Below, piece by piece: positions 1 through 64,000 of a stretch of DNA of 64,000 bases. The position numbers and the translations under genes were made by a program. Origin of the DNA: Chromohalobacter nigrandesensis (GTDB lineage Bacteria; Pseudomonadota; Gammaproteobacteria; Pseudomonadales; Halomonadaceae); the NCBI RefSeq assembly GCF_023061285.1, contig NZ_JAKGAM010000017.1, forward strand, positions 1 through 64,000, written 5' to 3'. The notes beneath the pieces are model-generated. The model was not told the DNA's origin. It saw nothing but the letters and a program-made list of their open reading frames with translations, and made no database searches. Numbering within the stretch: the stretch's first letter is position 1; every line of letters starts with the position of its first letter.

Positions 1-24
1 GCCCACCTGACAGTGGGCTCTTTT
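1..24 (+). terminator. Intrinsic terminator of a gene upstream of the window
   Basis: A 6-bp stem GCCCAC/GTGGGC with a 6-base loop is followed directly by TCTTTT, the shape of a Rho-independent terminator reading rightward. The gene it ends lies outside the window. Confidence 0.7.
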
Positions 25-164
25 CTTGCAAGTCGAGCATCAGCACTACACGATCAACTTGCCTTGATATATACGCTGCCTGACGTGCTTTTCGCAGAGA
101 CCAAGCGACACATGACGCATTTTTATACGCCATGTGCCTTTTCTTTGAGCAGAGTCAGTCGAGA

Positions 165-587
165 TTACGACTTGTCGTCATCTTCAGCGTCGTCTTCAAT
201 CTCATCGGCTTCCTGGTCGGCTTCGTCTGCTGCTTCGTCCATTTCATCGCCAACGTCGTCGGCGGCTTCGCTCATTTCATCGCCAGCGTCGTCAGCGGCG
301 TCTGCGGTTTCGTCCTGAGCCTCGTCAACTTCATCGCCCGCTTCATCCATGGCGTCAGAGGACTCGTCAGCAGCATCGTCACCCATTTCTTCCATGTCGT
401 CGCTGGCTTCATCGCCCATCTCGGACATTTCATCGCCGGATTCATCAGCGGCTTGCTGGGTTTCCTCGGCAGCCTGTTGGCCATTGTCGGAAGCCTCCTG
501 AGCGGGATCGTCACCGCTATCGCAGGCCGCCAGGCCAAGTGACATCACCAATGCCAACGCACTCATCGTCCATTGCTTATACGTCAT
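165..587 (-). CDS. Very acidic low-complexity lipoprotein
   Basis: Predicted 140-aa lipoprotein of unknown function. The N-terminus has a short positive region and hydrophobic stretch ending LGLAAC, a lipobox, so the mature chain should be lipidated at that Cys. The rest is almost entirely Asp, Glu, Ala, Ser and Met in loose DEA/DDA/GDEM repeats with no visible fold. An upstream in-frame ATG exists at 611, but AAGGAG lies just before the ATG pair at 590/587, so I start at 587. The acidic composition suits a halophile periplasm; cation binding or a spacer role is only a guess. It is a single gene, with no partner. Confidence 0.8.
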   Translation of the reverse strand: MTYKQWTMSALALVMSLGLAACDSGDDPAQEASDNGQQAAEETQQAADESGDEMSEMGDEASDDMEEMGDDAADESSDAMDEAGDEVDEAQDETADAADDAGDEMSEAADDVGDEMDEAADEADQEADEIEDDAEDDDKS

Positions 588-643
588 CATTTCTCTCCTT
601 GAGTCGCTCATTTTTGCCGGATGACCGGCACTTTCCTAAAAGC

Positions 644-668
644 CCATGAGGCCATACAGGCCTCATGG
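644..668 (-). terminator. Terminator of the cytosine deaminase gene
   Basis: Perfect 10-bp stem CCATGAGGCC/GGCCTCATGG with a 5-base loop; on the minus strand it is followed by GCTTTTAG. A second hairpin (678-703) overlaps the stop codon of the deaminase gene. Confidence 0.7.
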
Positions 669-685
669 TACAGGGCCGGCGAGTC

Positions 686-1132
686 CTATATACCGGACTC
701 GCCAATATCTTCGTACCAAATCTCGGGCCGTTCGGCGATGAATCGCTCCATCAACGCTTTGCACTGTGGGTCATCGACTACCGTAAGCGTGATACCACGT
801 TGGCGTAATAGCGCCTCTTCCCCTTGGAAGGTCGAGTTTTCACCAATCACGACCTCGGGGATGCCATAAAGCAAAATGGCACCACTGCACATGGCACAGG
901 GTGACAGTGTGGTATAAAGCACCGCTTCACGATACACAGGTGCCGCCAAACGACCGGTATTTTCCAAGGCGTCCATCTCACCGTGCAAGATGGCACTGCC
1001 ACGTTGCTGGCGTTGATTATGCCCACGCCCGATGATAACGCCCCGATGCACAAGCACCGACCCGATAGGCACCCCGCCTGCATCGTATCCCTTGCGAGCC
1101 TCGTCGATGGCTGCCTGCATGAATGGGTCCAT
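686..1132 (-). CDS. Yeast-type cytosine deaminase (CDA-fold)
   Basis: 148-aa zinc-dependent deaminase, probably converting cytosine to uracil for pyrimidine salvage. The zinc site is complete: H50 and E52 in HGEMDALE, C79 and C82 in PCAMCSGA. The C-terminal ERPEIWYEDIGE matches the substrate-covering C-terminal helix known from Saccharomyces Fcy1, and GVPIGS, the GRGHN segment and LYTTLSPC also follow that protein closely. It is therefore the small fungal type, not the large amidohydrolase CodA usual in enterobacteria. Start chosen at 1132 because AAGGA precedes it; a longer in-frame ORF begins at 1189. No permease gene is adjacent. A related guanine or tRNA adenosine deaminase is less likely given the Fcy1-like C-terminus. 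Confidence 0.85.
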   Translation of the reverse strand: MDPFMQAAIDEARKGYDAGGVPIGSVLVHRGVIIGRGHNQRQQRGSAILHGEMDALENTGRLAAPVYREAVLYTTLSPCAMCSGAILLYGIPEVVIGENSTFQGEEALLRQRGITLTVVDDPQCKALMERFIAERPEIWYEDIGESGI

Positions 1133-1239
1133 GGCAATCCTTGTGTCATTTACCTTGTGCATCACATTACACATATTGACATTGAGCACTTACACGCTCA
1201 TTTCAAGCGTAAGCGCCTTGAAGCGCCCTGGGCAAACGA

Positions 1240-2211
1240 TCACGCAAGAGATCTTGTAACGCCTCCCCCCTGATCGTCTTGATGTAAGTACAGCGCAGAA
1301 GACGAAGGTGCCGCCAGGGAAAGCGCTCCGGGTATCAGTTCAGCGCGAAAACGTTCGTGGAAACACGGCTCGCCGTCGAGATTCAGCGGTAGGGCGCTCT
1401 CACCTTCGAACTCGACCCACGGAATCTGCAAATACTCGACGAACTTACCGCTTTGCGGGAGGTTTTCCAGTTCGTCGATAAGCTGCTTCATCTCTCTGAG
1501 CGAGGTGAAATGACGCACGAGGAGTAGCTCCAACAGGCCATCATCGACCTTGGCCAGGGGCGCCAACTGCTGCCCCCCTCCCGCTTGAGAACCATTGCCC
1601 AGCGCGAACAGAAACAAGGGGATATTGCGTTCGCCACCGGGAAATCGCAAACGGCCTCGGTAAGGCTGATAATTCCAAGCCTTGAGCATGCCCATCAACG
1701 AATAGGCACCACCACCCAAAAGCCGTTTGAGGGGAGCCGGTGTCGAATTGGTGATCTGGGCACCGAAGCCGCCGGAGGCTAGGTTGATGAAATAATCCCC
1801 CCCTAGACTACCGACGTCCACATTGTGGGGGCTGGCATCCAATGCCACGCGCAGCGCCTCCAAAGGATCCAATGGCAATTCTAGGCCACGCGCGAAATCG
1901 TTGGCACTCCCCAGCGGGAGAATGCCCAGGGTCGAGCGCGATTCCTGGGGCAGTTGCATCAGGCCGCCAACGACCTCGTTGACCGTGCCGTCACCGCCCC
2001 CGGCAATGATGCGCGTGATACCCGCCTCGCTGGCTTCCCGGGCCAGGCGCACGCCGTCACCACCTTCCCAGGTCACTCGCACCGCCAGATGGTGCCCCTC
2101 TGCACGCACGCGCTCCACAGCTTCGCGGACATCCGGAAGTTGAGCGGCTTTACCATTTAGAATCAGCCATGCGTCTCCATCGCGTGCGACCGGCTGAAGT
2201 GTGTCACTCAT
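1240..2211 (-). CDS. yegS: Lipid kinase of the YegS / diacylglycerol kinase family
   Basis: 323-aa cytoplasmic or membrane-associated lipid kinase with the DAGK catalytic domain: GGGDGTVNE at about residues 71-79 (nucleotide loop) and LGSANDFAR at about 100-108. Family members phosphorylate diacylglycerol-like lipids such as phosphatidylglycerol in vitro; the in vivo substrate is unclear. Length is close to the usual ~300 aa. An upstream in-frame start exists at 2274, but the ATG at 2211 gives the family-like N-terminus and follows an AGGAGCGAGG stretch. It is followed at some distance by the deaminase gene in the same orientation. Confidence 0.85.
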   Translation of the reverse strand: MSDTLQPVARDGDAWLILNGKAAQLPDVREAVERVRAEGHHLAVRVTWEGGDGVRLAREASEAGITRIIAGGGDGTVNEVVGGLMQLPQESRSTLGILPLGSANDFARGLELPLDPLEALRVALDASPHNVDVGSLGGDYFINLASGGFGAQITNSTPAPLKRLLGGGAYSLMGMLKAWNYQPYRGRLRFPGGERNIPLFLFALGNGSQAGGGQQLAPLAKVDDGLLELLLVRHFTSLREMKQLIDELENLPQSGKFVEYLQIPWVEFEGESALPLNLDGEPCFHERFRAELIPGALSLAAPSSSALYLHQDDQGGGVTRSLA

Positions 2212-2281
2212 CGATTCATCATCCTCGCTCCTTGAGACACGCCTGCCTCTCTCACCATGTGCATCTTGCACCAACGGGTAC

Positions 2282-2572
2282 TCATATTCCCTTGAGCACC
2301 TCGAAACCGCTACCTACCGTCGTCGGCATGAATTCTTCGACATGATATTGCGCTACACCGGCGACGATAAAAGGATCTTCATCAAGCCAGGCCGTCAAAC
2401 GCTCCCGCGAAGTCGCTCTGGCCAGAATGATGCCACCACTGGGTGGTGTTTTACGCCCCGAGGCGATGAATACGCCGCGCTCGAATCCTTGGCGCACCCA
2501 GGCCATGTGTGCCATGCGATACGGCTCGACCGTGTCCGGGTCGACTACGTACTCCAGCGATACGATGAACAT
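2282..2572 (-). CDS. YciI-like protein
   Basis: 96-aa single-domain protein of the YciI/muconolactone-isomerase-like ferredoxin fold. The pattern MFIVSLEYV near the N-terminus, a HMAWV His, GRKTPPSGG, and the DPFIVAGVAQYHVEEF block are typical; the conserved His/Asp pair is visible. Function is not established for this subfamily. AAGGAG lies five bases before the ATG at 2572, which I prefer over the longer ORF from 2602. It sits between the lipid kinase and the MFS gene, all on the minus strand. Confidence 0.85.
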   Translation of the reverse strand: MFIVSLEYVVDPDTVEPYRMAHMAWVRQGFERGVFIASGRKTPPSGGIILARATSRERLTAWLDEDPFIVAGVAQYHVEEFMPTTVGSGFEVLKGI

Positions 2573-2631
2573 GCCTGCTCCTTGATGTCTGTCACCTGGC
2601 ACGCCTCTTTGCCACTCGTATCTTCACAAAC

Positions 2632-3801
2632 TCATGGCGCCGGCGCCACTCGCCAGGAAAGCCACAACAAGGGAGAAACCAACACAACGCCGATCAGTAC
2701 CAGGGTCCATTGCGGCGGTAACGAGGTCGCCAGCAGTAGCGTAGCCAGCAACGCACCGCCGCCCAACTGCAAGGCCCCCAGCAAGGCGGCAGCCGTCCCG
2801 GCGCGCTCACGAAATGGCTCGAGTGCCAGGCTCGAGGCCGCGCCCAGCGCCAATGAAAAGCCCACGGAGAGCACCCCTATCGGCCCCATGAAACCGATGG
2901 CCGACAGCGGCAACGCCGTGACAATCAGTGCCTGCAGGATACCCGAAACGATGATCAGCCCCAGCCCTAAACGCACTGTGCCGATCCGCCCGAGACGATG
3001 AATGATACGCGGCGCGAAGAAAAACGCTGTGATATTGACCACGGCATTGGCGCCGAACCAGCCGCTAAACGCCAGTTCCGATAACCCCAGGCGATCCACC
3101 AGGATAACGGGGGCGGTCGACACGTACACCAGGATCGCCGACATGATCACTCCGGCCAGCCCCGCGAAATAGACAAAGCGAACACTGGTCAATACCGGTC
3201 GATAACGGGCCCAACGATAAAGTCGGCGTTCGATTGCCGTATCCTGAGGCCGCGTCTCGGCAAAGCGCCAGAAGGCAGCCACGCCCAGCACCGCCGCGAA
3301 GACGAACATGAACGCAAAATTGCTGCGCCAACCGAAGGTCACCGCCAGACTACCGCCAATGACTGGCGCCAGTGCAGGAATGATGCATAGCGCGCCGTTG
3401 AGATAGCTGTAGAGTTTCGCACCTTGCTCGGCAGTAAAGCAGTCGCGCACCGCAGCAAAAGCCACCGTCATGCTTGCGCAGGCTCCCAATCCTTGCAGTA
3501 CACGCGAGACGTAAAGCGGCCCGAGACTGGTCGCCATCATCCCCAGCAGCGCTCCCGCCATATACACCACGGTGCCGCAAAGCAGCACCGGACGACGACC
3601 GAAGCGATCGGTCAGCGGGCCGACCAACACCTGCCCCAGACCGACGCTCAGCAAGAGTAATGTTACAGTGAACTGGAGTCGGCTGAACGGGACGTCGAAC
3701 TCGCGCGCCATGACCGTCAGTGACGGCAAGTAGATATCGATCGCCAGTGGCGACAACATCACGCATCCCACCAGCAAGGGAAGCAAACGGGCCCCCGACA
3801 T
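2632..3801 (-). CDS. MFS drug exporter, Bcr/CflA family
   Basis: 389-aa inner-membrane proton-driven exporter with about 12 hydrophobic helices. The first helix carries LSPLAIDIYLPSL, characteristic of Bcr/CflA (DHA1) transporters, and GPLTDRFGRRPVLL is the MFS motif A loop between helices 2 and 3. Family members export bicyclomycin, sulfonamides or cysteine; the substrate here cannot be told. GGAGG is five bases upstream of the ATG. No regulator is adjacent; the next gene upstream is on the opposite strand. Confidence 0.88.
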   Translation of the reverse strand: MSGARLLPLLVGCVMLSPLAIDIYLPSLTVMAREFDVPFSRLQFTVTLLLLSVGLGQVLVGPLTDRFGRRPVLLCGTVVYMAGALLGMMATSLGPLYVSRVLQGLGACASMTVAFAAVRDCFTAEQGAKLYSYLNGALCIIPALAPVIGGSLAVTFGWRSNFAFMFVFAAVLGVAAFWRFAETRPQDTAIERRLYRWARYRPVLTSVRFVYFAGLAGVIMSAILVYVSTAPVILVDRLGLSELAFSGWFGANAVVNITAFFFAPRIIHRLGRIGTVRLGLGLIIVSGILQALIVTALPLSAIGFMGPIGVLSVGFSLALGAASSLALEPFRERAGTAAALLGALQLGGGALLATLLLATSLPPQWTLVLIGVVLVSPLLWLSWRVAPAP

Positions 3802-4031
3802 GGAACCTCCGCAGCGACAAAAAGAACGTCACCTTACCCCGAACACACCAAGATGCAACTGGCCGATGACGCATGCTTTTCTCTGCTAGAATGTCACCCC
3901 AAAAATCGACGCTCGCCGACACTTTCAGAGCATGGCCTAAAGCGCGTGCTCTCCCCGCCGATATTTCCTTTCAGGGCAATGCTCCAAGCAATGCCTCGTG
4001 TCCGCCGATCATCCATCGCACAGGAAACGCC

Positions 4032-4703
4032 ATGCCATTCCGTACCTGGGGGGTCGTGCTAAGCGCCGTCCTATTGGGCGGCTGCTTCGGGGTCAACACC
4101 TCGCAGGCCCCCATCGCCACGACCTACCCGACCAGTGAGCAGCAACGCATGCAGGCCGCGCAGCATTGGGAAGTGCTTGCCGAACACGAGGCAGGCGAGA
4201 TCCTCGCCAAGCGCGATTTGTGGGGCGAACCGCTCTATATCGAGACGCATGAGAAAGAGACCGCCTTCAGCCGCGGGTTCCGTTCACTGCTGACCAGTGA
4301 ACTGGTCGAGCAAGGTGCCATCGTTCGCACCCAGCCGGATGGCGCCGCCCATGTCAGCTTCGATGTCCAGGTGATCCGTCACGAGGATCGCGGTTTCGTG
4401 CGGCCGCCCCAGGGGGCTCTGACCACATTGGCCGCAGGTATTGCCGTGGCGACCATTCCTTTCAACCACTGGACCGAACCCGCCTTGGCTCTGATTCCCG
4501 GTGCCGCCTTGGCCGATACCTTCAGCGGTAGCTGGACCACCACCGGCCAGCAGGAGACCATTATCACGACCCAGGTCAGCCAGCACGACACGCTGCGCTA
4601 TTCGTCCTCGAACATGTATTACATCAACGCGGGTGATAGCGGTCATTACGGTGCGTCCGACACCGGCGATTCCGCCGGCCTGCCGCTATCATCCGACTGG
4701 TGA
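4032..4703 (+). CDS. Lipoprotein of unknown function preceding a FlgO-like lipoprotein
   Basis: 223-aa predicted lipoprotein: hydrophobic N-terminus ending LLGGCFG, Cys at about residue 18. I do not recognise the mature domain; it is about 200 aa with a Gly/Ala-rich hydrophobic segment near residues 130-160 (TTLAAGIAVATIPF) and a Ser/Tyr-rich C-terminus. The ATG at 4032 follows AGGAAACGCC; the ORF extends upstream to 3873 but that part is not signal-like. The stop is followed after only 14 bases by the next lipoprotein gene, so the two are almost certainly co-transcribed and may act together at the outer membrane. Confidence 0.8.
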   Translation: MPFRTWGVVLSAVLLGGCFGVNTSQAPIATTYPTSEQQRMQAAQHWEVLAEHEAGEILAKRDLWGEPLYIETHEKETAFSRGFRSLLTSELVEQGAIVRTQPDGAAHVSFDVQVIRHEDRGFVRPPQGALTTLAAGIAVATIPFNHWTEPALALIPGAALADTFSGSWTTTGQQETIITTQVSQHDTLRYSSSNMYYINAGDSGHYGASDTGDSAGLPLSSDW

Positions 4704-4717
4704 GGAGACCGCTCGAC

Positions 4718-5284
4718 ATGTCATCCAAGCAATGCCGTACCGGGCGCGTCACATTGCGCCTGCTGACACTGGCCATTCTGTTGCTGGTTCTCTCCGGTTG
4801 CAGCCTTCTTCAGAACCGTCAAGCAACGGCCCCCGAGCCCAGCATGCTGACGCGCGTCGACGAAGCCGCCGATAAACTGCTTTCCACTAGCAACGAGCAA
4901 CTCGGTGATCGGGCACCGATCATCGCCACCACCTTCGTCGATGTCGACCAATTGGATCAGTCGTCAACGCTCGGTCGCACGCTGTCAGAGACCTTCACCT
5001 CACGTCTCGTCCAGGGCGGTATGAATGTCATCGAAGTCAAGATGCGTGACAGCCTGTATATCGAACAGAATACCGGGGAACTGATCCTGTCCCGCAACGT
5101 ACAACGCTTGAGCGCCAATCATGACGCCCAGGCCGTGTTGCTGGGCACCTACGCACAAGGAGAAGGAACCTTATTCGTCAACGCTCGGCTGGTACGCATC
5201 GCGGACCGCCAGGTCTTGGGTGCCTCGAGCTTCGAAGTACCAATGGACAACGACATCAGGGCCTTGCTGCCTTCTAACTGGTAA
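4718..5284 (+). CDS. FlgO-family outer-membrane lipoprotein
   Basis: 188-aa lipoprotein: signal ending LVLSGCSLL, then a FlgO-like domain. Visible family features are the repeated DRAPIIATTFVDVDQL start of the domain, the ETFTSRLVQGGMNVIEVKMRDSLYI helix region and AVLLGTYAQGEGTLFVNARLVRI. In Vibrio, FlgO supports outer-membrane flagellar structures, but many relatives lie outside flagellar clusters, as here. GAGGAG sits ten bases before the ATG at 4718; a GTG at 4700 is an alternative. It forms an operon with the lipoprotein gene in front. Confidence 0.8.
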   Translation: MSSKQCRTGRVTLRLLTLAILLLVLSGCSLLQNRQATAPEPSMLTRVDEAADKLLSTSNEQLGDRAPIIATTFVDVDQLDQSSTLGRTLSETFTSRLVQGGMNVIEVKMRDSLYIEQNTGELILSRNVQRLSANHDAQAVLLGTYAQGEGTLFVNARLVRIADRQVLGASSFEVPMDNDIRALLPSNW

Positions 5285-5344
5285 GCCTTCTTCTTCCTCG
5301 CAAACGTCGCGTCCCCTTGTGATTGACTCCGTCGTTGGCTACTT

Positions 5345-5374
5345 CCGCCAGCATCCAGACAGCGATGCTGGCGG
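5345..5374. terminator. Terminator between the FlgO-like gene and mgtC
   Basis: 11-bp perfect stem CCGCCAGCATC/GATGCTGGCGG with an 8-base loop and CTCCTTTA after it on the plus strand. It separates two convergent genes and may serve both. Confidence 0.75.
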
Positions 5375-5382
5375 CTCCTTTA

Positions 5383-6078
5383 TCAATCACCGGTCGGCGA
5401 CAACTGAAATTCCAACAACGTCTCGTGGTTACGCAAGTCGGTGGCCAACAATGGCAGGTAGTGACGATCGTGTGTCCGCAGCATCATGCGGTATTCGAAT
5501 TGACGTCCCTCGTCGCGCGTGCGATAGCTGAGACTTTCGATATGGAAGCGGTGCGCTCTCATTAGTGCATAGATCTCTGGCTCGCCGAGTATTCGTTGGC
5601 TATCGAAACGTAGAATGCAGCGCGCGAAAGTTCGGCTCGGCATCCGCGCTTCGACCAAGCGAAACAACGACAGCGTCAACAGGGTCACCCCCGTCGCCAG
5701 CACCCCCGGCAGCCAGAAGCCAATCCCATAAAGTATACCCAGCGCCGAGGTGATCCAGATCGAGGCCGCCGTGGTCAAGCCACGCACCGTCAGCCCTTCC
5801 TTGAAGATCACGCCGGCGCCCAGGAAGCCGATACCGGTCATGATGCCTTGGGCCATGCGCGTGGGATCGGTTCTGACCGTCTCTTCGGGCACGTTGCTGC
5901 CTAGCCACTCCCACTGGTAGACCGTCACCATCATCAACAAGGCCGATGCGACGCACACCAGCGCATGTGTCCGAAACCCCGCCGGACGCCCATGAAAGGT
6001 ACGTTCCAGCCCGATCAGGCTTCCCGCCAGCCAGGCCATCCCCAGATGTACCACTATCGCCCATGATATCGTCGACAT
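5383..6078 (-). CDS. MgtC/SapB-family membrane protein
   Basis: 231-aa inner-membrane protein. The N-terminal ~140 residues hold four to five hydrophobic helices with the family blocks LAGSLIGLERTFHGRPAGFRTH and MTGIGFLGAGVIFKEG; the C-terminal ~80 residues form a soluble ACT-like domain (LRFDSQRILGEPEIYALM onward). MgtC proteins are linked to magnesium limitation and inhibition of F-type ATP synthase in pathogens; relatives in free-living bacteria are poorly characterised. AAGGAAGAGG precedes the ATG. It is divergent from the FNT channel gene, and the 109-base gap must contain both promoters. Confidence 0.88.
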   Translation of the reverse strand: MSTISWAIVVHLGMAWLAGSLIGLERTFHGRPAGFRTHALVCVASALLMMVTVYQWEWLGSNVPEETVRTDPTRMAQGIMTGIGFLGAGVIFKEGLTVRGLTTAASIWITSALGILYGIGFWLPGVLATGVTLLTLSLFRLVEARMPSRTFARCILRFDSQRILGEPEIYALMRAHRFHIESLSYRTRDEGRQFEYRMMLRTHDRHYLPLLATDLRNHETLLEFQLSPTGD

Positions 6079-6187
6079 TCGCCTCTTCCTTCGCCTGCGT
6101 TATCGTCTATCGTGTCAGCATAACGTTTGCCACTGTATCCCACAGAATCCACGACGATTTCCCACCTTTCGATAGAAGGATAGCTGC

Positions 6188-7024
6188 GTGAGCCACCCCT
6201 CCAACCTCACACCCCCCAGCCGGGTAGAAGACGACGAACACGACCTGCATCTGAATGGCGGCCCTCGACAGTCACGCGCCGCATCCGTCCATGAGTCGCT
6301 GCGGGCAGAAGGCGAGACGGAGCTCAAACGCGCCGCCTCGGCGCTGTTCTGGTCGGCGCTCGCCGCCGGCCTGTCGATGAGTTTTTCGATGCTTGCCAGG
6401 GGCCTGCTTCACGCGCGCCTGCCAGACAGCGATATCGGTTTTCTCATCGAGGCGTTTGGCTACACCATCGGCTTTATAGTGGTCATCCTCGCGCGTCAAC
6501 AACTCTTCACCGAGAACACCGTCACCGCCGTGCTGCCGGTCATGAGCACGCCACGCATCATGCGCTTTCTCAAATTGCTGAGGCTATGGGGTGTCGTACT
6601 CATCGGTAACCTCGTGGGTGTGGCAATCTCCGCATACGCGATCCTCTATATGCCCTTGTTCGATGCCGAGACGCATAAGGCCTTTCTCAGCCTGGGCCAT
6701 CACGTCATGGAGAATACCGGCAGCCAGATGTTCGCCAAGGGCATCGTTGCCGGCTGGATGATCGCCACCATGGTCTGGCTGCTCCCCGCCGCCGGTGGCG
6801 CCAAGATCTGGGTCATCCTGATCGTTACCTATCTCGTCGCACTGGGTGGTTTCACGCACATCATCGTGGGCTCCACAGAAGTGATGTACCTGATGTTCGC
6901 CGGTCAAGCGAGTATCGGCGAGTATTTCTTCCAATTCGCCCTGCCGACGCTGGCCGGCAACCTGATCGGCGGCACCTTCATCTTTGCACTTATCAGCCAT
7001 GCGCAGGTTCGCAGCGATACCTGA
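6188..7024 (+). CDS. Formate/nitrite transporter (FNT) family channel, YfdC-like
   Basis: 278-aa inner-membrane protein with a ~55-residue charged cytoplasmic N-terminus and then six hydrophobic helices of the FNT fold (AALFWSALAAGLSMSF, LRLWGVVLIGNLVGV, ALPTLAGNLIGGTFIFAL). The long N-terminus and the FTENTVTAVLPV loop resemble the YfdC branch, whose substrate is unknown, more than FocA or NirC. The start is a GTG at 6188 with AAGGA seven bases upstream. It stands alone. Confidence 0.82.
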   Translation: MSHPSNLTPPSRVEDDEHDLHLNGGPRQSRAASVHESLRAEGETELKRAASALFWSALAAGLSMSFSMLARGLLHARLPDSDIGFLIEAFGYTIGFIVVILARQQLFTENTVTAVLPVMSTPRIMRFLKLLRLWGVVLIGNLVGVAISAYAILYMPLFDAETHKAFLSLGHHVMENTGSQMFAKGIVAGWMIATMVWLLPAAGGAKIWVILIVTYLVALGGFTHIIVGSTEVMYLMFAGQASIGEYFFQFALPTLAGNLIGGTFIFALISHAQVRSDT

Positions 7025-7050
7025 AGGGGCATCTTACAAAAAGCCTGATT

Positions 7051-7074
7051 CGGCACGTCTCCCCCGGCGTGCCG
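7051..7074 (+). terminator. Hairpin after the FNT gene
   Basis: 7-bp stem CGGCACG/CGTGCCG with a 10-base loop, 26 bases after the stop codon. There is no long T run, so termination may be weak. The rest of 7075-7273 is the presumed promoter region of the following gene; no clear -35/-10 was identified. Confidence 0.5.
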
Positions 7075-7273
7075 AGCTTGTCCATTCGTCTATACCGTTT
7101 TATGCCCTCGCACGGATGAGACACCGAATAGAGCCCAATACTCTCTCTTGATAACCAATTTTTATCGGCATGCTGGGTTTCGGCATTAGCGAAGCGCCCG
7201 CGTGCCTGTTACATCTTAAGTGACTTATGCCACCCACCCGGCTTGACCGGATCCATAACGAGGGACAATAACA

Positions 7274-8254
7274 ATGGGACACGCCACACCACGCTCACCG
7301 TATTGGCTTGCCGCAGCACTGGTCATGGGGCTTGCCACCCCCGCACTCGCCGATTACCCCGAGAAGCCCATCACGCTGATCGTCCCCTGGGCCGCTGGCG
7401 GTGGGACCGATGCCACGGCACGCATCATCGCCAAGGCTCTGGAGGAAGAGCTCGGCGAAACCATCAATGTGGTCAACCGCACGGGCGGCAGCGGCGTCGT
7501 GGGGCACACCGCCATCTCACGCGCCAATCCCGATGGCTACACCCTCGGGCTTGGCACGGTCGAGATCAACATGATGCATTGGCAAGGTCTGACCGATATC
7601 ACCTACGAGGACTTCACTCCCATCGGGCAGATCAACTTCGATGCCGCTAGCATCAGCGTCGCCGAGGACGCCGACTACCAGGACCTGGGCGATTTGATAG
7701 GGGCGATTCGCGAGCAGCCCGACGGCCACCTCAATGCCTCCGGTACCGGGCTCGGGGGTATCTGGCATGTCGCACTGGGAGGACTGCTGATGGATCTCGA
7801 CATGCCCGCCGACAAGGTCAACTGGATCCCCAGCCAAGGCGCCGCACCGGCCATGACGGAACTCGCCTCCGGTGGCGTCGACATGGCCGCCACCTCGCTC
7901 CCTGAAACACGCTCGATGATCGACTCCGGCCGCGTACGTAGCCTGGGCGTGATGGCCGAGGAACCTCTGGAAAGCTTCCCCGATGTTCCCACCGTGGCCT
8001 CACAGGTAGATAGCGACTTCACCACGGGGGCGTGGCGCGGCGTCATCGGACCCAAAGGCATGGACGACGACATCGTCGCGACGCTGGAAAGTGCCTTGCA
8101 TGCCGCCTACGAAAGCGATACCTACCAGTCATTCATGGCCAAGCAAGGCTACGGGGTGCAATGGAAGGACGCACAGGCCTTCGGCGACTACATGGAGAAA
8201 AGCGACGCCAAGTTCGGTGAGATCATGAAGGCCATCGGCCTCGCCAAGCAGTAG
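7274..8254 (+). CDS. Tripartite tricarboxylate transporter binding protein (TctC/Bug family)
   Basis: 326-aa periplasmic solute-binding protein. Signal peptide ends near residue 26 (ATPALADYPEKP), then the Bug-family start YPEKPITLIVPWAAGGGTDATAR, INVVNRTGGSGVVG, and the carboxylate-binding loops. Members bind citrate, tricarballylate or other carboxylates and normally work with membrane proteins TctA and TctB. Neither is present nearby: the next gene is leuA on the other strand. It is thus an orphan binding protein that must use a distant permease or act as a sensor. GAGGGA lies upstream of the ATG. Confidence 0.88.
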   Translation: MGHATPRSPYWLAAALVMGLATPALADYPEKPITLIVPWAAGGGTDATARIIAKALEEELGETINVVNRTGGSGVVGHTAISRANPDGYTLGLGTVEINMMHWQGLTDITYEDFTPIGQINFDAASISVAEDADYQDLGDLIGAIREQPDGHLNASGTGLGGIWHVALGGLLMDLDMPADKVNWIPSQGAAPAMTELASGGVDMAATSLPETRSMIDSGRVRSLGVMAEEPLESFPDVPTVASQVDSDFTTGAWRGVIGPKGMDDDIVATLESALHAAYESDTYQSFMAKQGYGVQWKDAQAFGDYMEKSDAKFGEIMKAIGLAKQ

Positions 8255-8269
8255 GCGTCACGCGACGCG

Positions 8270-8301
8270 CCACGACCGCCTTCCTATTCATGCGGTCGTG
8301 G
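8270..8301. terminator. Terminator between tctC-like gene and leuA
   Basis: 10-bp perfect stem CCACGACCGC/GCGGTCGTGG with a 12-base loop in the 66-base gap between two convergent genes. No strong T run on either side. Confidence 0.55.
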
Positions 8302-8320
8302 CCCATCACTCACTGACGTT

Positions 8321-10012
8321 CTATGCCGATGCTTGCGCCTCGGCCGCCAACGCCGACATCGTGCCTTGATGGCCCGCGCGATTGAGCGCGCTCAACACGG
8401 CCTTGAGCGAGGCACTGACGGTGTCGCCGTCCTCGGCCATGCCGCTGATGCGCTGCCCTGCCACATTGAGTTGCACGAAGGCGATCGCCACAGCGTCGCT
8501 GCCCTCACCCAGCGCGTGCTCGCTGTAATCGACGACGCTCACCGATTGTCCGGTATGGGCTTGCCAGGCAGTCATGAACGACGAAATGACACCGTTGCCC
8601 TGGCCACTCAAACGCACCGCCCGACCGGCATCGTCGAGTGATACCGTCAAGCCTTGGTCAGCGTCACGATCCAACCGGTATCCGGTCAACGAGAGCGGTT
8701 CATGCCGGGAGAAGGTCTCGGTCAGCACCTCGCGGATGCGCTGGCTGGATAATTCGCCACTCACCGTCTCGCTCACTGCCTGCACCGCCGGGGCCAGCTC
8801 CAGCGCCATCCAGCGCGGCAGACTGATGCCGTAATCGCGCTCGAGCAGGAACGTCATGCCGCCCTTGCCGGACTGGCTATTGACGCGAATGACCGCCTGG
8901 TAATCGCGCCCGATATCGCGCGGGTCGATCGGCAGGTACGCCACCTGCCACGGTTCGTCCGCCTGCTGCTTTCTGAGCGACTTGCGGATGGCGTCCTGGT
9001 GACTGCCGGAAAACGCGGTGTAGACCATCTCCCCCACCCAGGGATGACGCGGATGCATGGGAATACCGGTGCATTCCTGCACCACCTCGATGATCTCGTC
9101 GGGGCGTGACAGGTCGAGTTCGGGATCGATGCCCTGGCTGTACAGATTCATCGCCAAAGTGACGATGTCCATGTTGCCGGTGCGCTCGCCATTGCCCAGC
9201 AACGTGCCTTCGACACGCTCGGCGCCGGCCAGCAGGGCAAGTTCGGCGGACGCCACCGCACCGCCACGATCATTATGCGTATGCACCGAGATGATCACAC
9301 TGTCGCGGCGGCTGATATGCTGGCAGAAATACTCGATCTGATCGGCATGGTGATGTGGCCCGCCCACCTCGACTGTGGTGGGCAGGTTGAGAATGCATTT
9401 CGCCTCCGGCGTCGGCTGCCAGACGTCCATCACCGCTTCGCAGATCGCCAATGAGAAGTCGATCTCGGTGCTGGAAAAGCTCTCGGGGGTGTATTCGAAG
9501 CGCCACTCGACCTCGGGGTAGCGCGCGGCGTGCGCCTTGACCCAGCTCGCCCCCTGCACGGCGATATCGACGATTCCCTGACGATCCATCTCGAAAACGC
9601 GTTCGCGCTGCACGGTCGAGGTGGAATTATACAGATGCACGATGGCGCGCTTGGCACCCACCAACGACGCGAAGGTCCGCTCGATCAGATGCTCGCGGCA
9701 CTGCACCAGCACCGCGATGGTCACATCGTCGGGAATCTGGTCTTCCTCGATCAACCAGCGCACGAAATCGTAATCCGGTTGACTGGCCGACGGAAAGCCG
9801 ACCATGACTTCCTTGATGCCGACCTTGATGATCTGCTGCCACAGCCGCTGTTTCTGTGCGACGCTCATCGGCTCGAGTAGCGCCTGGTTGCCGTCGCGGA
9901 GATCCTCGCTGACCCAGGTCGGTGCCGTCACCAGGTCGCGATCCGGCCACTGACGGTCGAAGGCGGGCACGCGCGGCGCCGGGCGATACTTGCGATGGTC
10001 GAAGCAACTCAT
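8321..10012 (-). CDS. leuA: 2-isopropylmalate synthase (first copy)
   Basis: 563-aa enzyme for the first committed step of leucine synthesis: acetyl-CoA plus 2-oxoisovalerate to 2-isopropylmalate. The catalytic TIM barrel starts with SEDLRDGNQALLEPM (the RDGNQ motif) and contains VHTHNDRGGA (metal-binding HxH) and LGNGERTGN. The C-terminal ~130 residues are the leucine-sensing allosteric domain. Length fits the long (~560 aa) class. A second leuA of the same class is in this window at 35580-37295; the two are clearly diverged, so they are paralogues, not a recent duplication. It is divergent from an Lrp-type regulator with a 158-base gap, suggesting that regulator controls it. Confidence 0.92.
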   Translation of the reverse strand: MSCFDHRKYRPAPRVPAFDRQWPDRDLVTAPTWVSEDLRDGNQALLEPMSVAQKQRLWQQIIKVGIKEVMVGFPSASQPDYDFVRWLIEEDQIPDDVTIAVLVQCREHLIERTFASLVGAKRAIVHLYNSTSTVQRERVFEMDRQGIVDIAVQGASWVKAHAARYPEVEWRFEYTPESFSSTEIDFSLAICEAVMDVWQPTPEAKCILNLPTTVEVGGPHHHADQIEYFCQHISRRDSVIISVHTHNDRGGAVASAELALLAGAERVEGTLLGNGERTGNMDIVTLAMNLYSQGIDPELDLSRPDEIIEVVQECTGIPMHPRHPWVGEMVYTAFSGSHQDAIRKSLRKQQADEPWQVAYLPIDPRDIGRDYQAVIRVNSQSGKGGMTFLLERDYGISLPRWMALELAPAVQAVSETVSGELSSQRIREVLTETFSRHEPLSLTGYRLDRDADQGLTVSLDDAGRAVRLSGQGNGVISSFMTAWQAHTGQSVSVVDYSEHALGEGSDAVAIAFVQLNVAGQRISGMAEDGDTVSASLKAVLSALNRAGHQGTMSALAAEAQASA

Positions 10013-10170
10013 GACAACGGTCCTGTGAAAATGAATGAACGAACGAGCCGACTGCGTGTGGCAATGATCACAGTCTACGCTGCCTTACCCCGCAGACGAT
10101 TGCTAAATCGTCCTCGACGAGGTCTTTTTTTGGCATATAATTCCAATATCATTCTCATAAGAGACTAATA

Positions 10171-10680
10171 ATGCCAAAAGATAGCACGCCAGCCGACGTA
10201 GTGACGCTCGACCGCTACGACCGTCAGATACTCGAGATCCTCCAGCACCATGGGCGTATCAACAATCAGGAGCTGGCCGAACGTATCGGCCTGTCGCCCT
10301 CGCCCTGCCTGCGACGTGTGCGAGCCCTGGAAGACAGCGGCCTGATCACCGGCTATCGCGCTCTGGTGGATGCCAAACGGCTGGGGCATAGCCTCACGGC
10401 GCTCTTGCATATCTCCATGGACCGGCACACACCCGAACGCTTCGCCAACTTCGAGGCCAAGGTCGCAGCGCTGCCCCAAGTGCAGGAATGCCTGCTGATC
10501 ACCGGCCAGGAGGCCGACTATCAGCTCAAGGTAGTGGTCCACGACATGGATGACTACCAGAACCTGCTGCTCAATCAGATCACACGTATCGAAGGCGTTA
10601 CCGGCGCGCATTCCAGTTTCGTCCTGCGCCGAGTTCTCGAGCACCGCCCAGTCCCGTCGCATCCGGACACACCATACTGA
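10171..10680 (+). CDS. Lrp/AsnC-family transcription regulator
   Basis: 169-aa DNA-binding protein. Residues ~13-60 form the winged helix-turn-helix (LDRYDRQILEILQHHGRINNQELAERIGLSPSPCLRRVRALEDSGLITGY region), and the C-terminal half is the RAM/ACT-like ligand domain (LLITGQEADYQLKVVVHDMDDYQNLL). Such proteins sense amino acids, often leucine. The gene is divergent from leuA; the AT-rich stretch 10130-10170 just before it (GGCATATAATTCC) likely holds its promoter. An effect of leucine on the neighbouring leuA is inference. Confidence 0.9.
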   Translation: MPKDSTPADVVTLDRYDRQILEILQHHGRINNQELAERIGLSPSPCLRRVRALEDSGLITGYRALVDAKRLGHSLTALLHISMDRHTPERFANFEAKVAALPQVQECLLITGQEADYQLKVVVHDMDDYQNLLLNQITRIEGVTGAHSSFVLRRVLEHRPVPSHPDTPY

Positions 10681-10775
10681 CACCGCGTATTAGACGCTGG
10701 TGCAATGGCCGCTGACTCGAAAGGCTGTTACGTTTTTTGTATGCAATAGTCATCTAATGAAAAAGGACATGAGCC

Positions 10776-11546
10776 ATGCAACTGCCCCACAACCCCTTCA
10801 AAGCGTCACTGACCGGCGATACCCGCTATGGCTGCTGGGCCGGTTTCGCCACTGGCTATGCCACGGAGATTCTCGCGACCACGGGGTTCGATTGGCTATT
10901 GATCGACGGCGAACATGCGCCCAATAACGTACCCACGATTCTCACTCAGTTGCAGGCTGTTGCCGGCTATTCTTGCGCCCCGGTCGTACGCACCGTCAAC
11001 CATGACCCAGCCCTGATCAAGCAACTGCTCGACATCGGCACCCAGACGCTGATGATCCCCATGATCGACACCGCCGAACAGGCAGCCCAGTTGGTCGCCG
11101 CCACACGTTACCCGCCGCAGGGATGTCGCGGCGTTGGCGGTGGCCTGACACGCGCCACGCGCTGGGGCGAGGTGGAAGACTACATGACGACGGCCCATGA
11201 AGAGCTATGCCTGATCGTGCAGGTGGAGTCTCGCAGCGGGGTCGACAACGCCGAGGCTATCGCCGCTACTCCAGGCATCGACGCCGTTTTCGTCGGGCCT
11301 TTCGACCTATCCACCGACAGCGGACATATCGGCAATCCCAACCATCCTGAGGTCCAGGCGATGATTCGGCATACTTTGGACGCCACCCACGCCGCCGGCA
11401 AAGCGGCCGGCATTCTGGCCCCCGTCGAGGCGGATGCCAGACGCTATGCCGACTGGGGGTTCGATTTCATCGCCGTGGGCATCGATATCAGCCTATTGCG
11501 ACAGGCTGCCAAGGAGACCGTGTCGCGCTACAAGGGTGAGGAATAG
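10776..11546 (+). CDS. HpcH/HpaI-family aldolase
   Basis: 256-aa class II pyruvate-dependent aldolase. Conserved blocks: FDWLLIDGEHAPN, MIPMIDTAEQAAQLVAATRYPPQGCRGVGGG, and IVQVESRSGVDN with the metal-binding Glu, then VFVGPFDLS with the Asp. Known members cleave 4-hydroxy-2-oxoheptanedioate (HpaI) or 2-dehydro-3-deoxyglucarate (GarL); the substrate here is not fixed by context because no aromatic or glucarate pathway gene is nearby. AAAGGA is eight bases before the ATG. It follows the Lrp gene by 95 bases on the same strand. Confidence 0.88.
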   Translation: MQLPHNPFKASLTGDTRYGCWAGFATGYATEILATTGFDWLLIDGEHAPNNVPTILTQLQAVAGYSCAPVVRTVNHDPALIKQLLDIGTQTLMIPMIDTAEQAAQLVAATRYPPQGCRGVGGGLTRATRWGEVEDYMTTAHEELCLIVQVESRSGVDNAEAIAATPGIDAVFVGPFDLSTDSGHIGNPNHPEVQAMIRHTLDATHAAGKAAGILAPVEADARRYADWGFDFIAVGIDISLLRQAAKETVSRYKGEE

Positions 11547-11576
11547 GCCACTACGGTGTGAGTGCTCGACAATGAA

Positions 11577-11605
11577 AATGCCGCGACGCTAGGCGCCACG
11601 GCATT
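11577..11605. terminator. Terminator between aldolase and yjfB-like gene
   Basis: AATGCCG/CGGCATT 7-bp stem enclosing a 15-base loop, preceded by GAAA and followed by CTTG, in the gap between convergent genes. Confidence 0.5.
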
Positions 11606-11626
11606 CTTGACCAGCCTATCCTAGGC

Positions 11627-11830
11627 TCAGGCGTAGGTATTGACCTGCGTACCCACGGTGCCGGTCGTTGCCAGAGACTGCTGGGGGGAAACCGCTTCCA
11701 TCAGTTGCGACGCATGCGACGCCTGATTGTTGAGCGACTCCTTGAGCAGGCCCATCTGCGACTGCTGATCGGCGTTATGCTGTTGCAACGCCATCGCAGT
11801 TCCCACGGCTGCGTTCACGGATGAATCCAT
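11627..11830 (-). CDS. YjfB-family putative motility protein
   Basis: 67-aa small protein. It has the layout of the YjfB family: N-terminal helix with AAVGTAMALQQ, a central amphipathic helix (QMGLLKESLNNQASHASQLMEAV), and a C-terminus closing VGTQVNTYA, where relatives usually end in a similar VDxxA/TYA tail. The Bacillus member is expressed with motility genes, hence the family name; the mechanism is unknown. A strong GGGAGGAG lies five bases before the ATG. No flagellar genes are adjacent. Confidence 0.75.
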   Translation of the reverse strand: MDSSVNAAVGTAMALQQHNADQQSQMGLLKESLNNQASHASQLMEAVSPQQSLATTGTVGTQVNTYA

Positions 11831-12080
11831 GAAGCTCCTCCCTTCAAGTGAATGAATGCGCTTTACGCCCTCTAGTTATCGGCTAGGACGCAACAAACTT
11901 TCATCGCCCACGACCGATAGCCAACACATGACACTTGCAGCATGCAAGAAGAAAAGCATAAAGGCCACCCCATCCTAAGGCGCCCCTGCCATCCTGGCGC
12001 CTTGCCGCATAGAATGGCATGCGCCCGACGGCATATGGGGCGAGACGCTCACATAAGCACGCTCACAAAAAGGATGTGAC

Positions 12081-12374
12081 ATGCAGATCGACAGATTCTT
12101 CCACTGGCTCGGCGAGTTCCTCGGCGACGCCTTGCGCGCCATCATCGACGCCCTCTCCACGCTATTCGCAGGGTTGTGGGTAGCGATCGACCGCTTCTTC
12201 GACGGCCTCGCCCGTTCGCTGGGCGTCAATCCCTCGCTCATCAATCTGGTGGTGCTGGTCATCGGCGTATGGATGCTTTACCGAGGAATTCGCGCACTTC
12301 TCCGGCGTGGCTTCGTCGGCGGTCTCGTATGGCTGTTTCTCGGCTTGCTGGTGCTCGGCTGGCTCATTCGCTGA
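12081..12374 (+). CDS. Small membrane protein of unknown function
   Basis: 97-aa protein. The first ~55 residues are two amphipathic helices rich in Phe and Trp (FFHWLGEFLGDALRAIIDAL and a second similar stretch), followed by two short hydrophobic helices (INLVVLVIGVWMLY and GGLVWLFLGLLVLGWLI). I do not recognise a family. AAAGGATGTGAC precedes the ATG. It is followed by a strong terminator shared with convergent pepN. The 250 bases upstream (11831-12080) show no other gene. Confidence 0.7.
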   Translation: MQIDRFFHWLGEFLGDALRAIIDALSTLFAGLWVAIDRFFDGLARSLGVNPSLINLVVLVIGVWMLYRGIRALLRRGFVGGLVWLFLGLLVLGWLIR

Positions 12375-12415
12375 AGCGCCTTATTGCAACGGCCAACACG
12401 ATACCCACCCACGCA

Positions 12416-12445
12416 AAAACGCCGCTGCCAAGGCAGCGGCGTTTT
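12416..12445. terminator. Bidirectional terminator
   Basis: 14-bp perfect inverted repeat AAAACGCCGCTGCC/GGCAGCGGCGTTTT with only two bases between arms, flanked by A and T runs, placed between the small membrane protein gene and pepN, which converge. Confidence 0.85.
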
Positions 12446-12487
12446 GCCGTCACTTTTTCATGCAACGTCTTCATGCAACGTCGGCTA

Positions 12488-15127
12488 TCAGGCGTCGGCC
12501 AGCGCCCGTTCGACCATTTCGAAGACGTTGGGCGAGAGTTCCTCGGCACGAATGCGCTCGAGCTCGGCCTTCATCAGCGCCTGACGCTGCTCGTCGAAAC
12601 GCTGCCAACGCGTTAGCGGCGTGATTATGCGCGCGGCGATCTCGGGATTGAGGCTATTGAGCTCGATCACCACATCGGCCAGTAGGCGATAGCCCTCGCC
12701 GTCGAGGCGGTGGAAGTTGACGCGGTTCAGCGCCGCGAAGGCACCGATCAGCGCGCGCACCTTGTTGGGATTCTTGAGCGAGAACAGCGGATGCGCCATC
12801 AGGTATTTGACGCGTTCCAGCACATCCTCCTGCGGGCGCGTGACCTGAATCGTGAACCACTGGTTCATCACCAGCGGATCGTGCGCCCACTTCTCGCCGA
12901 ACGCCTTGAGCGCCGGCTCGGCGATGTCGCTGCGCGAGCTGTGCACCAGCATCGTCAAGGCGGCACGCACATCGGTCATGTTGTGCTCGGCATCGACCTC
13001 CGCCTCGGCCAATGCCACGCCCTCGTCGTCCTCGATGCTCATCAGGTATTCGAGCGCCACATTCTTCACCCGGCGCCGCGCGATCTGATTCGGCTCCGGC
13101 GCATAGGGTTCGTCGCTCCGATGGGCTTCATGAATGGCCAGAAATTCGTCGCGCAAGGCCGTGGCGAGCGACTGCTTGACGAAGACCCGCGCGGCATGAA
13201 TGGCATCCACATCGACCATCGGCTGCTGCTCGGCGATATAAGCCTCGGAGGGAAGCGTCAACATCTCGGCCAACACCGCCTTGTCGTCGGTCTCGGTGGT
13301 CAAAAGGCGCCGATACGCGTCGATGACGCGGGTATCCATGACCTTTTCAACCCCATTGCGATGCGCCGCGATCAGATCGTCGAGAGCCAGCATGGTCAAC
13401 CGCTGCCCCGCGTCCCAACGGTTGAAGTCGTCCGCATCGTGGGTCAGCAGGAACGAGAGTTCCTCGCGCGAATACGGATAGCGCAGATAGACCGGCGCCG
13501 AGAAACCGCGCAGCAGCGATGGCGTCGGCGCTTCGTCGATGCCGGTGAAGACATAGGTCTGTTCGGTGTCGCGCAGATGCAGCACCGTTTCCTTGCCCAA
13601 CGACTCGCCGTCCAGCGTCAATGCCATGTCGTTGCCGGACTTGGTGCCCACCAGCCCCATGCGCACCGGAATATGCAGCGGCTGTTTTTCCGCCTGACCG
13701 GGGGTGGGCGGCGTGCGCTGGGAAAGCCGCAGGTGGTACTCGCACTTGGCGTAATCGTATTCGCCATGGGCGTCGATCTCCGGCGTACCCGCCTGCGAGT
13801 ACCAGCGCATGAACTGACTCAGGTCGAGCCCGGAGACTTCCGCCATGCAATCGACGAAATCCTCGATGGTCACCGCCTGGCCGTCGAAACGCGCGAAGTA
13901 CAGATCCGAGCCCTGGCGGAACGTCTCCCAACCGAGGAGATGACGCAGCATGCGCACGATCTCGGCACCCTTTTCGTAAATCGTCAGGGTGTAGAAGTTG
14001 GATATCTCGATGTAATGATCGGGGCGCACGGGATGCGCCGTCGGGCCGGCATCCTCGGCGAACTGCGCCGTACGAAAGAACGACACGTCCTCGATGCGCT
14101 TGACCGGCGCCGAATTGACGTCGGCGGAAAAGCTCTGATCGCGGAAGACGGTGAAGCCTTCCTTCAGCGAGAGCTGGAACCAATCGCGGCAGGTCACGCG
14201 GTTGCCCGACCAGTTATGGAAGTACTCGTGAGCGACGATACCCTCCACCCGCTGGAAGGCCGCGTCGGTAGCGGTTTGCGGATGCGTGAGCACCGCCGCC
14301 GAGTTGAAGATGTTGAGTCCCTTGTTCTCCATGGCGCCCATGTTGAAGTCGTTGACGGCGACGATCATGAAGCGGTCGAGATCGTATTCACGGCCGTAGG
14401 TCTCTTCATCCCAGCGCATGGCGCTCTTGAGTGAGGCCATGGCATGCGCGGTCTTGTCGAGATTCTCCGGCTCGACCCAAATCTGCAGCGTGACATCGCG
14501 ACCACTCATGGTCGTGAAGCGATCTTCGACGTTTTCCAGTTTCCCGGCCACCAGCGCGAACAGGTAACTCGGTTTGGGATGCGGGTCTTCCCAGGTCACG
14601 AAATGCCGACCCTCCGGGAGCTCACCGCTTTCCACCGGATTGCCGTTGGAGAGCAGCACCGGCGCATCGGTCTTGTCACCCACCACCGTAGTGGAAAAGG
14701 TCGCCATCACATCCGGGCGATCGGGATAGAAGGTGATACGGCGAAAGCCCTGCGGCTCGCACTGAGTGCAGAACATGCCGCTGGAAACATAAAGCCCCTC
14801 AAGGGCGGTGTTGGCGGAGGGATCGATCGACACCTCGGTATCCAGCAGAAAACGTTCCGGCACGCTGGCGATGGTCAGGCCTTCGTCATCGACCTCATAC
14901 TCGTCGGCTTCCAGCTCCTGACCATCCACAGCGATGCGCACCAGCGACAACTTGTCACCGGCGAAACGTAGCGGCAGTCCCGCTTCGCGCTCGGGATGGC
15001 GTTCGACATGCAGGCGCGCGGTCACGGTGGTTGCCGAGGGGGCCAGGTCGAATTTCAGCTCGGTGTGCGCCACCCGGTAGGCGGGCGGCAGGTAATCCTT
15101 GAGATGGGTCGCTTGCGGTTCGGACAT
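12488..15127 (-). CDS. pepN: Aminopeptidase N (M1 family)
   Basis: 879-aa zinc metallopeptidase that removes N-terminal residues from peptides in cytoplasmic protein turnover. The exopeptidase motif GAMENKG and the zinc motif HEYFHNW...E (HExxH with the downstream Glu in LKEG) are intact; the C-terminal ~400 residues are the helical ARM-like region usual in bacterial PepN. Length matches the ~870-aa family. AAGGAG is nine bases before the ATG at 15127; the ORF continues to 15211 without family-like sequence. Confidence 0.95.
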   Translation of the reverse strand: MSEPQATHLKDYLPPAYRVAHTELKFDLAPSATTVTARLHVERHPEREAGLPLRFAGDKLSLVRIAVDGQELEADEYEVDDEGLTIASVPERFLLDTEVSIDPSANTALEGLYVSSGMFCTQCEPQGFRRITFYPDRPDVMATFSTTVVGDKTDAPVLLSNGNPVESGELPEGRHFVTWEDPHPKPSYLFALVAGKLENVEDRFTTMSGRDVTLQIWVEPENLDKTAHAMASLKSAMRWDEETYGREYDLDRFMIVAVNDFNMGAMENKGLNIFNSAAVLTHPQTATDAAFQRVEGIVAHEYFHNWSGNRVTCRDWFQLSLKEGFTVFRDQSFSADVNSAPVKRIEDVSFFRTAQFAEDAGPTAHPVRPDHYIEISNFYTLTIYEKGAEIVRMLRHLLGWETFRQGSDLYFARFDGQAVTIEDFVDCMAEVSGLDLSQFMRWYSQAGTPEIDAHGEYDYAKCEYHLRLSQRTPPTPGQAEKQPLHIPVRMGLVGTKSGNDMALTLDGESLGKETVLHLRDTEQTYVFTGIDEAPTPSLLRGFSAPVYLRYPYSREELSFLLTHDADDFNRWDAGQRLTMLALDDLIAAHRNGVEKVMDTRVIDAYRRLLTTETDDKAVLAEMLTLPSEAYIAEQQPMVDVDAIHAARVFVKQSLATALRDEFLAIHEAHRSDEPYAPEPNQIARRRVKNVALEYLMSIEDDEGVALAEAEVDAEHNMTDVRAALTMLVHSSRSDIAEPALKAFGEKWAHDPLVMNQWFTIQVTRPQEDVLERVKYLMAHPLFSLKNPNKVRALIGAFAALNRVNFHRLDGEGYRLLADVVIELNSLNPEIAARIITPLTRWQRFDEQRQALMKAELERIRAEELSPNVFEMVERALADA

Positions 15128-15283
15128 CGATCGACGCTCCTTGAGATCGGGGCAGGCACTCGCCCCCAAGACATCGTCTCGCGCATAAAACGCGAGGCAC
15201 ATGCCGAGCATTGTACGGCGTCCGGTGGAGTCGGCTCAAAAGTGCGGGCAACGCCGCGCCTTTATCACACCTCTATCGCACGC

Positions 15284-15718
15284 TCAGCGAGACTCCTGGC
15301 GCTGGCTGGAGGAAGATTCTTCGAAGGAGGACAGCACCGGGCAACGCCCCAGCGACGGCGTCGGGCGGGTCAAAATCCACACCGCGATGCCCGCCAGGCC
15401 AATGATCAACGCCACACGCAGCGCTAGGGGGTCGACGGTGAAGGCGATCACGCCCATCGATACCATCAGCATGACGCACGCCATCCATTTGGCGTGCCGG
15501 GGGATGGCGCGTTCGCGCTCCCAGGCGAGAATGGAAGGGCCGAAGCGCGGATGTCGACGAATCCAATTGGCGAAACGCGGCGAGCTTTTCGAAGCTGCCC
15601 ATACCGCCACCAGCATGAAACACGTCGTAGGCATGATCGGCAGAAACAAGCCGATCACGCCCAGAGAGAAGCTGACGCCAGCCAAGCAGATGAACAATAG
15701 CTTGCGTATATCGTACAT
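15284..15718 (-). CDS. DUF454 (YbaN-like) membrane protein
   Basis: 144-aa inner-membrane protein with three or four hydrophobic segments. The family signature is clear: LGVIGLFLPIMPTTCFMLVAVWAASKSSPRF followed by a WERERAIPRHAKW loop. Function unknown; the E. coli relative is YbaN. I start at the ATG at 15718 because AAGGTGG lies upstream; a GTG at 15763 would add 15 residues. The C-terminal ~25 residues are polar. The 246-base stretch 15719-15964 upstream shows no gene. Confidence 0.8.
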   Translation of the reverse strand: MYDIRKLLFICLAGVSFSLGVIGLFLPIMPTTCFMLVAVWAASKSSPRFANWIRRHPRFGPSILAWERERAIPRHAKWMACVMLMVSMGVIAFTVDPLALRVALIIGLAGIAVWILTRPTPSLGRCPVLSSFEESSSSQRQESR

Positions 15719-15964
15719 GCGCCGCGCCACCTTGCCGTGATAGAGGGAAACGCCGGGCTTCACGCGAGATCGCTGGCAGGCATGGCGAAGCCCGACGTCA
15801 CCTCATTCATTGAAGCCCGAATAACGCATCCAGGAGAAATCGTCCCTTGCTATCGAGGCGATTACCGCCAGAGGTTGGACACGTGCATTCATTCTAGCGC
15901 AAAGCAAGGGGCCAAGACCAAGGCGGCTACATTGAGAGCCTCCCATTACACGCTCCATGTAGCA

Positions 15965-17530
15965 TCATCCCGAGGTCATATGGGCCTGACGGACCGGCAC
16001 ATCCTGCATGTCGGACATCGTGGTCGACGGTACACGCAGCATGCGACGCAAGACCTTGCCCACCGGCGACTTGGGCAGTTCCTCAATGAAACGATAGCCG
16101 CGCGGACACTTAAAACGCGTCAGCCCGGCATCCAGGCAATAACGCCCGAGCTCCCGCTCATCGACGGCGCTGCGTGCCTTGATGAACGCCGTCACCACTT
16201 GACCCCACTTGTCGTCGGGTAGCCCCACCACCGCGACTTCCTCGACCTGCGGATGCAACGACAGCACATTCTCGATTTCCAGCGGGCTGATGTTTTCGCC
16301 ACCGGAGTTGATAAGGTCGTCGACGCGCCCTGTGACGAACAAATCCCCATCGTCGTCGAAATACCCGGTATCCCCGGTGAAGTACCAGCCGTCTCTAAGG
16401 GCTTTGCTATCGGCCTCGGGATACTGCCAGTAGCCCTCGAAGGCCTCATCTCCGTTCATATCGGCGATAACTTCGCCTTCCGCGCCCGGCGGCACGCACA
16501 TCGCCGGCGACGTGGCCCCCACCCTGACCACCCGCAATCGCTGGTTGAGCGCCGCGCGTCCCGATGAACCAGGCTTATGATTGGCATGCTGGTCGACGGT
16601 CAATGCATAGAGTTCCGAGCAACCATACTGGTTGACGAACAGACTCGGCTGGAAGGCCGCCTCGACGCGCGCGATCAAGCCCGCGCTCATGGGTGCGCCA
16701 GCAAAGCCTATCTTATCGATACTGGCTACCCGATGCGGGGCGAATCCCGGCGCTTCGAGCAGCATATGATAGAGCGTCGGCACCAGATTGAGGCTGGTGA
16801 CTCTCTCTCGCTCGATGGCGTCGAGCGTCGCCTCCGGTTCAAACTTGGGAATGCACACGAAGCGCCCGTCGACCATCGCCATTGCCTGCAACGCGCGCAC
16901 GCCCGTGGCGTGATAAAGCGGCATCACGCCCAGCATGGTTTCATCATGACGATACAGATTCTGGGCCACGTACGCGGCCGTCGCGGCGCGTTCGGCACGA
17001 TGCCGACGCGGCACACCCTTGGGTCTGCCGGTGGTCCCCGAGGTGTAGAGCATCATCGAGTAATCGTCGGGCGTCGCCATCAGCAACGTCTCGCCGGTCG
17101 ATCCGAGCAGCGAATCGAAGGCAATCGCCCCCAGGGGCGTTACCTCGCCGACCACGATCCGCGGTATGCGATACACCTCGGCGCACGCCTGCGCCGCCTC
17201 GGCGATCGCATCGTCATAGGCGATGGCCCCGGCGCCCGAGTTCTTCAGGTAGTAGCGAATATCCAGAGTCGTCGAACGCCAGTTCACCGGCGTGACGATG
17301 ATCCCCGCGAACTGGCAGGCCCAGTACAGAGTCGCCATCTGCCAACGATTGTGCATGGCCACCAGCAGGCGGTCGCCCTTGTCGAGTCCCAGCCGCCGGA
17401 GGTGGCGCGCCACGCTCTGAATGTCCGCATACCACTGTGCGTAGGTCTTGTGCATCTCGCTATCGCTGATGGCAACGGCGTGCGGACGCCGCTCGACCGT
17501 GGCAAGAAAGCCGCGTCCCAGATCAAACAT
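15965..17530 (-). CDS. Acyl-CoA synthetase / AMP-dependent ligase
   Basis: 521-aa enzyme of the ANL superfamily that activates a carboxylic acid with ATP to an acyl-adenylate and then the CoA thioester. The P-loop LYTSGTTGRPKGVP, the hinge and ATP-binding DTGYFDDDGDLFVTGRVDDLI, and the C-terminal catalytic lysine in PKSPVGKVLRR are all present. Substrate (fatty or aromatic acid) cannot be read from sequence; the closest shape is the 4-chlorobenzoate/long-chain branch. Start at 17530 with AGGAGA before it. It is a lone gene between ybaN-like and yajQ genes. Confidence 0.88.
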   Translation of the reverse strand: MFDLGRGFLATVERRPHAVAISDSEMHKTYAQWYADIQSVARHLRRLGLDKGDRLLVAMHNRWQMATLYWACQFAGIIVTPVNWRSTTLDIRYYLKNSGAGAIAYDDAIAEAAQACAEVYRIPRIVVGEVTPLGAIAFDSLLGSTGETLLMATPDDYSMMLYTSGTTGRPKGVPRRHRAERAATAAYVAQNLYRHDETMLGVMPLYHATGVRALQAMAMVDGRFVCIPKFEPEATLDAIERERVTSLNLVPTLYHMLLEAPGFAPHRVASIDKIGFAGAPMSAGLIARVEAAFQPSLFVNQYGCSELYALTVDQHANHKPGSSGRAALNQRLRVVRVGATSPAMCVPPGAEGEVIADMNGDEAFEGYWQYPEADSKALRDGWYFTGDTGYFDDDGDLFVTGRVDDLINSGGENISPLEIENVLSLHPQVEEVAVVGLPDDKWGQVVTAFIKARSAVDERELGRYCLDAGLTRFKCPRGYRFIEELPKSPVGKVLRRMLRVPSTTMSDMQDVPVRQAHMTSG

Positions 17531-17663
17531 CTTCGTTCTCCTGTCGCTGGTTTTATTGTGTTGCTGCGGTTGTTTTAGCGACAGGATCGAGCGCGCAGGC
17601 GTGGGTGGCAACGCTAGCCGACCACAAGGATGATGCGTATCAAGGGAGTGGGACGAATTCCCT

Positions 17664-18149
17664 TCAATCGCGGAAATTCGTGTACTGCAGGGCCAGCTCG
17701 GGGCCACCCTCGCTCTTCAACAAGGCGATCGCCTGCTGCAGCTCGTCACGCTTCTTGCTGGTGACGCGCACCTTGTCGCCCTGGATCTGCGCCTGCACCT
17801 TGAGCTTGGCGTCCTTCAAGCGCTTGACGATATCCTTGCATTCCGGCTGCTCGAGGCCCTGCTTGAGCACGACCTCCTGGTGGGCGCGCACGCCACTAGT
17901 GACGGGGTCCTTGATCTCCATGCAGCGGGCATCGATACCCCGGGCGATGAGCTTGTTACGCAGCACGTCGAGCATCTGCTTGAGCTGGAAATCCACCTCG
18001 GCTTCGAGGGTCACCGTCTCGCCTTCCAGGGTAAAGCTCGCGGTCACGCCGCGAAAATCGAATCGGGTCTGAATCTCGCGATTGGCTTGATCGACGGCGT
18101 TGCTGGCCTCGTGCTTATCGAACTCGGAAACGATATCGAAAGATGGCAT
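17664..18149 (-). CDS. yajQ: YajQ-family nucleotide-binding protein
   Basis: 161-aa cytoplasmic protein of the UPF0234/YajQ family: MPSFDIVSEFDKHEASNAVDQANREI at the start, then two ferredoxin-like domains, ending LQYTNFRD as in relatives. Xanthomonas and Pseudomonas members bind cyclic di-GMP and modulate transcription regulators; E. coli YajQ binds other nucleotides or RNA. GAGGAA is eight bases before the ATG at 18149, better than the ATG two codons earlier. Confidence 0.92.
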   Translation of the reverse strand: MPSFDIVSEFDKHEASNAVDQANREIQTRFDFRGVTASFTLEGETVTLEAEVDFQLKQMLDVLRNKLIARGIDARCMEIKDPVTSGVRAHQEVVLKQGLEQPECKDIVKRLKDAKLKVQAQIQGDKVRVTSKKRDELQQAIALLKSEGGPELALQYTNFRD

Positions 18150-18233
18150 GGTCACTTCCTCGCTGGGCTAAGATCGGGCGCGATTCTAGCATGCTCACGA
18201 CACTCACCGTCCCGGCTTTCCCCTTCGCCCGGC

Positions 18234-18380
18234 TTACGCAACGTGCGTATAAGCGTTGGCCCGCGCCAATAGATAGGCCAGTTGACGGCGTGTGAAGCGG
18301 TCGCCATCGAAACATATCGCCTCGAGATGACAGAGCGCATCGAGGTCGGTGACGGTGGCGGCGCGCAGGGAGCAGGTCAT
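18234..18380 (-). pseudogene. N-terminal fragment of a GNAT acetyltransferase
   Basis: 48-codon ORF whose product begins like the first ~45 residues of RimI-type GNAT enzymes: LRAATVTDLDALCHLEAICFDGDRFTRRQLAYLLARANAYTHVA, where complete proteins continue with the acetyl-CoA-binding region. Here it stops at TAA and the downstream 80 bases show no continuation before yajQ. GGAG lies eight bases before the ATG, so a short peptide may still be made. Most likely a truncated remnant; a real microprotein is possible but less likely. Confidence 0.6.
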
Positions 18381-18520
18381 GCAAATGTCTCCAAGTGGCG
18401 CAGGTGATAGAGAAATAAGTGCATGAATGTACGCCTGGCGTCTGGCGCGTCACGCGACATCGGAAACGCGCTGACGACAGCACCGGTGCAAGCAAGGACG
18501 CCGGCACCGGCACATCCCGT

Positions 18521-19855
18521 TCAGCCTTCGAACATCAGCAACAACGAGAGCGCGGCCAACACCCACATGGTGGGCTTGATTTCCTGGGTCTTGCCCACCG
18601 CCAGCTTGACGATCACGAACGTCAAAAAGCCGAAGGCGATCCCATGCGTGATCGAATAGGTAAAGGGAATCAGCACCATGGCGACGAAGGCCGGAATGGC
18701 GTCGTCGAACTGATGCCAATGGATCTTGCGAATGGGGTCCATCATGAACACCCCGACCAGAATCAGGGCCGGCGCCGTGGCAATCGCCGGCACCAGCGAC
18801 AGCAGCGGCGAGAGAAACAGAAACGGTAGGAACAACACCGCCACGACCACCGCGACGAGCCCGGTACGACCGCCCTGGCTGATCCCTGCGGCGGATTCCA
18901 CATAGGCATTGGCCGGGCTGGTCCCCAGCGGCCCGGAGATCAGCGCGGCGCTGGCATCGACGATCATCGAACGACGAATGTTGCGCGGATTGCCATCGGC
19001 ATCCTTCAGGTTACCCGCCTCGGAGACCCCCATGAAGGTCGATAGCGCATCGAAGAAGGTCGTGAACAGCAACACGAAGATGAACGGCCAGTAGGCCACC
19101 GATAATGATCCCCATAGATCGAGCGCCATCAAACCACTGAGATCCGGCATGGCGAAGATCCCGTTGAAGTTGACCAGCGTCGACGACGCCATATCCTCGG
19201 GAAAGTAACGACTGCCGTCGCCCCACAGGCGGCCGATCGGCACGCTGGCCAACGTGGTGAAGACGATCCCTAGAATCAGCGCACCGGGCACGTTGCGCAC
19301 CACCAGCCAGGCGGTGGCCGCGAAGCCGATGAGAAACGTCACCAGCACCGGATCGAGCGAGGCCATGCCCACCACGGTAACCGGGTTCGGCACGATGAAC
19401 TGCGCGTTGACCAGGCCGATGGTGGTAATGAACAACCCGATGCCGCAGGCAATGGCGTACCGCAATTGCGCCGGGATCGCATCGATCACCAACTGGCGCG
19501 CATTGAACGCCGCCAGCAGCGCAAAGATGACCCCGGCCCAGAACACGCAGCCCAGCGCGGTCTGCCATTCCATGCCCGCCCCCAATACCATGGTGTAGGC
19601 GAACAGCGCGTTGATGCCCATGCCGGGCGCTACCAGGATGGGGTTCTTGGCGTAAAATCCCATCATCACACTGCCGAAGAAACTGACCAGCACGGTGGCG
19701 GTCAAGGCACTGGAAAAGGGTACGCCGGCATCGCTCAGCACCGTCGGATTGACGACGATGATGTACATCGAGGCCAGGAAGGTCGCGATCCCCGCCAGGA
19801 TCTCGGTGCGCGGGGTGCTCCCCTGGGCCCGGATGCCGAAAAGTCGTTCGAACAC
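18521..19855 (-). CDS. NCS2-family purine permease (AzgA-like)
   Basis: 444-aa inner-membrane proton symporter with about 13 hydrophobic helices, probably for hypoxanthine, guanine or adenine. Diagnostic stretches are APGMGINALFAYT, FTTFFDALSTFMGVSEAG and GTSPANAYVESAAGI followed by GGRTGL, typical of the AzgA branch rather than UraA or XanP. I choose the GTG at 19855 (VFERLFGIRAQGST) because GGAG lies eight bases before it and family proteins start there; an ATG at 19909 would add 18 polar residues. Confidence 0.87.
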   Translation of the reverse strand: MFERLFGIRAQGSTPRTEILAGIATFLASMYIIVVNPTVLSDAGVPFSSALTATVLVSFFGSVMMGFYAKNPILVAPGMGINALFAYTMVLGAGMEWQTALGCVFWAGVIFALLAAFNARQLVIDAIPAQLRYAIACGIGLFITTIGLVNAQFIVPNPVTVVGMASLDPVLVTFLIGFAATAWLVVRNVPGALILGIVFTTLASVPIGRLWGDGSRYFPEDMASSTLVNFNGIFAMPDLSGLMALDLWGSLSVAYWPFIFVLLFTTFFDALSTFMGVSEAGNLKDADGNPRNIRRSMIVDASAALISGPLGTSPANAYVESAAGISQGGRTGLVAVVVAVLFLPFLFLSPLLSLVPAIATAPALILVGVFMMDPIRKIHWHQFDDAIPAFVAMVLIPFTYSITHGIAFGFLTFVIVKLAVGKTQEIKPTMWVLAALSLLLMFEG

Positions 19856-20039
19856 GTCGCGTTCTCCACACAGGTTGGGTTGGGATGAGACGTCGCGCAG
19901 TATAGCCAATCTCGGCCCTCATGCTCATCCCCAAGCCTTGTCTGAAAAATGCCCATCACGTCATGGCTGCACAAGGCCTCCGGGCTGTGCCATGATCTGA
20001 CAAGCATTCACGTGCCCCTCGTCCACGCGGGAGAAGACC

Positions 20040-20870
20040 ATGCGTTCCGAAGACAATCTGTTGCCGCTGATCGTCGAGCCCGAACAACTCGCCGAACATC
20101 TAGGCGCCCCCGAACTATTGATCGTCGATGTACCGCTCAAGGCCGACAGCTACACCGACAGCCACGTGCCCGGCGCGGTGTTTCTCGATCACCGCCGCCT
20201 GCTCGCGGGCGATGGCCCGGTACCCAACGACATCCCCGACGAAGAAGCGCTTTCCACGCTGTTTTCCGAACTCGGCCTGACCCGCGACACCCACGTCATC
20301 GCCTATGATGACGAAGGCGGCGGCTGGGCCGGGCGCCTGCTATGGACGCTGGAGCTCATCGGCCACACCCGCTATTCCTATCTCAACGGCGGCATTCATG
20401 CCTGGCGCGGCGACGGGCAACGCGTCGAGCGCGAACCAAACACGCCCACGCCCAGCGATTACCAGGCAGAATTTCTCCACCCTCAAGTGTTGATCGAACG
20501 CGAGGAACTCATCGACCGCCTGGATGAACGTGAACTCGCGGTCTGGGATGCCCGCTCGCCGGACGAATATCGCGGCGAAAAAGGCAAGAACGCCCATATG
20601 GGGCATATTCCCGGCGCCGTCAATTTCGAGTGGACGGATGCCATGGACCCCGAACGCCACCTGCGCCTGCGCGATTACGCCGAACTCATCGCCGAGCTCG
20701 AGGCCAAAGGTCTGACGCCGGATAAAGAGATCGTCACCCACTGCCAGAGCCACCATCGCAGCGGCTTCACCTGGCTGGTGGGCAAGGCTTTAGGCTTCGA
20801 GAAGATGCGCGCCTACCCCGGTTCATGGCAGGAATGGGGCAACCGCGACGATACGCCGATAGAAAAGTAG
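20040..20870 (+). CDS. rhdA: Thiosulfate sulfurtransferase (tandem rhodanese)
   Basis: 276-aa protein of two rhodanese domains. The first (residues ~10-130) lacks a catalytic Cys; the second (~150-275) carries the active-site loop with C235 followed by QSHHR, almost the CQTHHR loop described for Azotobacter RhdA. It transfers sulfane sulfur from thiosulfate to acceptors. In Pseudomonas the next gene is psd; here psd lies 9.6 kb away, so the material from 20881 on looks inserted. The stop codon is only 10 bases from the stop of the convergent TetR gene. Confidence 0.9.
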   Translation: MRSEDNLLPLIVEPEQLAEHLGAPELLIVDVPLKADSYTDSHVPGAVFLDHRRLLAGDGPVPNDIPDEEALSTLFSELGLTRDTHVIAYDDEGGGWAGRLLWTLELIGHTRYSYLNGGIHAWRGDGQRVEREPNTPTPSDYQAEFLHPQVLIEREELIDRLDERELAVWDARSPDEYRGEKGKNAHMGHIPGAVNFEWTDAMDPERHLRLRDYAELIAELEAKGLTPDKEIVTHCQSHHRSGFTWLVGKALGFEKMRAYPGSWQEWGNRDDTPIEK

Positions 20871-20880
20871 CCGACAGATA

Positions 20881-21474
20881 TCATGTTCGGGCAGTTAGAT
20901 AGGGACCCAGCACCCGATCCACCAACGCGGCAATATAGCGCTGGTCGATGTCGGTGAACGACACCGTCAGGTGGTAGTAAACCGCACCGTAAATAAGATC
21001 CAGAGCCAATCCAGGGTCGACTTCCGGTCGCAATTCGCCTCGCGCGATGGCCGACTCGATGGCCTCTTGTCCCATACGGCGCCTGGGCGCGATCCAGCGT
21101 TCCACGAACGCCTCGCGCAGGTCGGGTTCGGCCTGTGCAGTCCCCAGCAACTCCCGCAGCAACTGCCCACGCGGCCCTTTCAGGGCCTCCACCAATGCAC
21201 CAACGCTCTGGCAGAAGTTATCGTGGATGGGCAGTTGCATATCATAGGCGATCATCGGCCCTACCTCCTCGAAGAAGGCATCCATGACGATCGCCGGGGC
21301 ATTCGGCCAGCGCCGGTAGAGGGTCGACTTGGCCACCCCCGACACGGCGGAGATACGCTCGACGGTGGCATGCGGCAGGCCTCCTTCGAGCGCCAGGTCC
21401 AACGCGGCCCGCATGGCCTTCGGGGCTGCCGAGGTACTGCGCGGCCGCCCCGGTCGAGAGGAAACTGAAGACAT
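20881..21474 (-). CDS. TetR/AcrR-family repressor (intact copy)
   Basis: 197-aa regulator. Residues ~20-65 are the TetR helix-turn-helix (ALDLALEGGLPHATVERISAVSGVAKSTLYRRWPNAPAIVMDAFF region), the rest an all-helical ligand and dimer domain ending LVDRVLGPYLTART. The ATG at 21474 follows AAGGGTG; a TTG at 21492 is the longer alternative. Its upstream gap holds an 18-bp palindrome that also occurs in front of a second, truncated copy of this gene and in the promoter of the oxygenase gene, so it likely represses its own gene and those. Ligand unknown; a modified amino acid is my guess from the cargo. Confidence 0.88.
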   Translation of the reverse strand: MSSVSSRPGRPRSTSAAPKAMRAALDLALEGGLPHATVERISAVSGVAKSTLYRRWPNAPAIVMDAFFEEVGPMIAYDMQLPIHDNFCQSVGALVEALKGPRGQLLRELLGTAQAEPDLREAFVERWIAPRRRMGQEAIESAIARGELRPEVDPGLALDLIYGAVYYHLTVSFTDIDQRYIAALVDRVLGPYLTART

Positions 21475-21524
21475 TGCTGACACCCTTGCCAAAAGCCACT
21501 TAAGAAGATTAGGGTTACTTCATA

Positions 21525-21542
21525 ATACGAAACGATTCGTAT
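21525..21542. promoter_or_regulatory. TetR operator candidate 1
   Basis: ATACGAAACGATTCGTAT, arms ATACGAA/TTCGTAT, about 50 bases upstream of the intact TetR gene. Near-identical 18-mers occur at 26060 and 25515 and a degenerate one at 29569, all inside this island. Confidence 0.75.
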
Positions 21543-21663
21543 CGAGCCTTATATAGGCTGCCCAACGATACCACGACACGCTTTGCAACGGCCAATGTAC
21601 GTCTTTGCGGGGATCATGACGCCGCCTAGCTCCGTGCTGGAAACACTTGAGGAGTATTCCTGA

Positions 21664-21924
21664 ATGTCTTCGCCTGTTTCTTCAAGAGTCGGCGTAGGTG
21701 CCATCGTCACTCGTGCCGATGGCAATCTCCTGCTCGGTTACCGGATCAAGACCGGTAAAACACCCAGCGAACCGCAAGTGACCGAGCCGGATGTCTTCTC
21801 CCGATGGGCGTGGTTTCCGCCCCTAGACCTCCCCACGCCACTATTCCCGGCAAGCGATGCCGTGTTCAGCCTATGGAAGGGTATTCCCGGTCCTGAGGGA
21901 TGGCACGCTTATAGCATTCTGTGA
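21664..21924 (+). pseudogene. Nudix hydrolase remnant with catalytic box deleted
   Basis: 86-codon ORF identical in layout to the first 35 and last 51 residues of the intact Nudix protein at 27444-27893. An in-frame deletion of 63 codons removed the complete Nudix box (the GX5EX7REUXEEXGU motif), so it cannot hydrolyse nucleotides. The reading frame stays open and the start keeps its GAGGAGTATTCCTG leader, which itself is the fused 3' end of the deleted oxidoreductase gene. Substitutions such as S to L or D to G show it has drifted since duplication. Confidence 0.85.
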
Positions 21925-22204
21925 ACGCCATAAAAGCAATACCATATCGTCTGCTCGACTGCCTTGGTAATTAATTTGGCACTACTGCAGCAAGACTGAA
22001 TTGTATATGTGAAGCGGCCTACCTCAAAGTTTTAAAGGATATAAGTAAAGTCATTAGGGGAACAATATGAGCGACGCTATCCAGGTGTCATCAGCGCCAT
22101 AAGCCCGCAACCCATCAGAAAAGACTGCCTCCGATTCGCAAAGCCTTTCATTCCGCTCAGCTTTCTATATCGGATTAAAGCGCACAATATTTACACAACC
22201 TCAA

Positions 22205-22807
22205 TTAAATAATTTCTGACACCACAAGCCATACAGACGACACCATCAATACACCCCCTAACACTTGGTTAACTGTTTTTCTCGCCTTCTCAGAACTCAA
22301 CAAATGATCAACCAGCCTACCAAAAGAGGCCCAAAAATATAAACAAACATACCCCAAGGCAACCAACATGGCAGAAACAACGACGACGGCTTGCCATATA
22401 TTCAGGACGGTTATAGCGGAGGAGGATACTGTGACAGCCATCACCCATGTCTTGACATTAATAATCTGAAATAATGCAAGGCTGAAGAATCCATATGAGT
22501 TATAAACTTCAGGTGTCGAACCTGTTTCTCGAAACATAAGGGACCCTATATATAGAAGATAACCGCCACCAACAATAACCATGACTTTTCTTACGATGGG
22601 ATAAGCATGGACTATTTTGTCTAACCCAAGCAATGTCAAAATAATGACAGTCACTCCACCCAAAATGATACCGCTAATTGGTTTCGCGACGAACCCCAAC
22701 CCGTGTTTCTTAGCAGCAAACAGCACTATAAAATTATTGGGCCCTGGTGTGATAAGTGATGCAAAGAGAAGCCCAAAAATAGGAGTCAGCGTTAACAGCG
22801 AGGTCAT
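22205..22807 (-). CDS. LysE-superfamily amino acid exporter (island cargo 1)
   Basis: 200-aa inner-membrane protein with about six hydrophobic helices. The start FGLLFASLITPGPNNFIVLFAA contains the LysE/RhtB signature TPGPNN; ISGIILGGVTVIILTLLGL follows, and the C-terminal half has FQIINVKTWVMAVT in the usual NPK region (here NVK). Members export lysine, threonine, homoserine, cysteine pathway metabolites or leucine. AAAGGAA lies upstream of the ATG. The gene is much more AT-rich than flanking chromosome. It is last of four minus-strand cargo genes and lies 126 bases after the AlaX gene. Confidence 0.85.
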   Translation of the reverse strand: MTSLLTLTPIFGLLFASLITPGPNNFIVLFAAKKHGLGFVAKPISGIILGGVTVIILTLLGLDKIVHAYPIVRKVMVIVGGGYLLYIGSLMFRETGSTPEVYNSYGFFSLALFQIINVKTWVMAVTVSSSAITVLNIWQAVVVVSAMLVALGYVCLYFWASFGRLVDHLLSSEKARKTVNQVLGGVLMVSSVWLVVSEII

Positions 22808-22933
22808 GAGGCGTTTCCTTTATACTTGGCGGTAAAGATACTCATCAATGGAACCAATACATGCATTTAAATGACTAAAAGAGCTTAGCAGCTTCGTGAT
22901 GCCCCCACTACTTATTTTTGCGATGCACAAAGA

Positions 22934-23581
22934 TCAGCGCCCAAGAATATCGTACCCAATCCTGAGTTTTCCTTTCTTCCTCTTGATTCCTTTTATTTCA
23001 ATATTACCAAGCTCTGACGTTGAACCAACGTGCGTACCGCCACATGGAATGGGGCGGTACGTATCGATGGAACAGACACGATTGGTATAAGGGTCGCCTT
23101 TAATAGCGACTTCTAGGTCGGCTGCTATTGCCTCGCGAACCAAACGCTCCACCTCGGCCTGCGTAATGTCGGTTTGTTCTTCTTCTCGAAACTCGACGCG
23201 GCCTTCCCCTGGCCAGTGATGGCCTGAAACCGCTATCAGGCCAGGAAAACGGACTTCGACGACTCCCGCAATGAGGTGGCCGGCACTATGCATGCGCATG
23301 TTGATCATGCGCTGCTCTTCATCGATGGCAAAAGGAAGTCTCATACCAGGCTGGATTCGACCCGCATCGCTGACAATATGATCGATTTCCCCATCCGATG
23401 CAAAACGGGTATCGAGAACCTGCACATCTCCGATCATTCCCCTATCCCCTCTTTGGCCTCCTCCCTGGGGATGGAACCAGGTTTCGGACGTTCTGATAAT
23501 TGTCTTTTCGCCGGTTACGACCGAGGTGATCGTGACTTCACCGGTCAGAGCTGAATCTTCAAGATAACGCCGTATAGTCAT
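22934..23581 (-). CDS. AlaX-type free-standing tRNA editing protein
   Basis: 215-aa trans-editing hydrolase related to the editing domain of alanyl-tRNA synthetase. The N-terminal half has the Gly-rich motif HPQGGGQRGD (residues ~37-46) that marks the AlaX-M class; the zinc site is complete with H98 and H102 in HSAGH and C180 and H184 in CGGTH. AlaX removes wrongly attached Ser (or Gly) from tRNA-Ala. Within an exporter/oxygenase cluster it could instead clear a tRNA charged with a non-protein amino acid; that is inference. GAGAGGAG precedes the ATG. Its base composition is closer to the chromosome than the AT-rich exporters on either side. Confidence 0.88.
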   Translation of the reverse strand: MTIRRYLEDSALTGEVTITSVVTGEKTIIRTSETWFHPQGGGQRGDRGMIGDVQVLDTRFASDGEIDHIVSDAGRIQPGMRLPFAIDEEQRMINMRMHSAGHLIAGVVEVRFPGLIAVSGHHWPGEGRVEFREEEQTDITQAEVERLVREAIAADLEVAIKGDPYTNRVCSIDTYRPIPCGGTHVGSTSELGNIEIKGIKRKKGKLRIGYDILGR

Positions 23582-23866
23582 AACACTCCTCTCAAAGATT
23601 TAATCTTTACATAGAATAAAACTCACTTCACCTTAAACTTACAAACCTTAAAGTGGCCCACTACCATATCATTATCAACAGATCCGAATAGAGCGCCGCC
23701 AACCAACAACCACTACTAATGAAACTTCATTCAAAAAAACAATCACCTCCATACCGACAAGCAAATAGCATTAAAATTACAACAAAAAAACCATCATACA
23801 AGATGACAAGACCAGCCTAAGCCCATCGCATCACTAATTACAACTCAAGCGATAAATCGGATTAAC
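23582..23866. other. AT-rich spacer without genes
   Basis: 285 bases, very rich in A and C on the plus strand, between the AlaX gene and the second LysE-superfamily gene. No ORF, hairpin or repeat was recognised. A promoter for the AlaX gene may lie here. Confidence 0.5.
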
Positions 23867-24481
23867 TTACAAAAGAACCACACAATAATACCCTCCAATA
23901 AAAATAAAAACAACACCAGGAGCAACATCAAAAAACTTATTATTGAATAATTTGCTTGAAGAAAAAAGACCAAACATCACCACCATAGCATTAAAGACTA
24001 AAAAGCTAACAAGAAGAAGTATTAAGAAGAAAAACACTTTATTCACTACTCCGCTGTAGCCCGCCATCATTGGAGTAAAAATTGCTGTAAAAAAAACAAG
24101 AGCCTTCGGATTCGAAATGTTAGTAAGCAACCCATATCTAAATGCATTAGGCAGGCTATGTGCATAGGCACGAGAAACCTCGTCTTTATCATTCGCAATG
24201 TTATCCACAGGAATGCTTTTAAAAAGATTGAAAAGTCCCAGACCAATAAGAACTAAAGCGCCTATGATAGGCAGGATATCTCTAAGAACAGGGGCAGCAT
24301 TTAAGGTTGCCGTAACTCCAATCATTGAAAGCAAGGACCAGATTGCTACTCCAAGAGTAACGCCAGCGGCAGCTCTAAAACCGGCACTGCGACCATATCT
24401 AATCGTACTCGAAGCGATTGCTACAACATCGGGCCCCGGAAGCACCATAACCAGGGCCCAATTGATCATATCAGCGAACAT
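23867..24481 (-). CDS. LysE/RhtB-family exporter (island cargo 2)
   Basis: 204-aa membrane protein, about six helices. LVMVLPGPDVVAIASSTIRYGRSAGFRAAAGVTLGVAIW matches the RhtB/LysE N-terminal signature (PGPD variant), and NISNPKALVFFTAIF is the NPK motif. It begins only about 50 bases after the oxygenase stop codon on the same strand, so the two are probably one transcript. Different in sequence from the other LysE-type protein here, so they may have different substrates or form complementary exporters. Composition is strongly AT-rich. Confidence 0.85.
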   Translation of the reverse strand: MFADMINWALVMVLPGPDVVAIASSTIRYGRSAGFRAAAGVTLGVAIWSLLSMIGVTATLNAAPVLRDILPIIGALVLIGLGLFNLFKSIPVDNIANDKDEVSRAYAHSLPNAFRYGLLTNISNPKALVFFTAIFTPMMAGYSGVVNKVFFFLILLLVSFLVFNAMVVMFGLFSSSKLFNNKFFDVAPGVVFIFIGGYYCVVLL

Positions 24482-24531
24482 TATGCGAACTCATTTTCAA
24501 AAAAAACCACACCATCATGTAGCCGCTTTAC

Positions 24532-25341
24532 TCAAGACCATATCATTAAACTTCCATTGGCGTTAATCCCGACAAAGAACGACAGCGTTATCCTTCTCCC
24601 TTCACTTCTGTTAGATTCAACTCTATGGTAGTTTCTTGGATCAAAGAAAATGGCATCTCCTATTTCAGGCCGAATGGAGATGGCAGGCTCATTTTCTACT
24701 AAGCGTTCTGAATAACCATATCCATCACGATGATTCTCATCATTCGGGAGCCACTTACGGCGAAAAACTGTTACCTCACCACCTTCTCGGGGCATGTCTA
24801 TAAAACAGTTAAAAGCCAGTTGAACCAGTGGGGAGCAATCTAGACTGCCTGGCAGTTCTCTTTCAATTTCATCGAAATGAATACGCGCACTGCTATTTAT
24901 CTCACGAATCATACCGGCAAAAAGCTTTTCTCCTCCGATTGTTGCCTTTTCTACCGGACCCCCCCAAGCTTTAGATAAAACTCTAACCGCAATATCTAGT
25001 GGATCGCCAGTTTCTAAGAGGCGGGCTCGCTGATCATTAGATTGGTCTCGATGCTGCCAGTAAGCTTCACCAAGCCTAGCATCTAAATAGTAGTCATAGA
25101 CAGCTGGGCCTAACTTAGCTATGCGTGGCGTTACCACCTTCTCATCATAAGCACCAAGTTCAGCATTTTTTAGATTGGTGCTAATTGCGCTGCACAAGTC
25201 ATAGCCAAAAAAATTTCTTACTCGCAATACAGATGCCGTCCCAGTTGCCACCCTGATCAGGTCTCCTTTCTCTAACTGCTCATTACATATCGGCTCAAAG
25301 AGAGTATGAACAGGAGTCGGTGTGCCAGAATCAATCACCAT
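24532..25341 (-). CDS. 2-oxoglutarate/Fe(II)-dependent oxygenase, possibly a free amino acid hydroxylase
   Basis: 269-aa cytoplasmic enzyme. The iron triad is visible: H155 and D157 in RIHFDEIE, and H239 in FFDPRNYHRVE, followed by R249/R250 in EGRRITLSFFVG, the usual 2-oxoglutarate carboxylate anchor. Because the motif is HxD rather than HxG, hydroxylation rather than halogenation is expected. The general layout reminds me of the BesD-like family acting on free lysine or ornithine, but I cannot verify this; a prolyl-hydroxylase-like enzyme is the alternative. AGGAG lies seven bases before the ATG. It heads the cargo operon with amino acid exporters downstream, and its promoter contains the island operator. 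Confidence 0.8.
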   Translation of the reverse strand: MVIDSGTPTPVHTLFEPICNEQLEKGDLIRVATGTASVLRVRNFFGYDLCSAISTNLKNAELGAYDEKVVTPRIAKLGPAVYDYYLDARLGEAYWQHRDQSNDQRARLLETGDPLDIAVRVLSKAWGGPVEKATIGGEKLFAGMIREINSSARIHFDEIERELPGSLDCSPLVQLAFNCFIDMPREGGEVTVFRRKWLPNDENHRDGYGYSERLVENEPAISIRPEIGDAIFFDPRNYHRVESNRSEGRRITLSFFVGINANGSLMIWS

Positions 25342-25506
25342 TCTTCATCTCCTAAAACCTGTAGGTAAAAGTTAAATAGATAACGTTCATGTTGCTATCT
25401 TGTTGATACATCGGGTAAACCCAAACCACGCTAACGCCGAGCGATACATCAGCACTCATCCAGAGTCTCGCCAGTGCCCCCCTTCACCAAGCATGAGCTT
25501 TACTTC

Positions 25507-25535
25507 AATTTAAGATACGAATCGAATCGTATCAA
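25507..25535 (-). promoter_or_regulatory. Promoter of the oxygenase operon with operator in the spacer
   Basis: Reading leftward, TTGATA (25535-25530) and TAAATT (25512-25507) are spaced by exactly 17 bases, and the island palindrome fills that spacer. This is a classic arrangement for TetR repression. The start codon lies about 165 bases downstream. Confidence 0.6.
25515..25532. promoter_or_regulatory. TetR operator candidate 3
   Basis: ATACGAATCGAATCGTAT, arms ATACGA/TCGTAT, in the promoter of the oxygenase operon. Same outer arms as operators 1 and 2. Confidence 0.7.
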
Positions 25536-25661
25536 TAAATATTAGTACTCAACTAATCGTGGATCAACCCCGAATCTCCACGCTCCGAAATGGCTGACAC
25601 AAGATTCTGAATTTAAAACATTTTTATGTCAGACAAGCCGCCCCAATCTAGCGTAATGCTG

Positions 25662-26009
25662 TCAGCCGAACTGGCGGGCAGCACCCGCAGCAACTGCCCG
25701 CGCGGCCCTTTCCAGGGCCTCCACCAATGCGCCAACGCTCTGGCAGAAGTTATCGTGGATGGGCAGTTGCATATCATAGGCGATCATCGGCCCTACCTCC
25801 TCGAAGAAGGCATCCATGACGATCGCCGGGGCATTCGGCCAGCGCCGGTAGAGGGTCGACTTGGCCACCCCCGACACGGCGGAGATACGCTCGACGGTGG
25901 CATGCGGCAGGCCTCCTTCGAGCGCCAGGTCCAACGCGGCCCGCATGGCCTTGGGAGCTGCAGAAGCACTACGCGGCCGCCCCGGTCGCGGAGATGAAAC
26001 GGAAGACAT
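25662..26009 (-). pseudogene. TetR repressor, second copy, frameshifted and truncated
   Basis: 115-codon ORF. The first ~95 residues are nearly the same as the intact TetR at 20881-21474 and retain the whole helix-turn-helix. An extra C (CTTTCCAGGG here, CTTTCAGGG in the intact copy) shifts the frame after GALVEALE, and homology ends altogether near 25681 where repeat R1 takes over, so the ligand and dimer domain is gone. It probably no longer represses; a DNA-binding fragment is conceivable but would lack the dimer interface. Confidence 0.85.
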
Positions 26010-26059
26010 TGCGGATACCCTTGCCAAAAGCCACTCAAGAAGATTAGGGTTATTTCATA

Positions 26060-26077
26060 ATACGAAACGGTTCGTAT
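26060..26077. promoter_or_regulatory. TetR operator candidate 2
   Basis: ATACGAAACGGTTCGTAT, one base different from operator 1 and in the same position relative to the duplicated TetR start; it also lies about 105 bases upstream of the oxidoreductase gene. Confidence 0.72.
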
Positions 26078-26183
26078 CGACCCTTATATAAGCTACCCAA
26101 CGATACCATGCCACGCTTTGCAACGACCATTACACGTCTTTGCGGGGCTCATGACGCCGCCTAGCTAGCCGAGATCCTTTATC

Positions 26184-27443
26184 ATGCAGAACTACGATGT
26201 TGCCATCATCGGCGCCGGCCCGGCAGGCTTGGCCGCCGCGCAAAGACTCTCCCGTCGAGGGCACCGGGTCATTATCATCGACCAGGGCCACGCGATCACC
26301 GAGCGAGACAAGACAGCAGAGGCCGAACTGACACAGGGGCATGGTGGGGCCGGGCTGTATTCGGATGGGAAGTTCTCGTTCTTCCCTTCCGCGACCCACC
26401 TGTGGCACCTACCCAGGCGTGAAGCGTTGCATGACGCCTATACGTGGACCTGTGGCCTACTCAACGCCTATGGCCTGGACACCCCACCCTTTCCGGCCGA
26501 TGCCAATGCCTATACCACGGGTGTCGGCGACTGGGTGCTCAAGAGCTACCCTTCCAACTATCTTTCACTAGAAGCGCGCCTGGAGATGGTATTCGGCCTG
26601 GTGAGCGGGCTCGACGCCGACATCGCCTCCAGGACTCGCCTGACAAGTTATCGATATGACACATCGACGAAACGACACCATCTGGGACTGCAAAACACTC
26701 GACAGTATTACGAAATCGTTAGCCAAACATTGATCTGGGCAACCGGACGTTTTGGCGCTTTCGAGCTCGATGATGACATCAAGAAGACCTTCCGCCGGCT
26801 GGAAGTCGGGTTTCGCATCGAACAACCCAGCGAATTGGCATTCTTTCAATCCATTTCCAACCTGGATCCCAAGTTGACACTACGTGCCGAGACCGATGCC
26901 CTCGAATGGCGGACCTTCTGTGCCTGCCGCAATGGCCGGACCGTGCTCACGCAGACACAAGGGTTGTGGACGGTTTCCGGGCATTCCGATGGCCCGCCCT
27001 CGCAACGATCCAATGTCGGCTTCAACACGCGCATCCTCGATGAAGGGTTGGCAAGACGGACCATCGAAACAATCGGAACTGCCCTACGTGAACCCAGCGC
27101 TTATTATGAGATCCCGCTCAAGGCATGGCTCAATGGCCAAAAAGGCGCCACATCAACGATGAACGCCATTTACGGCAAGGAGGTGGCCCAAGCCATGCTA
27201 CAGGGCTTGCAGCAACTCATTCACAGCTTCCCGGCCATCGAGCATAACGAGACAAAACTGATCGGCCCAACCCTAGAAGGGATCGGCTGGTACCCGGAAG
27301 TCGATGGCACGTTACGCATCCCCGGTCGCCCCACCTGGGTCGTCGGCGACGCCTGCGGCTTATTTCGTGGTATCGTGGCGGCCTTCATCAGTGGCCACTA
27401 CGCAGCCAGCTCCGTGCTGGAAACACTTGAGGAATATTCCTGA
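26184..27443 (+). CDS. FAD-dependent oxidoreductase of unknown substrate
   Basis: 419-aa flavoprotein. Residues 5-15 give the Rossmann dinucleotide motif VAIIGAGPAGLAAA; the second FAD contact is near the C-terminus, TWVVGDACGLFRGIVAAFISGHYAA, as in the COG2509-like uncharacterised dehydrogenases. The ELTQGHGGAGLYSDGKFSFFPSATHLW region is also typical of that group. Its stop codon touches the Nudix ATG (TGA then ATG), so translation is coupled. A complete copy existed in the other module and was deleted. Role in the island is unknown; it could oxidise an amino-acid-derived product. Confidence 0.82.
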   Translation: MQNYDVAIIGAGPAGLAAAQRLSRRGHRVIIIDQGHAITERDKTAEAELTQGHGGAGLYSDGKFSFFPSATHLWHLPRREALHDAYTWTCGLLNAYGLDTPPFPADANAYTTGVGDWVLKSYPSNYLSLEARLEMVFGLVSGLDADIASRTRLTSYRYDTSTKRHHLGLQNTRQYYEIVSQTLIWATGRFGAFELDDDIKKTFRRLEVGFRIEQPSELAFFQSISNLDPKLTLRAETDALEWRTFCACRNGRTVLTQTQGLWTVSGHSDGPPSQRSNVGFNTRILDEGLARRTIETIGTALREPSAYYEIPLKAWLNGQKGATSTMNAIYGKEVAQAMLQGLQQLIHSFPAIEHNETKLIGPTLEGIGWYPEVDGTLRIPGRPTWVVGDACGLFRGIVAAFISGHYAASSVLETLEEYS

Positions 27444-27893
27444 ATGTCTTCGCCTGTTTCTTCAAGAGTCGGCGTCGGTGTCATCGTCACTCGTGCCGAT
27501 AGCAGTCTCCTGCTCGGCTACCGGATCAAGACCGGTGAAACCCCCAGTTGGTGTTTGCCGGGCGGCCACGTCGAACCCGGTGAAACATTCGAGACCGCCG
27601 CCCTGCGCGAACTTCACGAAGAAACCGGTATTATCACGCAACGGCCAGTCGCCATCCTCGCAATCCTGCAACAACTGACCGCTCGCCGCACGACGATCAC
27701 CGGCGCGGCGCGGATTTCTCTCGACGATAACCTCGCCGAACCGCAAGTGACCGAACCGGATGTCTTCGCCCGCTGGGCGTGGTTTTCGCCCTCAGACCTT
27801 CCCACGCCACTATTCCCGGCAAGCGATGCCGTGATCAGCCTATGGCAGGGGAGTCCATGCCCAGAGGGATGGCACGCTTACAGCGTCCTATAA
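27444..27893 (+). CDS. Nudix hydrolase (intact copy)
   Basis: 149-aa nucleotide diphosphate hydrolase. The Nudix box spans residues ~41-63 with GHVEPGE, RELHEETGI and all catalytic Glu residues. The segment DVFARWAWFSPSDLPTPLFPASDAV after it resembles the NUDT15/MutT-like branch acting on (d)NTPs or similar. It begins immediately after the oxidoreductase stop with GAGGAATATTCCTG as leader, so the pair is translationally coupled. The partner copy at 21664-21924 has lost this box. Substrate unknown. Confidence 0.88.
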   Translation: MSSPVSSRVGVGVIVTRADSSLLLGYRIKTGETPSWCLPGGHVEPGETFETAALRELHEETGIITQRPVAILAILQQLTARRTTITGAARISLDDNLAEPQVTEPDVFARWAWFSPSDLPTPLFPASDAVISLWQGSPCPEGWHAYSVL

Positions 27894-28255
27894 ACCTTAT
27901 AAATCCTGGCAGCCTGGTCGTCTAACTGGCGGTTTCCCACTACTGCAAGAAGTACCGCTCTGTAATTCATGGGATAGCTAGTCATCGAATTTCAAATAGA
28001 TGTGGGACATCAATATTTTCTATCCTCTGTAAACTTCCTTTTCAAAGTGCCACATTTAATCAACAAAGCTCCATTTTTATCGCTCTACTCATGCTTTCCA
28101 AAGCATCAGCTGCCACCTGTTTATCAGCCTGCTGATTGGAGGGTCGCCCATACTCAACTCAAACTTTCGAAAACATTCATAATTTTTCTTATATTGATGG
28201 CACCATTGATGAAAAATCAATAAACTCATAATGCGATGATATCCAACCAATACAA
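27894..28255. other. Intergenic, AT-rich, no gene recognised
   Basis: The first ~90 bases (to 27985) align loosely with the bases after the Nudix remnant at 21925-22010 (shared CACTACTGCA and TGTA). The remainder has short ORFs on both strands (73 and 62 codons) with no ribosome-binding site or recognisable product. Confidence 0.5.
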
Positions 28256-28275
28256 GGTCGGGTAGAACCCCGACC
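28256..28275 (-). terminator. Terminator of the lysO-like gene
   Basis: GGTCGGG/CCCGACC 7-bp stem with a 6-base loop, 17 bases beyond the stop codon of the minus-strand lysO-like pseudogene. No long T run follows (CTTGTATT). Confidence 0.5.
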
Positions 28276-28291
28276 ATTCATTAGCAGATAC

Positions 28292-29217
28292 TCAAAATGA
28301 ATAAAAGAATGGGATCAGGAAAGGAACCAACATTGTTATTATTCCACCCGAGAGCAAAGCCAAAGGCACATAACTAGAGCCGCAATGTTTTTCTATAACT
28401 GGCAATGTAACATCCATCGCTGTCGCTCCTGCCACTCCAATAGCTACGTTTCCGCCTCCAATTCTTGCGAACATTGGCAATAACAGCAATGCGAAAAGCT
28501 CTCTTATCAAATCACTTGTAAAAGCTATTGAACCTAACAGAGGATCTCCAAGTTGAGTTAAAAGAATTCCAGATAAAGTATACCAGCCAAAACCTGAGCT
28601 TATTGCAAAGGTTTGGCTTAATGACAGGGGTACAAAAAAGCTTGCAGCAAAAGCCCCCCATATGAAAGAATTACAGTTAAAAAAGTTACCAAAAAATATT
28701 TACGATTAAGGAAGATGGCTTTGAAGTTTGTACCAGCTACAGCCAGCTTTAATGCAATCAAAAATATTAGCACGTAAAGGAGAATAGAAATAGCGTGATC
28801 AACCCCTTCCCATTCTATCCAATTCATATTGCCGAGAAAAAAACCTATACCAACCAACCCTATCAACTTTACCGGGTCTGAGATATAAGATTTAAAATTA
28901 TAAAAAGATATTTTATAACCATTACCACTCCCTCTCCTGATGTTATTTTTAGATGTAACTAAAAACAAACCAACTGCTATAAAAAACGATGTAAATATAG
29001 CAATCAACGAAGCACTGTAACCCACCTCCAATAGCGAATCGACAACATCAGGAATGCTTCCAATCGAGAATCCCATTAGCAACAATAGGCTATAGAGAGA
29101 AATATCACTAACACGATCGATGCAATTGCCACCCACCTTTCTGACCAAGAATTTACTATTAAATCCAGCAATAAATGCAACTAATATAGGTAATATGCTA
29201 TAGATGGAAATTAACAT
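28292..29217 (-). pseudogene. LysO-type lysine exporter, frameshifted in a G6 run (island cargo of copy 2)
   Basis: Two reading frames together make a ~305-aa DUF340/LysO membrane protein. The first, 29217-28618, gives the N-terminal ~199 residues (LVAFIAGFNS, LYSLLLLMGFSIGSI, NRKYFLVTFLTVILSYGG). Adding one G to the six-G run at 28659-28654 restores the frame and yields SSGFGWYTLSGILLTQLGDPLLGSIAF, RELFALLLLPMFAR, GVAGATAMDVTLPVIEKHCG and LVPFLIPFF, all conserved in E. coli LysO (YbjE), which exports lysine and thialysine. The break is a simple homopolymer slip, so it may be a phase-variable switch, a decayed gene or a sequencing error. Strongly AT-rich. Confidence 0.85.
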
Positions 29218-29485
29218 ACATCACCTTCGACTATACCTGTCATAATATCATCGAATCCTTCAGCTCGCCTTATCATTTCGACTTTCCCCGAGGCTCTTAC
29301 AATAGACTCTGCAGGCCTAGGCTTTAGGTTAAAATTTGAACTCATTGTGGTGGCCCATCTTACGAGCCACTATCAGAGAATGCATGGCTCATATTCTTCA
29401 TCAACTCTCCAAGACCGCGCACGCAGTCCGAGCAGAAATACAGAGATCGATATATTCGATCGCATCATTGATCCGTCGCTACCAC
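29218..29485. other. Gene-free stretch upstream of the lysO-like gene
   Basis: AT-rich near 29218-29345, then mixed composition. ORFs starting near 29336 and 29347 on the plus strand overlap in different frames and show no protein features. Probably leader and eroded sequence. Confidence 0.4.
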
Positions 29486-29744
29486 CAAGCGATGCGCCAG
29501 CACTCAACCCAGAGCCTTGCTGGCGCCGCCTCATCTTTACCAATCAAAGCGCTACCGCACTATTTTTGAAACGGTACGATTCGTTTAACAACTATATTAT
29601 CTGAACGCTTCTCGGATCAACCCCGAATTTCTACACTCCACCCTACTTACAACAAGCCTTTGAATTTAAAGGTTTTTATTTCAAAGTATCTTACCAGTAG
29701 CTAGCGTCATGTTGTCTTGGTAAAGGAGGAGAGTTGGCGGGCAG
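29486..29744. repeat. Island regulatory repeat R2
   Basis: Diverged counterpart of R1 (25438-25681), placed upstream of the minus-strand lysO-like gene exactly as R1 is upstream of the oxygenase gene. It carries the degenerate operator 4; the -35-like TTGTTA is kept but the -10 position is no longer promoter-like, suggesting decay. Confidence 0.7.
29569..29586. promoter_or_regulatory. Degenerate TetR operator 4
   Basis: AAACGGTACGATTCGTTT matches operator 1 at 14 of 18 positions and sits at the same place in R2 as operator 3 in R1. The symmetry is partly lost. Confidence 0.5.
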
Positions 29745-29964
29745 AGCCCACCGAAAGTCGAGGATGAAGCATAGGGAGAAGGCAGACTATGAGGCTCAAG
29801 GGCGAGCGCCTGGGCCTGGGGGTCTTTTACTGAAAGGTATTCAGTTCGTTGTTCAGTACGCGGGGCGAGATGTGGAAGCGGCAGGCAAACAGGACGGGGC
29901 TAGATCAAGATGGCCGAGAGCGCCGCCGGGTGCGTTAGCGTTACTTTCACCTAACATGGCGCTT
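29745..29964. other. GC-rich stretch without recognised gene
   Basis: GC-rich after the AT-rich cargo. A 109-codon plus-strand ORF from 29734 runs through it and over the antitoxin gene on the other strand; its composition is not protein-like, so it is not called. Confidence 0.4.
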
Positions 29965-30288
29965 TCATGCCACGCTGACCGTTTGAACCTTCAGATTGAT
30001 ACTCAATGTTTTGCGCAAAGCACCGATGATCGCGGACAGGTTGTCCATGCCAGGATTGCCTGACGGAGACAGCATGCGATGCAGACTCTTGCTCGGCTTG
30101 CCAGTTTCTTTGGCCAGCGCTTCGAATCCCAGGGTCGCATTGACCAGGTCGCGCAATATCAAGCGAGCGGTGTCAGGCTCGCCATTTAGAAACAGTGTGA
30201 CAGCCTCATCCAGCATGGCTTTCGTGAACGCTGGATCACGCTCGACGCGAGCGCCGATAGTCGTCTTGAAATCGCGGGTCAGCGCCAT
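29965..30288 (-). CDS. HigA-like addiction-module antitoxin / XRE-type regulator
   Basis: 107-aa small DNA-binding protein. It follows the antidote family that starts LTRDFKTTIGARVERDPAFTKAMLDEAV and contains LILRDLVNATLGFEALAKETGKPSKSLHRMLSPSGNPG, the lambda-repressor-like helix-turn-helix with the MLSPSGNP hallmark. GAAAGGAGG lies seven bases before the ATG at 30288; an upstream TTG/GTG reading to 30354 overlaps the toxin remnant. Only a C-terminal stub of the partner toxin remains upstream, so this is an orphan antitoxin that may still repress at the nearby palindrome. Confidence 0.83.
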   Translation of the reverse strand: MALTRDFKTTIGARVERDPAFTKAMLDEAVTLFLNGEPDTARLILRDLVNATLGFEALAKETGKPSKSLHRMLSPSGNPGMDNLSAIIGALRKTLSINLKVQTVSVA

Positions 30289-30289
30289 C

Positions 30290-30361
30290 TCACTTCCCTC
30301 CTTTCTTCGCCTGGCGCTTGCGCCGTCTGTATTCGTCGCGCAGTGCCTTGGCATTGTCTAT
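30290..30361 (-). pseudogene. C-terminal remnant of a RelE/ParE-type toxin gene
   Basis: The 23 codons ahead of the antitoxin start read IDNAKALRDEYRRRKRQAKKGGK then TGA one base before the antitoxin ATG. This is the basic C-terminal tail that toxins paired with this antitoxin class typically carry. The frame is closed by TAA just upstream, next to a 16-bp palindrome, so the body of the toxin gene has been deleted between operator and tail. Confidence 0.65.
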
Positions 30362-30365
30362 AAAA

Positions 30366-30381
30366 GTAACTTATAAGTTAC
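30366..30381. promoter_or_regulatory. 16-bp perfect palindrome, probable antitoxin operator
   Basis: GTAACTTATAAGTTAC is a perfect inverted repeat lying at the 5' edge of the toxin remnant, where toxin-antitoxin operons usually have their autoregulatory site. Confidence 0.6.
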
Positions 30382-30513
30382 CATATATCAAAGCTCATGA
30401 CGGAGTTGAAGCGGCATTGGAGAACCCAGCTTACATCAGCTCGCCGTAGCCTTGCTATTGCACCACTGCACCGCTGCCACTAATGTGGCGAGTTCTCCTC
30501 CATTGCCGTGGAT

Positions 30514-31350
30514 ATGCCCGTGGATCGCGACGAACTCTTCGCCAGAATTCAACATCCCCTGCCCCATCACCTGATTTCACGTGGGGTGGGCAAGCTTGCC
30601 GAGAGCCGTACGCCGTGGCTCAAGGACCTGCTCATTCAGCGTTTCATTCGTACCTTCGATGTCGATATGAGCCAAGCCGTCGACAGCGATCCCGAGGCCT
30701 ACGCCTGCTTCAACGACTTCTTCACCCGTGCGCTCTCCCCCGAGGCGCGGCCCATCGGCGAGGGCATCGTCTCCCCCGCCGATGGCACATTGTCGCAGTT
30801 CGGTGCCATCGATAACGGCACTCTCGTCCAGGCCAAGGGGCATACCTATTCGCTGACCGCCTTGTTGGGAGGCGATACGCATCGCGCCGCGCCCTTTCGG
30901 GAGGGCCACTTCGCCACGGTCTATCTCTCGCCGCGCGACTATCATCGCGTGCACATGCCGGTGACAGGTACCCTGCGCGAAATGATCTACGTGCCGGGAC
31001 GGCTGTTCTCGGTCAATCAGGCCACTGCCAATCATGTGCCGGGGCTCTTCGCCCGCAACGAGCGCCTGGTCTGCCTGTTCGACACCGAGCACGGCCCGTT
31101 GGCAATGGTATTGGTGGGCGCGATGATCGTCGCCGCCATCGAGACGGTGTGGGCCGGCCAGATCACGCCGCTCAGCGGCCGCGTACAGACGACTCGCTTC
31201 GACGAGCCCATCGTGATCGAGAAGGGTCAGGAAATGGGCCGCTTCAAGCTCGGCTCCACCGTGGTGATGTGCTTCGGCCATGACGTTGCGTTTCGCGACA
31301 TCTGCACCGACGGCCTGGTGGTCAGCATGGGGCAGTCCCTCGCTTCCTAG
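30514..31350 (+). CDS. psd: Phosphatidylserine decarboxylase proenzyme
   Basis: 278-aa membrane-associated enzyme making phosphatidylethanolamine from phosphatidylserine. The protein begins in register with known Psd ([21 protein letters not shown]) and has [25 protein letters not shown] and [11 protein letters not shown]. The self-cleavage motif LGST is at [11 protein letters not shown]; cleavage gives the pyruvoyl Ser of the alpha chain. Start is uncertain: GTG 30508, ATG 30514 or GTG 30520, none with a good Shine-Dalgarno. In Pseudomonas this gene directly follows rhdA; here the island separates them and may have replaced its native leader. Confidence 0.92.
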
Positions 31351-31520
31351 GCCCGTGTGCCGAGACAAAGTCCCCATGCCTGGCGGGGCAAGGCGAAGCG
31401 AGGGTCTTTTTGCCAGGGATGGCAAAAAGTAGCGCCCAGGGAGAGGTTACAGCGCCCTCGCGGCGACTTGCCGCGTTAAGGCCGTGTTCCCCAGTAGCAC
31501 GGTGCTGGAATAACGGGGCA
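31351..31520. repeat. Intergenic element with two hairpins
   Basis: The gap between convergent psd and epmA contains CTTTTTGCC/GGCAAAAAG (31406-31414 and 31421-31429, 6-base loop) and CGCGGC/GCCGCG (31459-31475). The first works as a terminator in both directions. The overall string, with AAGTAGCGCCCAGGGA after the first hairpin, resembles intergenic repeats I associate with Halomonas-type genomes; only one copy is in this window. Confidence 0.5.
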
Positions 31521-32495
31521 CTAGCAGCGTGGCGTGGCAAACGCCATCACCTCCGCCACACTCGCCTTCCCCAGCGCCAGTTGAATCAGGCGATCGAGCC
31601 CCAGCGCCACGCCACTACCGGATGGCATGCCGGCCTCGAGCGCCGCCAGCAGGCGGACATCGACATCCACCTCGCTGTGCCCTAGCCGCTGGCGTTCTCG
31701 ATTATCCTCGGCAAAGCGCGCGGCCTGCTCCTCGGCGTCGGTGAGTTCGTCATAGCCATTGGCCAGCTCCACCCCTTGCCAATAGACCTCGAAGCGCGCG
31801 GCGACGGCAGCGCCATCCTCGGGATCGGGATGACGCCGCGCCAGTGCCGCCTGACTGGCGGGATAATCGATGACCACCTCCAACCCCTCATGGCCGAGAT
31901 GCGGCTCAATAACAAACGCCATCAACGCGTCCAGGCACGCATCGCGCTCGGCATCGTGAAGATCCATACCGGTCTCGCGCTCGGCAACTTGGCATAGCGT
32001 GGTCAGCGACACAGTGAAGGGGTCGAGCCCCAACTGGGTGCGAAACAGCTCGCGATAGCGGCGTTGCCGACACGGCCCGGGGTTGCGCCCCAGCACGTGG
32101 CGAATCAATGCCTGGGTCTCGTCGATCAGCGCGGAAAGCGAAAAGCCCGGGCGATACCACTCGAGCATGGTGAATTCGAGATTGTGACGATGCCCGATTT
32201 CACCGTCGCGAAAGCTGCGCGCCAACTGGAAGATCGACCCGCTGCCCGCCGCTAGCAAGCGCTTCATGTGGAATTCCGGCGAGGTCTGCAGCCAGAGCCG
32301 CTCACGGCCCTGTGGCGTCGTCGCAGTCAACGCAAGCGAGTCGAGATGCGGATCGGTACTGCCGCCATGGCCCAGCACCGGGGTTTCCACCTCCAGCACA
32401 TCGCGCTCGGCAAAGAACGCCCGCACTCGCGCGAGTAGCCGCGCCCGCTCGCGCAGCGTCGCGATACTCGCCGTGGGCTGCCAGTCGTCAGGCAT
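31521..32495 (-). CDS. epmA: EF-P--(R)-beta-lysine ligase
   Basis: 324-aa class II lysyl-tRNA-synthetase paralogue without the anticodon domain. It activates (R)-beta-lysine and attaches it to Lys34 of elongation factor P. Class II motif 2 is FRDGEIGHRHNLEFTMLEWY and motif 3 is GSGVALGLDRLIQLALG. TTAAGGGG precedes the ATG. Its partner substrate EF-P (32689-33255) and the aminomutase EpmB (33366-34436) are the next genes, so the whole modification route is together. Length is typical. Confidence 0.95.
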   Translation of the reverse strand: MPDDWQPTASIATLRERARLLARVRAFFAERDVLEVETPVLGHGGSTDPHLDSLALTATTPQGRERLWLQTSPEFHMKRLLAAGSGSIFQLARSFRDGEIGHRHNLEFTMLEWYRPGFSLSALIDETQALIRHVLGRNPGPCRQRRYRELFRTQLGLDPFTVSLTTLCQVAERETGMDLHDAERDACLDALMAFVIEPHLGHEGLEVVIDYPASQAALARRHPDPEDGAAVAARFEVYWQGVELANGYDELTDAEEQAARFAEDNRERQRLGHSEVDVDVRLLAALEAGMPSGSGVALGLDRLIQLALGKASVAEVMAFATPRC

Positions 32496-32552
32496 GGGGG
32501 TTCCCCTTAAGTCTCGGGCCGCGAGCCGCGAAAATCAGCGTGTTGCCCTTAA

Positions 32553-32585
32553 GCGAAAAATGCCAGCGACGCTGGCATTTTTCGC
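32553..32585. terminator. Bidirectional terminator between epmA and efp
   Basis: 16-bp perfect inverted repeat, GCGAAAAATGCCAGCG and its complement, separated by one base, with A and T tracts inside the arms. It ends the minus-strand efp transcript before epmA. Confidence 0.85.
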
Positions 32586-32681
32586 TCGAAGCTCGAAGCT
32601 CGAAGCTCGAAGCTCGAAGCTCGAAGCTCGAAGCTCGAAGCTCGAAGCTCGAAGCTCGAAGCTCGTAGCTCGTAGCTCGTA
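32584..32681. repeat. Tandem 7-bp repeat: 11 x GCTCGAA then 3 x GCTCGTA
   Basis: Fourteen perfect heptamers in a row, followed by GCTCAG, directly between the terminator and the efp stop codon. The repeat is not in a coding region of efp or epmA. The last 20 bases (GCTCGTAGCTCGTAGCTCAG) recur exactly at 44609-44628 in front of the parE stop. Confidence 0.95.
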
Positions 32682-32688
32682 GCTCAGT

Positions 32689-33255
32689 TTAGGCCCGCGA
32701 GACGTATTCGCCCGTCCGCGTATCCACCTTGAGCACTTCGCCTTCGTTGATGAACAACGGCACGCGCACCACGGCGCCGGACGACAGCGTGGCCGGCTTG
32801 GAGCCACCTTGTGCGGTATCACCCTTGAGGCCGGGGTCGGTCTCGACCACTTCCAGCTCGATGAAGTTGGGCGGCGAGACGGCAATCGCGTTGTCGTTCC
32901 ACAATGTCACGGTGTAGACGACCTGCTCCTTGAGCCACTTCTCGACATCGCCAATGGCCTTCTTGTCGACTGCATACTGCTCGAAGGAGCCGTCGGTGCG
33001 CATGAAGTGCCACATGTCGCCGTCGCTGTAGAGGTACTCCATGTCCAGTTCCAGCACATCGGCACCTTCCAGCGACTCGCCGGACTTGAAGGTCCGCTCC
33101 CAGACCCGCCCGGTGATCAGATTGCGCAGTTTGACGCGGCTGAATGCCTGGCCCTTGCCCGGCTTGACGAACTCGTTCTCGAGGATGCTGCACGGATCCC
33201 CGTCAAGCATGACTTTCAGACCGCCCTTGAATTCATTGGTAGAATACGTCGCCAT
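32689..33255 (-). CDS. efp: Translation elongation factor P
   Basis: 188-aa three-domain factor that rescues ribosomes stalled at polyproline. K34 lies in [10 protein letters not shown], the loop that receives beta-lysine. Full usual length with C-terminal OB domains ([48 protein letters not shown]). It is divergent from epmB (110-base gap with both promoters) and upstream of epmA on the minus strand across a terminator and the heptamer array. Confidence 0.97.
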
Positions 33256-33365
33256 GATGCCTCGCTAGTTGCATGCGTCGTAGCGTGCGCTACGCAGATT
33301 GCTCGATGCGCCTCGTCATGGGATGACACCACCGCCATCACGAGGCCCATAGGAAATAGCCGCCC

Positions 33366-34436
33366 ATGATAACCCGAACACCCACCGCTTTGCAGAGCGG
33401 AAATGCCACGCACGGCGAAGACGCCTCCGAAGGCGTCACCTTGACCCTGCGTCAGGGCACACAGGATTGGCAAGCCCAGTTGCGCGACGCGGTGCGCGAC
33501 CCGCGCGCACTGTGCCGCCACCTGGGGCTCGATCCGGCCTGGCTGCCAGGCGCCGAGGAGGGGCACACGCTGTTCCCGGTGCGCGTGCCGCACGCCTATC
33601 TATCGCGCATTCACCATGGCGATGCGGACGACCCCTTGCTGCGCCAGGTGCTGCCCCTCGAGCGGGAAAGCGACAGCGTCGCCGGTTTCGTCGGCGACCC
33701 TCTCGAGGAAGCCGAGCACCGCCCGCGCCCGGGGTTGATCCACAAGTATCGCAATCGCGTGCTGCTGATCGCCAGCCCGGCCTGCGCCATCAATTGTCGC
33801 TACTGCTTTCGTCGGCATTTCCCCTACGCCGAGAATTCACCCTCGCGCGCGCAGTGGGAATCCACGCTCGATTACCTGCGTCAGGACACCTCGATCAACG
33901 AAGCCATTTTTTCCGGTGGAGACCCGCTGGCCTCGCCGGACCGGCGCCTGGCCTGGTTGGCCGAACGCCTCGCGGACATCCCCCATCTCAAGCGCTTGCG
34001 TCTGCATACGCGCCTGCCGGTGGTGATTCCCGACCGCGTCGACGGCGCGCTGCTCGACTGGCTGACGGCCACGCGGCTGCAGACCGTGATGGTGGTGCAC
34101 ATCAACCACCCCAACGAGATCGACACGCACGTCGCCGACGCCATGGCGCGGCTACGCGGCGCGGGCGTCACGCTGCTCAATCAGAGCGTGCTGCTGCGCG
34201 GTGTCAACGACGACGTCGAGACGCTCGCGCGGCTCTCCGAGCGGCTTTTCGATGTGGGGATCCTGCCTTATTACCTGCATGTGCTCGACCCCGTCGAAGG
34301 AGCCGCGCATTTCGATGTATCCGATGCCGAGGCGGTATCGCTGGTCGAGACGCTACGCGCCCACCTCGCCGGCTTTCTGATGCCGCGCCTGGTGCGTGAG
34401 ATTCCGGGGGAGGCCAGCAAGACGCCGCTGGCCTAG
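33366..34436 (+). CDS. epmB: L-lysine 2,3-aminomutase for EF-P modification
   Basis: 356-aa radical SAM enzyme converting L-alpha-lysine to (R)-beta-lysine for EpmA. The cluster motif CAINCRYCFRRHFPY (CxxxCxxC) and the GGDPLASPDRRLAWL, HTRLPVVIPDRV blocks fit EpmB rather than the longer catabolic KamA. PLP lysine lies in the C-terminal half. AGGAAA is ten bases upstream of the ATG. Divergent from efp. Confidence 0.94.
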   Translation: MITRTPTALQSGNATHGEDASEGVTLTLRQGTQDWQAQLRDAVRDPRALCRHLGLDPAWLPGAEEGHTLFPVRVPHAYLSRIHHGDADDPLLRQVLPLERESDSVAGFVGDPLEEAEHRPRPGLIHKYRNRVLLIASPACAINCRYCFRRHFPYAENSPSRAQWESTLDYLRQDTSINEAIFSGGDPLASPDRRLAWLAERLADIPHLKRLRLHTRLPVVIPDRVDGALLDWLTATRLQTVMVVHINHPNEIDTHVADAMARLRGAGVTLLNQSVLLRGVNDDVETLARLSERLFDVGILPYYLHVLDPVEGAAHFDVSDAEAVSLVETLRAHLAGFLMPRLVREIPGEASKTPLA

Positions 34437-34469
34437 ATGACTCTCACGGTTGCCGCCTGCCAACCGACT

Positions 34470-35063
34470 TCACGCCGACAAGGCGCGCGCCACGATGTCG
34501 CGTTCTCGTTCGGGCAGCGTCAGCGCTGACGCCAGCTCGTGCCCACGCGGCGACATCTTGCGCCAGGTCTTGGCGACGATGCGCACCAGCTTGTCATCAT
34601 CATGCTCGCGGGCGAAATCGCTGAAATAGTGCGCCATGAAGACCAGGCAAGCGGTGTCTTCCAGCGCTTGGGTATCCGCGTCACGCTTGAGGTTCTCCTT
34701 GCGGATCAAGGCACCGACATGCGCCACCGCCGCCTCGTCGTAGCCTGCCTCGCGGACGATCGTCTCCGCCAGAGCCGCTTGTCGACGCCCGAGATCGCGC
34801 CGCCAGGCCAGATAGCTGGGACGATCACGCGGGTAATCGTCGCGCGGCACTTCCCAGCGTCTCAGATGCTGGGCGCGCACCGCCAGCTGCAACGGCTCCG
34901 AGGCCTCCGGAGCGACCCGCGCCAGCCAGTCGCTCATGCGCTGGGCATAGAGCAGCTCGGCGGGTTGTTCACCGCCCTCTTCCGTCATTGCGCGCTTTGG
35001 ATCCTCGGCATGGGCCGCGTCCAACGCCGTCTTTGCGCGCTGAAAGGGCGTATTCTCGGGCAT
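34470..35063 (-). CDS. DUF4202 protein
   Basis: 197-aa soluble helical protein. The pattern QHLRRWEVPRDDYPRDRPSYLAWRRDLGRRQA, then DTQALEDTACLVFMAHYFSDFA and KTWRKMSPRGHELA is that of DUF4202, an uncharacterised family with HD-like helices. AAGGAGG is five bases before the ATG at 35063. It follows the DUF3465 gene on the same strand (47-base gap) and converges on epmB. Confidence 0.85.
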   Translation of the reverse strand: MPENTPFQRAKTALDAAHAEDPKRAMTEEGGEQPAELLYAQRMSDWLARVAPEASEPLQLAVRAQHLRRWEVPRDDYPRDRPSYLAWRRDLGRRQAALAETIVREAGYDEAAVAHVGALIRKENLKRDADTQALEDTACLVFMAHYFSDFAREHDDDKLVRIVAKTWRKMSPRGHELASALTLPERERDIVARALSA

Positions 35064-35110
35064 GCTGGCCTCCTTACGATGCGTGTTTAGACGTGTCTTC
35101 TGGCACAAGA

Positions 35111-35572
35111 CTACCAATAGCGCTGCCCATGATATTCCAACCAGCCGTCGGGATGATCGCCGCCGGGATCGCGATGCGTCCAGTGCACGACCCCGCCTTT
35201 AGAATTCCATTCGTACTCGCCGAAAAAGCCTACCGTGTCCCCGGCTTGCAACCCTTCGAGCCGAGGCGCCAAGTCGATGTTATGTGCGATAAGCACGGTC
35301 TGGCCGCTCGCCAGGCGCAGAATGAAGCGCTGATGGCGGCTACCTTCATCGTCATCCGGCAGCACGTGGTCCACCTCGCCGCGCGCCTCGACCTGAAGCC
35401 CGCTGTGATGCTGCTGGTAGGCCTCACGCAGGGTCACGACGCCTGAACGTGCCCCCTCGCCGGCCGTCGGTGCCGAAACCGATGGTGCCAGGACCGCCAG
35501 CGCCCCGGCCAGCACGAGTACCGCCGCCGCGAACGTCAGACCGAGGATGACCGCACGACGGCGCATGCTCAT
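35111..35572 (-). CDS. DUF3465 exported protein
   Basis: 153-aa protein with an N-terminal membrane segment or uncleaved signal (AVILGLTFAAAVLVLAGALAVL) and an OB-like domain carrying DDDEGSRHQRFILRLASGQTVLIAHNIDLAPR and FFGEYEWNSKGGVVHWTHRDP, the DUF3465 hallmark. Function unknown. It starts seven bases after the leuA stop and its GAGG ribosome-binding site lies inside the end of leuA, so it is read from the leuA transcript. Confidence 0.85.
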   Translation of the reverse strand: MSMRRRAVILGLTFAAAVLVLAGALAVLAPSVSAPTAGEGARSGVVTLREAYQQHHSGLQVEARGEVDHVLPDDDEGSRHQRFILRLASGQTVLIAHNIDLAPRLEGLQAGDTVGFFGEYEWNSKGGVVHWTHRDPGGDHPDGWLEYHGQRYW

Positions 35573-35579
35573 GCCGACC

Positions 35580-37295
35580 TCAGACCTCGCCAAGCGTCTC
35601 GGCGGTGACGTTGGGCGCCGGCGCCTGCTGAGTACGCCAATGGCGATTCAACGCGCCGAGCACGGCCTTCATGGAGGCGCTAGTGATGCTCTCGTCGATG
35701 CCGACCCCGAATATCGGCGTCTGCTCGACACGCACCTCGACATAGGCCACCGCTTCGGCATCGGCGCCTTGACCGCGCGAATGCTCGTGATAGTCGATGA
35801 TCTCGACATCCAGCCCGTGGGCCGCCAGCGCCTTGATGAAGGACGCCAGCGGGCCGTTGCCCTCGCCGGTAACCTGGCGACACTCGCCCTGTTCCTCGAT
35901 CTGGGCGTCGAGACGCACGCGGGGGCTGTCGTCATCCGAACTCAGGCGATGATTGATCAGCGCATAGGGTTCGCGGCTGGTGAGATATTCGTCCTCGAAG
36001 GTGCGATAGATCATTTCTGATGTGATCTCGCGTCCGGTGCGCTCGGCCACCGTCTGCACCACCTGGCTGAATTCGATGGACAGACGACGCGGCAGCTCGA
36101 TGCCGTGTTCCTGTTCCAGCAGATAGGAGACACCGCCCTTGCCCGATTGACTGTTGACGCGGATCACCGCTTCGTAGGAGCGTCCCACATCGAGCGGGTC
36201 GATGGGCAGGTACGGCACGCCCCAAGGGCCGTCGGGATTGTCGCGACGCTCGGCCATGCCCTTCTTGATGGCGTCCTGGTGCGAGCCCGCAAAGGCCGTG
36301 AAGACCAGGTCACCGACATACGGATGGCGCGGATGCACCGGCAACTGGTTGCAGTGTTCCACCTCACGCATCAGCGGCGTGATATTGGAAAAATCGAGCT
36401 GCGGATGCACGCCCTGGGTGTACATGTTCATCGCCAGGGTGACGATATCCACGTTGCCGGTGCGCTCGCCATTGCCGAAAAGCGTGCCTTCCACGCGGTC
36501 GGCGCCGGCCATCATCGCCAGCTCCGCCGCCGCCACACCGGTGCCGCGATCATTGTGCGGATGCACGCTCACCACCAGGCTATCGCGCCGCGCGACGTGA
36601 CGGCAGAACCACTCGATCTGATCGGCGTAGTGATTGGGTGTGGCGATTTCCACCGTCGCCGGCAGGTTGACGATCATCGGCTTGGCCGGCGTTGGCTGAT
36701 AGACCTCGCTGACCGCATCGACGATCTCCACGGCGAAATCCAGCTCGGTGGAGGTAAAAAGCTCCGGCGAATACTGGAAGGTCCAGTCGGTCTGCGGGCG
36801 GGCAGCCATCATTTCCTTGATCTGCGTCGTGGCATCCTGGGCGATCTGGATGCACTCGGCCTTGTCAACACCGAATACCACCCGGCGGAAGACCGGATCG
36901 GTGGCGTTGTAGACGTGCACGATGGCGCGCTTGACGCCTTCCAGCGCCTCGAAGGTGCGCTCGATGAGGTGCGGGCGCGCCTGAGTCAGTACCTGGATGG
37001 TGACGTCATCGGGGATCGCGTCGTCGTCGATCAGCTCACGCACGTAGTCGAAATCGATCTGCGAGGCCGAGGGAAAGCCAACCTCGATCTGCTTGAAGCC
37101 TGCCTTGACCAGCAAGTCGAAGAAGCGCCGCTTGCGCTCGAGATCCATGGGATCGATCAACGCCTGGTTGCCATCGCGCATGTCCACGCTGCACCACTCG
37201 GGCGGCTGCGTGATCCGCTGCGCCGGCCACTGGCGATCGGGCAAGTCGACGGCCTCGAAGGGACGATACTTGGTGGAAGGGTCCTTGAGCATCAT
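35580..37295 (-). CDS. leuA: 2-isopropylmalate synthase (second copy)
   Basis: 571-aa enzyme, same class as the copy at 8321-10012. [38 protein letters not shown] and [10 protein letters not shown] mark the catalytic barrel; the C-terminal domain is the leucine-sensing one. GAAGGAG lies before the ATG at 37295; the frame is open to 37571 but that part is leader. A strong 11-bp hairpin in the leader (37363-37396) suggests attenuation-like control, unlike the first copy, which faces an Lrp regulator. Confidence 0.93.
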
Positions 37296-37682
37296 GGCGT
37301 TATCTCCTTCTGCGGTATTCAAATGACGGGAATCGAATGCCCTGCACCGGCCCGAACACGACGACGCCCCGCGGCGGATAAGCCTCGCGGGGCGTCGGCA
37401 ATGACATGACACAGCGGCTCGCGAATCGCATCGCGGGCCGAAGAGCGCGTGACGACGGCGCGGCAAGCATTCGGAAAGGTCGGGGAGAGAGTGGCGGTAT
37501 TCGACATGGCTGACATTATCTTCGTTGGACTGGGCTGCGTTAGACCGGGAGGGTGACGATGCACGAGGCATCCCGTCGGCTCATAGGCCGATGGTAAGTC
37601 GTAGGTCTAAGCGTATTAGTCGCATGTCGAAGATCGTCATATAGCTAACTAAACAGCTGTACGCATGGCTGTCAACCGCCCC
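37296..37682. other. Leader and promoter region of the second leuA
   Basis: 387 bases without a supported gene. Contains a perfect 11-bp hairpin GACGCCCCGCG/CGCGGGGCGTC at 37363-37396 and, further upstream, a possible 14-residue leader ORF (37584-37540) reading [14 protein letters not shown] with Ile, Val, Leu and Val near its end. No T run follows the hairpin. A longer minus-strand ORF from 37516 overlaps the hairpin. Emfourin gene ends at 37683. Confidence 0.5.
37363..37396 (-). promoter_or_regulatory. leuA: Leader hairpin upstream of leuA
   Basis: 11-bp perfect GC-rich stem with a 12-base loop, about 70 bases before the leuA start. Candidate attenuator or pause hairpin; lacks a U tract, so not a classic terminator. 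Confidence 0.5.
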
Positions 37683-38033
37683 TCACGATGATGGTGCCTC
37701 CTCGTCGAGCGCTGCCTGGCCGTCTCGCCACAGGCGCACCAGCCACGCCGGAGCATGCGACTCGTCGAGACAGCGCTGCCAATGCGACTCCCCGGTACAC
37801 CGCGAGGAAAGCGTGAGGCGGAAGAAACGACCATCGGGCGACGTGTGCGCTGCCTCTGGCAGCGTCGCCAGAGCACGCAAGCCCGCGTCGAGATGCGCCC
37901 ACTGCAAGGGTGTCAGCCGGTCGCAATCGATCTCGCGCGGCGCGACCAACCCCGGCAGATAAGCGAAACCGCCCTCACGCGCGACGCCCAAACGTATATC
38001 GCCCGACAACACCGGAAGCTCGGTGTGGCTCAT
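37683..38033 (-). CDS. Emfourin-type inhibitor of protealysin
   Basis: 116-aa small protein downstream of and overlapping a protealysin-like M4 peptidase gene by four bases (ATGA). It has the emfourin layout: a beta-rich N-terminus with VAREGGFAYLPGL and a central RFFRLTLSS strand. In Serratia the same gene pair encodes protealysin and its specific inhibitor emfourin. The coupled arrangement supports dosage-matched synthesis. Acidic C-terminus. Confidence 0.78.
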   Translation of the reverse strand: MSHTELPVLSGDIRLGVAREGGFAYLPGLVAPREIDCDRLTPLQWAHLDAGLRALATLPEAAHTSPDGRFFRLTLSSRCTGESHWQRCLDESHAPAWLVRLWRDGQAALDEEAPSS

Positions 38034-39073
38034 GAGACGACGCCCACCTCGCGCCAGGCCTCATCCACCGCGCGACGCTCGCGGCTCTCGCGCCCATGCA
38101 GGCGTTCGGCGTGCTCGAGCGTGAGGGCGGCGAAGGCCGCGAAATCCGCCTCTCGGCTCAATGCCGCGTCGCGCATCGCCGCGTACCATACCGGTCCTAC
38201 GCTTACCCAGGCGGGTGACTCGAGGGCCACTGCGGCAAGATAAAACGCCCGGTTGGGAATGCCTGAGTTGATATGCACGCCGCCGTTGTCGGCTTGCGTG
38301 TCGACGAAATCGCGCATGTGGCCCGGCTGCGGATCACGCCCCAGCACGGGATCGTCATACGCCGTGCCCGGCGCCTGCATGGAACGTAACGCCTGGCCTT
38401 GCACGCGATCGGTCAACAGTGCCGCGCCGATCAGCCAATCGGCATCCTGGGGCGACTCGCCAGCGCGGTACTGCTTGACCAGCACCCCGAATACATCGGC
38501 CAGCGACTCGTTGAGCGCCCCCGCCTGATCGGCATAGATCAGGCCGACATCGCGCTCGATCACACCGTGAGTCAATTCGTGCGCAATCACCTCCGGCGCC
38601 GCCGTGAAGCGCCGAAACAATTCGCCGTCACCATCGCCAAAGACCATCTGCGAGCCGTTCCAGAACGCATTGTCGTAGTCGCGAGCGTAATGCACGGTAC
38701 CGATCAACGGCATGCCCTGTTCATCGATGGAATCGCGCTCGAAGACCTCCCAGTAGAACCGATAGGTTGCCCCCAGCCATTCATAGGCTTCGTCCACGGC
38801 CGGATCGCCGCTTTCGGGCTGGCCTTCGTCGCGCACCAGGCGTCCGGGCAGCGTTTGCTCGTGCTCGGCGCTGTGAATTCGACGGTCGGGGCGCCCGGCA
38901 ACGGCTCGCGCCGCATCCCGCTGCGGTGCCGGCGCGCCACGCTGGCGAAACCAGTGATCGGCCTCGAGCGTCTGCTGGGCACAACGACGTAGGCGTACCG
39001 ACCCTTGCGCCGCGACACGCTCAAGTACGTGGGGCGGCATGAAGCCGCACGCTAAAGTCTTCGGATCTGACAT
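38030..39073 (-). CDS. Protealysin-like M4 metallopeptidase
   Basis: 347-aa thermolysin-family zinc protease without a Sec signal, like protealysin. The N-terminus has the short propeptide with CGFMPPHVLERVAAQG, matching the PPYIL-type motif of protealysin precursors. HELTHGVIERD is the HExxH zinc site, NESLADVFG supplies the third ligand Glu, and GGVHINSGIPNRAFY contains the catalytic His. Start at 39073; longer frame to 39124. Coupled to the emfourin gene. Target proteins unknown; related enzymes cleave actin in Serratia. Confidence 0.88.
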   Translation of the reverse strand: MSDPKTLACGFMPPHVLERVAAQGSVRLRRCAQQTLEADHWFRQRGAPAPQRDAARAVAGRPDRRIHSAEHEQTLPGRLVRDEGQPESGDPAVDEAYEWLGATYRFYWEVFERDSIDEQGMPLIGTVHYARDYDNAFWNGSQMVFGDGDGELFRRFTAAPEVIAHELTHGVIERDVGLIYADQAGALNESLADVFGVLVKQYRAGESPQDADWLIGAALLTDRVQGQALRSMQAPGTAYDDPVLGRDPQPGHMRDFVDTQADNGGVHINSGIPNRAFYLAAVALESPAWVSVGPVWYAAMRDAALSREADFAAFAALTLEHAERLHGRESRERRAVDEAWREVGVVS

Positions 39074-39165
39074 CGACTTGAGTCCTCGATCGGCTATCGA
39101 ACATACCCAGGCAGTGTGGCTCAAGATGGCCGATCATGCGCAACGAGGCGATGCCGCTACCACGC

Positions 39166-40878
39166 TTAGACCGGCGTCATCCGATAGCGCGCAGCATTCA
39201 CGGCTTCCTTAAGTTCCCCCAACTGACCGATAGCGTCGTCATCAAGGCGCTGATCGAGGCGCCGCTTGGGATTGCGCGTGTTGAGCACGACATGCACTTG
39301 ATTGGGCGTGCCATGACCATCGTGACGCTGAACCCAGGCCAGTGCGCCGTTGGTGTAAAGGGCAAGAGATCCGATCGGCGCCATACCGAAGCGACGGATA
39401 TAGCGCTGCACCCAAGTATTATCGAAGCCTTCGGCTTGTGTCATCAGATGTCGGTAGACCTCGCGCTGCGTCCAGGCGGCGCGTCCGGGTCGCGGGCGCG
39501 TCATCACGTCGGCGACATCCACCACCGCCATCATGCGGGCCAGCTCGGGCAACGCGTCCCCTCGTTTGCCCGCCGGGTAGCCGCTGCCATCGAGGCGCTC
39601 ATTGGCCATGCCGAGGACTTGCTCGACGACATCACCATCCAGCCAGCGGCAGTCGTCCAGGCGCTCGCGTATCAAACCCACATGGGTATGGAGCTGTGCT
39701 TGCTCTTCCGGGCTCAGCGTCTCGTCACGCAACAGAGTATCGGGCAGCATGCCCTTGCCCAGATCGTGAAGCAGGGCACAGGCGACCACGGCCTTGAGAC
39801 GTTCTGGCGCCATATGCCGCGACTGGGCGAGATCCAGCATCCGCACGGCCACCATCAGACTGTGCTGCACCAGATGCGACTCCTGGGTGAGACAGGCGCT
39901 CGCATAAAGCAGCGCCTGACGGTCCTGCTGCCACAGCGCCAGCAGCGTGTCGGTACTGCGTGAAAGCTGTATCGAGGCCACCGAATCGCCGCTTTTCAAC
40001 TGCACCAATTGCGCGTTGAGATAGTCGGCGACTTTCTTGAGACGGGCCGCCATCGCGCCCCCCGGCTGCGACTTCGTGCGCCGCTGGCGTGCCGTATCCC
40101 GCCGAGCATCGCTGGGTGATTGAAATAACGCTGAAGGTTCCAGTGGACGTCCTGTATGCATGACGGTACGTGCGCTTTCGCGCTCGACTTCCTTGACGCA
40201 GTACCACACCAGGCGCTCCATCCCGGACGATAAACCGATAAACTCGCAGCCCGCCTGTGCCTGCGTCCATGCCTCGTCGGTATGCACGTGACGGACATTG
40301 GCCGGCAATTCGAAATGACGCTGGTTGGGAAACGTCAGGCGAATGCTATCGATGGTCTGCTCGGGCTTGAGCGCGGCGGCCGCAGCCAACGGCAGTTCAA
40401 CCAGGCAACCGCCCAGCGAGAGGTTGCAAAGCCGCCCTTCATACGGCGTGTCCTCGCCCGCCACACGCAATGTGACGCCGACCTCCATGTCGGCACGCAG
40501 ACTGGCTCGAAAGCTCTGGCGTCGATGCACCACGGACACCGCTTGCGGATAGTCGCACACGGCCAGCAGGCGCTCACCTTGCTCGCGCCATTCATTTACC
40601 GCGAGCGCCTGTGTGGTCAGCATCGCGCCCTCGACCTGCCCCATCAACTGGAATGTCTCGCCGCGCCGCAGCCGAGGGACGATCTCGCGGACCGCAGAGA
40701 CATCCAGGCATAGCGACTCCTCCTGGACGATATCCATGACTACCACGGGCCACGGCGCCCCGTCGCCACTCTCGAAGCATAGGCTTGCGCCCCCGGGCAG
40801 GGTGAGGGCCCCGAGAAAGCCGTAAAGTTCGCCGGGGTGCGTGACGTCTTGGGGTGGTGCGGAATCAGGTGGCGACAT
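39166..40878 (-). CDS. PilZ domain fused to a degenerate HD-GYP domain
   Basis: 570-aa cyclic-di-GMP signalling protein. Residues ~20-110 resemble the YcgR N-terminal domain, ~117-235 are PilZ with RRQSFR (119-124) and NLSLGG (152-157), both c-di-GMP contacts. Residues ~330-480 are HD-GYP-like: HD at 371-372 (LLHDLGK), HTHVG at 397-401, but the HHE of HHExxDGxGYP is replaced by ANE (425-427) before RLDGSGYP. Loss of those metal ligands suggests the phosphodiesterase may be inactive, making this a c-di-GMP effector. Alone, upstream of serB's terminator. Confidence 0.85.
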   Translation of the reverse strand: MSPPDSAPPQDVTHPGELYGFLGALTLPGGASLCFESGDGAPWPVVVMDIVQEESLCLDVSAVREIVPRLRRGETFQLMGQVEGAMLTTQALAVNEWREQGERLLAVCDYPQAVSVVHRRQSFRASLRADMEVGVTLRVAGEDTPYEGRLCNLSLGGCLVELPLAAAAALKPEQTIDSIRLTFPNQRHFELPANVRHVHTDEAWTQAQAGCEFIGLSSGMERLVWYCVKEVERESARTVMHTGRPLEPSALFQSPSDARRDTARQRRTKSQPGGAMAARLKKVADYLNAQLVQLKSGDSVASIQLSRSTDTLLALWQQDRQALLYASACLTQESHLVQHSLMVAVRMLDLAQSRHMAPERLKAVVACALLHDLGKGMLPDTLLRDETLSPEEQAQLHTHVGLIRERLDDCRWLDGDVVEQVLGMANERLDGSGYPAGKRGDALPELARMMAVVDVADVMTRPRPGRAAWTQREVYRHLMTQAEGFDNTWVQRYIRRFGMAPIGSLALYTNGALAWVQRHDGHGTPNQVHVVLNTRNPKRRLDQRLDDDAIGQLGELKEAVNAARYRMTPV

Positions 40879-40905
40879 CTCGGTCTCGACGCTGACGAAA
40901 CGAAA

Positions 40906-40935
40906 ACGAGCACCTCCGTTACGCGGCGTGCTCGT
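40906..40935 (-). terminator. serB: Terminator of serB
   Basis: 8-bp stem ACGAGCAC/GTGCTCGT with a 14-base loop; on the minus strand it is followed by TTTCGTTTCG. It lies between the serB stop and the start of the PilZ/HD-GYP gene. Confidence 0.65.
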
Positions 40936-40997
40936 GTAAGGATATGTAATCTATTATCGACTGTATCATGAACGACTTGAATAGCGCTTGGCAGCAA

Positions 40998-42221
40998 CTA
41001 CAAACGAGTCAGTTCGTCTTCGTGATAGCCCAGCAGATAGAGCACGGCATCCAGCCCTAGCGTGCTGATCGACTGCTGCGCCTGCTGGCGTACCAATGGC
41101 TTAGCGCGGAAAGCAATGCCAAGCCCTGCGCTTTCCAGCATCTTGAGGTCATTGGCACCATCGCCCACGGCCACGGTCTGCGCCATATCCCAGCCTTCAC
41201 GCCGCGCGATCTCGCCCAACCACCAGGCCTTGCGCTCGGCGTCGATGATCGGCTCGCGCACCTCGCCGGTGATCCTGCCCTCGTGAATCACCAGCTCGTT
41301 GGCATGAATTTCGTCGAAACCCAGACGCTCCTGCAGGTAACGCGCGAAATAGGTAAAGCCTCCGGAGATGATCGCAGTGCGATAGCCCAGACGCTTGAGA
41401 TGCGCCATCAAGCGTTCGACGCCGTCCATCAACGGCAGATTCTCGGCAATCTCGCGCAGCACCGACTCGTCGAGCCCTTCCAGCTTGGCCATGCGCTCGC
41501 GGAAGCTCTGCTTGAAATCCAGCTCGCCGCGCATGGAACGCTCGGTGACGGCGGCCACCTCCTCAAAGACACCGTGGCGGCGCGCCAGCTCATCGATCAC
41601 CTCGGCCTGGATCAGGGTCGAGTCCATGTCGAAGCAGACCAAGCGCCGATGGCGACGCCACAGGGAGTCTTCCTGGATGGCGATATCCACGCCCTGGCGC
41701 GCGCCCAGCGCCAGCGCCTCTTCACGCAGGCGGGGTAGCTCGACCGCCGCCCCGCGCAGGATGCACTCCACGCAGGCACCATGGGGCGACTGTTCATCGA
41801 GGAAATCGCCCCCCGACAAACGTGCAATACGCTCGACGCTCAACCCATGCGCCGCCGCCAGCTCACCGACGTCGACGAGAATCCCCGGAGGTAGCTGCGG
41901 CGCCATCAGGGTCAGGATCAGGCGCGGCATTTCGGCCTGGGCCTTGAGGGTTTGCCACGTATCCGCCGAGACCGCATCGACCTCGACGCCGAGCACCTGT
42001 TCGTCCAGGTCTTGCCCGGCGAGATGTTCGTTCAGTTGCGCTTTGAAGGTATCAGCGCCTACGTCGGCGTTCACCAGCATCTCGAAGGCGACATAGCCCA
42101 ACGCACTGTGCTGATGAATGTCCACTAGCCGCGCCTGGCATGCCGTCAAGGCCGCGCCCAGCGCCGCCAGTTGCCCCGGGTGGTCGGGGCCACCGGCGCG
42201 AATCAATAATCGCTGTGTCAT
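40998..42221 (-). CDS. serB: Phosphoserine phosphatase with ACT domains
   Basis: 407-aa HAD-superfamily enzyme for the last step of serine synthesis. The N-terminal ~180 residues hold two ACT-like domains as in Pseudomonas and Mycobacterium SerB; the catalytic domain starts CFDMDSTLIQAEVIDELA (nucleophile Asp), and has ISGGFTYFA, then VGDGANDLKMLESAGLGIAF. AGAGG lies before the ATG. It lies 24 bases after parC on the same strand. Confidence 0.95.
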   Translation of the reverse strand: MTQRLLIRAGGPDHPGQLAALGAALTACQARLVDIHQHSALGYVAFEMLVNADVGADTFKAQLNEHLAGQDLDEQVLGVEVDAVSADTWQTLKAQAEMPRLILTLMAPQLPPGILVDVGELAAAHGLSVERIARLSGGDFLDEQSPHGACVECILRGAAVELPRLREEALALGARQGVDIAIQEDSLWRRHRRLVCFDMDSTLIQAEVIDELARRHGVFEEVAAVTERSMRGELDFKQSFRERMAKLEGLDESVLREIAENLPLMDGVERLMAHLKRLGYRTAIISGGFTYFARYLQERLGFDEIHANELVIHEGRITGEVREPIIDAERKAWWLGEIARREGWDMAQTVAVGDGANDLKMLESAGLGIAFRAKPLVRQQAQQSISTLGLDAVLYLLGYHEDELTRL

Positions 42222-42245
42222 ATGGCCTCTTCTGCCTTCTTTCTT

Positions 42246-44504
42246 CTATCTTTTTTCTTCGACTTCTAGCCGGTCGACTTTCTGGAAGCCTCGCGACAGC
42301 TTGCTACCCCGGCGCCCACGCTCACCGACGTAATAGTCGAGATCGCGACTCGAGAGCGTCTGCTTGCGCTTGCCGGCATGCACCACTAGCGAGGCGTCGG
42401 CGGGCAACACGGCCAGGTCACGCACGAATTCCTCGCGGTTGGCGGCGCGCGCACCGGGAATATCGAGCATCTTGTTGCCCTTGCCCTTGGCCATGACCGG
42501 CAATTGATCGAGCGGGAACACCAGCAACCGCCCCTCGTTGGAGACCACAGCGATGCGCGTGCCTTCACCTTCCGGCACCGCCACCGGCGGCATGACATTG
42601 CAGCCCTTGGGTACGCTGAGCGCGGCCTTGCCCGCCTTGCTCTTGCCGATCAGATCCTCGAGCCGGGCGATGAAGCCGTAGCCGCCATCGGAGGCCAGCA
42701 GATAGTGTGCCTCGGGCACATCGAGCATCACCCCCACCATGCGCGCCCCGGCGCCGGGGTTAATGCGCCCAGTGATGGGCTCACCCTGGCTGCGGGCCGA
42801 AGGCAGATTATGCGCGCTCAGCGTATAGCTGCGTCCGGCGTCATCGAGCAATACCAGCGGCTGGTTGGACTTGCCGCGTGCGGCCAGATGAAAGCTGTCG
42901 CCCGCCTTGTAGGAAAGCCCGGCGGGGTCGATCTCGTGGCCCTTGGCACTACGAATCCAGCCTTTCTCGGAGAGCACCACGGTAATCGGATCCGCGCCCA
43001 CCAGTTCGACCTCGGACAGGGCCTTGGCCTCGCCGCGCTCGACCAACGGTGCACGCCGTGCATCGCCATAATCGTCGGCGTCCTGGCGCAGTTCGCGTTC
43101 GATCAGGTCGGTCAGTGCCGCGTCGTTACCCAGCAGTTCCTTGAGGCGTTCGCGCTCGGCGCTCAGTTCATCCTGCTCGCCGCGAATCTTCATTTCCTCG
43201 AGCTTGGCCAGGTGCCGCAAGCGCAGTTCGAGAATCGCCTCCGCCTGACGCTCGCTGAGCCCGAAGGCATTCATCAACGCCGGCTTGGGCGCATCTTCCT
43301 CGCGGATGATGCGAATCACCTCGTCGAGGTCGAGATACGCCGCCAGCAAGCCTTCGAGGATATGCAGGCGATCCTCGACCTTATCGAGGCGGTGCTCGAG
43401 TCGTCGCCGCACCGTCGCCCGGCGGAAACGCAGCCATTCGCCCAGGATGGCATCGAGCGCCATGACCCGAGGTCGGCCATCCAAGCCGATCACGTTCAGA
43501 TTGACGCGCACGTTCTTCTCTAGGTCGGTGGTGGCGAAAAGATGCGCCATCAGCGCTTCGACATCGACCTTGCCCGAGCGCGGCACCAGCACCAGGCGCG
43601 TGGGCGTCTCGTGGGTCGATTCGTCACGCAGATCCGCCACCATGGGCAGCTTCTTGGCCTGCATCTGCGCGGCGATCTGCTCGAGCACCTTGGCACCGCT
43701 GACCTGATACGGCAGCGCCGTCACCACCACGTTGCCATCTTCCAGCGTGTAGCGGCCACGCAGCTTCACCGAGCCGCGGCCGCTCTCGTAGAGCTTGCCG
43801 AGATCTGCCGGTGAACTGATGATTTCCGCCTCGGTGGGAAAGTCCGGCGCCGGCACGTAGCTCATCAGGTCGCTGACGCTGGCCTCGGGATGGCGCAGCA
43901 GGTGGCAAGTCGCGTCCACGACTTCGCGCACGTTGTGCGGCGGAATGTCGGTGGCCATGCCTACCGCGATACCGGTCGCACCATTGAGCAGCACATGCGG
44001 CAAGCGCGCCGGCAGTACCGCCGGCTCGTCGAGGGTGCCGTCGAAGTTGGGCGTCCAGTCGACGGTGCCCTGGCCGAGCTCGGCGAGCAGCACTTCGGAG
44101 AACTTCGACAACCGCGCCTCGGTATAGCGCATCGCCGCGAACGACTTGGGATCGTCGGGGCTCCCCCAATTGCCCTGGCCGTCGACCAGCGGATAGCGAT
44201 AGCTGAACGACTGCGCCATCAGCACCATCGCCTCGTAGCAGGCACTGTCACCATGCGGATGAAACTTGCCCAGTACGTCGCCGACGGTACGCGCCGACTT
44301 CTTGTACTTGGCATTGGCATTCAGCGATAGCTCACGCATGGCGTAGACGATGCGCCGCTGGACCGGCTTCATGCCGTCACCGATATGTGGCAACGCCCGG
44401 TCGAGAATCACGTACATCGAATAATCGAGATACGCCTTCTCGGTATATTCCTTGAGGGATAGACGCTCGACGTCGCCTTCCGCTACCTGAATATCCATGG
44501 TCAT
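42246..44504 (-). CDS. parC: DNA topoisomerase IV subunit A
   Basis: 752-aa type IIA topoisomerase subunit that decatenates chromosomes. The breakage-rejoining domain has the quinolone-region [20 protein letters not shown] and active-site Tyr in [10 protein letters not shown]; the C-terminal beta-pinwheel follows. Length and motifs match E. coli ParC. Forms an order parE-parC-serB on the minus strand with a 120-base parE-parC gap that contains a short heptamer element. Confidence 0.97.
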
Positions 44505-44608
44505 GGGTTCGGAGCCCTATTGGTCGTCATGGAAGATTCACGGGCAGTGCCCGCGCTCAGTGTTCTGGAAAAGCCACGAGCCGCGAGTTTTGGGCTGCGA
44601 ACCCCACT

Positions 44609-47211
<2,603 letters not shown>

Positions 47212-47239
47212 ACCGCACAACCTGTACAAACAGCCAGTA

Positions 47240-48919
47240 TCATGTTGCGTCCTGTGCTTGCCAGATGACATCGAGCAGACCCCGGCTGGAATCATCCAGC
47301 GCCTCGGCACCGCGCCGCGAGGCCAGGATCTGCTCGGTTTCGGAGGCGATCTGCTTGCCTAGCTCCACGCCCCATTGATCGAAGGGATTGATGTCCCAGA
47401 GAGTGGCCTGCACGAACACCTTGTGCTCGTAGAGGGCGATCAACGCACCCAAGGTGCGTGGCGTCAGCCTATCGAGCAGCAGCGTGGTCGAGGGCTGATT
47501 GCCACGATAGCGCTTGTGATTCGGACGCGGGGCGTCGTCGGGCAGCGCCTCGTCACCCAGCATCAGCACCCGCGACTGGGCGACACAGTTGGCCAGCGTC
47601 AAGCGGTGTTGGGCCTTGAGATGCGCCCGGGTGGCCGGATCCTCAACCCGATCATAACGTCGTACCGGGGCGATGAAGTCGCACTCCACCGCCTGGCTGC
47701 CCTGGTGCAGCAACTGATAGAAGGCATGCTGCGCGTTGGGGCCGAGCTGTCCCCAGAGCACCGGACAGGTGGAATACGGCGTGATCTCGCCGCTATTGGT
47801 GACCGACTTGCCGTTGGATTCCATCTCAAGTTGTTCGAGATAACTGGCGAAGTATTCGAGGCGACCGTCATACGGCAGGATCGAGTGCGCGCGCACATCC
47901 AGGAAGTTGACGTTCCAGATGCCCGCCAACGCCAGCAGTACCGGCAGGTTGTCCTCGAGCGGTGTGTCGCGGAAATGGCGATCCATCTCGTGAGCGCCCG
48001 CCAGTAGCTCGCGGAAGTTATCCATGCCTACCGCCATCGCAATGGGCAAGCCAATGGCACCCCATAGCGAATAACGCCCACCGACCCATTCCCAGAAAAG
48101 CAATTGATGACGCGGCTCGATACCCCACTCGCTCATCTTCTCGGGCTTGGTCGAGACGCCGATGAAATGCTGGCGCATCACCAGCTCGCTCATCTGGGTA
48201 TCTTGACCGCCATCGGCCAGGCGCGTCATCAGCCAGTCGCGCGCCGTAGAGGCATTGGACAGCGTATCGATGGTGGTAAACGACTTCGATGACAGCACGA
48301 ACAGCGTGGTGGCGGGATTGAAGCGGGTCAGGTAGTCGGCGAGTTGCGAGCCGTCCATGGTCGAGGCGAAGTGAATGTCGACCTGATGCACGTCACGCGG
48401 GCGGTAATCGGCCAGGGCATGAGTCACCATCAAGGGCCCCAAGTCGGAACCGCCGACGCCCAGGTTCACCACGTCGGTGATCGGCCGCCCCGTGGCGCCG
48501 CGCCATTGCCCAGCGTGACATTTTTCAACCATCGCCTGCATCCGGGCCAGCGTCTCATGGACATCGGGGACGACATCCTCGCCCTCGACCATCAAGCTGG
48601 CCTCGCACGGCAAGCGCAAGGCGGTATGCAAGGCCGGGCGATCCTCGGAGCGATTGACCCGTTCGCCGTTTTGCAAACGCGCGATGGCGCCCTCCAGATC
48701 CGCTTCGCGGGCCAGTTCGAGCAGCATCGACAGTGTCTCGTCACGCCAACGATGCTTGGATAGATCCAGCGTCAGCCCCGCCCCGCGCCGTGTAAACCGT
48801 GCATGACGATCGGAACGCTCGGCGAACAGGCTCTTGAGGTGCACATCGCGCATTTCGGTGGCATGCGCGGCGAGCCTTTGCCAGGCTGGCGAATGATGGA
48901 TCATGGTTGACTGGGTCAT
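47240..48919 (-). CDS. pgi: Glucose-6-phosphate isomerase
   Basis: 559-aa enzyme interconverting glucose-6-phosphate and fructose-6-phosphate. GVGGSDLGPLMV, VLSSKSFTTIDTLSNA, the SVWGAIGLP-like SLWGAIGLPIAM and signature VEC...  GNQPST region are present; the catalytic Glu lies in the GGRYSLW region and His near QLLHQGSQAVECD. AAGGAG is ten bases before the ATG at 48919. It is divergent from cmoA-cmoB. Confidence 0.96.
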   Translation of the reverse strand: MTQSTMIHHSPAWQRLAAHATEMRDVHLKSLFAERSDRHARFTRRGAGLTLDLSKHRWRDETLSMLLELAREADLEGAIARLQNGERVNRSEDRPALHTALRLPCEASLMVEGEDVVPDVHETLARMQAMVEKCHAGQWRGATGRPITDVVNLGVGGSDLGPLMVTHALADYRPRDVHQVDIHFASTMDGSQLADYLTRFNPATTLFVLSSKSFTTIDTLSNASTARDWLMTRLADGGQDTQMSELVMRQHFIGVSTKPEKMSEWGIEPRHQLLFWEWVGGRYSLWGAIGLPIAMAVGMDNFRELLAGAHEMDRHFRDTPLEDNLPVLLALAGIWNVNFLDVRAHSILPYDGRLEYFASYLEQLEMESNGKSVTNSGEITPYSTCPVLWGQLGPNAQHAFYQLLHQGSQAVECDFIAPVRRYDRVEDPATRAHLKAQHRLTLANCVAQSRVLMLGDEALPDDAPRPNHKRYRGNQPSTTLLLDRLTPRTLGALIALYEHKVFVQATLWDINPFDQWGVELGKQIASETEQILASRRGAEALDDSSRGLLDVIWQAQDAT

Positions 48920-49038
48920 GACTCGTACTCTCCTTGACAAGCTTGCTAACGGCCCCCGCAGGTGCACGGCCCCGTCGCGGCGCGTACAATGCCGCCATTC
49001 CCTGTGGCCCCGCCACGCCTCGACTCGCTGAATGTCTC

Positions 49039-49782
49039 ATGAGTGACGCATCTTATCGTGACGCGATCTTTTCGACACCCCTCGACCGGGTGGCCAACTT
49101 TTCCTTCGACGAACAGGTCGTCGCCTGCTTCCCCGACATGATTCGTCGCTCGGTCCCCGGCTATGGCCAGATACTGGGCATGCTGGGCTTGATCGCCGAA
49201 CGCCACCTGCGCTTCGGCGCGCACGTCTACGACCTGGGCTGCTCGCTGGGCGCCGTGACCCTGGCACTCGCCGGGCGACTGCCGCCCGAGGCCTTTACCC
49301 TGACCGGGGTCGACCTGTCACCGACGATGGTCGCCCGAGCACGCGAAACACTTGCCGAAGAATGCCCCGATCATCGCATCGATATCATCGAAGGCGATAT
49401 CCGCCACGTCGATTACCGACCCGCCGGCATGATCGTACTCAACTTCACGTTGCAATTCCTGCCCCCGGAAGATCGCCGCGCGGTCATCGAGCGCCTGTAC
49501 GACGCCCTGGAACCCGGTGGCGTGCTGGTCCTCTCGGAGAAGATCATACTCCCCGACGAGCAGGAAAACGCCTGGCTGGTGGAACGCTATCATGATTTCA
49601 AGCGCGCCAACGGCTACAGCGACATGGAAATCAGCCAGAAGCGCACGGCGCTGGAAAACGTGTTGGTGCCGGACACCCTCGAGGCGCATCACGACCGCCT
49701 GCGTACAGCCGGTTTCACACGCGTCAGCACCTGGTTTCAATATCTCAATTTCGCCTCGATGGTGGCCTTCAAGGATGCCTGA
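49039..49782 (+). CDS. cmoA: Carboxy-S-adenosyl-L-methionine synthase
   Basis: 247-aa class I methyltransferase-fold enzyme making carboxy-SAM from SAM and prephenate for cmo5U34 formation in tRNA. DTPLDRVANFSFDEQVV-like start (here STPLDRVANFSFDEQVV), VYDLGCSLGAVTLAL for the SAM site, and FTLQFLPPEDR. The ATG at 49039 lacks a strong Shine-Dalgarno; the longer frame from 48934 is not family-like. It overlaps cmoB by eight bases. Confidence 0.95.
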   Translation: MSDASYRDAIFSTPLDRVANFSFDEQVVACFPDMIRRSVPGYGQILGMLGLIAERHLRFGAHVYDLGCSLGAVTLALAGRLPPEAFTLTGVDLSPTMVARARETLAEECPDHRIDIIEGDIRHVDYRPAGMIVLNFTLQFLPPEDRRAVIERLYDALEPGGVLVLSEKIILPDEQENAWLVERYHDFKRANGYSDMEISQKRTALENVLVPDTLEAHHDRLRTAGFTRVSTWFQYLNFASMVAFKDA

Positions 49783-50779
49783 CCGCTTCCCGCTCGACCG
49801 TATGCAACGCGCACTATTCGACGCCTTTCTCGACCACGGCCTGACCGCGTGGGTCGCGCGCTTGCCGGAGCAACTTGCCAACGGCCTGGACCGCCGCCGC
49901 TTCGGCGATCTTCCCGCCTGGGAAAAGGCCGTGGCCAAGCTCCCGGCGCTACCCGAGACTCGCCATGTGGCACTCGATCAGGACAGCGTACGGGTCGACG
50001 TGGCCCTCGACGACAGCCGCCGACGCCAGTGCGAGAACCTGCTGCGCAAGTTGATGCCTTGGCGCAAGGGCCCCTACGCTCTTGGTGGAATCGAGATCGA
50101 CACCGAATGGCGTTCGGATTGGAAATGGCAACGTGTTGCACCGCACCTGTTACCGCTCGAAGGGCGCCGGGTACTGGATGTCGGCGGCGGCAACGGCTAC
50201 CACGCCTGGCGCATGGCCGGCGCGGGCGCGGCATTCGTGCTGGTCATCGACCCATCGCCACGCTTCTATTACCAGTTTCAAGCGATACGCCATTTCGTGG
50301 GCGATACCGACGCATGGCGCACGCATTTCCTGCCGGTCGGCATCGAGGATGTTCCCCCGCAACTCGAAGCGTTCGACACCACCTTCTCCATGGGCGTGCT
50401 TTACCACCGCCCTTCCCCGCTAGAGCATCTGGCGCAACTGCGCGACACCCTGCGTCCCGGTGGCGAGCTGGTCCTCGAGACCCTGGTCGTGGAGGGCGAT
50501 GTCACCACCGTGTTCATGCCCGGCGAACGCTACGCCGCCATGCCCAACGTCTACTTCTTGCCCTCATCAAAGGCGCTATCGCACTGGCTCGAGCGCTGCG
50601 GGTTCGAGGACGTGCGCGTCGTCGACGAAGCCCCGACGTCGCTGGAAGAACAACGCAGCACCGCATGGATGACCTTTCAATCGTTGGCCGACTTTCTCGA
50701 TCCCGAGGATCCGACGTTGACCCTCGAAGGCTATCCGGCACCACGCCGGGCCGTGCTGGTGGCGCGCAAGCCCGAGTGA
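49775..50779 (+). CDS. cmoB: tRNA U34 carboxymethyltransferase
   Basis: 334-aa partner of CmoA that transfers the carboxymethyl group to 5-hydroxyuridine at tRNA position 34. LMPWRKGPYALGGIEIDTEWRSDWKW, VLDVGGGNGYHAWRM (SAM loop) and SMGVLYHRPSPLEHL are typical. The ATG sits in AAGGATGCCTGA, overlapping the cmoA stop. Confidence 0.95.
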   Translation: MPDRFPLDRMQRALFDAFLDHGLTAWVARLPEQLANGLDRRRFGDLPAWEKAVAKLPALPETRHVALDQDSVRVDVALDDSRRRQCENLLRKLMPWRKGPYALGGIEIDTEWRSDWKWQRVAPHLLPLEGRRVLDVGGGNGYHAWRMAGAGAAFVLVIDPSPRFYYQFQAIRHFVGDTDAWRTHFLPVGIEDVPPQLEAFDTTFSMGVLYHRPSPLEHLAQLRDTLRPGGELVLETLVVEGDVTTVFMPGERYAAMPNVYFLPSSKALSHWLERCGFEDVRVVDEAPTSLEEQRSTAWMTFQSLADFLDPEDPTLTLEGYPAPRRAVLVARKPE

Positions 50780-50833
50780 CTTATGCTGCTTTGACTTGCG
50801 CTTATGGGACTTGCTCTTCCTCGATATGCGAAC

Positions 50834-50852
50834 GATAATATTTATCATTATC
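50834..50852 (+). promoter_or_regulatory. Fur box
   Basis: GATAATATTTATCATTATC, a 19-mer close to the Fur consensus GATAATGATAATCATTATC, 20 bases before the start codon of the ABC ATPase gene. Suggests induction under iron limitation. Confidence 0.8.
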
Positions 50853-50872
50853 GACGTCGAAGGAGGCCTCTC

Positions 50873-51661
50873 ATGCTGTCGCTCTTCAATACGGCCCTGG
50901 AGGGAACGCCGTGCCTGATGCCCTTCAACGACCGCCTGGTCCCAGGCGAACTACTCGGCATCTGCGGGCCGCATGGCGCCGGCAAGAGTACCCTGATCGG
51001 CTTGCTCGCCGGTCTCTACCGACCCACGCGCGGTAGCATTTGCCTCGACGGCCAGCCCCTGCATTGCTGGCCCAGCAGCTATCGTGCCCAGCGCATCTCG
51101 CATGTCGTCGCACCACCGCAAAGCCTGGCGGATTGGCGCGTGCGCGACCTCGTCGGGCTGGGTCTGCTGGAGAGTTGCTCACGCGTCACGCAACATGGCG
51201 CCAGTTCGCCGCCCTGCCTTCCGCTTGCGGTTGAGACGGCGCTCAATGCACTCGACCTTCAAGCCATGGGCGACCAACGCCTGGGAGAACTCGACCCGGA
51301 GAATGCCCAACGCGCGATGATTGCGCGGTCACTGTGCCAGGTCGCGGCGGCACCCCACTGCCCGTTCCGGCAGCGGCGCGACAACGGCATTCTGCTGCTC
51401 GACCTGGAACCTCTCGCGCCCGAACAGGAGCAACGATTACTTGCCGACCTGAGAGCCGCCTCCCGGCGCCACCGACTGTGCATCGTGGCGGTCATCAGCC
51501 AATGCGATGCAAGCTTGGCATGCTGTGATCGCGTGTGGTGGATGGACGCCGGCTCACGCTGCACCAACCTCACACCGGCGGTGCGTCATGTATTGAAGGT
51601 GCAGGTGGCCCCGCCGAAGGCAGAGACATCTCTCCCGAGGGCGCCAGACGCTACGTCCTAA
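50873..51661 (+). CDS. Orphan HmuV/FecE-like ABC ATPase with degenerate motifs
   Basis: 262-aa ATP-binding protein resembling hemin or siderophore importer ATPases. Walker A is intact (GPHGAGKST, 32-40) and a Q-loop Gln is seen at PPQSLADW, but the LSGGQ signature is replaced by [11 protein letters not shown] (137-147), Walker B reads LLLDLEP so the catalytic Glu is displaced, and the H-loop His is missing (VISQCD). An insertion before Walker B is also like HmuV. It has a Fur box and AAGGAGG, but no permease or binding protein gene nearby. Either a regulatory remnant or a decaying gene. Confidence 0.75.
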
Positions 51662-51890
51662 CGTCAATCCGTCTCGAGGGCCGTAGGTTTATGGCAGGCA
51701 GGGACTAACTGGCTGATGTCATTGGCAGGTCGAAATTCTCGGGCGCCGCATTCCTGAAGTCCCGCCTCCAACTACCTACCAGGTCCCATCGTCATTTAGC
51801 CACCATCGCAGAGCGACGGAGGGATGTCAGGCTTGACTATCTCACCTTGAGCTCCCCCCACCTCGCGGCAACGCAGAAACATCGCGAAGG

Positions 51891-52802
51891 TCAATGCGTG
51901 TTGTTCGTCACCCGATCGGCCGTACTCTGCTGATACTGACGCGGTGTCATGCCCTTTTGCTCGCGGAAATGGCGGTTGAAATTGGAAAGGTTGTTGTAGC
52001 CGACCTGAAAGCAGATATCGGCGATGGATTGCCTGCCTTCGAGCAACAGACGGCAGGCATGGCCGATGCGTATCCGCCGCAGAAAGGCGACGAAGGTGTC
52101 ACCGGTAGCGTGCTTGAAAAATCGCGAAAAGGTGGAAGGGGTCATGCCATTTTGCGCGGCCAACGTCGACATGCGCAGTTCTTCATGGAAGTGATCGTGT
52201 ATATAACGCAGCACGGCATCCACTTGCACGGAGGAGGTGTCCTTGGCGTCCAGTCCGTACCCGCAACTGGCCAGAATGCGGTATTCGCCCTGCGAGAGGC
52301 TGCGCAGAATAGTCAGCATGGTCAGTAGCCTGCCGGCATTGTCCTGCTCGCCCATTGTGACCAGCAGCTCGGCACACCGTGCTGCTGCGTCTCCCATAAA
52401 CTCCACACCCTGGGCCGAGTCCTCGATGAGCCTCGACAAGCAGTTTAGCTCCGGACAGAGCGTCATCATGTGTTCCAGCCACTCGCCTTTGAACTGGAGA
52501 ACGACATCACGCCCCTTGATAACGGGCCGTGAGTCATCCGGATCGCTTAACCATGCATGCGGTATGTTTGGGCCCACTAACACTAAATTACCAGGCCCGA
52601 ATCGTCCGATATAATCACCCACGAAATAGTTTCCTTCCGAATAACGGATGAGATGCAATTCATACTCGGGATGATAATTCCAGCGGGCGATAGGTGCGGG
52701 GAAATCGTGGCAGTGCCAGTAGAAACTGAACTTCGGGTCCTGGCTGATGCTCTCGAAGACAGGTGCACCAAGACGAGTATCGTTAAGCTGCGTAGCGATC
52801 AT
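51891..52802 (-). CDS. AraC-family regulator of the sugar/polyol operon
   Basis: 303-aa regulator: cupin-like N-terminal sensing domain (NYHPEYELHLIRYSEGNYFVGDYIGRF, GPNIPHAWLSD) and a C-terminal pair of helix-turn-helix motifs (LRMSTLAAQNGMTPSTFSRFFKHATGD and QSIADICFQVGYNNLSNFNRHFREQKGMTPRQYQ). Divergent from the dehydrogenase-ABC operon across 374 bases, so it most likely activates it in response to the transported sugar alcohol. The 229 bases 51662-51890 beyond its stop hold no gene. Confidence 0.92.
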   Translation of the reverse strand: MIATQLNDTRLGAPVFESISQDPKFSFYWHCHDFPAPIARWNYHPEYELHLIRYSEGNYFVGDYIGRFGPGNLVLVGPNIPHAWLSDPDDSRPVIKGRDVVLQFKGEWLEHMMTLCPELNCLSRLIEDSAQGVEFMGDAAARCAELLVTMGEQDNAGRLLTMLTILRSLSQGEYRILASCGYGLDAKDTSSVQVDAVLRYIHDHFHEELRMSTLAAQNGMTPSTFSRFFKHATGDTFVAFLRRIRIGHACRLLLEGRQSIADICFQVGYNNLSNFNRHFREQKGMTPRQYQQSTADRVTNNTH

Positions 52803-53176
52803 GAGTTATCGGTGCCCCTTTCGACTATGTCACTATGCAAGGCTTCAGCAAACGCCTTCCACTCCAGACGCTTCATTGTCTTCAAATAAAGCAGTTCGTC
52901 GGCCTTTCATGTTCCCGTCTCGATTTATACTTTGGTCACAACCTCTCTTCATTCATAGATTAAACAAACATTCATTCGAGCCTAAAAAGACTTTCGGAAC
53001 AAATATTTATATATTCGCAGGAAAAAGTCTGCAAAAAAGTATCATTCACTCGAAAATTATAGCCTAGCCGTTTTTCCAGCGTGGCGCGTAGCTTCATAGC
53101 TAAGCCTGCGGCGAGTTTGGGCTCACTGATTGAAGACTGTTCTCGCCCATTTTCAATACGACTTGAGAAGAGTGCC
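52803..53176. promoter_or_regulatory. Divergent control region of AraC gene and polyol operon
   Basis: 374 bases, AT-rich in 52930-53070. Two similar direct 11-mers, CATTCATTCGA (52969) and CATTCACTCGA (53043), 74 bases apart, are possible AraC half-sites; this is weak evidence. No gene is supported here. Confidence 0.4.
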
Positions 53177-54223
53177 ATGAAAGCCAAAGCCCTGGTGCTG
53201 GAGAAAAAGCGCGAGCTGTCGTTGCGCGCGATCGACCTGCCGGACCAGCTCGGCCCCGATGACGTGCGCGTGCGCATCCATACTGTCGGCATTTGCGGCA
53301 GCGACGTGCATTACTACACCCACGGCCAGATCGGCCCCTTCGTCGTCCGCGAGCCGATGGTGCTCGGCCACGAAGCGTCCGGCGTGGTGACCGAAATCGG
53401 CCGCAATGTAAGCCACCTTCATGTGGGTGAACGCGTGTGCATGGAGCCTGGTATCCCCGATCCTAACTCTCGTGCCGCCAAGCTGGGCGTCTACAACGTC
53501 GATCCCAGCGTGCGATTTTGGGCCACGCCGCCGGTGCATGGCTGCCTGACACCCGAAGTCGTCCACCCGGCGGCGTTCACCTTCGCGCTCCCCGAATCGG
53601 TATCTTTTGCCGAAGGTGCGATGATCGAGCCGTTCGCGATCGGCATGCAGGCGGTGGTCAAGGCGCGCATGCAGCCGGGGGACGTCTGCGTCGTCACCGG
53701 CGCCGGGCCGATCGGCTTGATGGTCGCCCTGGCGGCGCTGGCGGGGGGCGCCAGCGAGGTACTGGTCTCCGACCTGGTCGAGGAGAAACTGGCAATCGCC
53801 GGGCGCTACGCCGGCATCACCCCCGTTAATGTCTCGCATGAGTCGCTGCGGGAAGCCGTCGACAAGCGCTGCGGCCAGGATTGGGGCGCCGACGTGGTGT
53901 TCGAAGCCAGCGGCAGTCCCAAGGTCTACGACGACATCCTGAACTGCGCCCGGCCCGCTGGCGCGGTCGTGCTGGTCGGCATGCCCGTCGAGCCGGTCAC
54001 CTTCGACATCGTCTCGGCACAGGCCAAGGAGTTACGCATCGAGACGGTATTCCGCTACGCCAATGTCTACGACCGGGCGATCGATCTGATCGCTGCGGGT
54101 AAGGTGGACCTCAAGCCACTGATCAGCGAGACCTTCGATTTCGACCAGAGCATCACTGCGTTCGAGCGCGCCGCGAGCGCACGCCCCCATGACGTCAAGC
54201 TGCAGATCACGCTTGACGCCTGA
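53177..54223 (+). CDS. Sorbitol/xylitol dehydrogenase family alcohol dehydrogenase
   Basis: 348-aa zinc MDR enzyme, probably oxidising a polyol to a ketose with NAD+. Catalytic zinc ligands: Cys in [10 protein letters not shown], His-Glu in GHEASG; Rossmann motif [11 protein letters not shown]. The structural-zinc cysteines usual after MEPG are absent ([21 protein letters not shown] instead), as in some sorbitol dehydrogenases. ATG at 53177 after GAGAAGAG. First gene of the operon, 53 bases before the binding protein gene. Confidence 0.9.
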
Positions 54224-54276
54224 ACTCGCCAGCCAGAAAGCACACTGGACCTGAACCTACCAAGAGGTGAACAACA

Positions 54277-55710
54277 ATGACCCAGTTCAAGCGTCGCGAC
54301 ATACTGAAAGGAATAGGCGGACTCGCCGGCCTATCGTTGATGGGTGCAGGCCCACTGCGAACGGCCCTGGCCCAAGGCATGGCCAGCGATGAGGCCTGGA
54401 AGCAGGCCAGTGGCACCACCATCCAATTCATCTCCGAGAACACGCCGCCAACCACCGCCATCGCCGCCAACCTGGCGTCTTTCCAGGAACTCACCGGCAT
54501 CACCGTCAACATCACCGAAATGCAGCTAGGTGCGCTGGTACAGAAGGTCGCGCTGGACTTCGGCGCCGGACGCAGCTCATTCGACGTAATCTATGCCGAC
54601 CCCTACCAGGTGCTCGCGCCTTACCATCGCGGCCTGGTGGATCTCAACACCTTCATCAACGACGACCAGCAACCGGTCGTGCCCAAGGGCATCGAGGATT
54701 TCATCCCCTCGCAGTTGGCCGCCGCCGGCCGTTTCGAAGACAAGGAAAGCCTGTATACCCTGCCCTACGACTGCCCGACGATGATCTGGATCTACCGTCG
54801 CGACCTGTTCGAAAAATACCACGACCAGATGCAGCAGGATCTCGGCTTCGATCCGATGCCATCGGACAGCACGACCTGGGAGCAGTACTACCAGATCGCC
54901 GAGTGGTTCAGTAACGGCAACGCCAGCGAGGTCAAGTACGGCACCGGCCACCAGGCCCAGCAGTACGACTCGCTGATGTGCGACTTCTCCAACGTGCTGT
55001 TCGCCTACGGCGGTAGCTATTTCGCCAACGGCCAGCAGGTCGGCCTGCTTGGCACCGACTCGCCCGGCGCCTGCCAGTTGACCAGCGAGGCCGCGCTGGA
55101 AGCGGCGCGCTTCTACCAGAAGCTGCTCAAGATCGCCCACCCCGGCAGCACCAGTTGGGACTGGACCGGGGTTGCCAACGCCTTCCAGAACGGCGAGTTC
55201 GCGATGATGCCCGAGTGGCACGAGTTCGCCGGCGCGCTGGAAAGCTCCGATCTGCAAGGTAAGGTCGGCTACGCACCGCTGCCCAAGGGCCCGGCGCGCA
55301 GCGTCAACCTGTGGGGCGGCACCGGAATCGGCATCAACGCCAACGCCTCTGCCGAGAAGCAGAAGGCAGCCTGGCTATTCCTGGTCTGGGCGACCTCGCC
55401 GCAGACCCAGCTAATGGGACTGAAGAGCAAGGTCGGCGGCGGCACGCCCACTCGCCAATCGGTTTACGACATGCCCGAGGTCAAGGCCGCCAGTACCCCG
55501 CCCACCGATATGCCCAACATGCTCACGGCGGACACCATGCTGGTCGCCTGGCAGGACGACTACATCGGCCTGCGACCCAAGATCGCCCAGTGGAACGAGG
55601 TCGACACGGTGATCTTCACCGAGCTCTCGAAGATGCTGGCGGGCCAGATGTCCCCCGAGGAAACCATGCAGAGCGCCAAGCAGCGCATCGATCGTATCGT
55701 AGGGGCATAA
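54277..55710 (+). CDS. Sugar/polyol ABC transporter binding protein (Tat signal)
   Basis: 477-aa periplasmic substrate-binding protein of family 1. The N-terminus FKRRDILKGIGGLAGLSLMGAG looks like a twin-arginine signal (RRDILK), so it would be exported folded. The mature part has TGITVNITEMQLGALVQKVALDF and the periplasmic-binding layout (PYDCPTMIWIYRRDLFEKY, FAMMPEWHEFAG). Located upstream of two permease genes. Confidence 0.88.
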   Translation: MTQFKRRDILKGIGGLAGLSLMGAGPLRTALAQGMASDEAWKQASGTTIQFISENTPPTTAIAANLASFQELTGITVNITEMQLGALVQKVALDFGAGRSSFDVIYADPYQVLAPYHRGLVDLNTFINDDQQPVVPKGIEDFIPSQLAAAGRFEDKESLYTLPYDCPTMIWIYRRDLFEKYHDQMQQDLGFDPMPSDSTTWEQYYQIAEWFSNGNASEVKYGTGHQAQQYDSLMCDFSNVLFAYGGSYFANGQQVGLLGTDSPGACQLTSEAALEAARFYQKLLKIAHPGSTSWDWTGVANAFQNGEFAMMPEWHEFAGALESSDLQGKVGYAPLPKGPARSVNLWGGTGIGINANASAEKQKAAWLFLVWATSPQTQLMGLKSKVGGGTPTRQSVYDMPEVKAASTPPTDMPNMLTADTMLVAWQDDYIGLRPKIAQWNEVDTVIFTELSKMLAGQMSPEETMQSAKQRIDRIVGA

Positions 55711-55713
55711 CTC

Positions 55714-56610
55714 ATGGCGCTGTCGACCGGAAAACCTTCGGCACGGCGACAAGGATTCGAGCTGGCGATGATGTCGCCAGCCCTTTTCCTGCTCGCCCTG
55801 ATAACGCTGGTGCCGTTCTTCTCGATCATCTGGATGAGCTTCAACGATGTCAGCCTGATGGGTGGGCTGGCCTTCGAGTTCTCGGGCCTCGACAACTGGA
55901 AGCGGGTGTTCACGGACCCGGACATCCGCTCCAGCTGGCTGATCAGCCTGGTCTACTTCCTGGCCACGGTGGGCCTGGAGATGGTCATCGGCACGATGAT
56001 GGCGCTGCTGGTCTACAGTCTGACCCGGGGCAGCAACATCATCATCTCGCTACTGTTGATCCCGATGTTCATCGCCCCAGTGATCGTGGGATTGCTAGGG
56101 CGCTTCATGCTCGACCCCAGCCACGGCCTGTATGCCTGGATGCTCAATGAAACAGGCCTGTTCGACGGAAACATCCTAGGCAACGTCGGCTCGGCGATGG
56201 TCGCGGTCATCCTCATGGATGTCTGGGAATGGACGCCACTGGTCGCACTGATCGTCCTGGCGGGGCTCACCTCGGTGCCCGAGGACGTACTCGAGGCGGC
56301 CGAGATGGACGGCGCCAAGTACGCCCAGAAACTGATCTACATCATCCTGCCGTCGATCTCCAACATCCTGCTGGTGGCGCTGCTGATCCGCGCCATGGAC
56401 GCGATTCGCTTCTTCGCGATCATCTTCATCACCACCAACGGCGGGCCCGCGGACTCCACCAAGATCATCCCCATCAGGCTCTATGACATCGCCTTCCGGT
56501 TCTTCGACCTGGGCTATGCCGCCGCCGTGGGCATCACCATGCTGGTATTCTCGATCATGGTCGCCACGGCATTCACTAAGCTACTCAAACGCCAGGAGAA
56601 GGTCTCATGA
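55714..56610 (+). CDS. Sugar/polyol ABC permease 1
   Basis: 298-aa inner-membrane permease (UgpA/MalF-like), about six helices. The EAA loop is EAAEMDGAKYAQKLIYIILPS, which contacts the ATPase. It starts three bases after the binding protein stop and overlaps permease 2 by four bases (ATGA). Confidence 0.92.
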   Translation: MALSTGKPSARRQGFELAMMSPALFLLALITLVPFFSIIWMSFNDVSLMGGLAFEFSGLDNWKRVFTDPDIRSSWLISLVYFLATVGLEMVIGTMMALLVYSLTRGSNIIISLLLIPMFIAPVIVGLLGRFMLDPSHGLYAWMLNETGLFDGNILGNVGSAMVAVILMDVWEWTPLVALIVLAGLTSVPEDVLEAAEMDGAKYAQKLIYIILPSISNILLVALLIRAMDAIRFFAIIFITTNGGPADSTKIIPIRLYDIAFRFFDLGYAAAVGITMLVFSIMVATAFTKLLKRQEKVS

Positions 56611-57437
56611 CCACCTCCAAGCGCTGGATTCCCCTTACGTTCAAGGTCACCCTGCTGACGCTGCTGCTGGTATGGACGCTGATACCGATCATCTGGATGG
56701 TGCTATCCTCGTTCAAGCCGAACAGCGTCATTACTGCCAACACGCCACGGATCTTCTTCACGCCCACCCTGGAGCACTACGCCTCGCTGTTCAGTAGCGG
56801 CAACAGTCTTTGGCCCTACCTGCTCAATAGCCTGTTCATCGCCGGGGTCTCGACGCTGATCGCCGTGGTGCTCGGCTGCATGGCCGGCTTCGGGCTGTCG
56901 CGGATCAGAATCAGAGGCAAGCAGCACCTGGCCTTCTGGATCATCAGCACCCGTATGGCACCAATCGCCGCGGTCATCGTGCCGTTGTACCTGCTGTTTC
57001 GTTACCTCTATCTGCTCGACACCCACGCCGGCCTGATCGTCGCCTATCTGAGCTTCAACCTGCCGTTCGCTATCTGGCTGATGACCGCGTTCTTCGACGA
57101 CCTACCTCCCGATTTGGAAGAAGCGGCGATGATCGACGGCGCCACCAAATTCCAGGCGTTCCGCTACGTGGTGCTGCCGCTGATGACCCCCGGGCTGGTG
57201 ACCACTGCCATCCTGTGCTTCATCTTCGCCTGGAACGATTACGCCTTCGCCCAGACATTCTCCGGGCCCAGCACCCAGACGATTCCCATCGCCGCAGCGC
57301 AACTACTGACCCAGACCGGCATCGACTGGGGCAAGCTGCTGGCGATCGGCACCATCGTAGTCTGCCCAATGGCAATCGCCGGGCTGCTGGTTAAGCGCTG
57401 GCTGGTCCAGGGACTGACCCTGGGCGCCGTGAAATAA
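56607..57437 (+). CDS. Sugar/polyol ABC permease 2
   Basis: 276-aa permease (UgpE/MalG-like), about six helices with EEAAMIDGATKFQAFRYVVLPLM as the EAA loop and a C-terminus ending LVKRWLVQGLTLGAVK as in family members. Overlaps permease 1. Confidence 0.92.
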   Translation: MTTSKRWIPLTFKVTLLTLLLVWTLIPIIWMVLSSFKPNSVITANTPRIFFTPTLEHYASLFSSGNSLWPYLLNSLFIAGVSTLIAVVLGCMAGFGLSRIRIRGKQHLAFWIISTRMAPIAAVIVPLYLLFRYLYLLDTHAGLIVAYLSFNLPFAIWLMTAFFDDLPPDLEEAAMIDGATKFQAFRYVVLPLMTPGLVTTAILCFIFAWNDYAFAQTFSGPSTQTIPIAAAQLLTQTGIDWGKLLAIGTIVVCPMAIAGLLVKRWLVQGLTLGAVK

Positions 57438-57480
57438 GCGGCCCTTAAACAACAGTCCTACAACAGACCGGGAGACACCC

Positions 57481-58245
57481 ATGAACGTGATGTCGCAGTT
57501 CGACCTCAGCGGCAAGGTCGCCGTCGTCACCGGCGGCAACGGCGGGCTCGGCGAGGCGTTCGCCCATGCACTGGCGCAGGTCGGCGCAAGCGTCGCCATC
57601 GCCGCCCGCCGACACGAGCAGAGTCTGAAAGTGGTCGAGGCCCTGCAGGCGGCCGGACATCGCGCCATGGCGGTGGAGGTCGACATTACCCAGCCCGGAG
57701 CGGCGGATGCCCTGCTCGACGAGGTCGAAGCCACTCTCGGCCCGGTCGATATCTTCCTCAACAACGCTGGCGCCTGCCAGCATGCGCCAGCGCTGGATGT
57801 CACCCCGGAGCGCTGGCGGGAGATCTTCGATATCAACGTCCACGGGCTATGGTACTGCGCCCAGGCCGCCGGTCGGCGGATGCAGTCGCGCGGCGGCGTG
57901 ATCATCAATATCGGCTCGATTTCGGCGATGATCGTCAACCGCCCGCAGATGCAACCCGCCTACAACGCCTCGAAGGCCGCCGTGCACCAGTTGACCAAGT
58001 CGCTGGCCGCCGAATGGGCCCCCTACAGCATTCGCGTCAACGCGCTGGCGCCCGGCTACGTCAAGACCTCGATGGCGCAGGTCGAAGACCCCCGATTCAA
58101 GCCGCGCTGGATCGACGACGCACCCATGCAGCGCGCCGCCACGCCCGAAGAGCTCGGCCCCACCATCGTCTACATGGCCAGCAACGCCTCGAGCTTCATG
58201 ACCGGTTCCATCGTCGTGGTGGATGGTGGCTACACGCTCTGGTAG
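57481..58245 (+). CDS. SDR-family polyol/sugar dehydrogenase
   Basis: 254-aa short-chain dehydrogenase: VAVVTGGNGGLG cofactor motif, NNAGA, catalytic Ser in IGSISA and YNASK (Tyr-Lys), PGYVKT. Substrate unknown; operon place suggests a second redox step on the imported polyol or its ketose. GGGAGA precedes the ATG. Confidence 0.9.
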   Translation: MNVMSQFDLSGKVAVVTGGNGGLGEAFAHALAQVGASVAIAARRHEQSLKVVEALQAAGHRAMAVEVDITQPGAADALLDEVEATLGPVDIFLNNAGACQHAPALDVTPERWREIFDINVHGLWYCAQAAGRRMQSRGGVIINIGSISAMIVNRPQMQPAYNASKAAVHQLTKSLAAEWAPYSIRVNALAPGYVKTSMAQVEDPRFKPRWIDDAPMQRAATPEELGPTIVYMASNASSFMTGSIVVVDGGYTLW

Positions 58246-58289
58246 CCGCCAGTCGAGCACCGCCCGCCCATCAACCCCAGGAAACCGCC

Positions 58290-59420
<1,131 letters not shown>

Positions 59421-59436
59421 CCCAACTGCGATCGCC

Positions 59437-61503
59437 CTATGGCGTGTCGGCCTGCAAGGCCTCGCGCCGAATGCGCCAATCTTCCAGCGCCATACGCGCT
59501 CGGGCACGCTGCGCCTGATCCTCCAGATCCCGTGACGGCGACGTCGTGGACGCCAGCTCATCGTCCGACCAATGATAATAGGTAGGATCGGTAAGGCTCG
59601 TCACCGCACCCGCCTCGCTGACCATGACGCCCTGTCCGCCATCCTGGTGATTGAATGTCAGCGCCATCGGCGATGCTTGCGGCGTATACAGATCGCGTCC
59701 CATCCATGGCACCTGCGCGTCGGAAAGCGAATGCGCCCATAGCGTCGGGAAGATATCCCGATGACTGATCCAATCGTCCTTCTGCGCCGTGTCGCCCTTG
59801 CGATAGTCCGGCGGCACCCACATCAGGATCGGCACGCCGAATTGATCGAACAAATCATGCGCGTCGGGATACTGCATGAGGGAGCGCGTATTGTGATCGC
59901 CGGTCGCCGCGAACAGCGTGTGGTCCATCAACCCATCGGCATCAAGACGGTCGAGGAAACGCCCCATGCTGTCATTGGCATATTGATAGGTCTCGAGAAT
60001 CGAGGTGCCGAAATCGGGCGAGACGGCCAGATCGTCGCCCAGCCGCGAAACATCCAGGGGCGCGGGGTCGTAGTCCTCCGGAATCTTGTAGGGCGGATGA
60101 GTGGTGATCGATAGCATCACCAGCATCAACTTTTCGTCGTTGGCCTCGGCTTCTTTCAGCAGTTCCTCGCCGTAGCGGAACATCCACTCATCAAAGAGTC
60201 CCCAAGTGCTGCCCTTGGCCTCAGGGAAGCGCTCGCGGATTGCGCTCTCGCCCAGCACCTCGTCGAAGCCTTGACGCTTGAGCGCATCGTCGAGATTGCG
60301 CCACTGCGCCGAGCCCGAGGTCAGGAACACGGTGCGATAGCCCGCGCGCTCATAGGGCAGTACCGTCGACGTCGAATACTGGCGATAGCCATAACGACTC
60401 TGCGTCAACGGGCTGATCGGCGTATCCAACAGCAGCCCTTCCAGAGTGGGATGCGTGCCGTTTTCGGCCGATAGCGCATGGGGGAAGTAATCCGCCTTTT
60501 CCTGCATCCAGGGACGCAAGTGACCCAGCAGATCGTTATCCTCGGCGTCGTCGAAGTCCAGTGGATGACGCCCCCAGCTTTCCATCAAGCTAAACACGAC
60601 ATGCGGCGATTTCTCTTCTGCAGCGGGTCGCTCGGGGGTTGTCTCGGTCATATGCTCGAGAACCGCCTGTGAGGTATCGGCCTGCGACCAGCCAAGCACT
60701 TCTGCCGCCTCCATGGGAGAGTCGAACCCATAACGCGCCAAACCCGACTCCGGGTCGTCGCCAATCTGATTGACCTGACGCTCCTTCCAGGCTAGATAAA
60801 GCGCCTGCGGCCCACTAGGCACCAGGTCGTTGACGAAGGCATTCGACGACACTGCCATGTGCATCTCGCGCAACGGAAAGGTGCCCAGAGTGCCACGTCC
60901 TAACCCAATCAACGCCACCCAGGAAACGACCACCAACAGGGTGGCCCAACGCCATCCCAGCCGGCGCCGCGCACGCCGATGGCCACGCCGCATCAGCGCG
61001 ACCTGCGTCCCCGTCATGCCGACCAACACGATCACCAGGGGAATTAACGGGTAGTCACTCCAGATTGTCTGCAGCACCGCCTGGGTGTCGTCTTCGAACA
61101 ATCCGAAGATCAGAGAATTGATCGGGCCCTGATAAAAGGTGAAGAAGAAATGATTGATCAACGCCAGAAGATTGACAAGGACCATGATCACGATGGCCCA
61201 GACCAGCCACAGGCGACGCCAGCCAGACAGGAAGACGCGCGGTAAGAGTAGCAGTGCCGTCGCAACAACCAGCCATGGCCCCAGGAGAACCGCCATGATC
61301 TTGGCGTCGAAACGTAACCCCATCCAGAAGGCTTGCAGCAGCTCCTCGCCCGAGACATCGAGCGAAGACGGCGCGTTCAGTTGCCACAGCAAGATACGCA
61401 TCAAGGTCAGGGTCACTACCCCGATCAGCCCCATGCGCCATAGTTGACGGTTAATTTCACGCCAGTGCTGCCAGCGCGAAACGGTCACGGAATCGTTATG
61501 CAT
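59437..61503 (-). CDS. LTA synthase / phosphoglycerol transferase family protein
   Basis: 688-aa inner-membrane enzyme: about five N-terminal helices (residues ~20-215) and a large periplasmic sulfatase-like domain. Nucleophile Thr in NGTHPTLEGLLLDT, metal ligand in SLMESWG, and GDHNTR at the end of the domain. Gram-negative relatives make phosphoglycerol-modified periplasmic glucans or similar; the product here is unknown. Single gene, ending close to the ATPase gene. Confidence 0.85.
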   Translation of the reverse strand: MHNDSVTVSRWQHWREINRQLWRMGLIGVVTLTLMRILLWQLNAPSSLDVSGEELLQAFWMGLRFDAKIMAVLLGPWLVVATALLLLPRVFLSGWRRLWLVWAIVIMVLVNLLALINHFFFTFYQGPINSLIFGLFEDDTQAVLQTIWSDYPLIPLVIVLVGMTGTQVALMRRGHRRARRRLGWRWATLLVVVSWVALIGLGRGTLGTFPLREMHMAVSSNAFVNDLVPSGPQALYLAWKERQVNQIGDDPESGLARYGFDSPMEAAEVLGWSQADTSQAVLEHMTETTPERPAAEEKSPHVVFSLMESWGRHPLDFDDAEDNDLLGHLRPWMQEKADYFPHALSAENGTHPTLEGLLLDTPISPLTQSRYGYRQYSTSTVLPYERAGYRTVFLTSGSAQWRNLDDALKRQGFDEVLGESAIRERFPEAKGSTWGLFDEWMFRYGEELLKEAEANDEKLMLVMLSITTHPPYKIPEDYDPAPLDVSRLGDDLAVSPDFGTSILETYQYANDSMGRFLDRLDADGLMDHTLFAATGDHNTRSLMQYPDAHDLFDQFGVPILMWVPPDYRKGDTAQKDDWISHRDIFPTLWAHSLSDAQVPWMGRDLYTPQASPMALTFNHQDGGQGVMVSEAGAVTSLTDPTYYHWSDDELASTTSPSRDLEDQAQRARARMALEDWRIRREALQADTP

Positions 61504-61593
61504 AGGTCATCTCGACTTGGTAAGCGCGCACACTATACCGGCCCTGATCAACGCTGACGAGTTCACCTGAGCAGCCCACCACATCATGAAAAA

Positions 61594-61615
61594 GCGCGCG
61601 GCCGACGCCGCGCGC
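61594..61615 (-). terminator. cysE: Terminator of cysE
   Basis: 9-bp stem GCGCGCGGC/GCCGCGCGC with a 4-base loop; minus-strand reading continues into TTTTT. It lies 36 bases after the cysE stop. Confidence 0.85.
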
Positions 61616-61650
61616 TCATCTACATCTTCCGAACCACTCCAGACGGTTCA

Positions 61651-62562
61651 TCAGGGGCATGGGCCGCTTTGCAGGTTGGCCTGGGTCACATTGCTGCCCG
61701 ACTCCACGCTGCGCGTAAGCCATACGTTACCGCCGATGATCGAGCCCTGGCCGATGGTGATGCGTCCCAGGATGGTCGCCCCGGCATAGATGACCACGTC
61801 GTCCTCGACGATGGGGTGGCGCGGCAGGCCTTTTTCCAGATGGCCGCGCTCATCCGCCGGGAAGCGCTTGGCACCCAGTGTCACCGCCTGATAGAGACGC
61901 ACGTTATTACCGATGATTGCGGTCTCGCCGATGACCACGCCAGTCCCATGGTCGATGAAGAAGCCCTCGCCGATGGTAGCCCCGGGATGGATATCGATCC
62001 CCGTATCCGAATGCGCGATTTCCGCGATCATTCGCGCCAGCAACGAGAGATCTTCCTGGTAGAAGTAGCTGGCGATACGGTGATGAACCACCGCATGCAC
62101 TCCCGGATAGCAGAGCAACACCTCATCGACGCTACGCGCCGCCGGATCACCATGGTAGGCCGCCATCACATCGGCATCGAGCCGACGGCGAAGCCCGGGC
62201 AGATCGGCCGCGAACCCCTGCACGATCTCCACCGCACGCGCCTGGGTGTCGCCGGCATCGCGACCCAATTGCCGGGCGATATACTTCAGCTCCAGGCACA
62301 CTTCGTGACATAGCGCATTGAGGGTGGCATCCAGCGTGTGGCCGATGTAGAAGTCCTCGCTTTCGCGGCGCAGATCGCTAGGCCCGAGACGCATCGGAAA
62401 CAATGCTCCGATCAAGTCGTCGGTAATGACACGAATGGCACTCCGCGACGGCAGTTCACGACAGCCACGTTCGCGCGAACGACCATGACGCTCGCGCCAG
62501 GTTTCGCGGGTGGCTCTCAGTTGCGTCACGATTTCCTCAAGCTGCCAATCGACGTTATGCAT
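61651..62562 (-). CDS. cysE: Serine O-acetyltransferase
   Basis: 303-aa enzyme (EpsC/long CysE type) making O-acetylserine from serine and acetyl-CoA, committed step of cysteine synthesis. The left-handed beta-helix is seen in GIDIHPGATIGEGFFIDHGTGVVIGE and AGATILGRITIGQGSIIGGNVW. Its ATG overlaps the stop of a small Cys-rich ORF (TATGCATAA). Downstream of cysN on the same strand; serine itself is supplied by SerB encoded at 40998. Confidence 0.93.
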   Translation of the reverse strand: MHNVDWQLEEIVTQLRATRETWRERHGRSRERGCRELPSRSAIRVITDDLIGALFPMRLGPSDLRRESEDFYIGHTLDATLNALCHEVCLELKYIARQLGRDAGDTQARAVEIVQGFAADLPGLRRRLDADVMAAYHGDPAARSVDEVLLCYPGVHAVVHHRIASYFYQEDLSLLARMIAEIAHSDTGIDIHPGATIGEGFFIDHGTGVVIGETAIIGNNVRLYQAVTLGAKRFPADERGHLEKGLPRHPIVEDDVVIYAGATILGRITIGQGSIIGGNVWLTRSVESGSNVTQANLQSGPCP

Positions 62563-62662
62563 ACCTCAGCGTGTCCTCAATGAATGCGAGTGCCTCATGA
62601 TAAGCCGCCTCATGGTCGAGTGCGACCTCGGTGTCGCAACAAGTGATGCATGTCGTCGCCAC
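62555..62662 (-). CDS. Candidate Cys-rich leader ORF overlapping cysE
   Basis: 35 codons from GTG at 62662: VATTCITCCDTEVAL at the start, with Cys codons clustered, then DHEAAYHEALAFIEDTLRYA. Its TAA lies in the sequence TATGCATAAC, where cysE starts, so translation would be coupled. An in-frame ATG at 62722 gives a 55-residue version (with WCHYGAEC, two more Cys) but starts inside the cysN terminator hairpin. No strong ribosome-binding site for either. A cysteine-sensing leader peptide or a small metal-binding protein are the two readings. Confidence 0.4.
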   Translation of the reverse strand: MATTCITCCDTEVALDHEAAYHEALAFIEDTLRYA

Positions 62663-62692
62663 GCACTCTGCACCGTAATGGCACCATGCAAA

Positions 62693-62722
62693 ATGCCCTT
62701 CCCCGTAGGCGGGAAAGGGCAT
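62693..62722 (-). terminator. cysN: Terminator of cysN
   Basis: Near-perfect hairpin of ATGCCCTTTCCC against GGGGAAGGGCAT, reading into TTTTGC on the minus strand, 24 bases after the cysN stop. Confidence 0.7.
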
Positions 62723-62745
62723 GCGAGACATTCGGCATGCGCGGC

Positions 62746-64000
62746 TCAGTGCCCCAATAGCGAGCGGACGTCTTTCGCCTCCCAATGCGGGAAATGCTTA
62801 CGCACCAAGGCATTGAGTTCTATTTCGAAGGCCTGCCAATCAACTTCGCCGGTACTCGTACCAGCACCCTCGGCGGCGCCACGCACCATCCCCGCGCCCA
62901 CGGTGACGTTGGTCAGCCGGTCGATGACGATGAAGCTGCCGGTACCGGGGCTCACACGGTAATCGTCCACCGGCAGCGTGCCGGCTACTTCGATGCGGCA
63001 GCGGCCGATGGCATTAAGGCCCAGTGTGTCGGCAGCGTGATGCTCGAGCGTGTTGACGTCGACCTGATAGTCGATCTGGCTCACCTTGCCGGCGAGCCCC
63101 CGGGTGGCAAGCTTGAGATCGTAGAGCTTGCCGGGCTCCAGAGCGGTGTCGTGCATCCACACGATGTCCGCCTCGAAGGCGTCGGCCAGCGGCACCTCGG
63201 CGTCGGCGGCCACCAGCCAGTCGCCCCGCGAGATGTCGATCTCGTCGTCGAGCGTGACGGTGATCGCCTGCCCCGGATAAGCCACCTCGAGATCGCCGTC
63301 GAAGGTGACGATGCGCGCGACCGTGGAACGCTTGCCCGAGGGCAGCACCTTGACCGCCTGACCGGGCCGCAGAATGCCGGCCTCGAGCGTGCCGCAGTAA
63401 CCGCGGAAGTCGAGGTGCGGGCGATTGACGTACTGCACCGGCAGGCGCAGATCCGTCAGATTCTGATCGTGGGCGACCTCGATGGTCTCGAGCAGCTCGA
63501 GCAACGGCGTCCCGGGTTGGCCATCGACGCCATACCAGGGCATGTTCTCGCTGCGATTGACGACGTTGTCGCCTTCCAGCGCGGAGAGCGGCACGAAGTG
63601 CAGGTTAGGCGCATTGAGCTTGGCGGCGAAGTCGCGATACTCGGCGACGATCTCGTCGAAACGCGCCTGGGAATAGTCGACCAGATCCATCTTGTTGACC
63701 GCGATCACCAGGTGCTGGATGCCCAGCAGGTCGGCGATGAAGCTGTGCCGCCGGGTCTGGGTCTGCACGCCGTGACGCGCGTCGATGAGAATCACCGCGA
63801 GACTGGCCGTGGAGGCCCCGGTGGCCATGTTGCGAGTGTACTGCTCGTGGCCCGGCGTATCGGCGATGATGAACTTGCGCTTATCGGTGGAGAAATACCG
63901 ATAAGCGACATCGATGGTAATGCCCTGCTCGCGCTCGGACTGCAAACCATCCACCAGCAGCGCCAGATCGACCTTATCGCCGGTGGTCCCGCTGGTCTTG
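62746..64000 (-). CDS. cysN: Sulfate adenylyltransferase subunit 1 (5' end outside window)
   Basis: C-terminal ~418 residues of the GTPase subunit of ATP sulfurylase, which activates sulfate to APS. Visible GTPase motifs: [20 protein letters not shown] (G3) and VNKMDLVDY (G4); then EF-Tu-like domains 2 and 3. It ends SLLGH without an APS-kinase (CysC) domain. The P-loop and start lie beyond position 64000; cysD is expected upstream. Confidence 0.95.

Follow-up and report, generated by a model that had tools for sequence, protein, structure and literature searches.

The window analyzed here, a stretch of 64,000 nucleotides from the salt-tolerant bacterium Chromohalobacter nigrandesensis, carries a genuine set of four genes between positions 22205 and 25341, all of them on the minus strand and read in the order oxygenase, exporter, AlaX, exporter. 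The set begins with OX (24532..25341), a WelO5-like Fe(II)/2OG oxygenase of 269 aa (PF22814, 5.2e-10), followed by LysE2 (23867..24481), a LysE-superfamily exporter of RhtB-like type (PF01810, 4.6e-25), by AlaX (22934..23581), a free-standing AlaX-M-like tRNA deacylase of 215 aa (tRNA_SAD, PF07973, 5e-7), and finally by LysE1 (22205..22807), a second, divergent LysE-superfamily exporter (PF01810, 1.4e-12) found at the same place in Modicisalibacter coralii. Open reading frames and Pfam matches bear out the two different exporters and the free-standing AlaX of the preliminary description, which had however placed five genes in a single island; the region is instead a partial duplication carrying two separate cargo segments. 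From 22.0 to 25.5 kb the G+C content is 0.35–0.54 per 500-base step, compared with about 0.59–0.65 before 21.5 kb, which fits the expectation for acquired DNA. The cassette itself holds no amino-acid-supply gene, and Rfam and tRNA scans of the window gave no matches.

On the left side lie a TetR regulator (20881..21492, minus strand) and, within the left duplication copy, a NUDIX remnant with an internal deletion (21664..21924, plus strand; repeat families D4 and D5). The right copy holds a truncated TetR copy (25662..26027, minus strand; repeat families D1, D3, and D7), beyond which come an FAD-dependent oxidoreductase (26184..27443, plus strand) and a NUDIX hydrolase (27444..27893, plus strand). 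The FAD enzyme was found in 14 of 201 family genomes (E ≤ 1e-40) and the TetR-FAD-NUDIX unit in all 12 loci opened; since this conserved neighborhood also occurs in relatives without OX, we rejected the three genes as members of the cassette. The LysO-type exporter (28618..29217, minus strand), counted as a member in the preliminary description, was rejected as well, being matched by PF03956 in part only (7.4e-9) with LysO-like sequence continuing in another frame, and lying in the other segment, 3 kb from the set, with the truncated TetR copy, the FAD enzyme, and the NUDIX gene in between. The corresponding M. coralii locus gave no match to LysO. The palindrome ATACGAATCGAATCGTATC has three exact sites in the 64 kb (21525, 25515, and 26060), with 0.32 expected when up to 3 mismatches are allowed. 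The one upstream of OX (25515..25533, no strand assigned) resembles the sites at the TetR genes and is a candidate TetR operator, so that TetR control of the cassette is possible, although the best site seen upstream of the M. coralii OX has 3 mismatches.

The oxygenase scored 39.8 bits against PF22814, above the cut-off of 27, and has the intact facial triad with Asp typical of hydroxylases (H155-x-D157 and H239) together with the 2OG-binding R250, confirming the full HxD...H...R site seen earlier. HxD is kept in 34 of 34 aligned relatives, and the distal His and Arg in 33 of them, the remaining one (L066) having a broken frame. Its AlphaFold2 model (pLDDT 89.6) is closest in Foldseek to WelO5, with a TM score of up to 0.79, and in hmmsearch WelO5 (2.1e-16) is followed by SadA; the two are the nearest solved folds and profile matches. 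WelO5 halogenates alkaloids and does so without the Asp ligand; its entry 5iqu is a G166D variant, whereas the window OX keeps HxD. SadA is an N-substituted L-amino-acid dioxygenase, acting on N-substituted amino acids. Among known relatives the nearest comes from Streptomyces cattleya, where it is encoded next to besD; this oxygenase, 37–38% identical and also with HxD, we take to be BesE, the enzyme that makes the threonine antimetabolite beta-ethynylserine. Profile and predicted fold thus place OX among the carrier-independent Fe(II)/2OG oxygenases of WelO5/BesE type, outside the BesD/lysine-hydroxylase group. A BesD-type lysine halogenase or hydroxylase was rejected by motif and sequence, BesD (6nie) and 7jsd being absent from the OX sequence and profile matches and hhalign giving OX-BesD a probability of 0.2%. 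A radical halogenase was rejected too, as HxD, with Asp rather than Gly or Ala, is kept in the window and in all 34 relatives.

The AlaX protein keeps the GGQ, HxxxH, and CxxxH motifs and an editing fold (AlphaFold2 pLDDT 94.8; best Foldseek matches AlaX-M 9iuw and 2e1b, TM 0.84–0.85), features common to it and the AlaX-M trans-editing proteins. It differs from these in reaching only 92.9 bits against the AlaXM equivalog NF040865 (cut-off 300) and in a pocket motif with Gln where both Pyrococcus chains have Thr. This Thr is replaced by Gln or Lys in 18 of 19 OX-linked AlaX, the one of L153 having Arg. The possibility, raised in the preliminary description, that AlaX is simply a housekeeping Ser-tRNA-Ala editor was not borne out: the genome search recovered AlaX and one long AlaRS-sized frame, with no others, and the window AlaX is not a housekeeping editor. 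Among 11 OX genomes, the three with an OX-linked AlaX carry an AlaRS-sized frame besides it; in the remaining eight all frames found are AlaRS-sized, except for one weak 254-aa match in G944. For both exporters the best NCBIfam model is TIGR00949 (RhtB homoserine/threonine efflux), with 45.9 bits for LysE1 and 106.1 for LysE2, both below its cut-off of 183.95, and the same model is best for ten of ten exporters tested. The lysine exporter model TIGR00948 (cut-off 213.65) gave 16.5 bits for LysE1 and no listed match for LysE2. By their profiles, the window exporters fit homoserine/threonine exporters best, not a lysine exporter.

The combination of oxygenase, AlaX, and LysE recurs in Pseudomonadota, on plasmids, and in some actinomycetes. 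AlaX adjoins OX in nine of 12 Pseudomonadota genomes with OX (E ≤ 1e-20), and six of those nine, from several families, have the order AlaX-OX-LysE. The 12 include G940, sought since its relative G463 had a match, and exclude weak matches in G519, G323, G489, and G360 (E 5e-7 to 6e-4). In two of the three without an adjacent AlaX (G204 and G920) none was found in the opened stretch, and in the third (G086) a contig edge is close to OX. Plasmid records with OX numbered 18 across two lists; 12 were opened and six have AlaX beside OX, some on small plasmids such as one of 6,362 bases from Acinetobacter johnsonii. One A. johnsonii plasmid has AlaX-LysE without OX, as an immunity-only set would look. 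The pair is also present in some actinomycetes, most of their loci having no AlaX. AlaX is also absent from many OX loci: it was missing from nine of 12 with 6-kb flanks and, within 1.5 kb, from 27 of another 30, two of these 27 proving to have AlaX 2.8 kb away when five of the 30 were opened wider; AlaX is therefore not obligatory for the OX family, and the actinomycete linkage is a minority one. No OX relatives were confirmed among viral contigs, nor found in phage records with one relative (the L057 OX) as query.

On the OX tree the AlaX linkage needs at least four changes, and the nearest kin of the window AlaX and the window OX differ, which indicates that AlaX and OX came together on more than one occasion. 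Two rows were left out of the first tree and five, with long branches or broken frames, of the second, and the L153 OX entered the trees as its C-terminal 275 residues. As background, a sample of 200 genomes yielded 13 AlaX loci, spread over 12 genomes; two of these loci are OX loci, and neither OX nor LysE was found within about 1.5 kb of any of the remaining 11, the LysE part of this control being soft because the probe overlooked the exporter annotated in L069 once its sequence had been omitted from the probe. Two of five opened plasmid AlaX loci without OX (L062 and L069) have LysE.

Clues to the substrate come from the neighbors of OX relatives. In two actinomycetes (G1106 and G1087) the genes AlaX-LysR-LysE-OX are followed by LeuA and a LeuB-like frame, with a branched-chain aminotransferase gene in addition in G1087. 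The OX of this locus, 55% identical to that of the window, is the closest found outside Halomonadaceae, and leucine-biosynthesis genes beside so close a relative favor a substrate of leucine type over lysine. Where the OX-AlaX pair occurs in Embleya, Wenjunlia, and Actinacidiphila, it has NRPS genes and an MFS exporter as neighbors. The A-domain codes, read by eye from motif positions (Wenjunlia DVQHLSLID, Embleya DVPHMSLVE), resemble a serine code except for a single change in the pocket, a likeness not strong enough to fix the substrate.

We consider it fairly probable that the four genes together constitute a cassette of make-export-protect type whose product is a hydroxylated amino acid, most likely derived from a leucine-type substrate. 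OX would hydroxylate a free amino acid, leucine or a homologue from the leucine pathway, probably at C3, giving a threonine- or serine-like beta-hydroxy amino acid. Beta-hydroxylation is argued from distant kin, and as BesE acts on a gamma-glutamyl dipeptide, the free substrate is an assumption. The RhtB/LysE exporters would carry the product out of the cell, the AlaX-type deacylase would strip it from tRNA mischarged by a synthetase, sparing the producer's own proteins, and the exported compound would be an antimetabolite against neighbors. The oxygenase-exporter-AlaX core of the preliminary description has gained from recurrence and from an AlaX that is not housekeeping, and has lost lysine and LysO. 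The best reading, by analogy, is that the cassette would work like the FthB/FthC self-protection of the 4-fluorothreonine producers S. cattleya and Streptomyces sp. MA37, where a deacylase and an exporter protect the producer (PMC7408626). The gene content of the window fits this free-standing aminoacyl-tRNA deacylase and exporter in an unusual-amino-acid cluster, although fluorothreonine is made by other enzymes and the scheme, as described in that source, has no 2OG oxygenase (PMC7408626). A deacylase with an exporter in such a cluster is known, which qualifies the preliminary description's remark that it knew of no described system with this set, but the three-gene form with an oxygenase was not found in the literature searched. 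Beta-ethynylserine is used as a threonine analogue (PMC10250548), and the bes cluster has a halogenase and other pathway genes, with neither AlaX nor LysE detected within about 10 kb.

The same genes could serve detoxification, OX inactivating a foreign toxic amino acid, LysE expelling it, and AlaX clearing it from tRNA. The A. johnsonii AlaX-LysE pair without OX would suit this, as would CtdA, a stand-alone canavanyl-tRNA(Arg) deacylase that clears an antimetabolite from tRNA and is found with catabolic genes (PMC10018355), although CtdA is of another fold family (B3/4) and tied to catabolism, not synthesis. We regard detoxification as unlikely, because both the NRPS genes in Embleya, Wenjunlia, and Actinacidiphila and the leucine-supply genes adjoining the set in two genomes suit building-block synthesis, and the nearest known OX sits in a biosynthetic cluster. 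Those NRPS genes with their MFS exporter would equally agree with OX making a building block for a larger product, AlaX guarding in passing and the window cassette being a relic that releases no antimetabolite. This is decidedly unlikely, since the Pseudomonadota set usually has LysE, NRPS genes were not noted in the opened loci, and the set, being on small plasmids, looks self-sufficient.

The original suggestion that OX hydroxylates lysine, and that LysE and LysO remove the product, draws on the Pfam names (LysE and Lys_export) and on the lysine hydroxylases among 2OG enzymes near BesD (7jsd). It is very improbable in view of an OX that matches neither BesD nor 7jsd, exporters for which TIGR00948 is absent or weak and which fit homoserine/threonine efflux best, a LysO that is frame-broken and outside the set, and leucine genes beside a close OX relative. 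Finally, AlaX also occurs away from OX, as it would if it edited Ser-tRNA-Ala in the ordinary way and had come to stand by chance beside genes unlinked to it in function; this we find the least credible of all, given AlaX beside OX in nine of 12 OX genomes against its presence in 12 of 200 sampled ones, a host whose only AlaX besides the AlaRS-sized frame is this one, and the Gln or Lys for Thr in nearly all OX-linked pockets.

The make-export-protect reading may be carried further. Tentatively, and with somewhat less than even confidence, the cassette could be a mobile minimal weapon, repeatedly assembled and plasmid-borne, in which OX would make an antimetabolite from an ordinary aliphatic amino acid, the exporter would release it, and AlaX would immunize the producer. 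Such a weapon would occupy one operon, draw on an oxygenase family and on an AlaX subfamily whose amino-acid pocket has changed, and have immunity-only counterparts with AlaX-LysE and no OX; it would be like bacteriocin-immunity systems except that the toxin is a free amino acid. Few unusual amino acids have a documented case of self-resistance through free-standing tRNA editing; of those found here fluorothreonine is the clear one, and canavanine concerns an organism that degrades it. With a recurrent set of oxygenase, AlaX, and exporter, such resistance would extend to a family of hydroxylated amino acids, in Proteobacteria as well as actinomycetes, and AlaX proteins would gain a function other than that on Ser/Gly-tRNA-Ala, with the testable idea that an AlaX with Gln or Lys for the pocket Thr reads a different amino acid. 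As only three genes are needed, ordinary gene-cluster searches may miss such antimetabolites, for which AlaX beside a biosynthetic enzyme offers a search handle. On plasmid p1 of Pseudomonas tremae, an annotated alanyl-tRNA editing protein and a LysE-family transporter are beside cmaA, a chlorinating enzyme, and cmaC. These coronamic acid genes serve the synthesis of a non-protein amino acid, with biosynthetic enzymes that differ from those of the window and an AlaX of another branch, having HxxxE where the window AlaX has HxxxH.

Four minus-strand genes occupy positions 22205-25341 of the window: an Fe(II)/2OG oxygenase (OX, 24532-25341), a LysE-type exporter (23867-24481), the free-standing tRNA deacylase AlaX (22934-23581), and a second LysE-type exporter (22205-22807). 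The G+C content across this cassette is 0.35-0.54 vs ~0.59-0.65 before 21.5 kb, and a partial duplication surrounds it, with pieces of TetR and NUDIX genes on either side. The same set was found in another member of the Halomonadaceae, Modicisalibacter coralii, in the order rhodanese-TetR-FAD-NUDIX-[LysE-AlaX-LysE-OX]-psd, with an OX 88% identical to that of the window. The preliminary description counted five genes in the island, of which these four stand. The fifth, a LysO piece at 28618-29217, was rejected as a member, being frame-broken and outside the set, and no LysO match was found in the M. coralii locus.

OX is a WelO5 protein by Pfam and retains H155-x-D157, H239, and R250. As a general rule, HxD-bearing Fe(II)/2OG enzymes hydroxylate rather than halogenate, and since the HxD, H, and R are all kept, OX should be expected to hydroxylate. 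The Asp/Glu ligand of such enzymes is treated in PMC13244439. A profile of 31 OX relatives matches WelO5 (2e-16) and SadA (1.5e-6), and gave no match to BesD or lysine-hydroxylase chains. The closest fold to the AlphaFold2 model (pLDDT 89.6) is WelO5, followed by other 2OG enzymes, with SadA at rank 22. The nearest known gene (38% identity over 99% of the query) is an oxygenase adjoining BesD, identified via PDB 6nie, on the Streptomyces cattleya megaplasmid, which we take to be BesE, the beta-hydroxylase of beta-ethynylserine biosynthesis. Beta-ethynylserine is described as being taken into protein instead of threonine (PMC10250548).

We searched for OX in samples of Pseudomonadota comprising 201 genomes of the family, 369 of the class, 398 of the phylum, and five of the family of genome G463, obtaining matches in 4, 8 (four with E > 1e-20), 5, and 2 genomes, respectively. 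Taking E <= 1e-20 and including the window's own genome, 12 distinct genomes carry OX, and AlaX adjoins it in nine: as AlaX-OX-LysE in six (G120, G463, G679, G842, G899, and G940), as OX-LysE-AlaX-LysE in the window and M. coralii, and as OX-AlaX in one (G495), close to a contig end. No AlaX was found with OX in G204 and G920, and the OX locus of G086 is cut by a contig end. Among plasmids, 12 of the 18 OX records listed were opened and AlaX adjoins OX in half of them (Embleya, Acinetobacter johnsonii, Caballeronia, Undibacterium, and two of Photobacterium sp. GJ3, one of these with broken frames). A 6,362-base plasmid with AlaX-OX-LysE has equal length in the A. johnsonii and Achromobacter xylosoxidans records (L005, NZ_CP068212.1), which may reflect a single plasmid recorded twice or cross-contamination.

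At the same sensitivity, AlaX was detected in only 12 of 200 sampled Pseudomonadota genomes, compared with 9/12 beside OX. The 11 other AlaX loci showed no OX and no LysE within ~1.5 kb, although for LysE this control is soft, because the weak probe missed one annotated exporter when that exporter was left out of the probe and because two plasmid AlaX loci lacking OX do have LysE. A plasmid of A. johnsonii FDAARGOS_910 (L062, 3420-5710) carries LysR-AlaX-LysE, OX being absent, and in plasmid p1 of Pseudomonas tremae (L069, 846-6026) the annotation places an alanyl-tRNA editing protein and a LysE-family transporter right after the coronamic acid genes, an arrangement suggesting a role for the AlaX-LysE combination with further non-protein amino acids. 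Mapping the presence of AlaX onto the OX tree takes six changes, four of them forced by well-supported branches (seven, four forced, on a second tree). Besides, apart from the M. coralii protein, the closest relative of the window's AlaX is the one from Caballeronia, a genome with its OX in another OX branch. The pairs were therefore assembled repeatedly, which favors function over shared descent alone.

This AlaX is not a housekeeping enzyme. The genome of the window has no other AlaX and one long AlaRS-sized frame, and among 11 OX genomes the three with a linked AlaX have it together with an AlaRS-sized frame, while the other eight have AlaRS-sized frames, one with an additional weak match of 254 residues. 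Its predicted structure is that of AlaX-M (TM 0.84-0.85). A Thr of the AlaX pocket takes part in serine recognition; at the position where two Pyrococcus AlaX-M chains have Thr, the window protein has Gln. Gln or Lys stands there in 18/19 OX-linked AlaX (16, plus 2 of 3 further ones) vs 4/16 unlinked, all four of them from the same AlaX branch. To judge from this replacement, the pocket of OX-linked AlaX may therefore read an amino acid other than serine.

In actinomycetes AlaX is a minority partner, because few OX loci there carry it. A peptide-pattern search gave 12 OX loci (one from M. coralii), with AlaX adjoining OX in three and absent within 6 kb in nine. Within the family to which the Wenjunlia genome belongs, 38 of 394 genomes carried OX, and AlaX lay within 1.5 kb of it in 3/30 loci; two more (G1106 and G1087), among five of the 30 opened wider, have it at ~2.8 kb. 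Both of these read AlaX-LysR-LysE-OX-LeuA-LeuB-like frame, followed by a branched-chain aminotransferase in G1087, where the LeuB-like frame is short; in G1106 the contig end cuts this frame. LeuA and the aminotransferase exceed curated cut-offs. The OX of these loci, 55% identical to that of the window, is the closest found outside Halomonadaceae, and the adjoining leucine genes are the best clue to the substrate, pointing to a leucine-pathway amino acid. Elsewhere, OX loci adjoin PhyH, zinc dehydrogenase, and ProC genes, a combination reminiscent of methylproline-from-leucine pathways. The window has a LeuA (2-isopropylmalate synthase) at 35580-37571 on the minus strand, ~10 kb from OX, named from its translation and because it is 51% identical to the LeuA that adjoins OX in Streptomyces, and LeuA is also near OX in M. 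coralii. It is probably an old chromosomal neighbor, yet striking given the leucine link.

For all ten LysE proteins taken from loci of this kind (one of them, from L062, lacking OX), the best model is TIGR00949, homoserine/threonine efflux, below its cut-off, and the model for lysine exporters scores weakly or not at all. The two window exporters give the same picture. The exporter of Embleya is an MFS protein, and an EamA protein adjoins OX in a Pseudomonas aeruginosa plasmid locus.

The preliminary description had proposed that the oxygenase makes a hydroxylated, perhaps lysine-related amino acid, exported by LysE and LysO while AlaX guards proteins. The core of this idea is partly supported, with a leucine-type amino acid in place of lysine and without LysO. 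Most likely, OX would hydroxylate a free leucine-type amino acid, LysE-type proteins would export the product, perhaps 3-hydroxylated and threonine-like, and AlaX would strip it from mischarged tRNA, the product being presumably toxic. The analysis establishes the gene content, the motifs, the predicted folds, the recurrence of the set, and that AlaX is not housekeeping, and from these the substrate, the position hydroxylated, the tRNA, and the toxicity are inferred. The plasmid set of L062 is possibly immunity-only and fits a role in antagonism; it fits equally well with detoxification, which we consider an unlikely role for the OX-AlaX-LysE set. As a putative hydroxylating, exporting, and editing cassette, the set would belong to a known kind of self-protection by deacylase plus exporter, for which FthB and FthC, as described in PMC7408626, are the experimental precedent, and is unusual in comprising three functions only and in being mobile. 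Searches of an open-access library, in which most subscription journals are missing, turned up no paper describing an oxygenase-AlaX-LysE set, judging by titles and the openings of abstracts.

In this Halomonadaceae neighborhood (window 20040-31350; loci L061, L100, and L014), the cargo between NUDIX and psd varies by genome, making this slot a hotspot for small biosynthetic cassettes. The window and M. coralii carry the OX set there. G008 has aminotransferase, ATP-grasp, PEP mutase, and MFS genes, and G027, partly from reading translations, has MFS and LysE along with one PEP-mutase-like piece and pieces resembling flavin enzymes. A 25-base element, GATCAACCCCGAATNTCNACNCTCC, marks the right-hand boundary of each of the two cargo segments of the window (25562-25586 and 29615-29639) and appears again in the slots of two relatives (L061 1188, five mismatches; L100 10530, two mismatches). 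The exact palindrome ATACGAANCGNNTCGTATC lies upstream of OX (25515-25533) and in each of the two TetR/FAD promoters (21525-21543 and 26060-26078), the expected number being 0.32 with up to three mismatches, and recurs with 0-2 mismatches near TetR in the 12 loci scanned. Further along, a tandem run of the 7-base unit GCTCGAA lies between two genes at 32584-32688.
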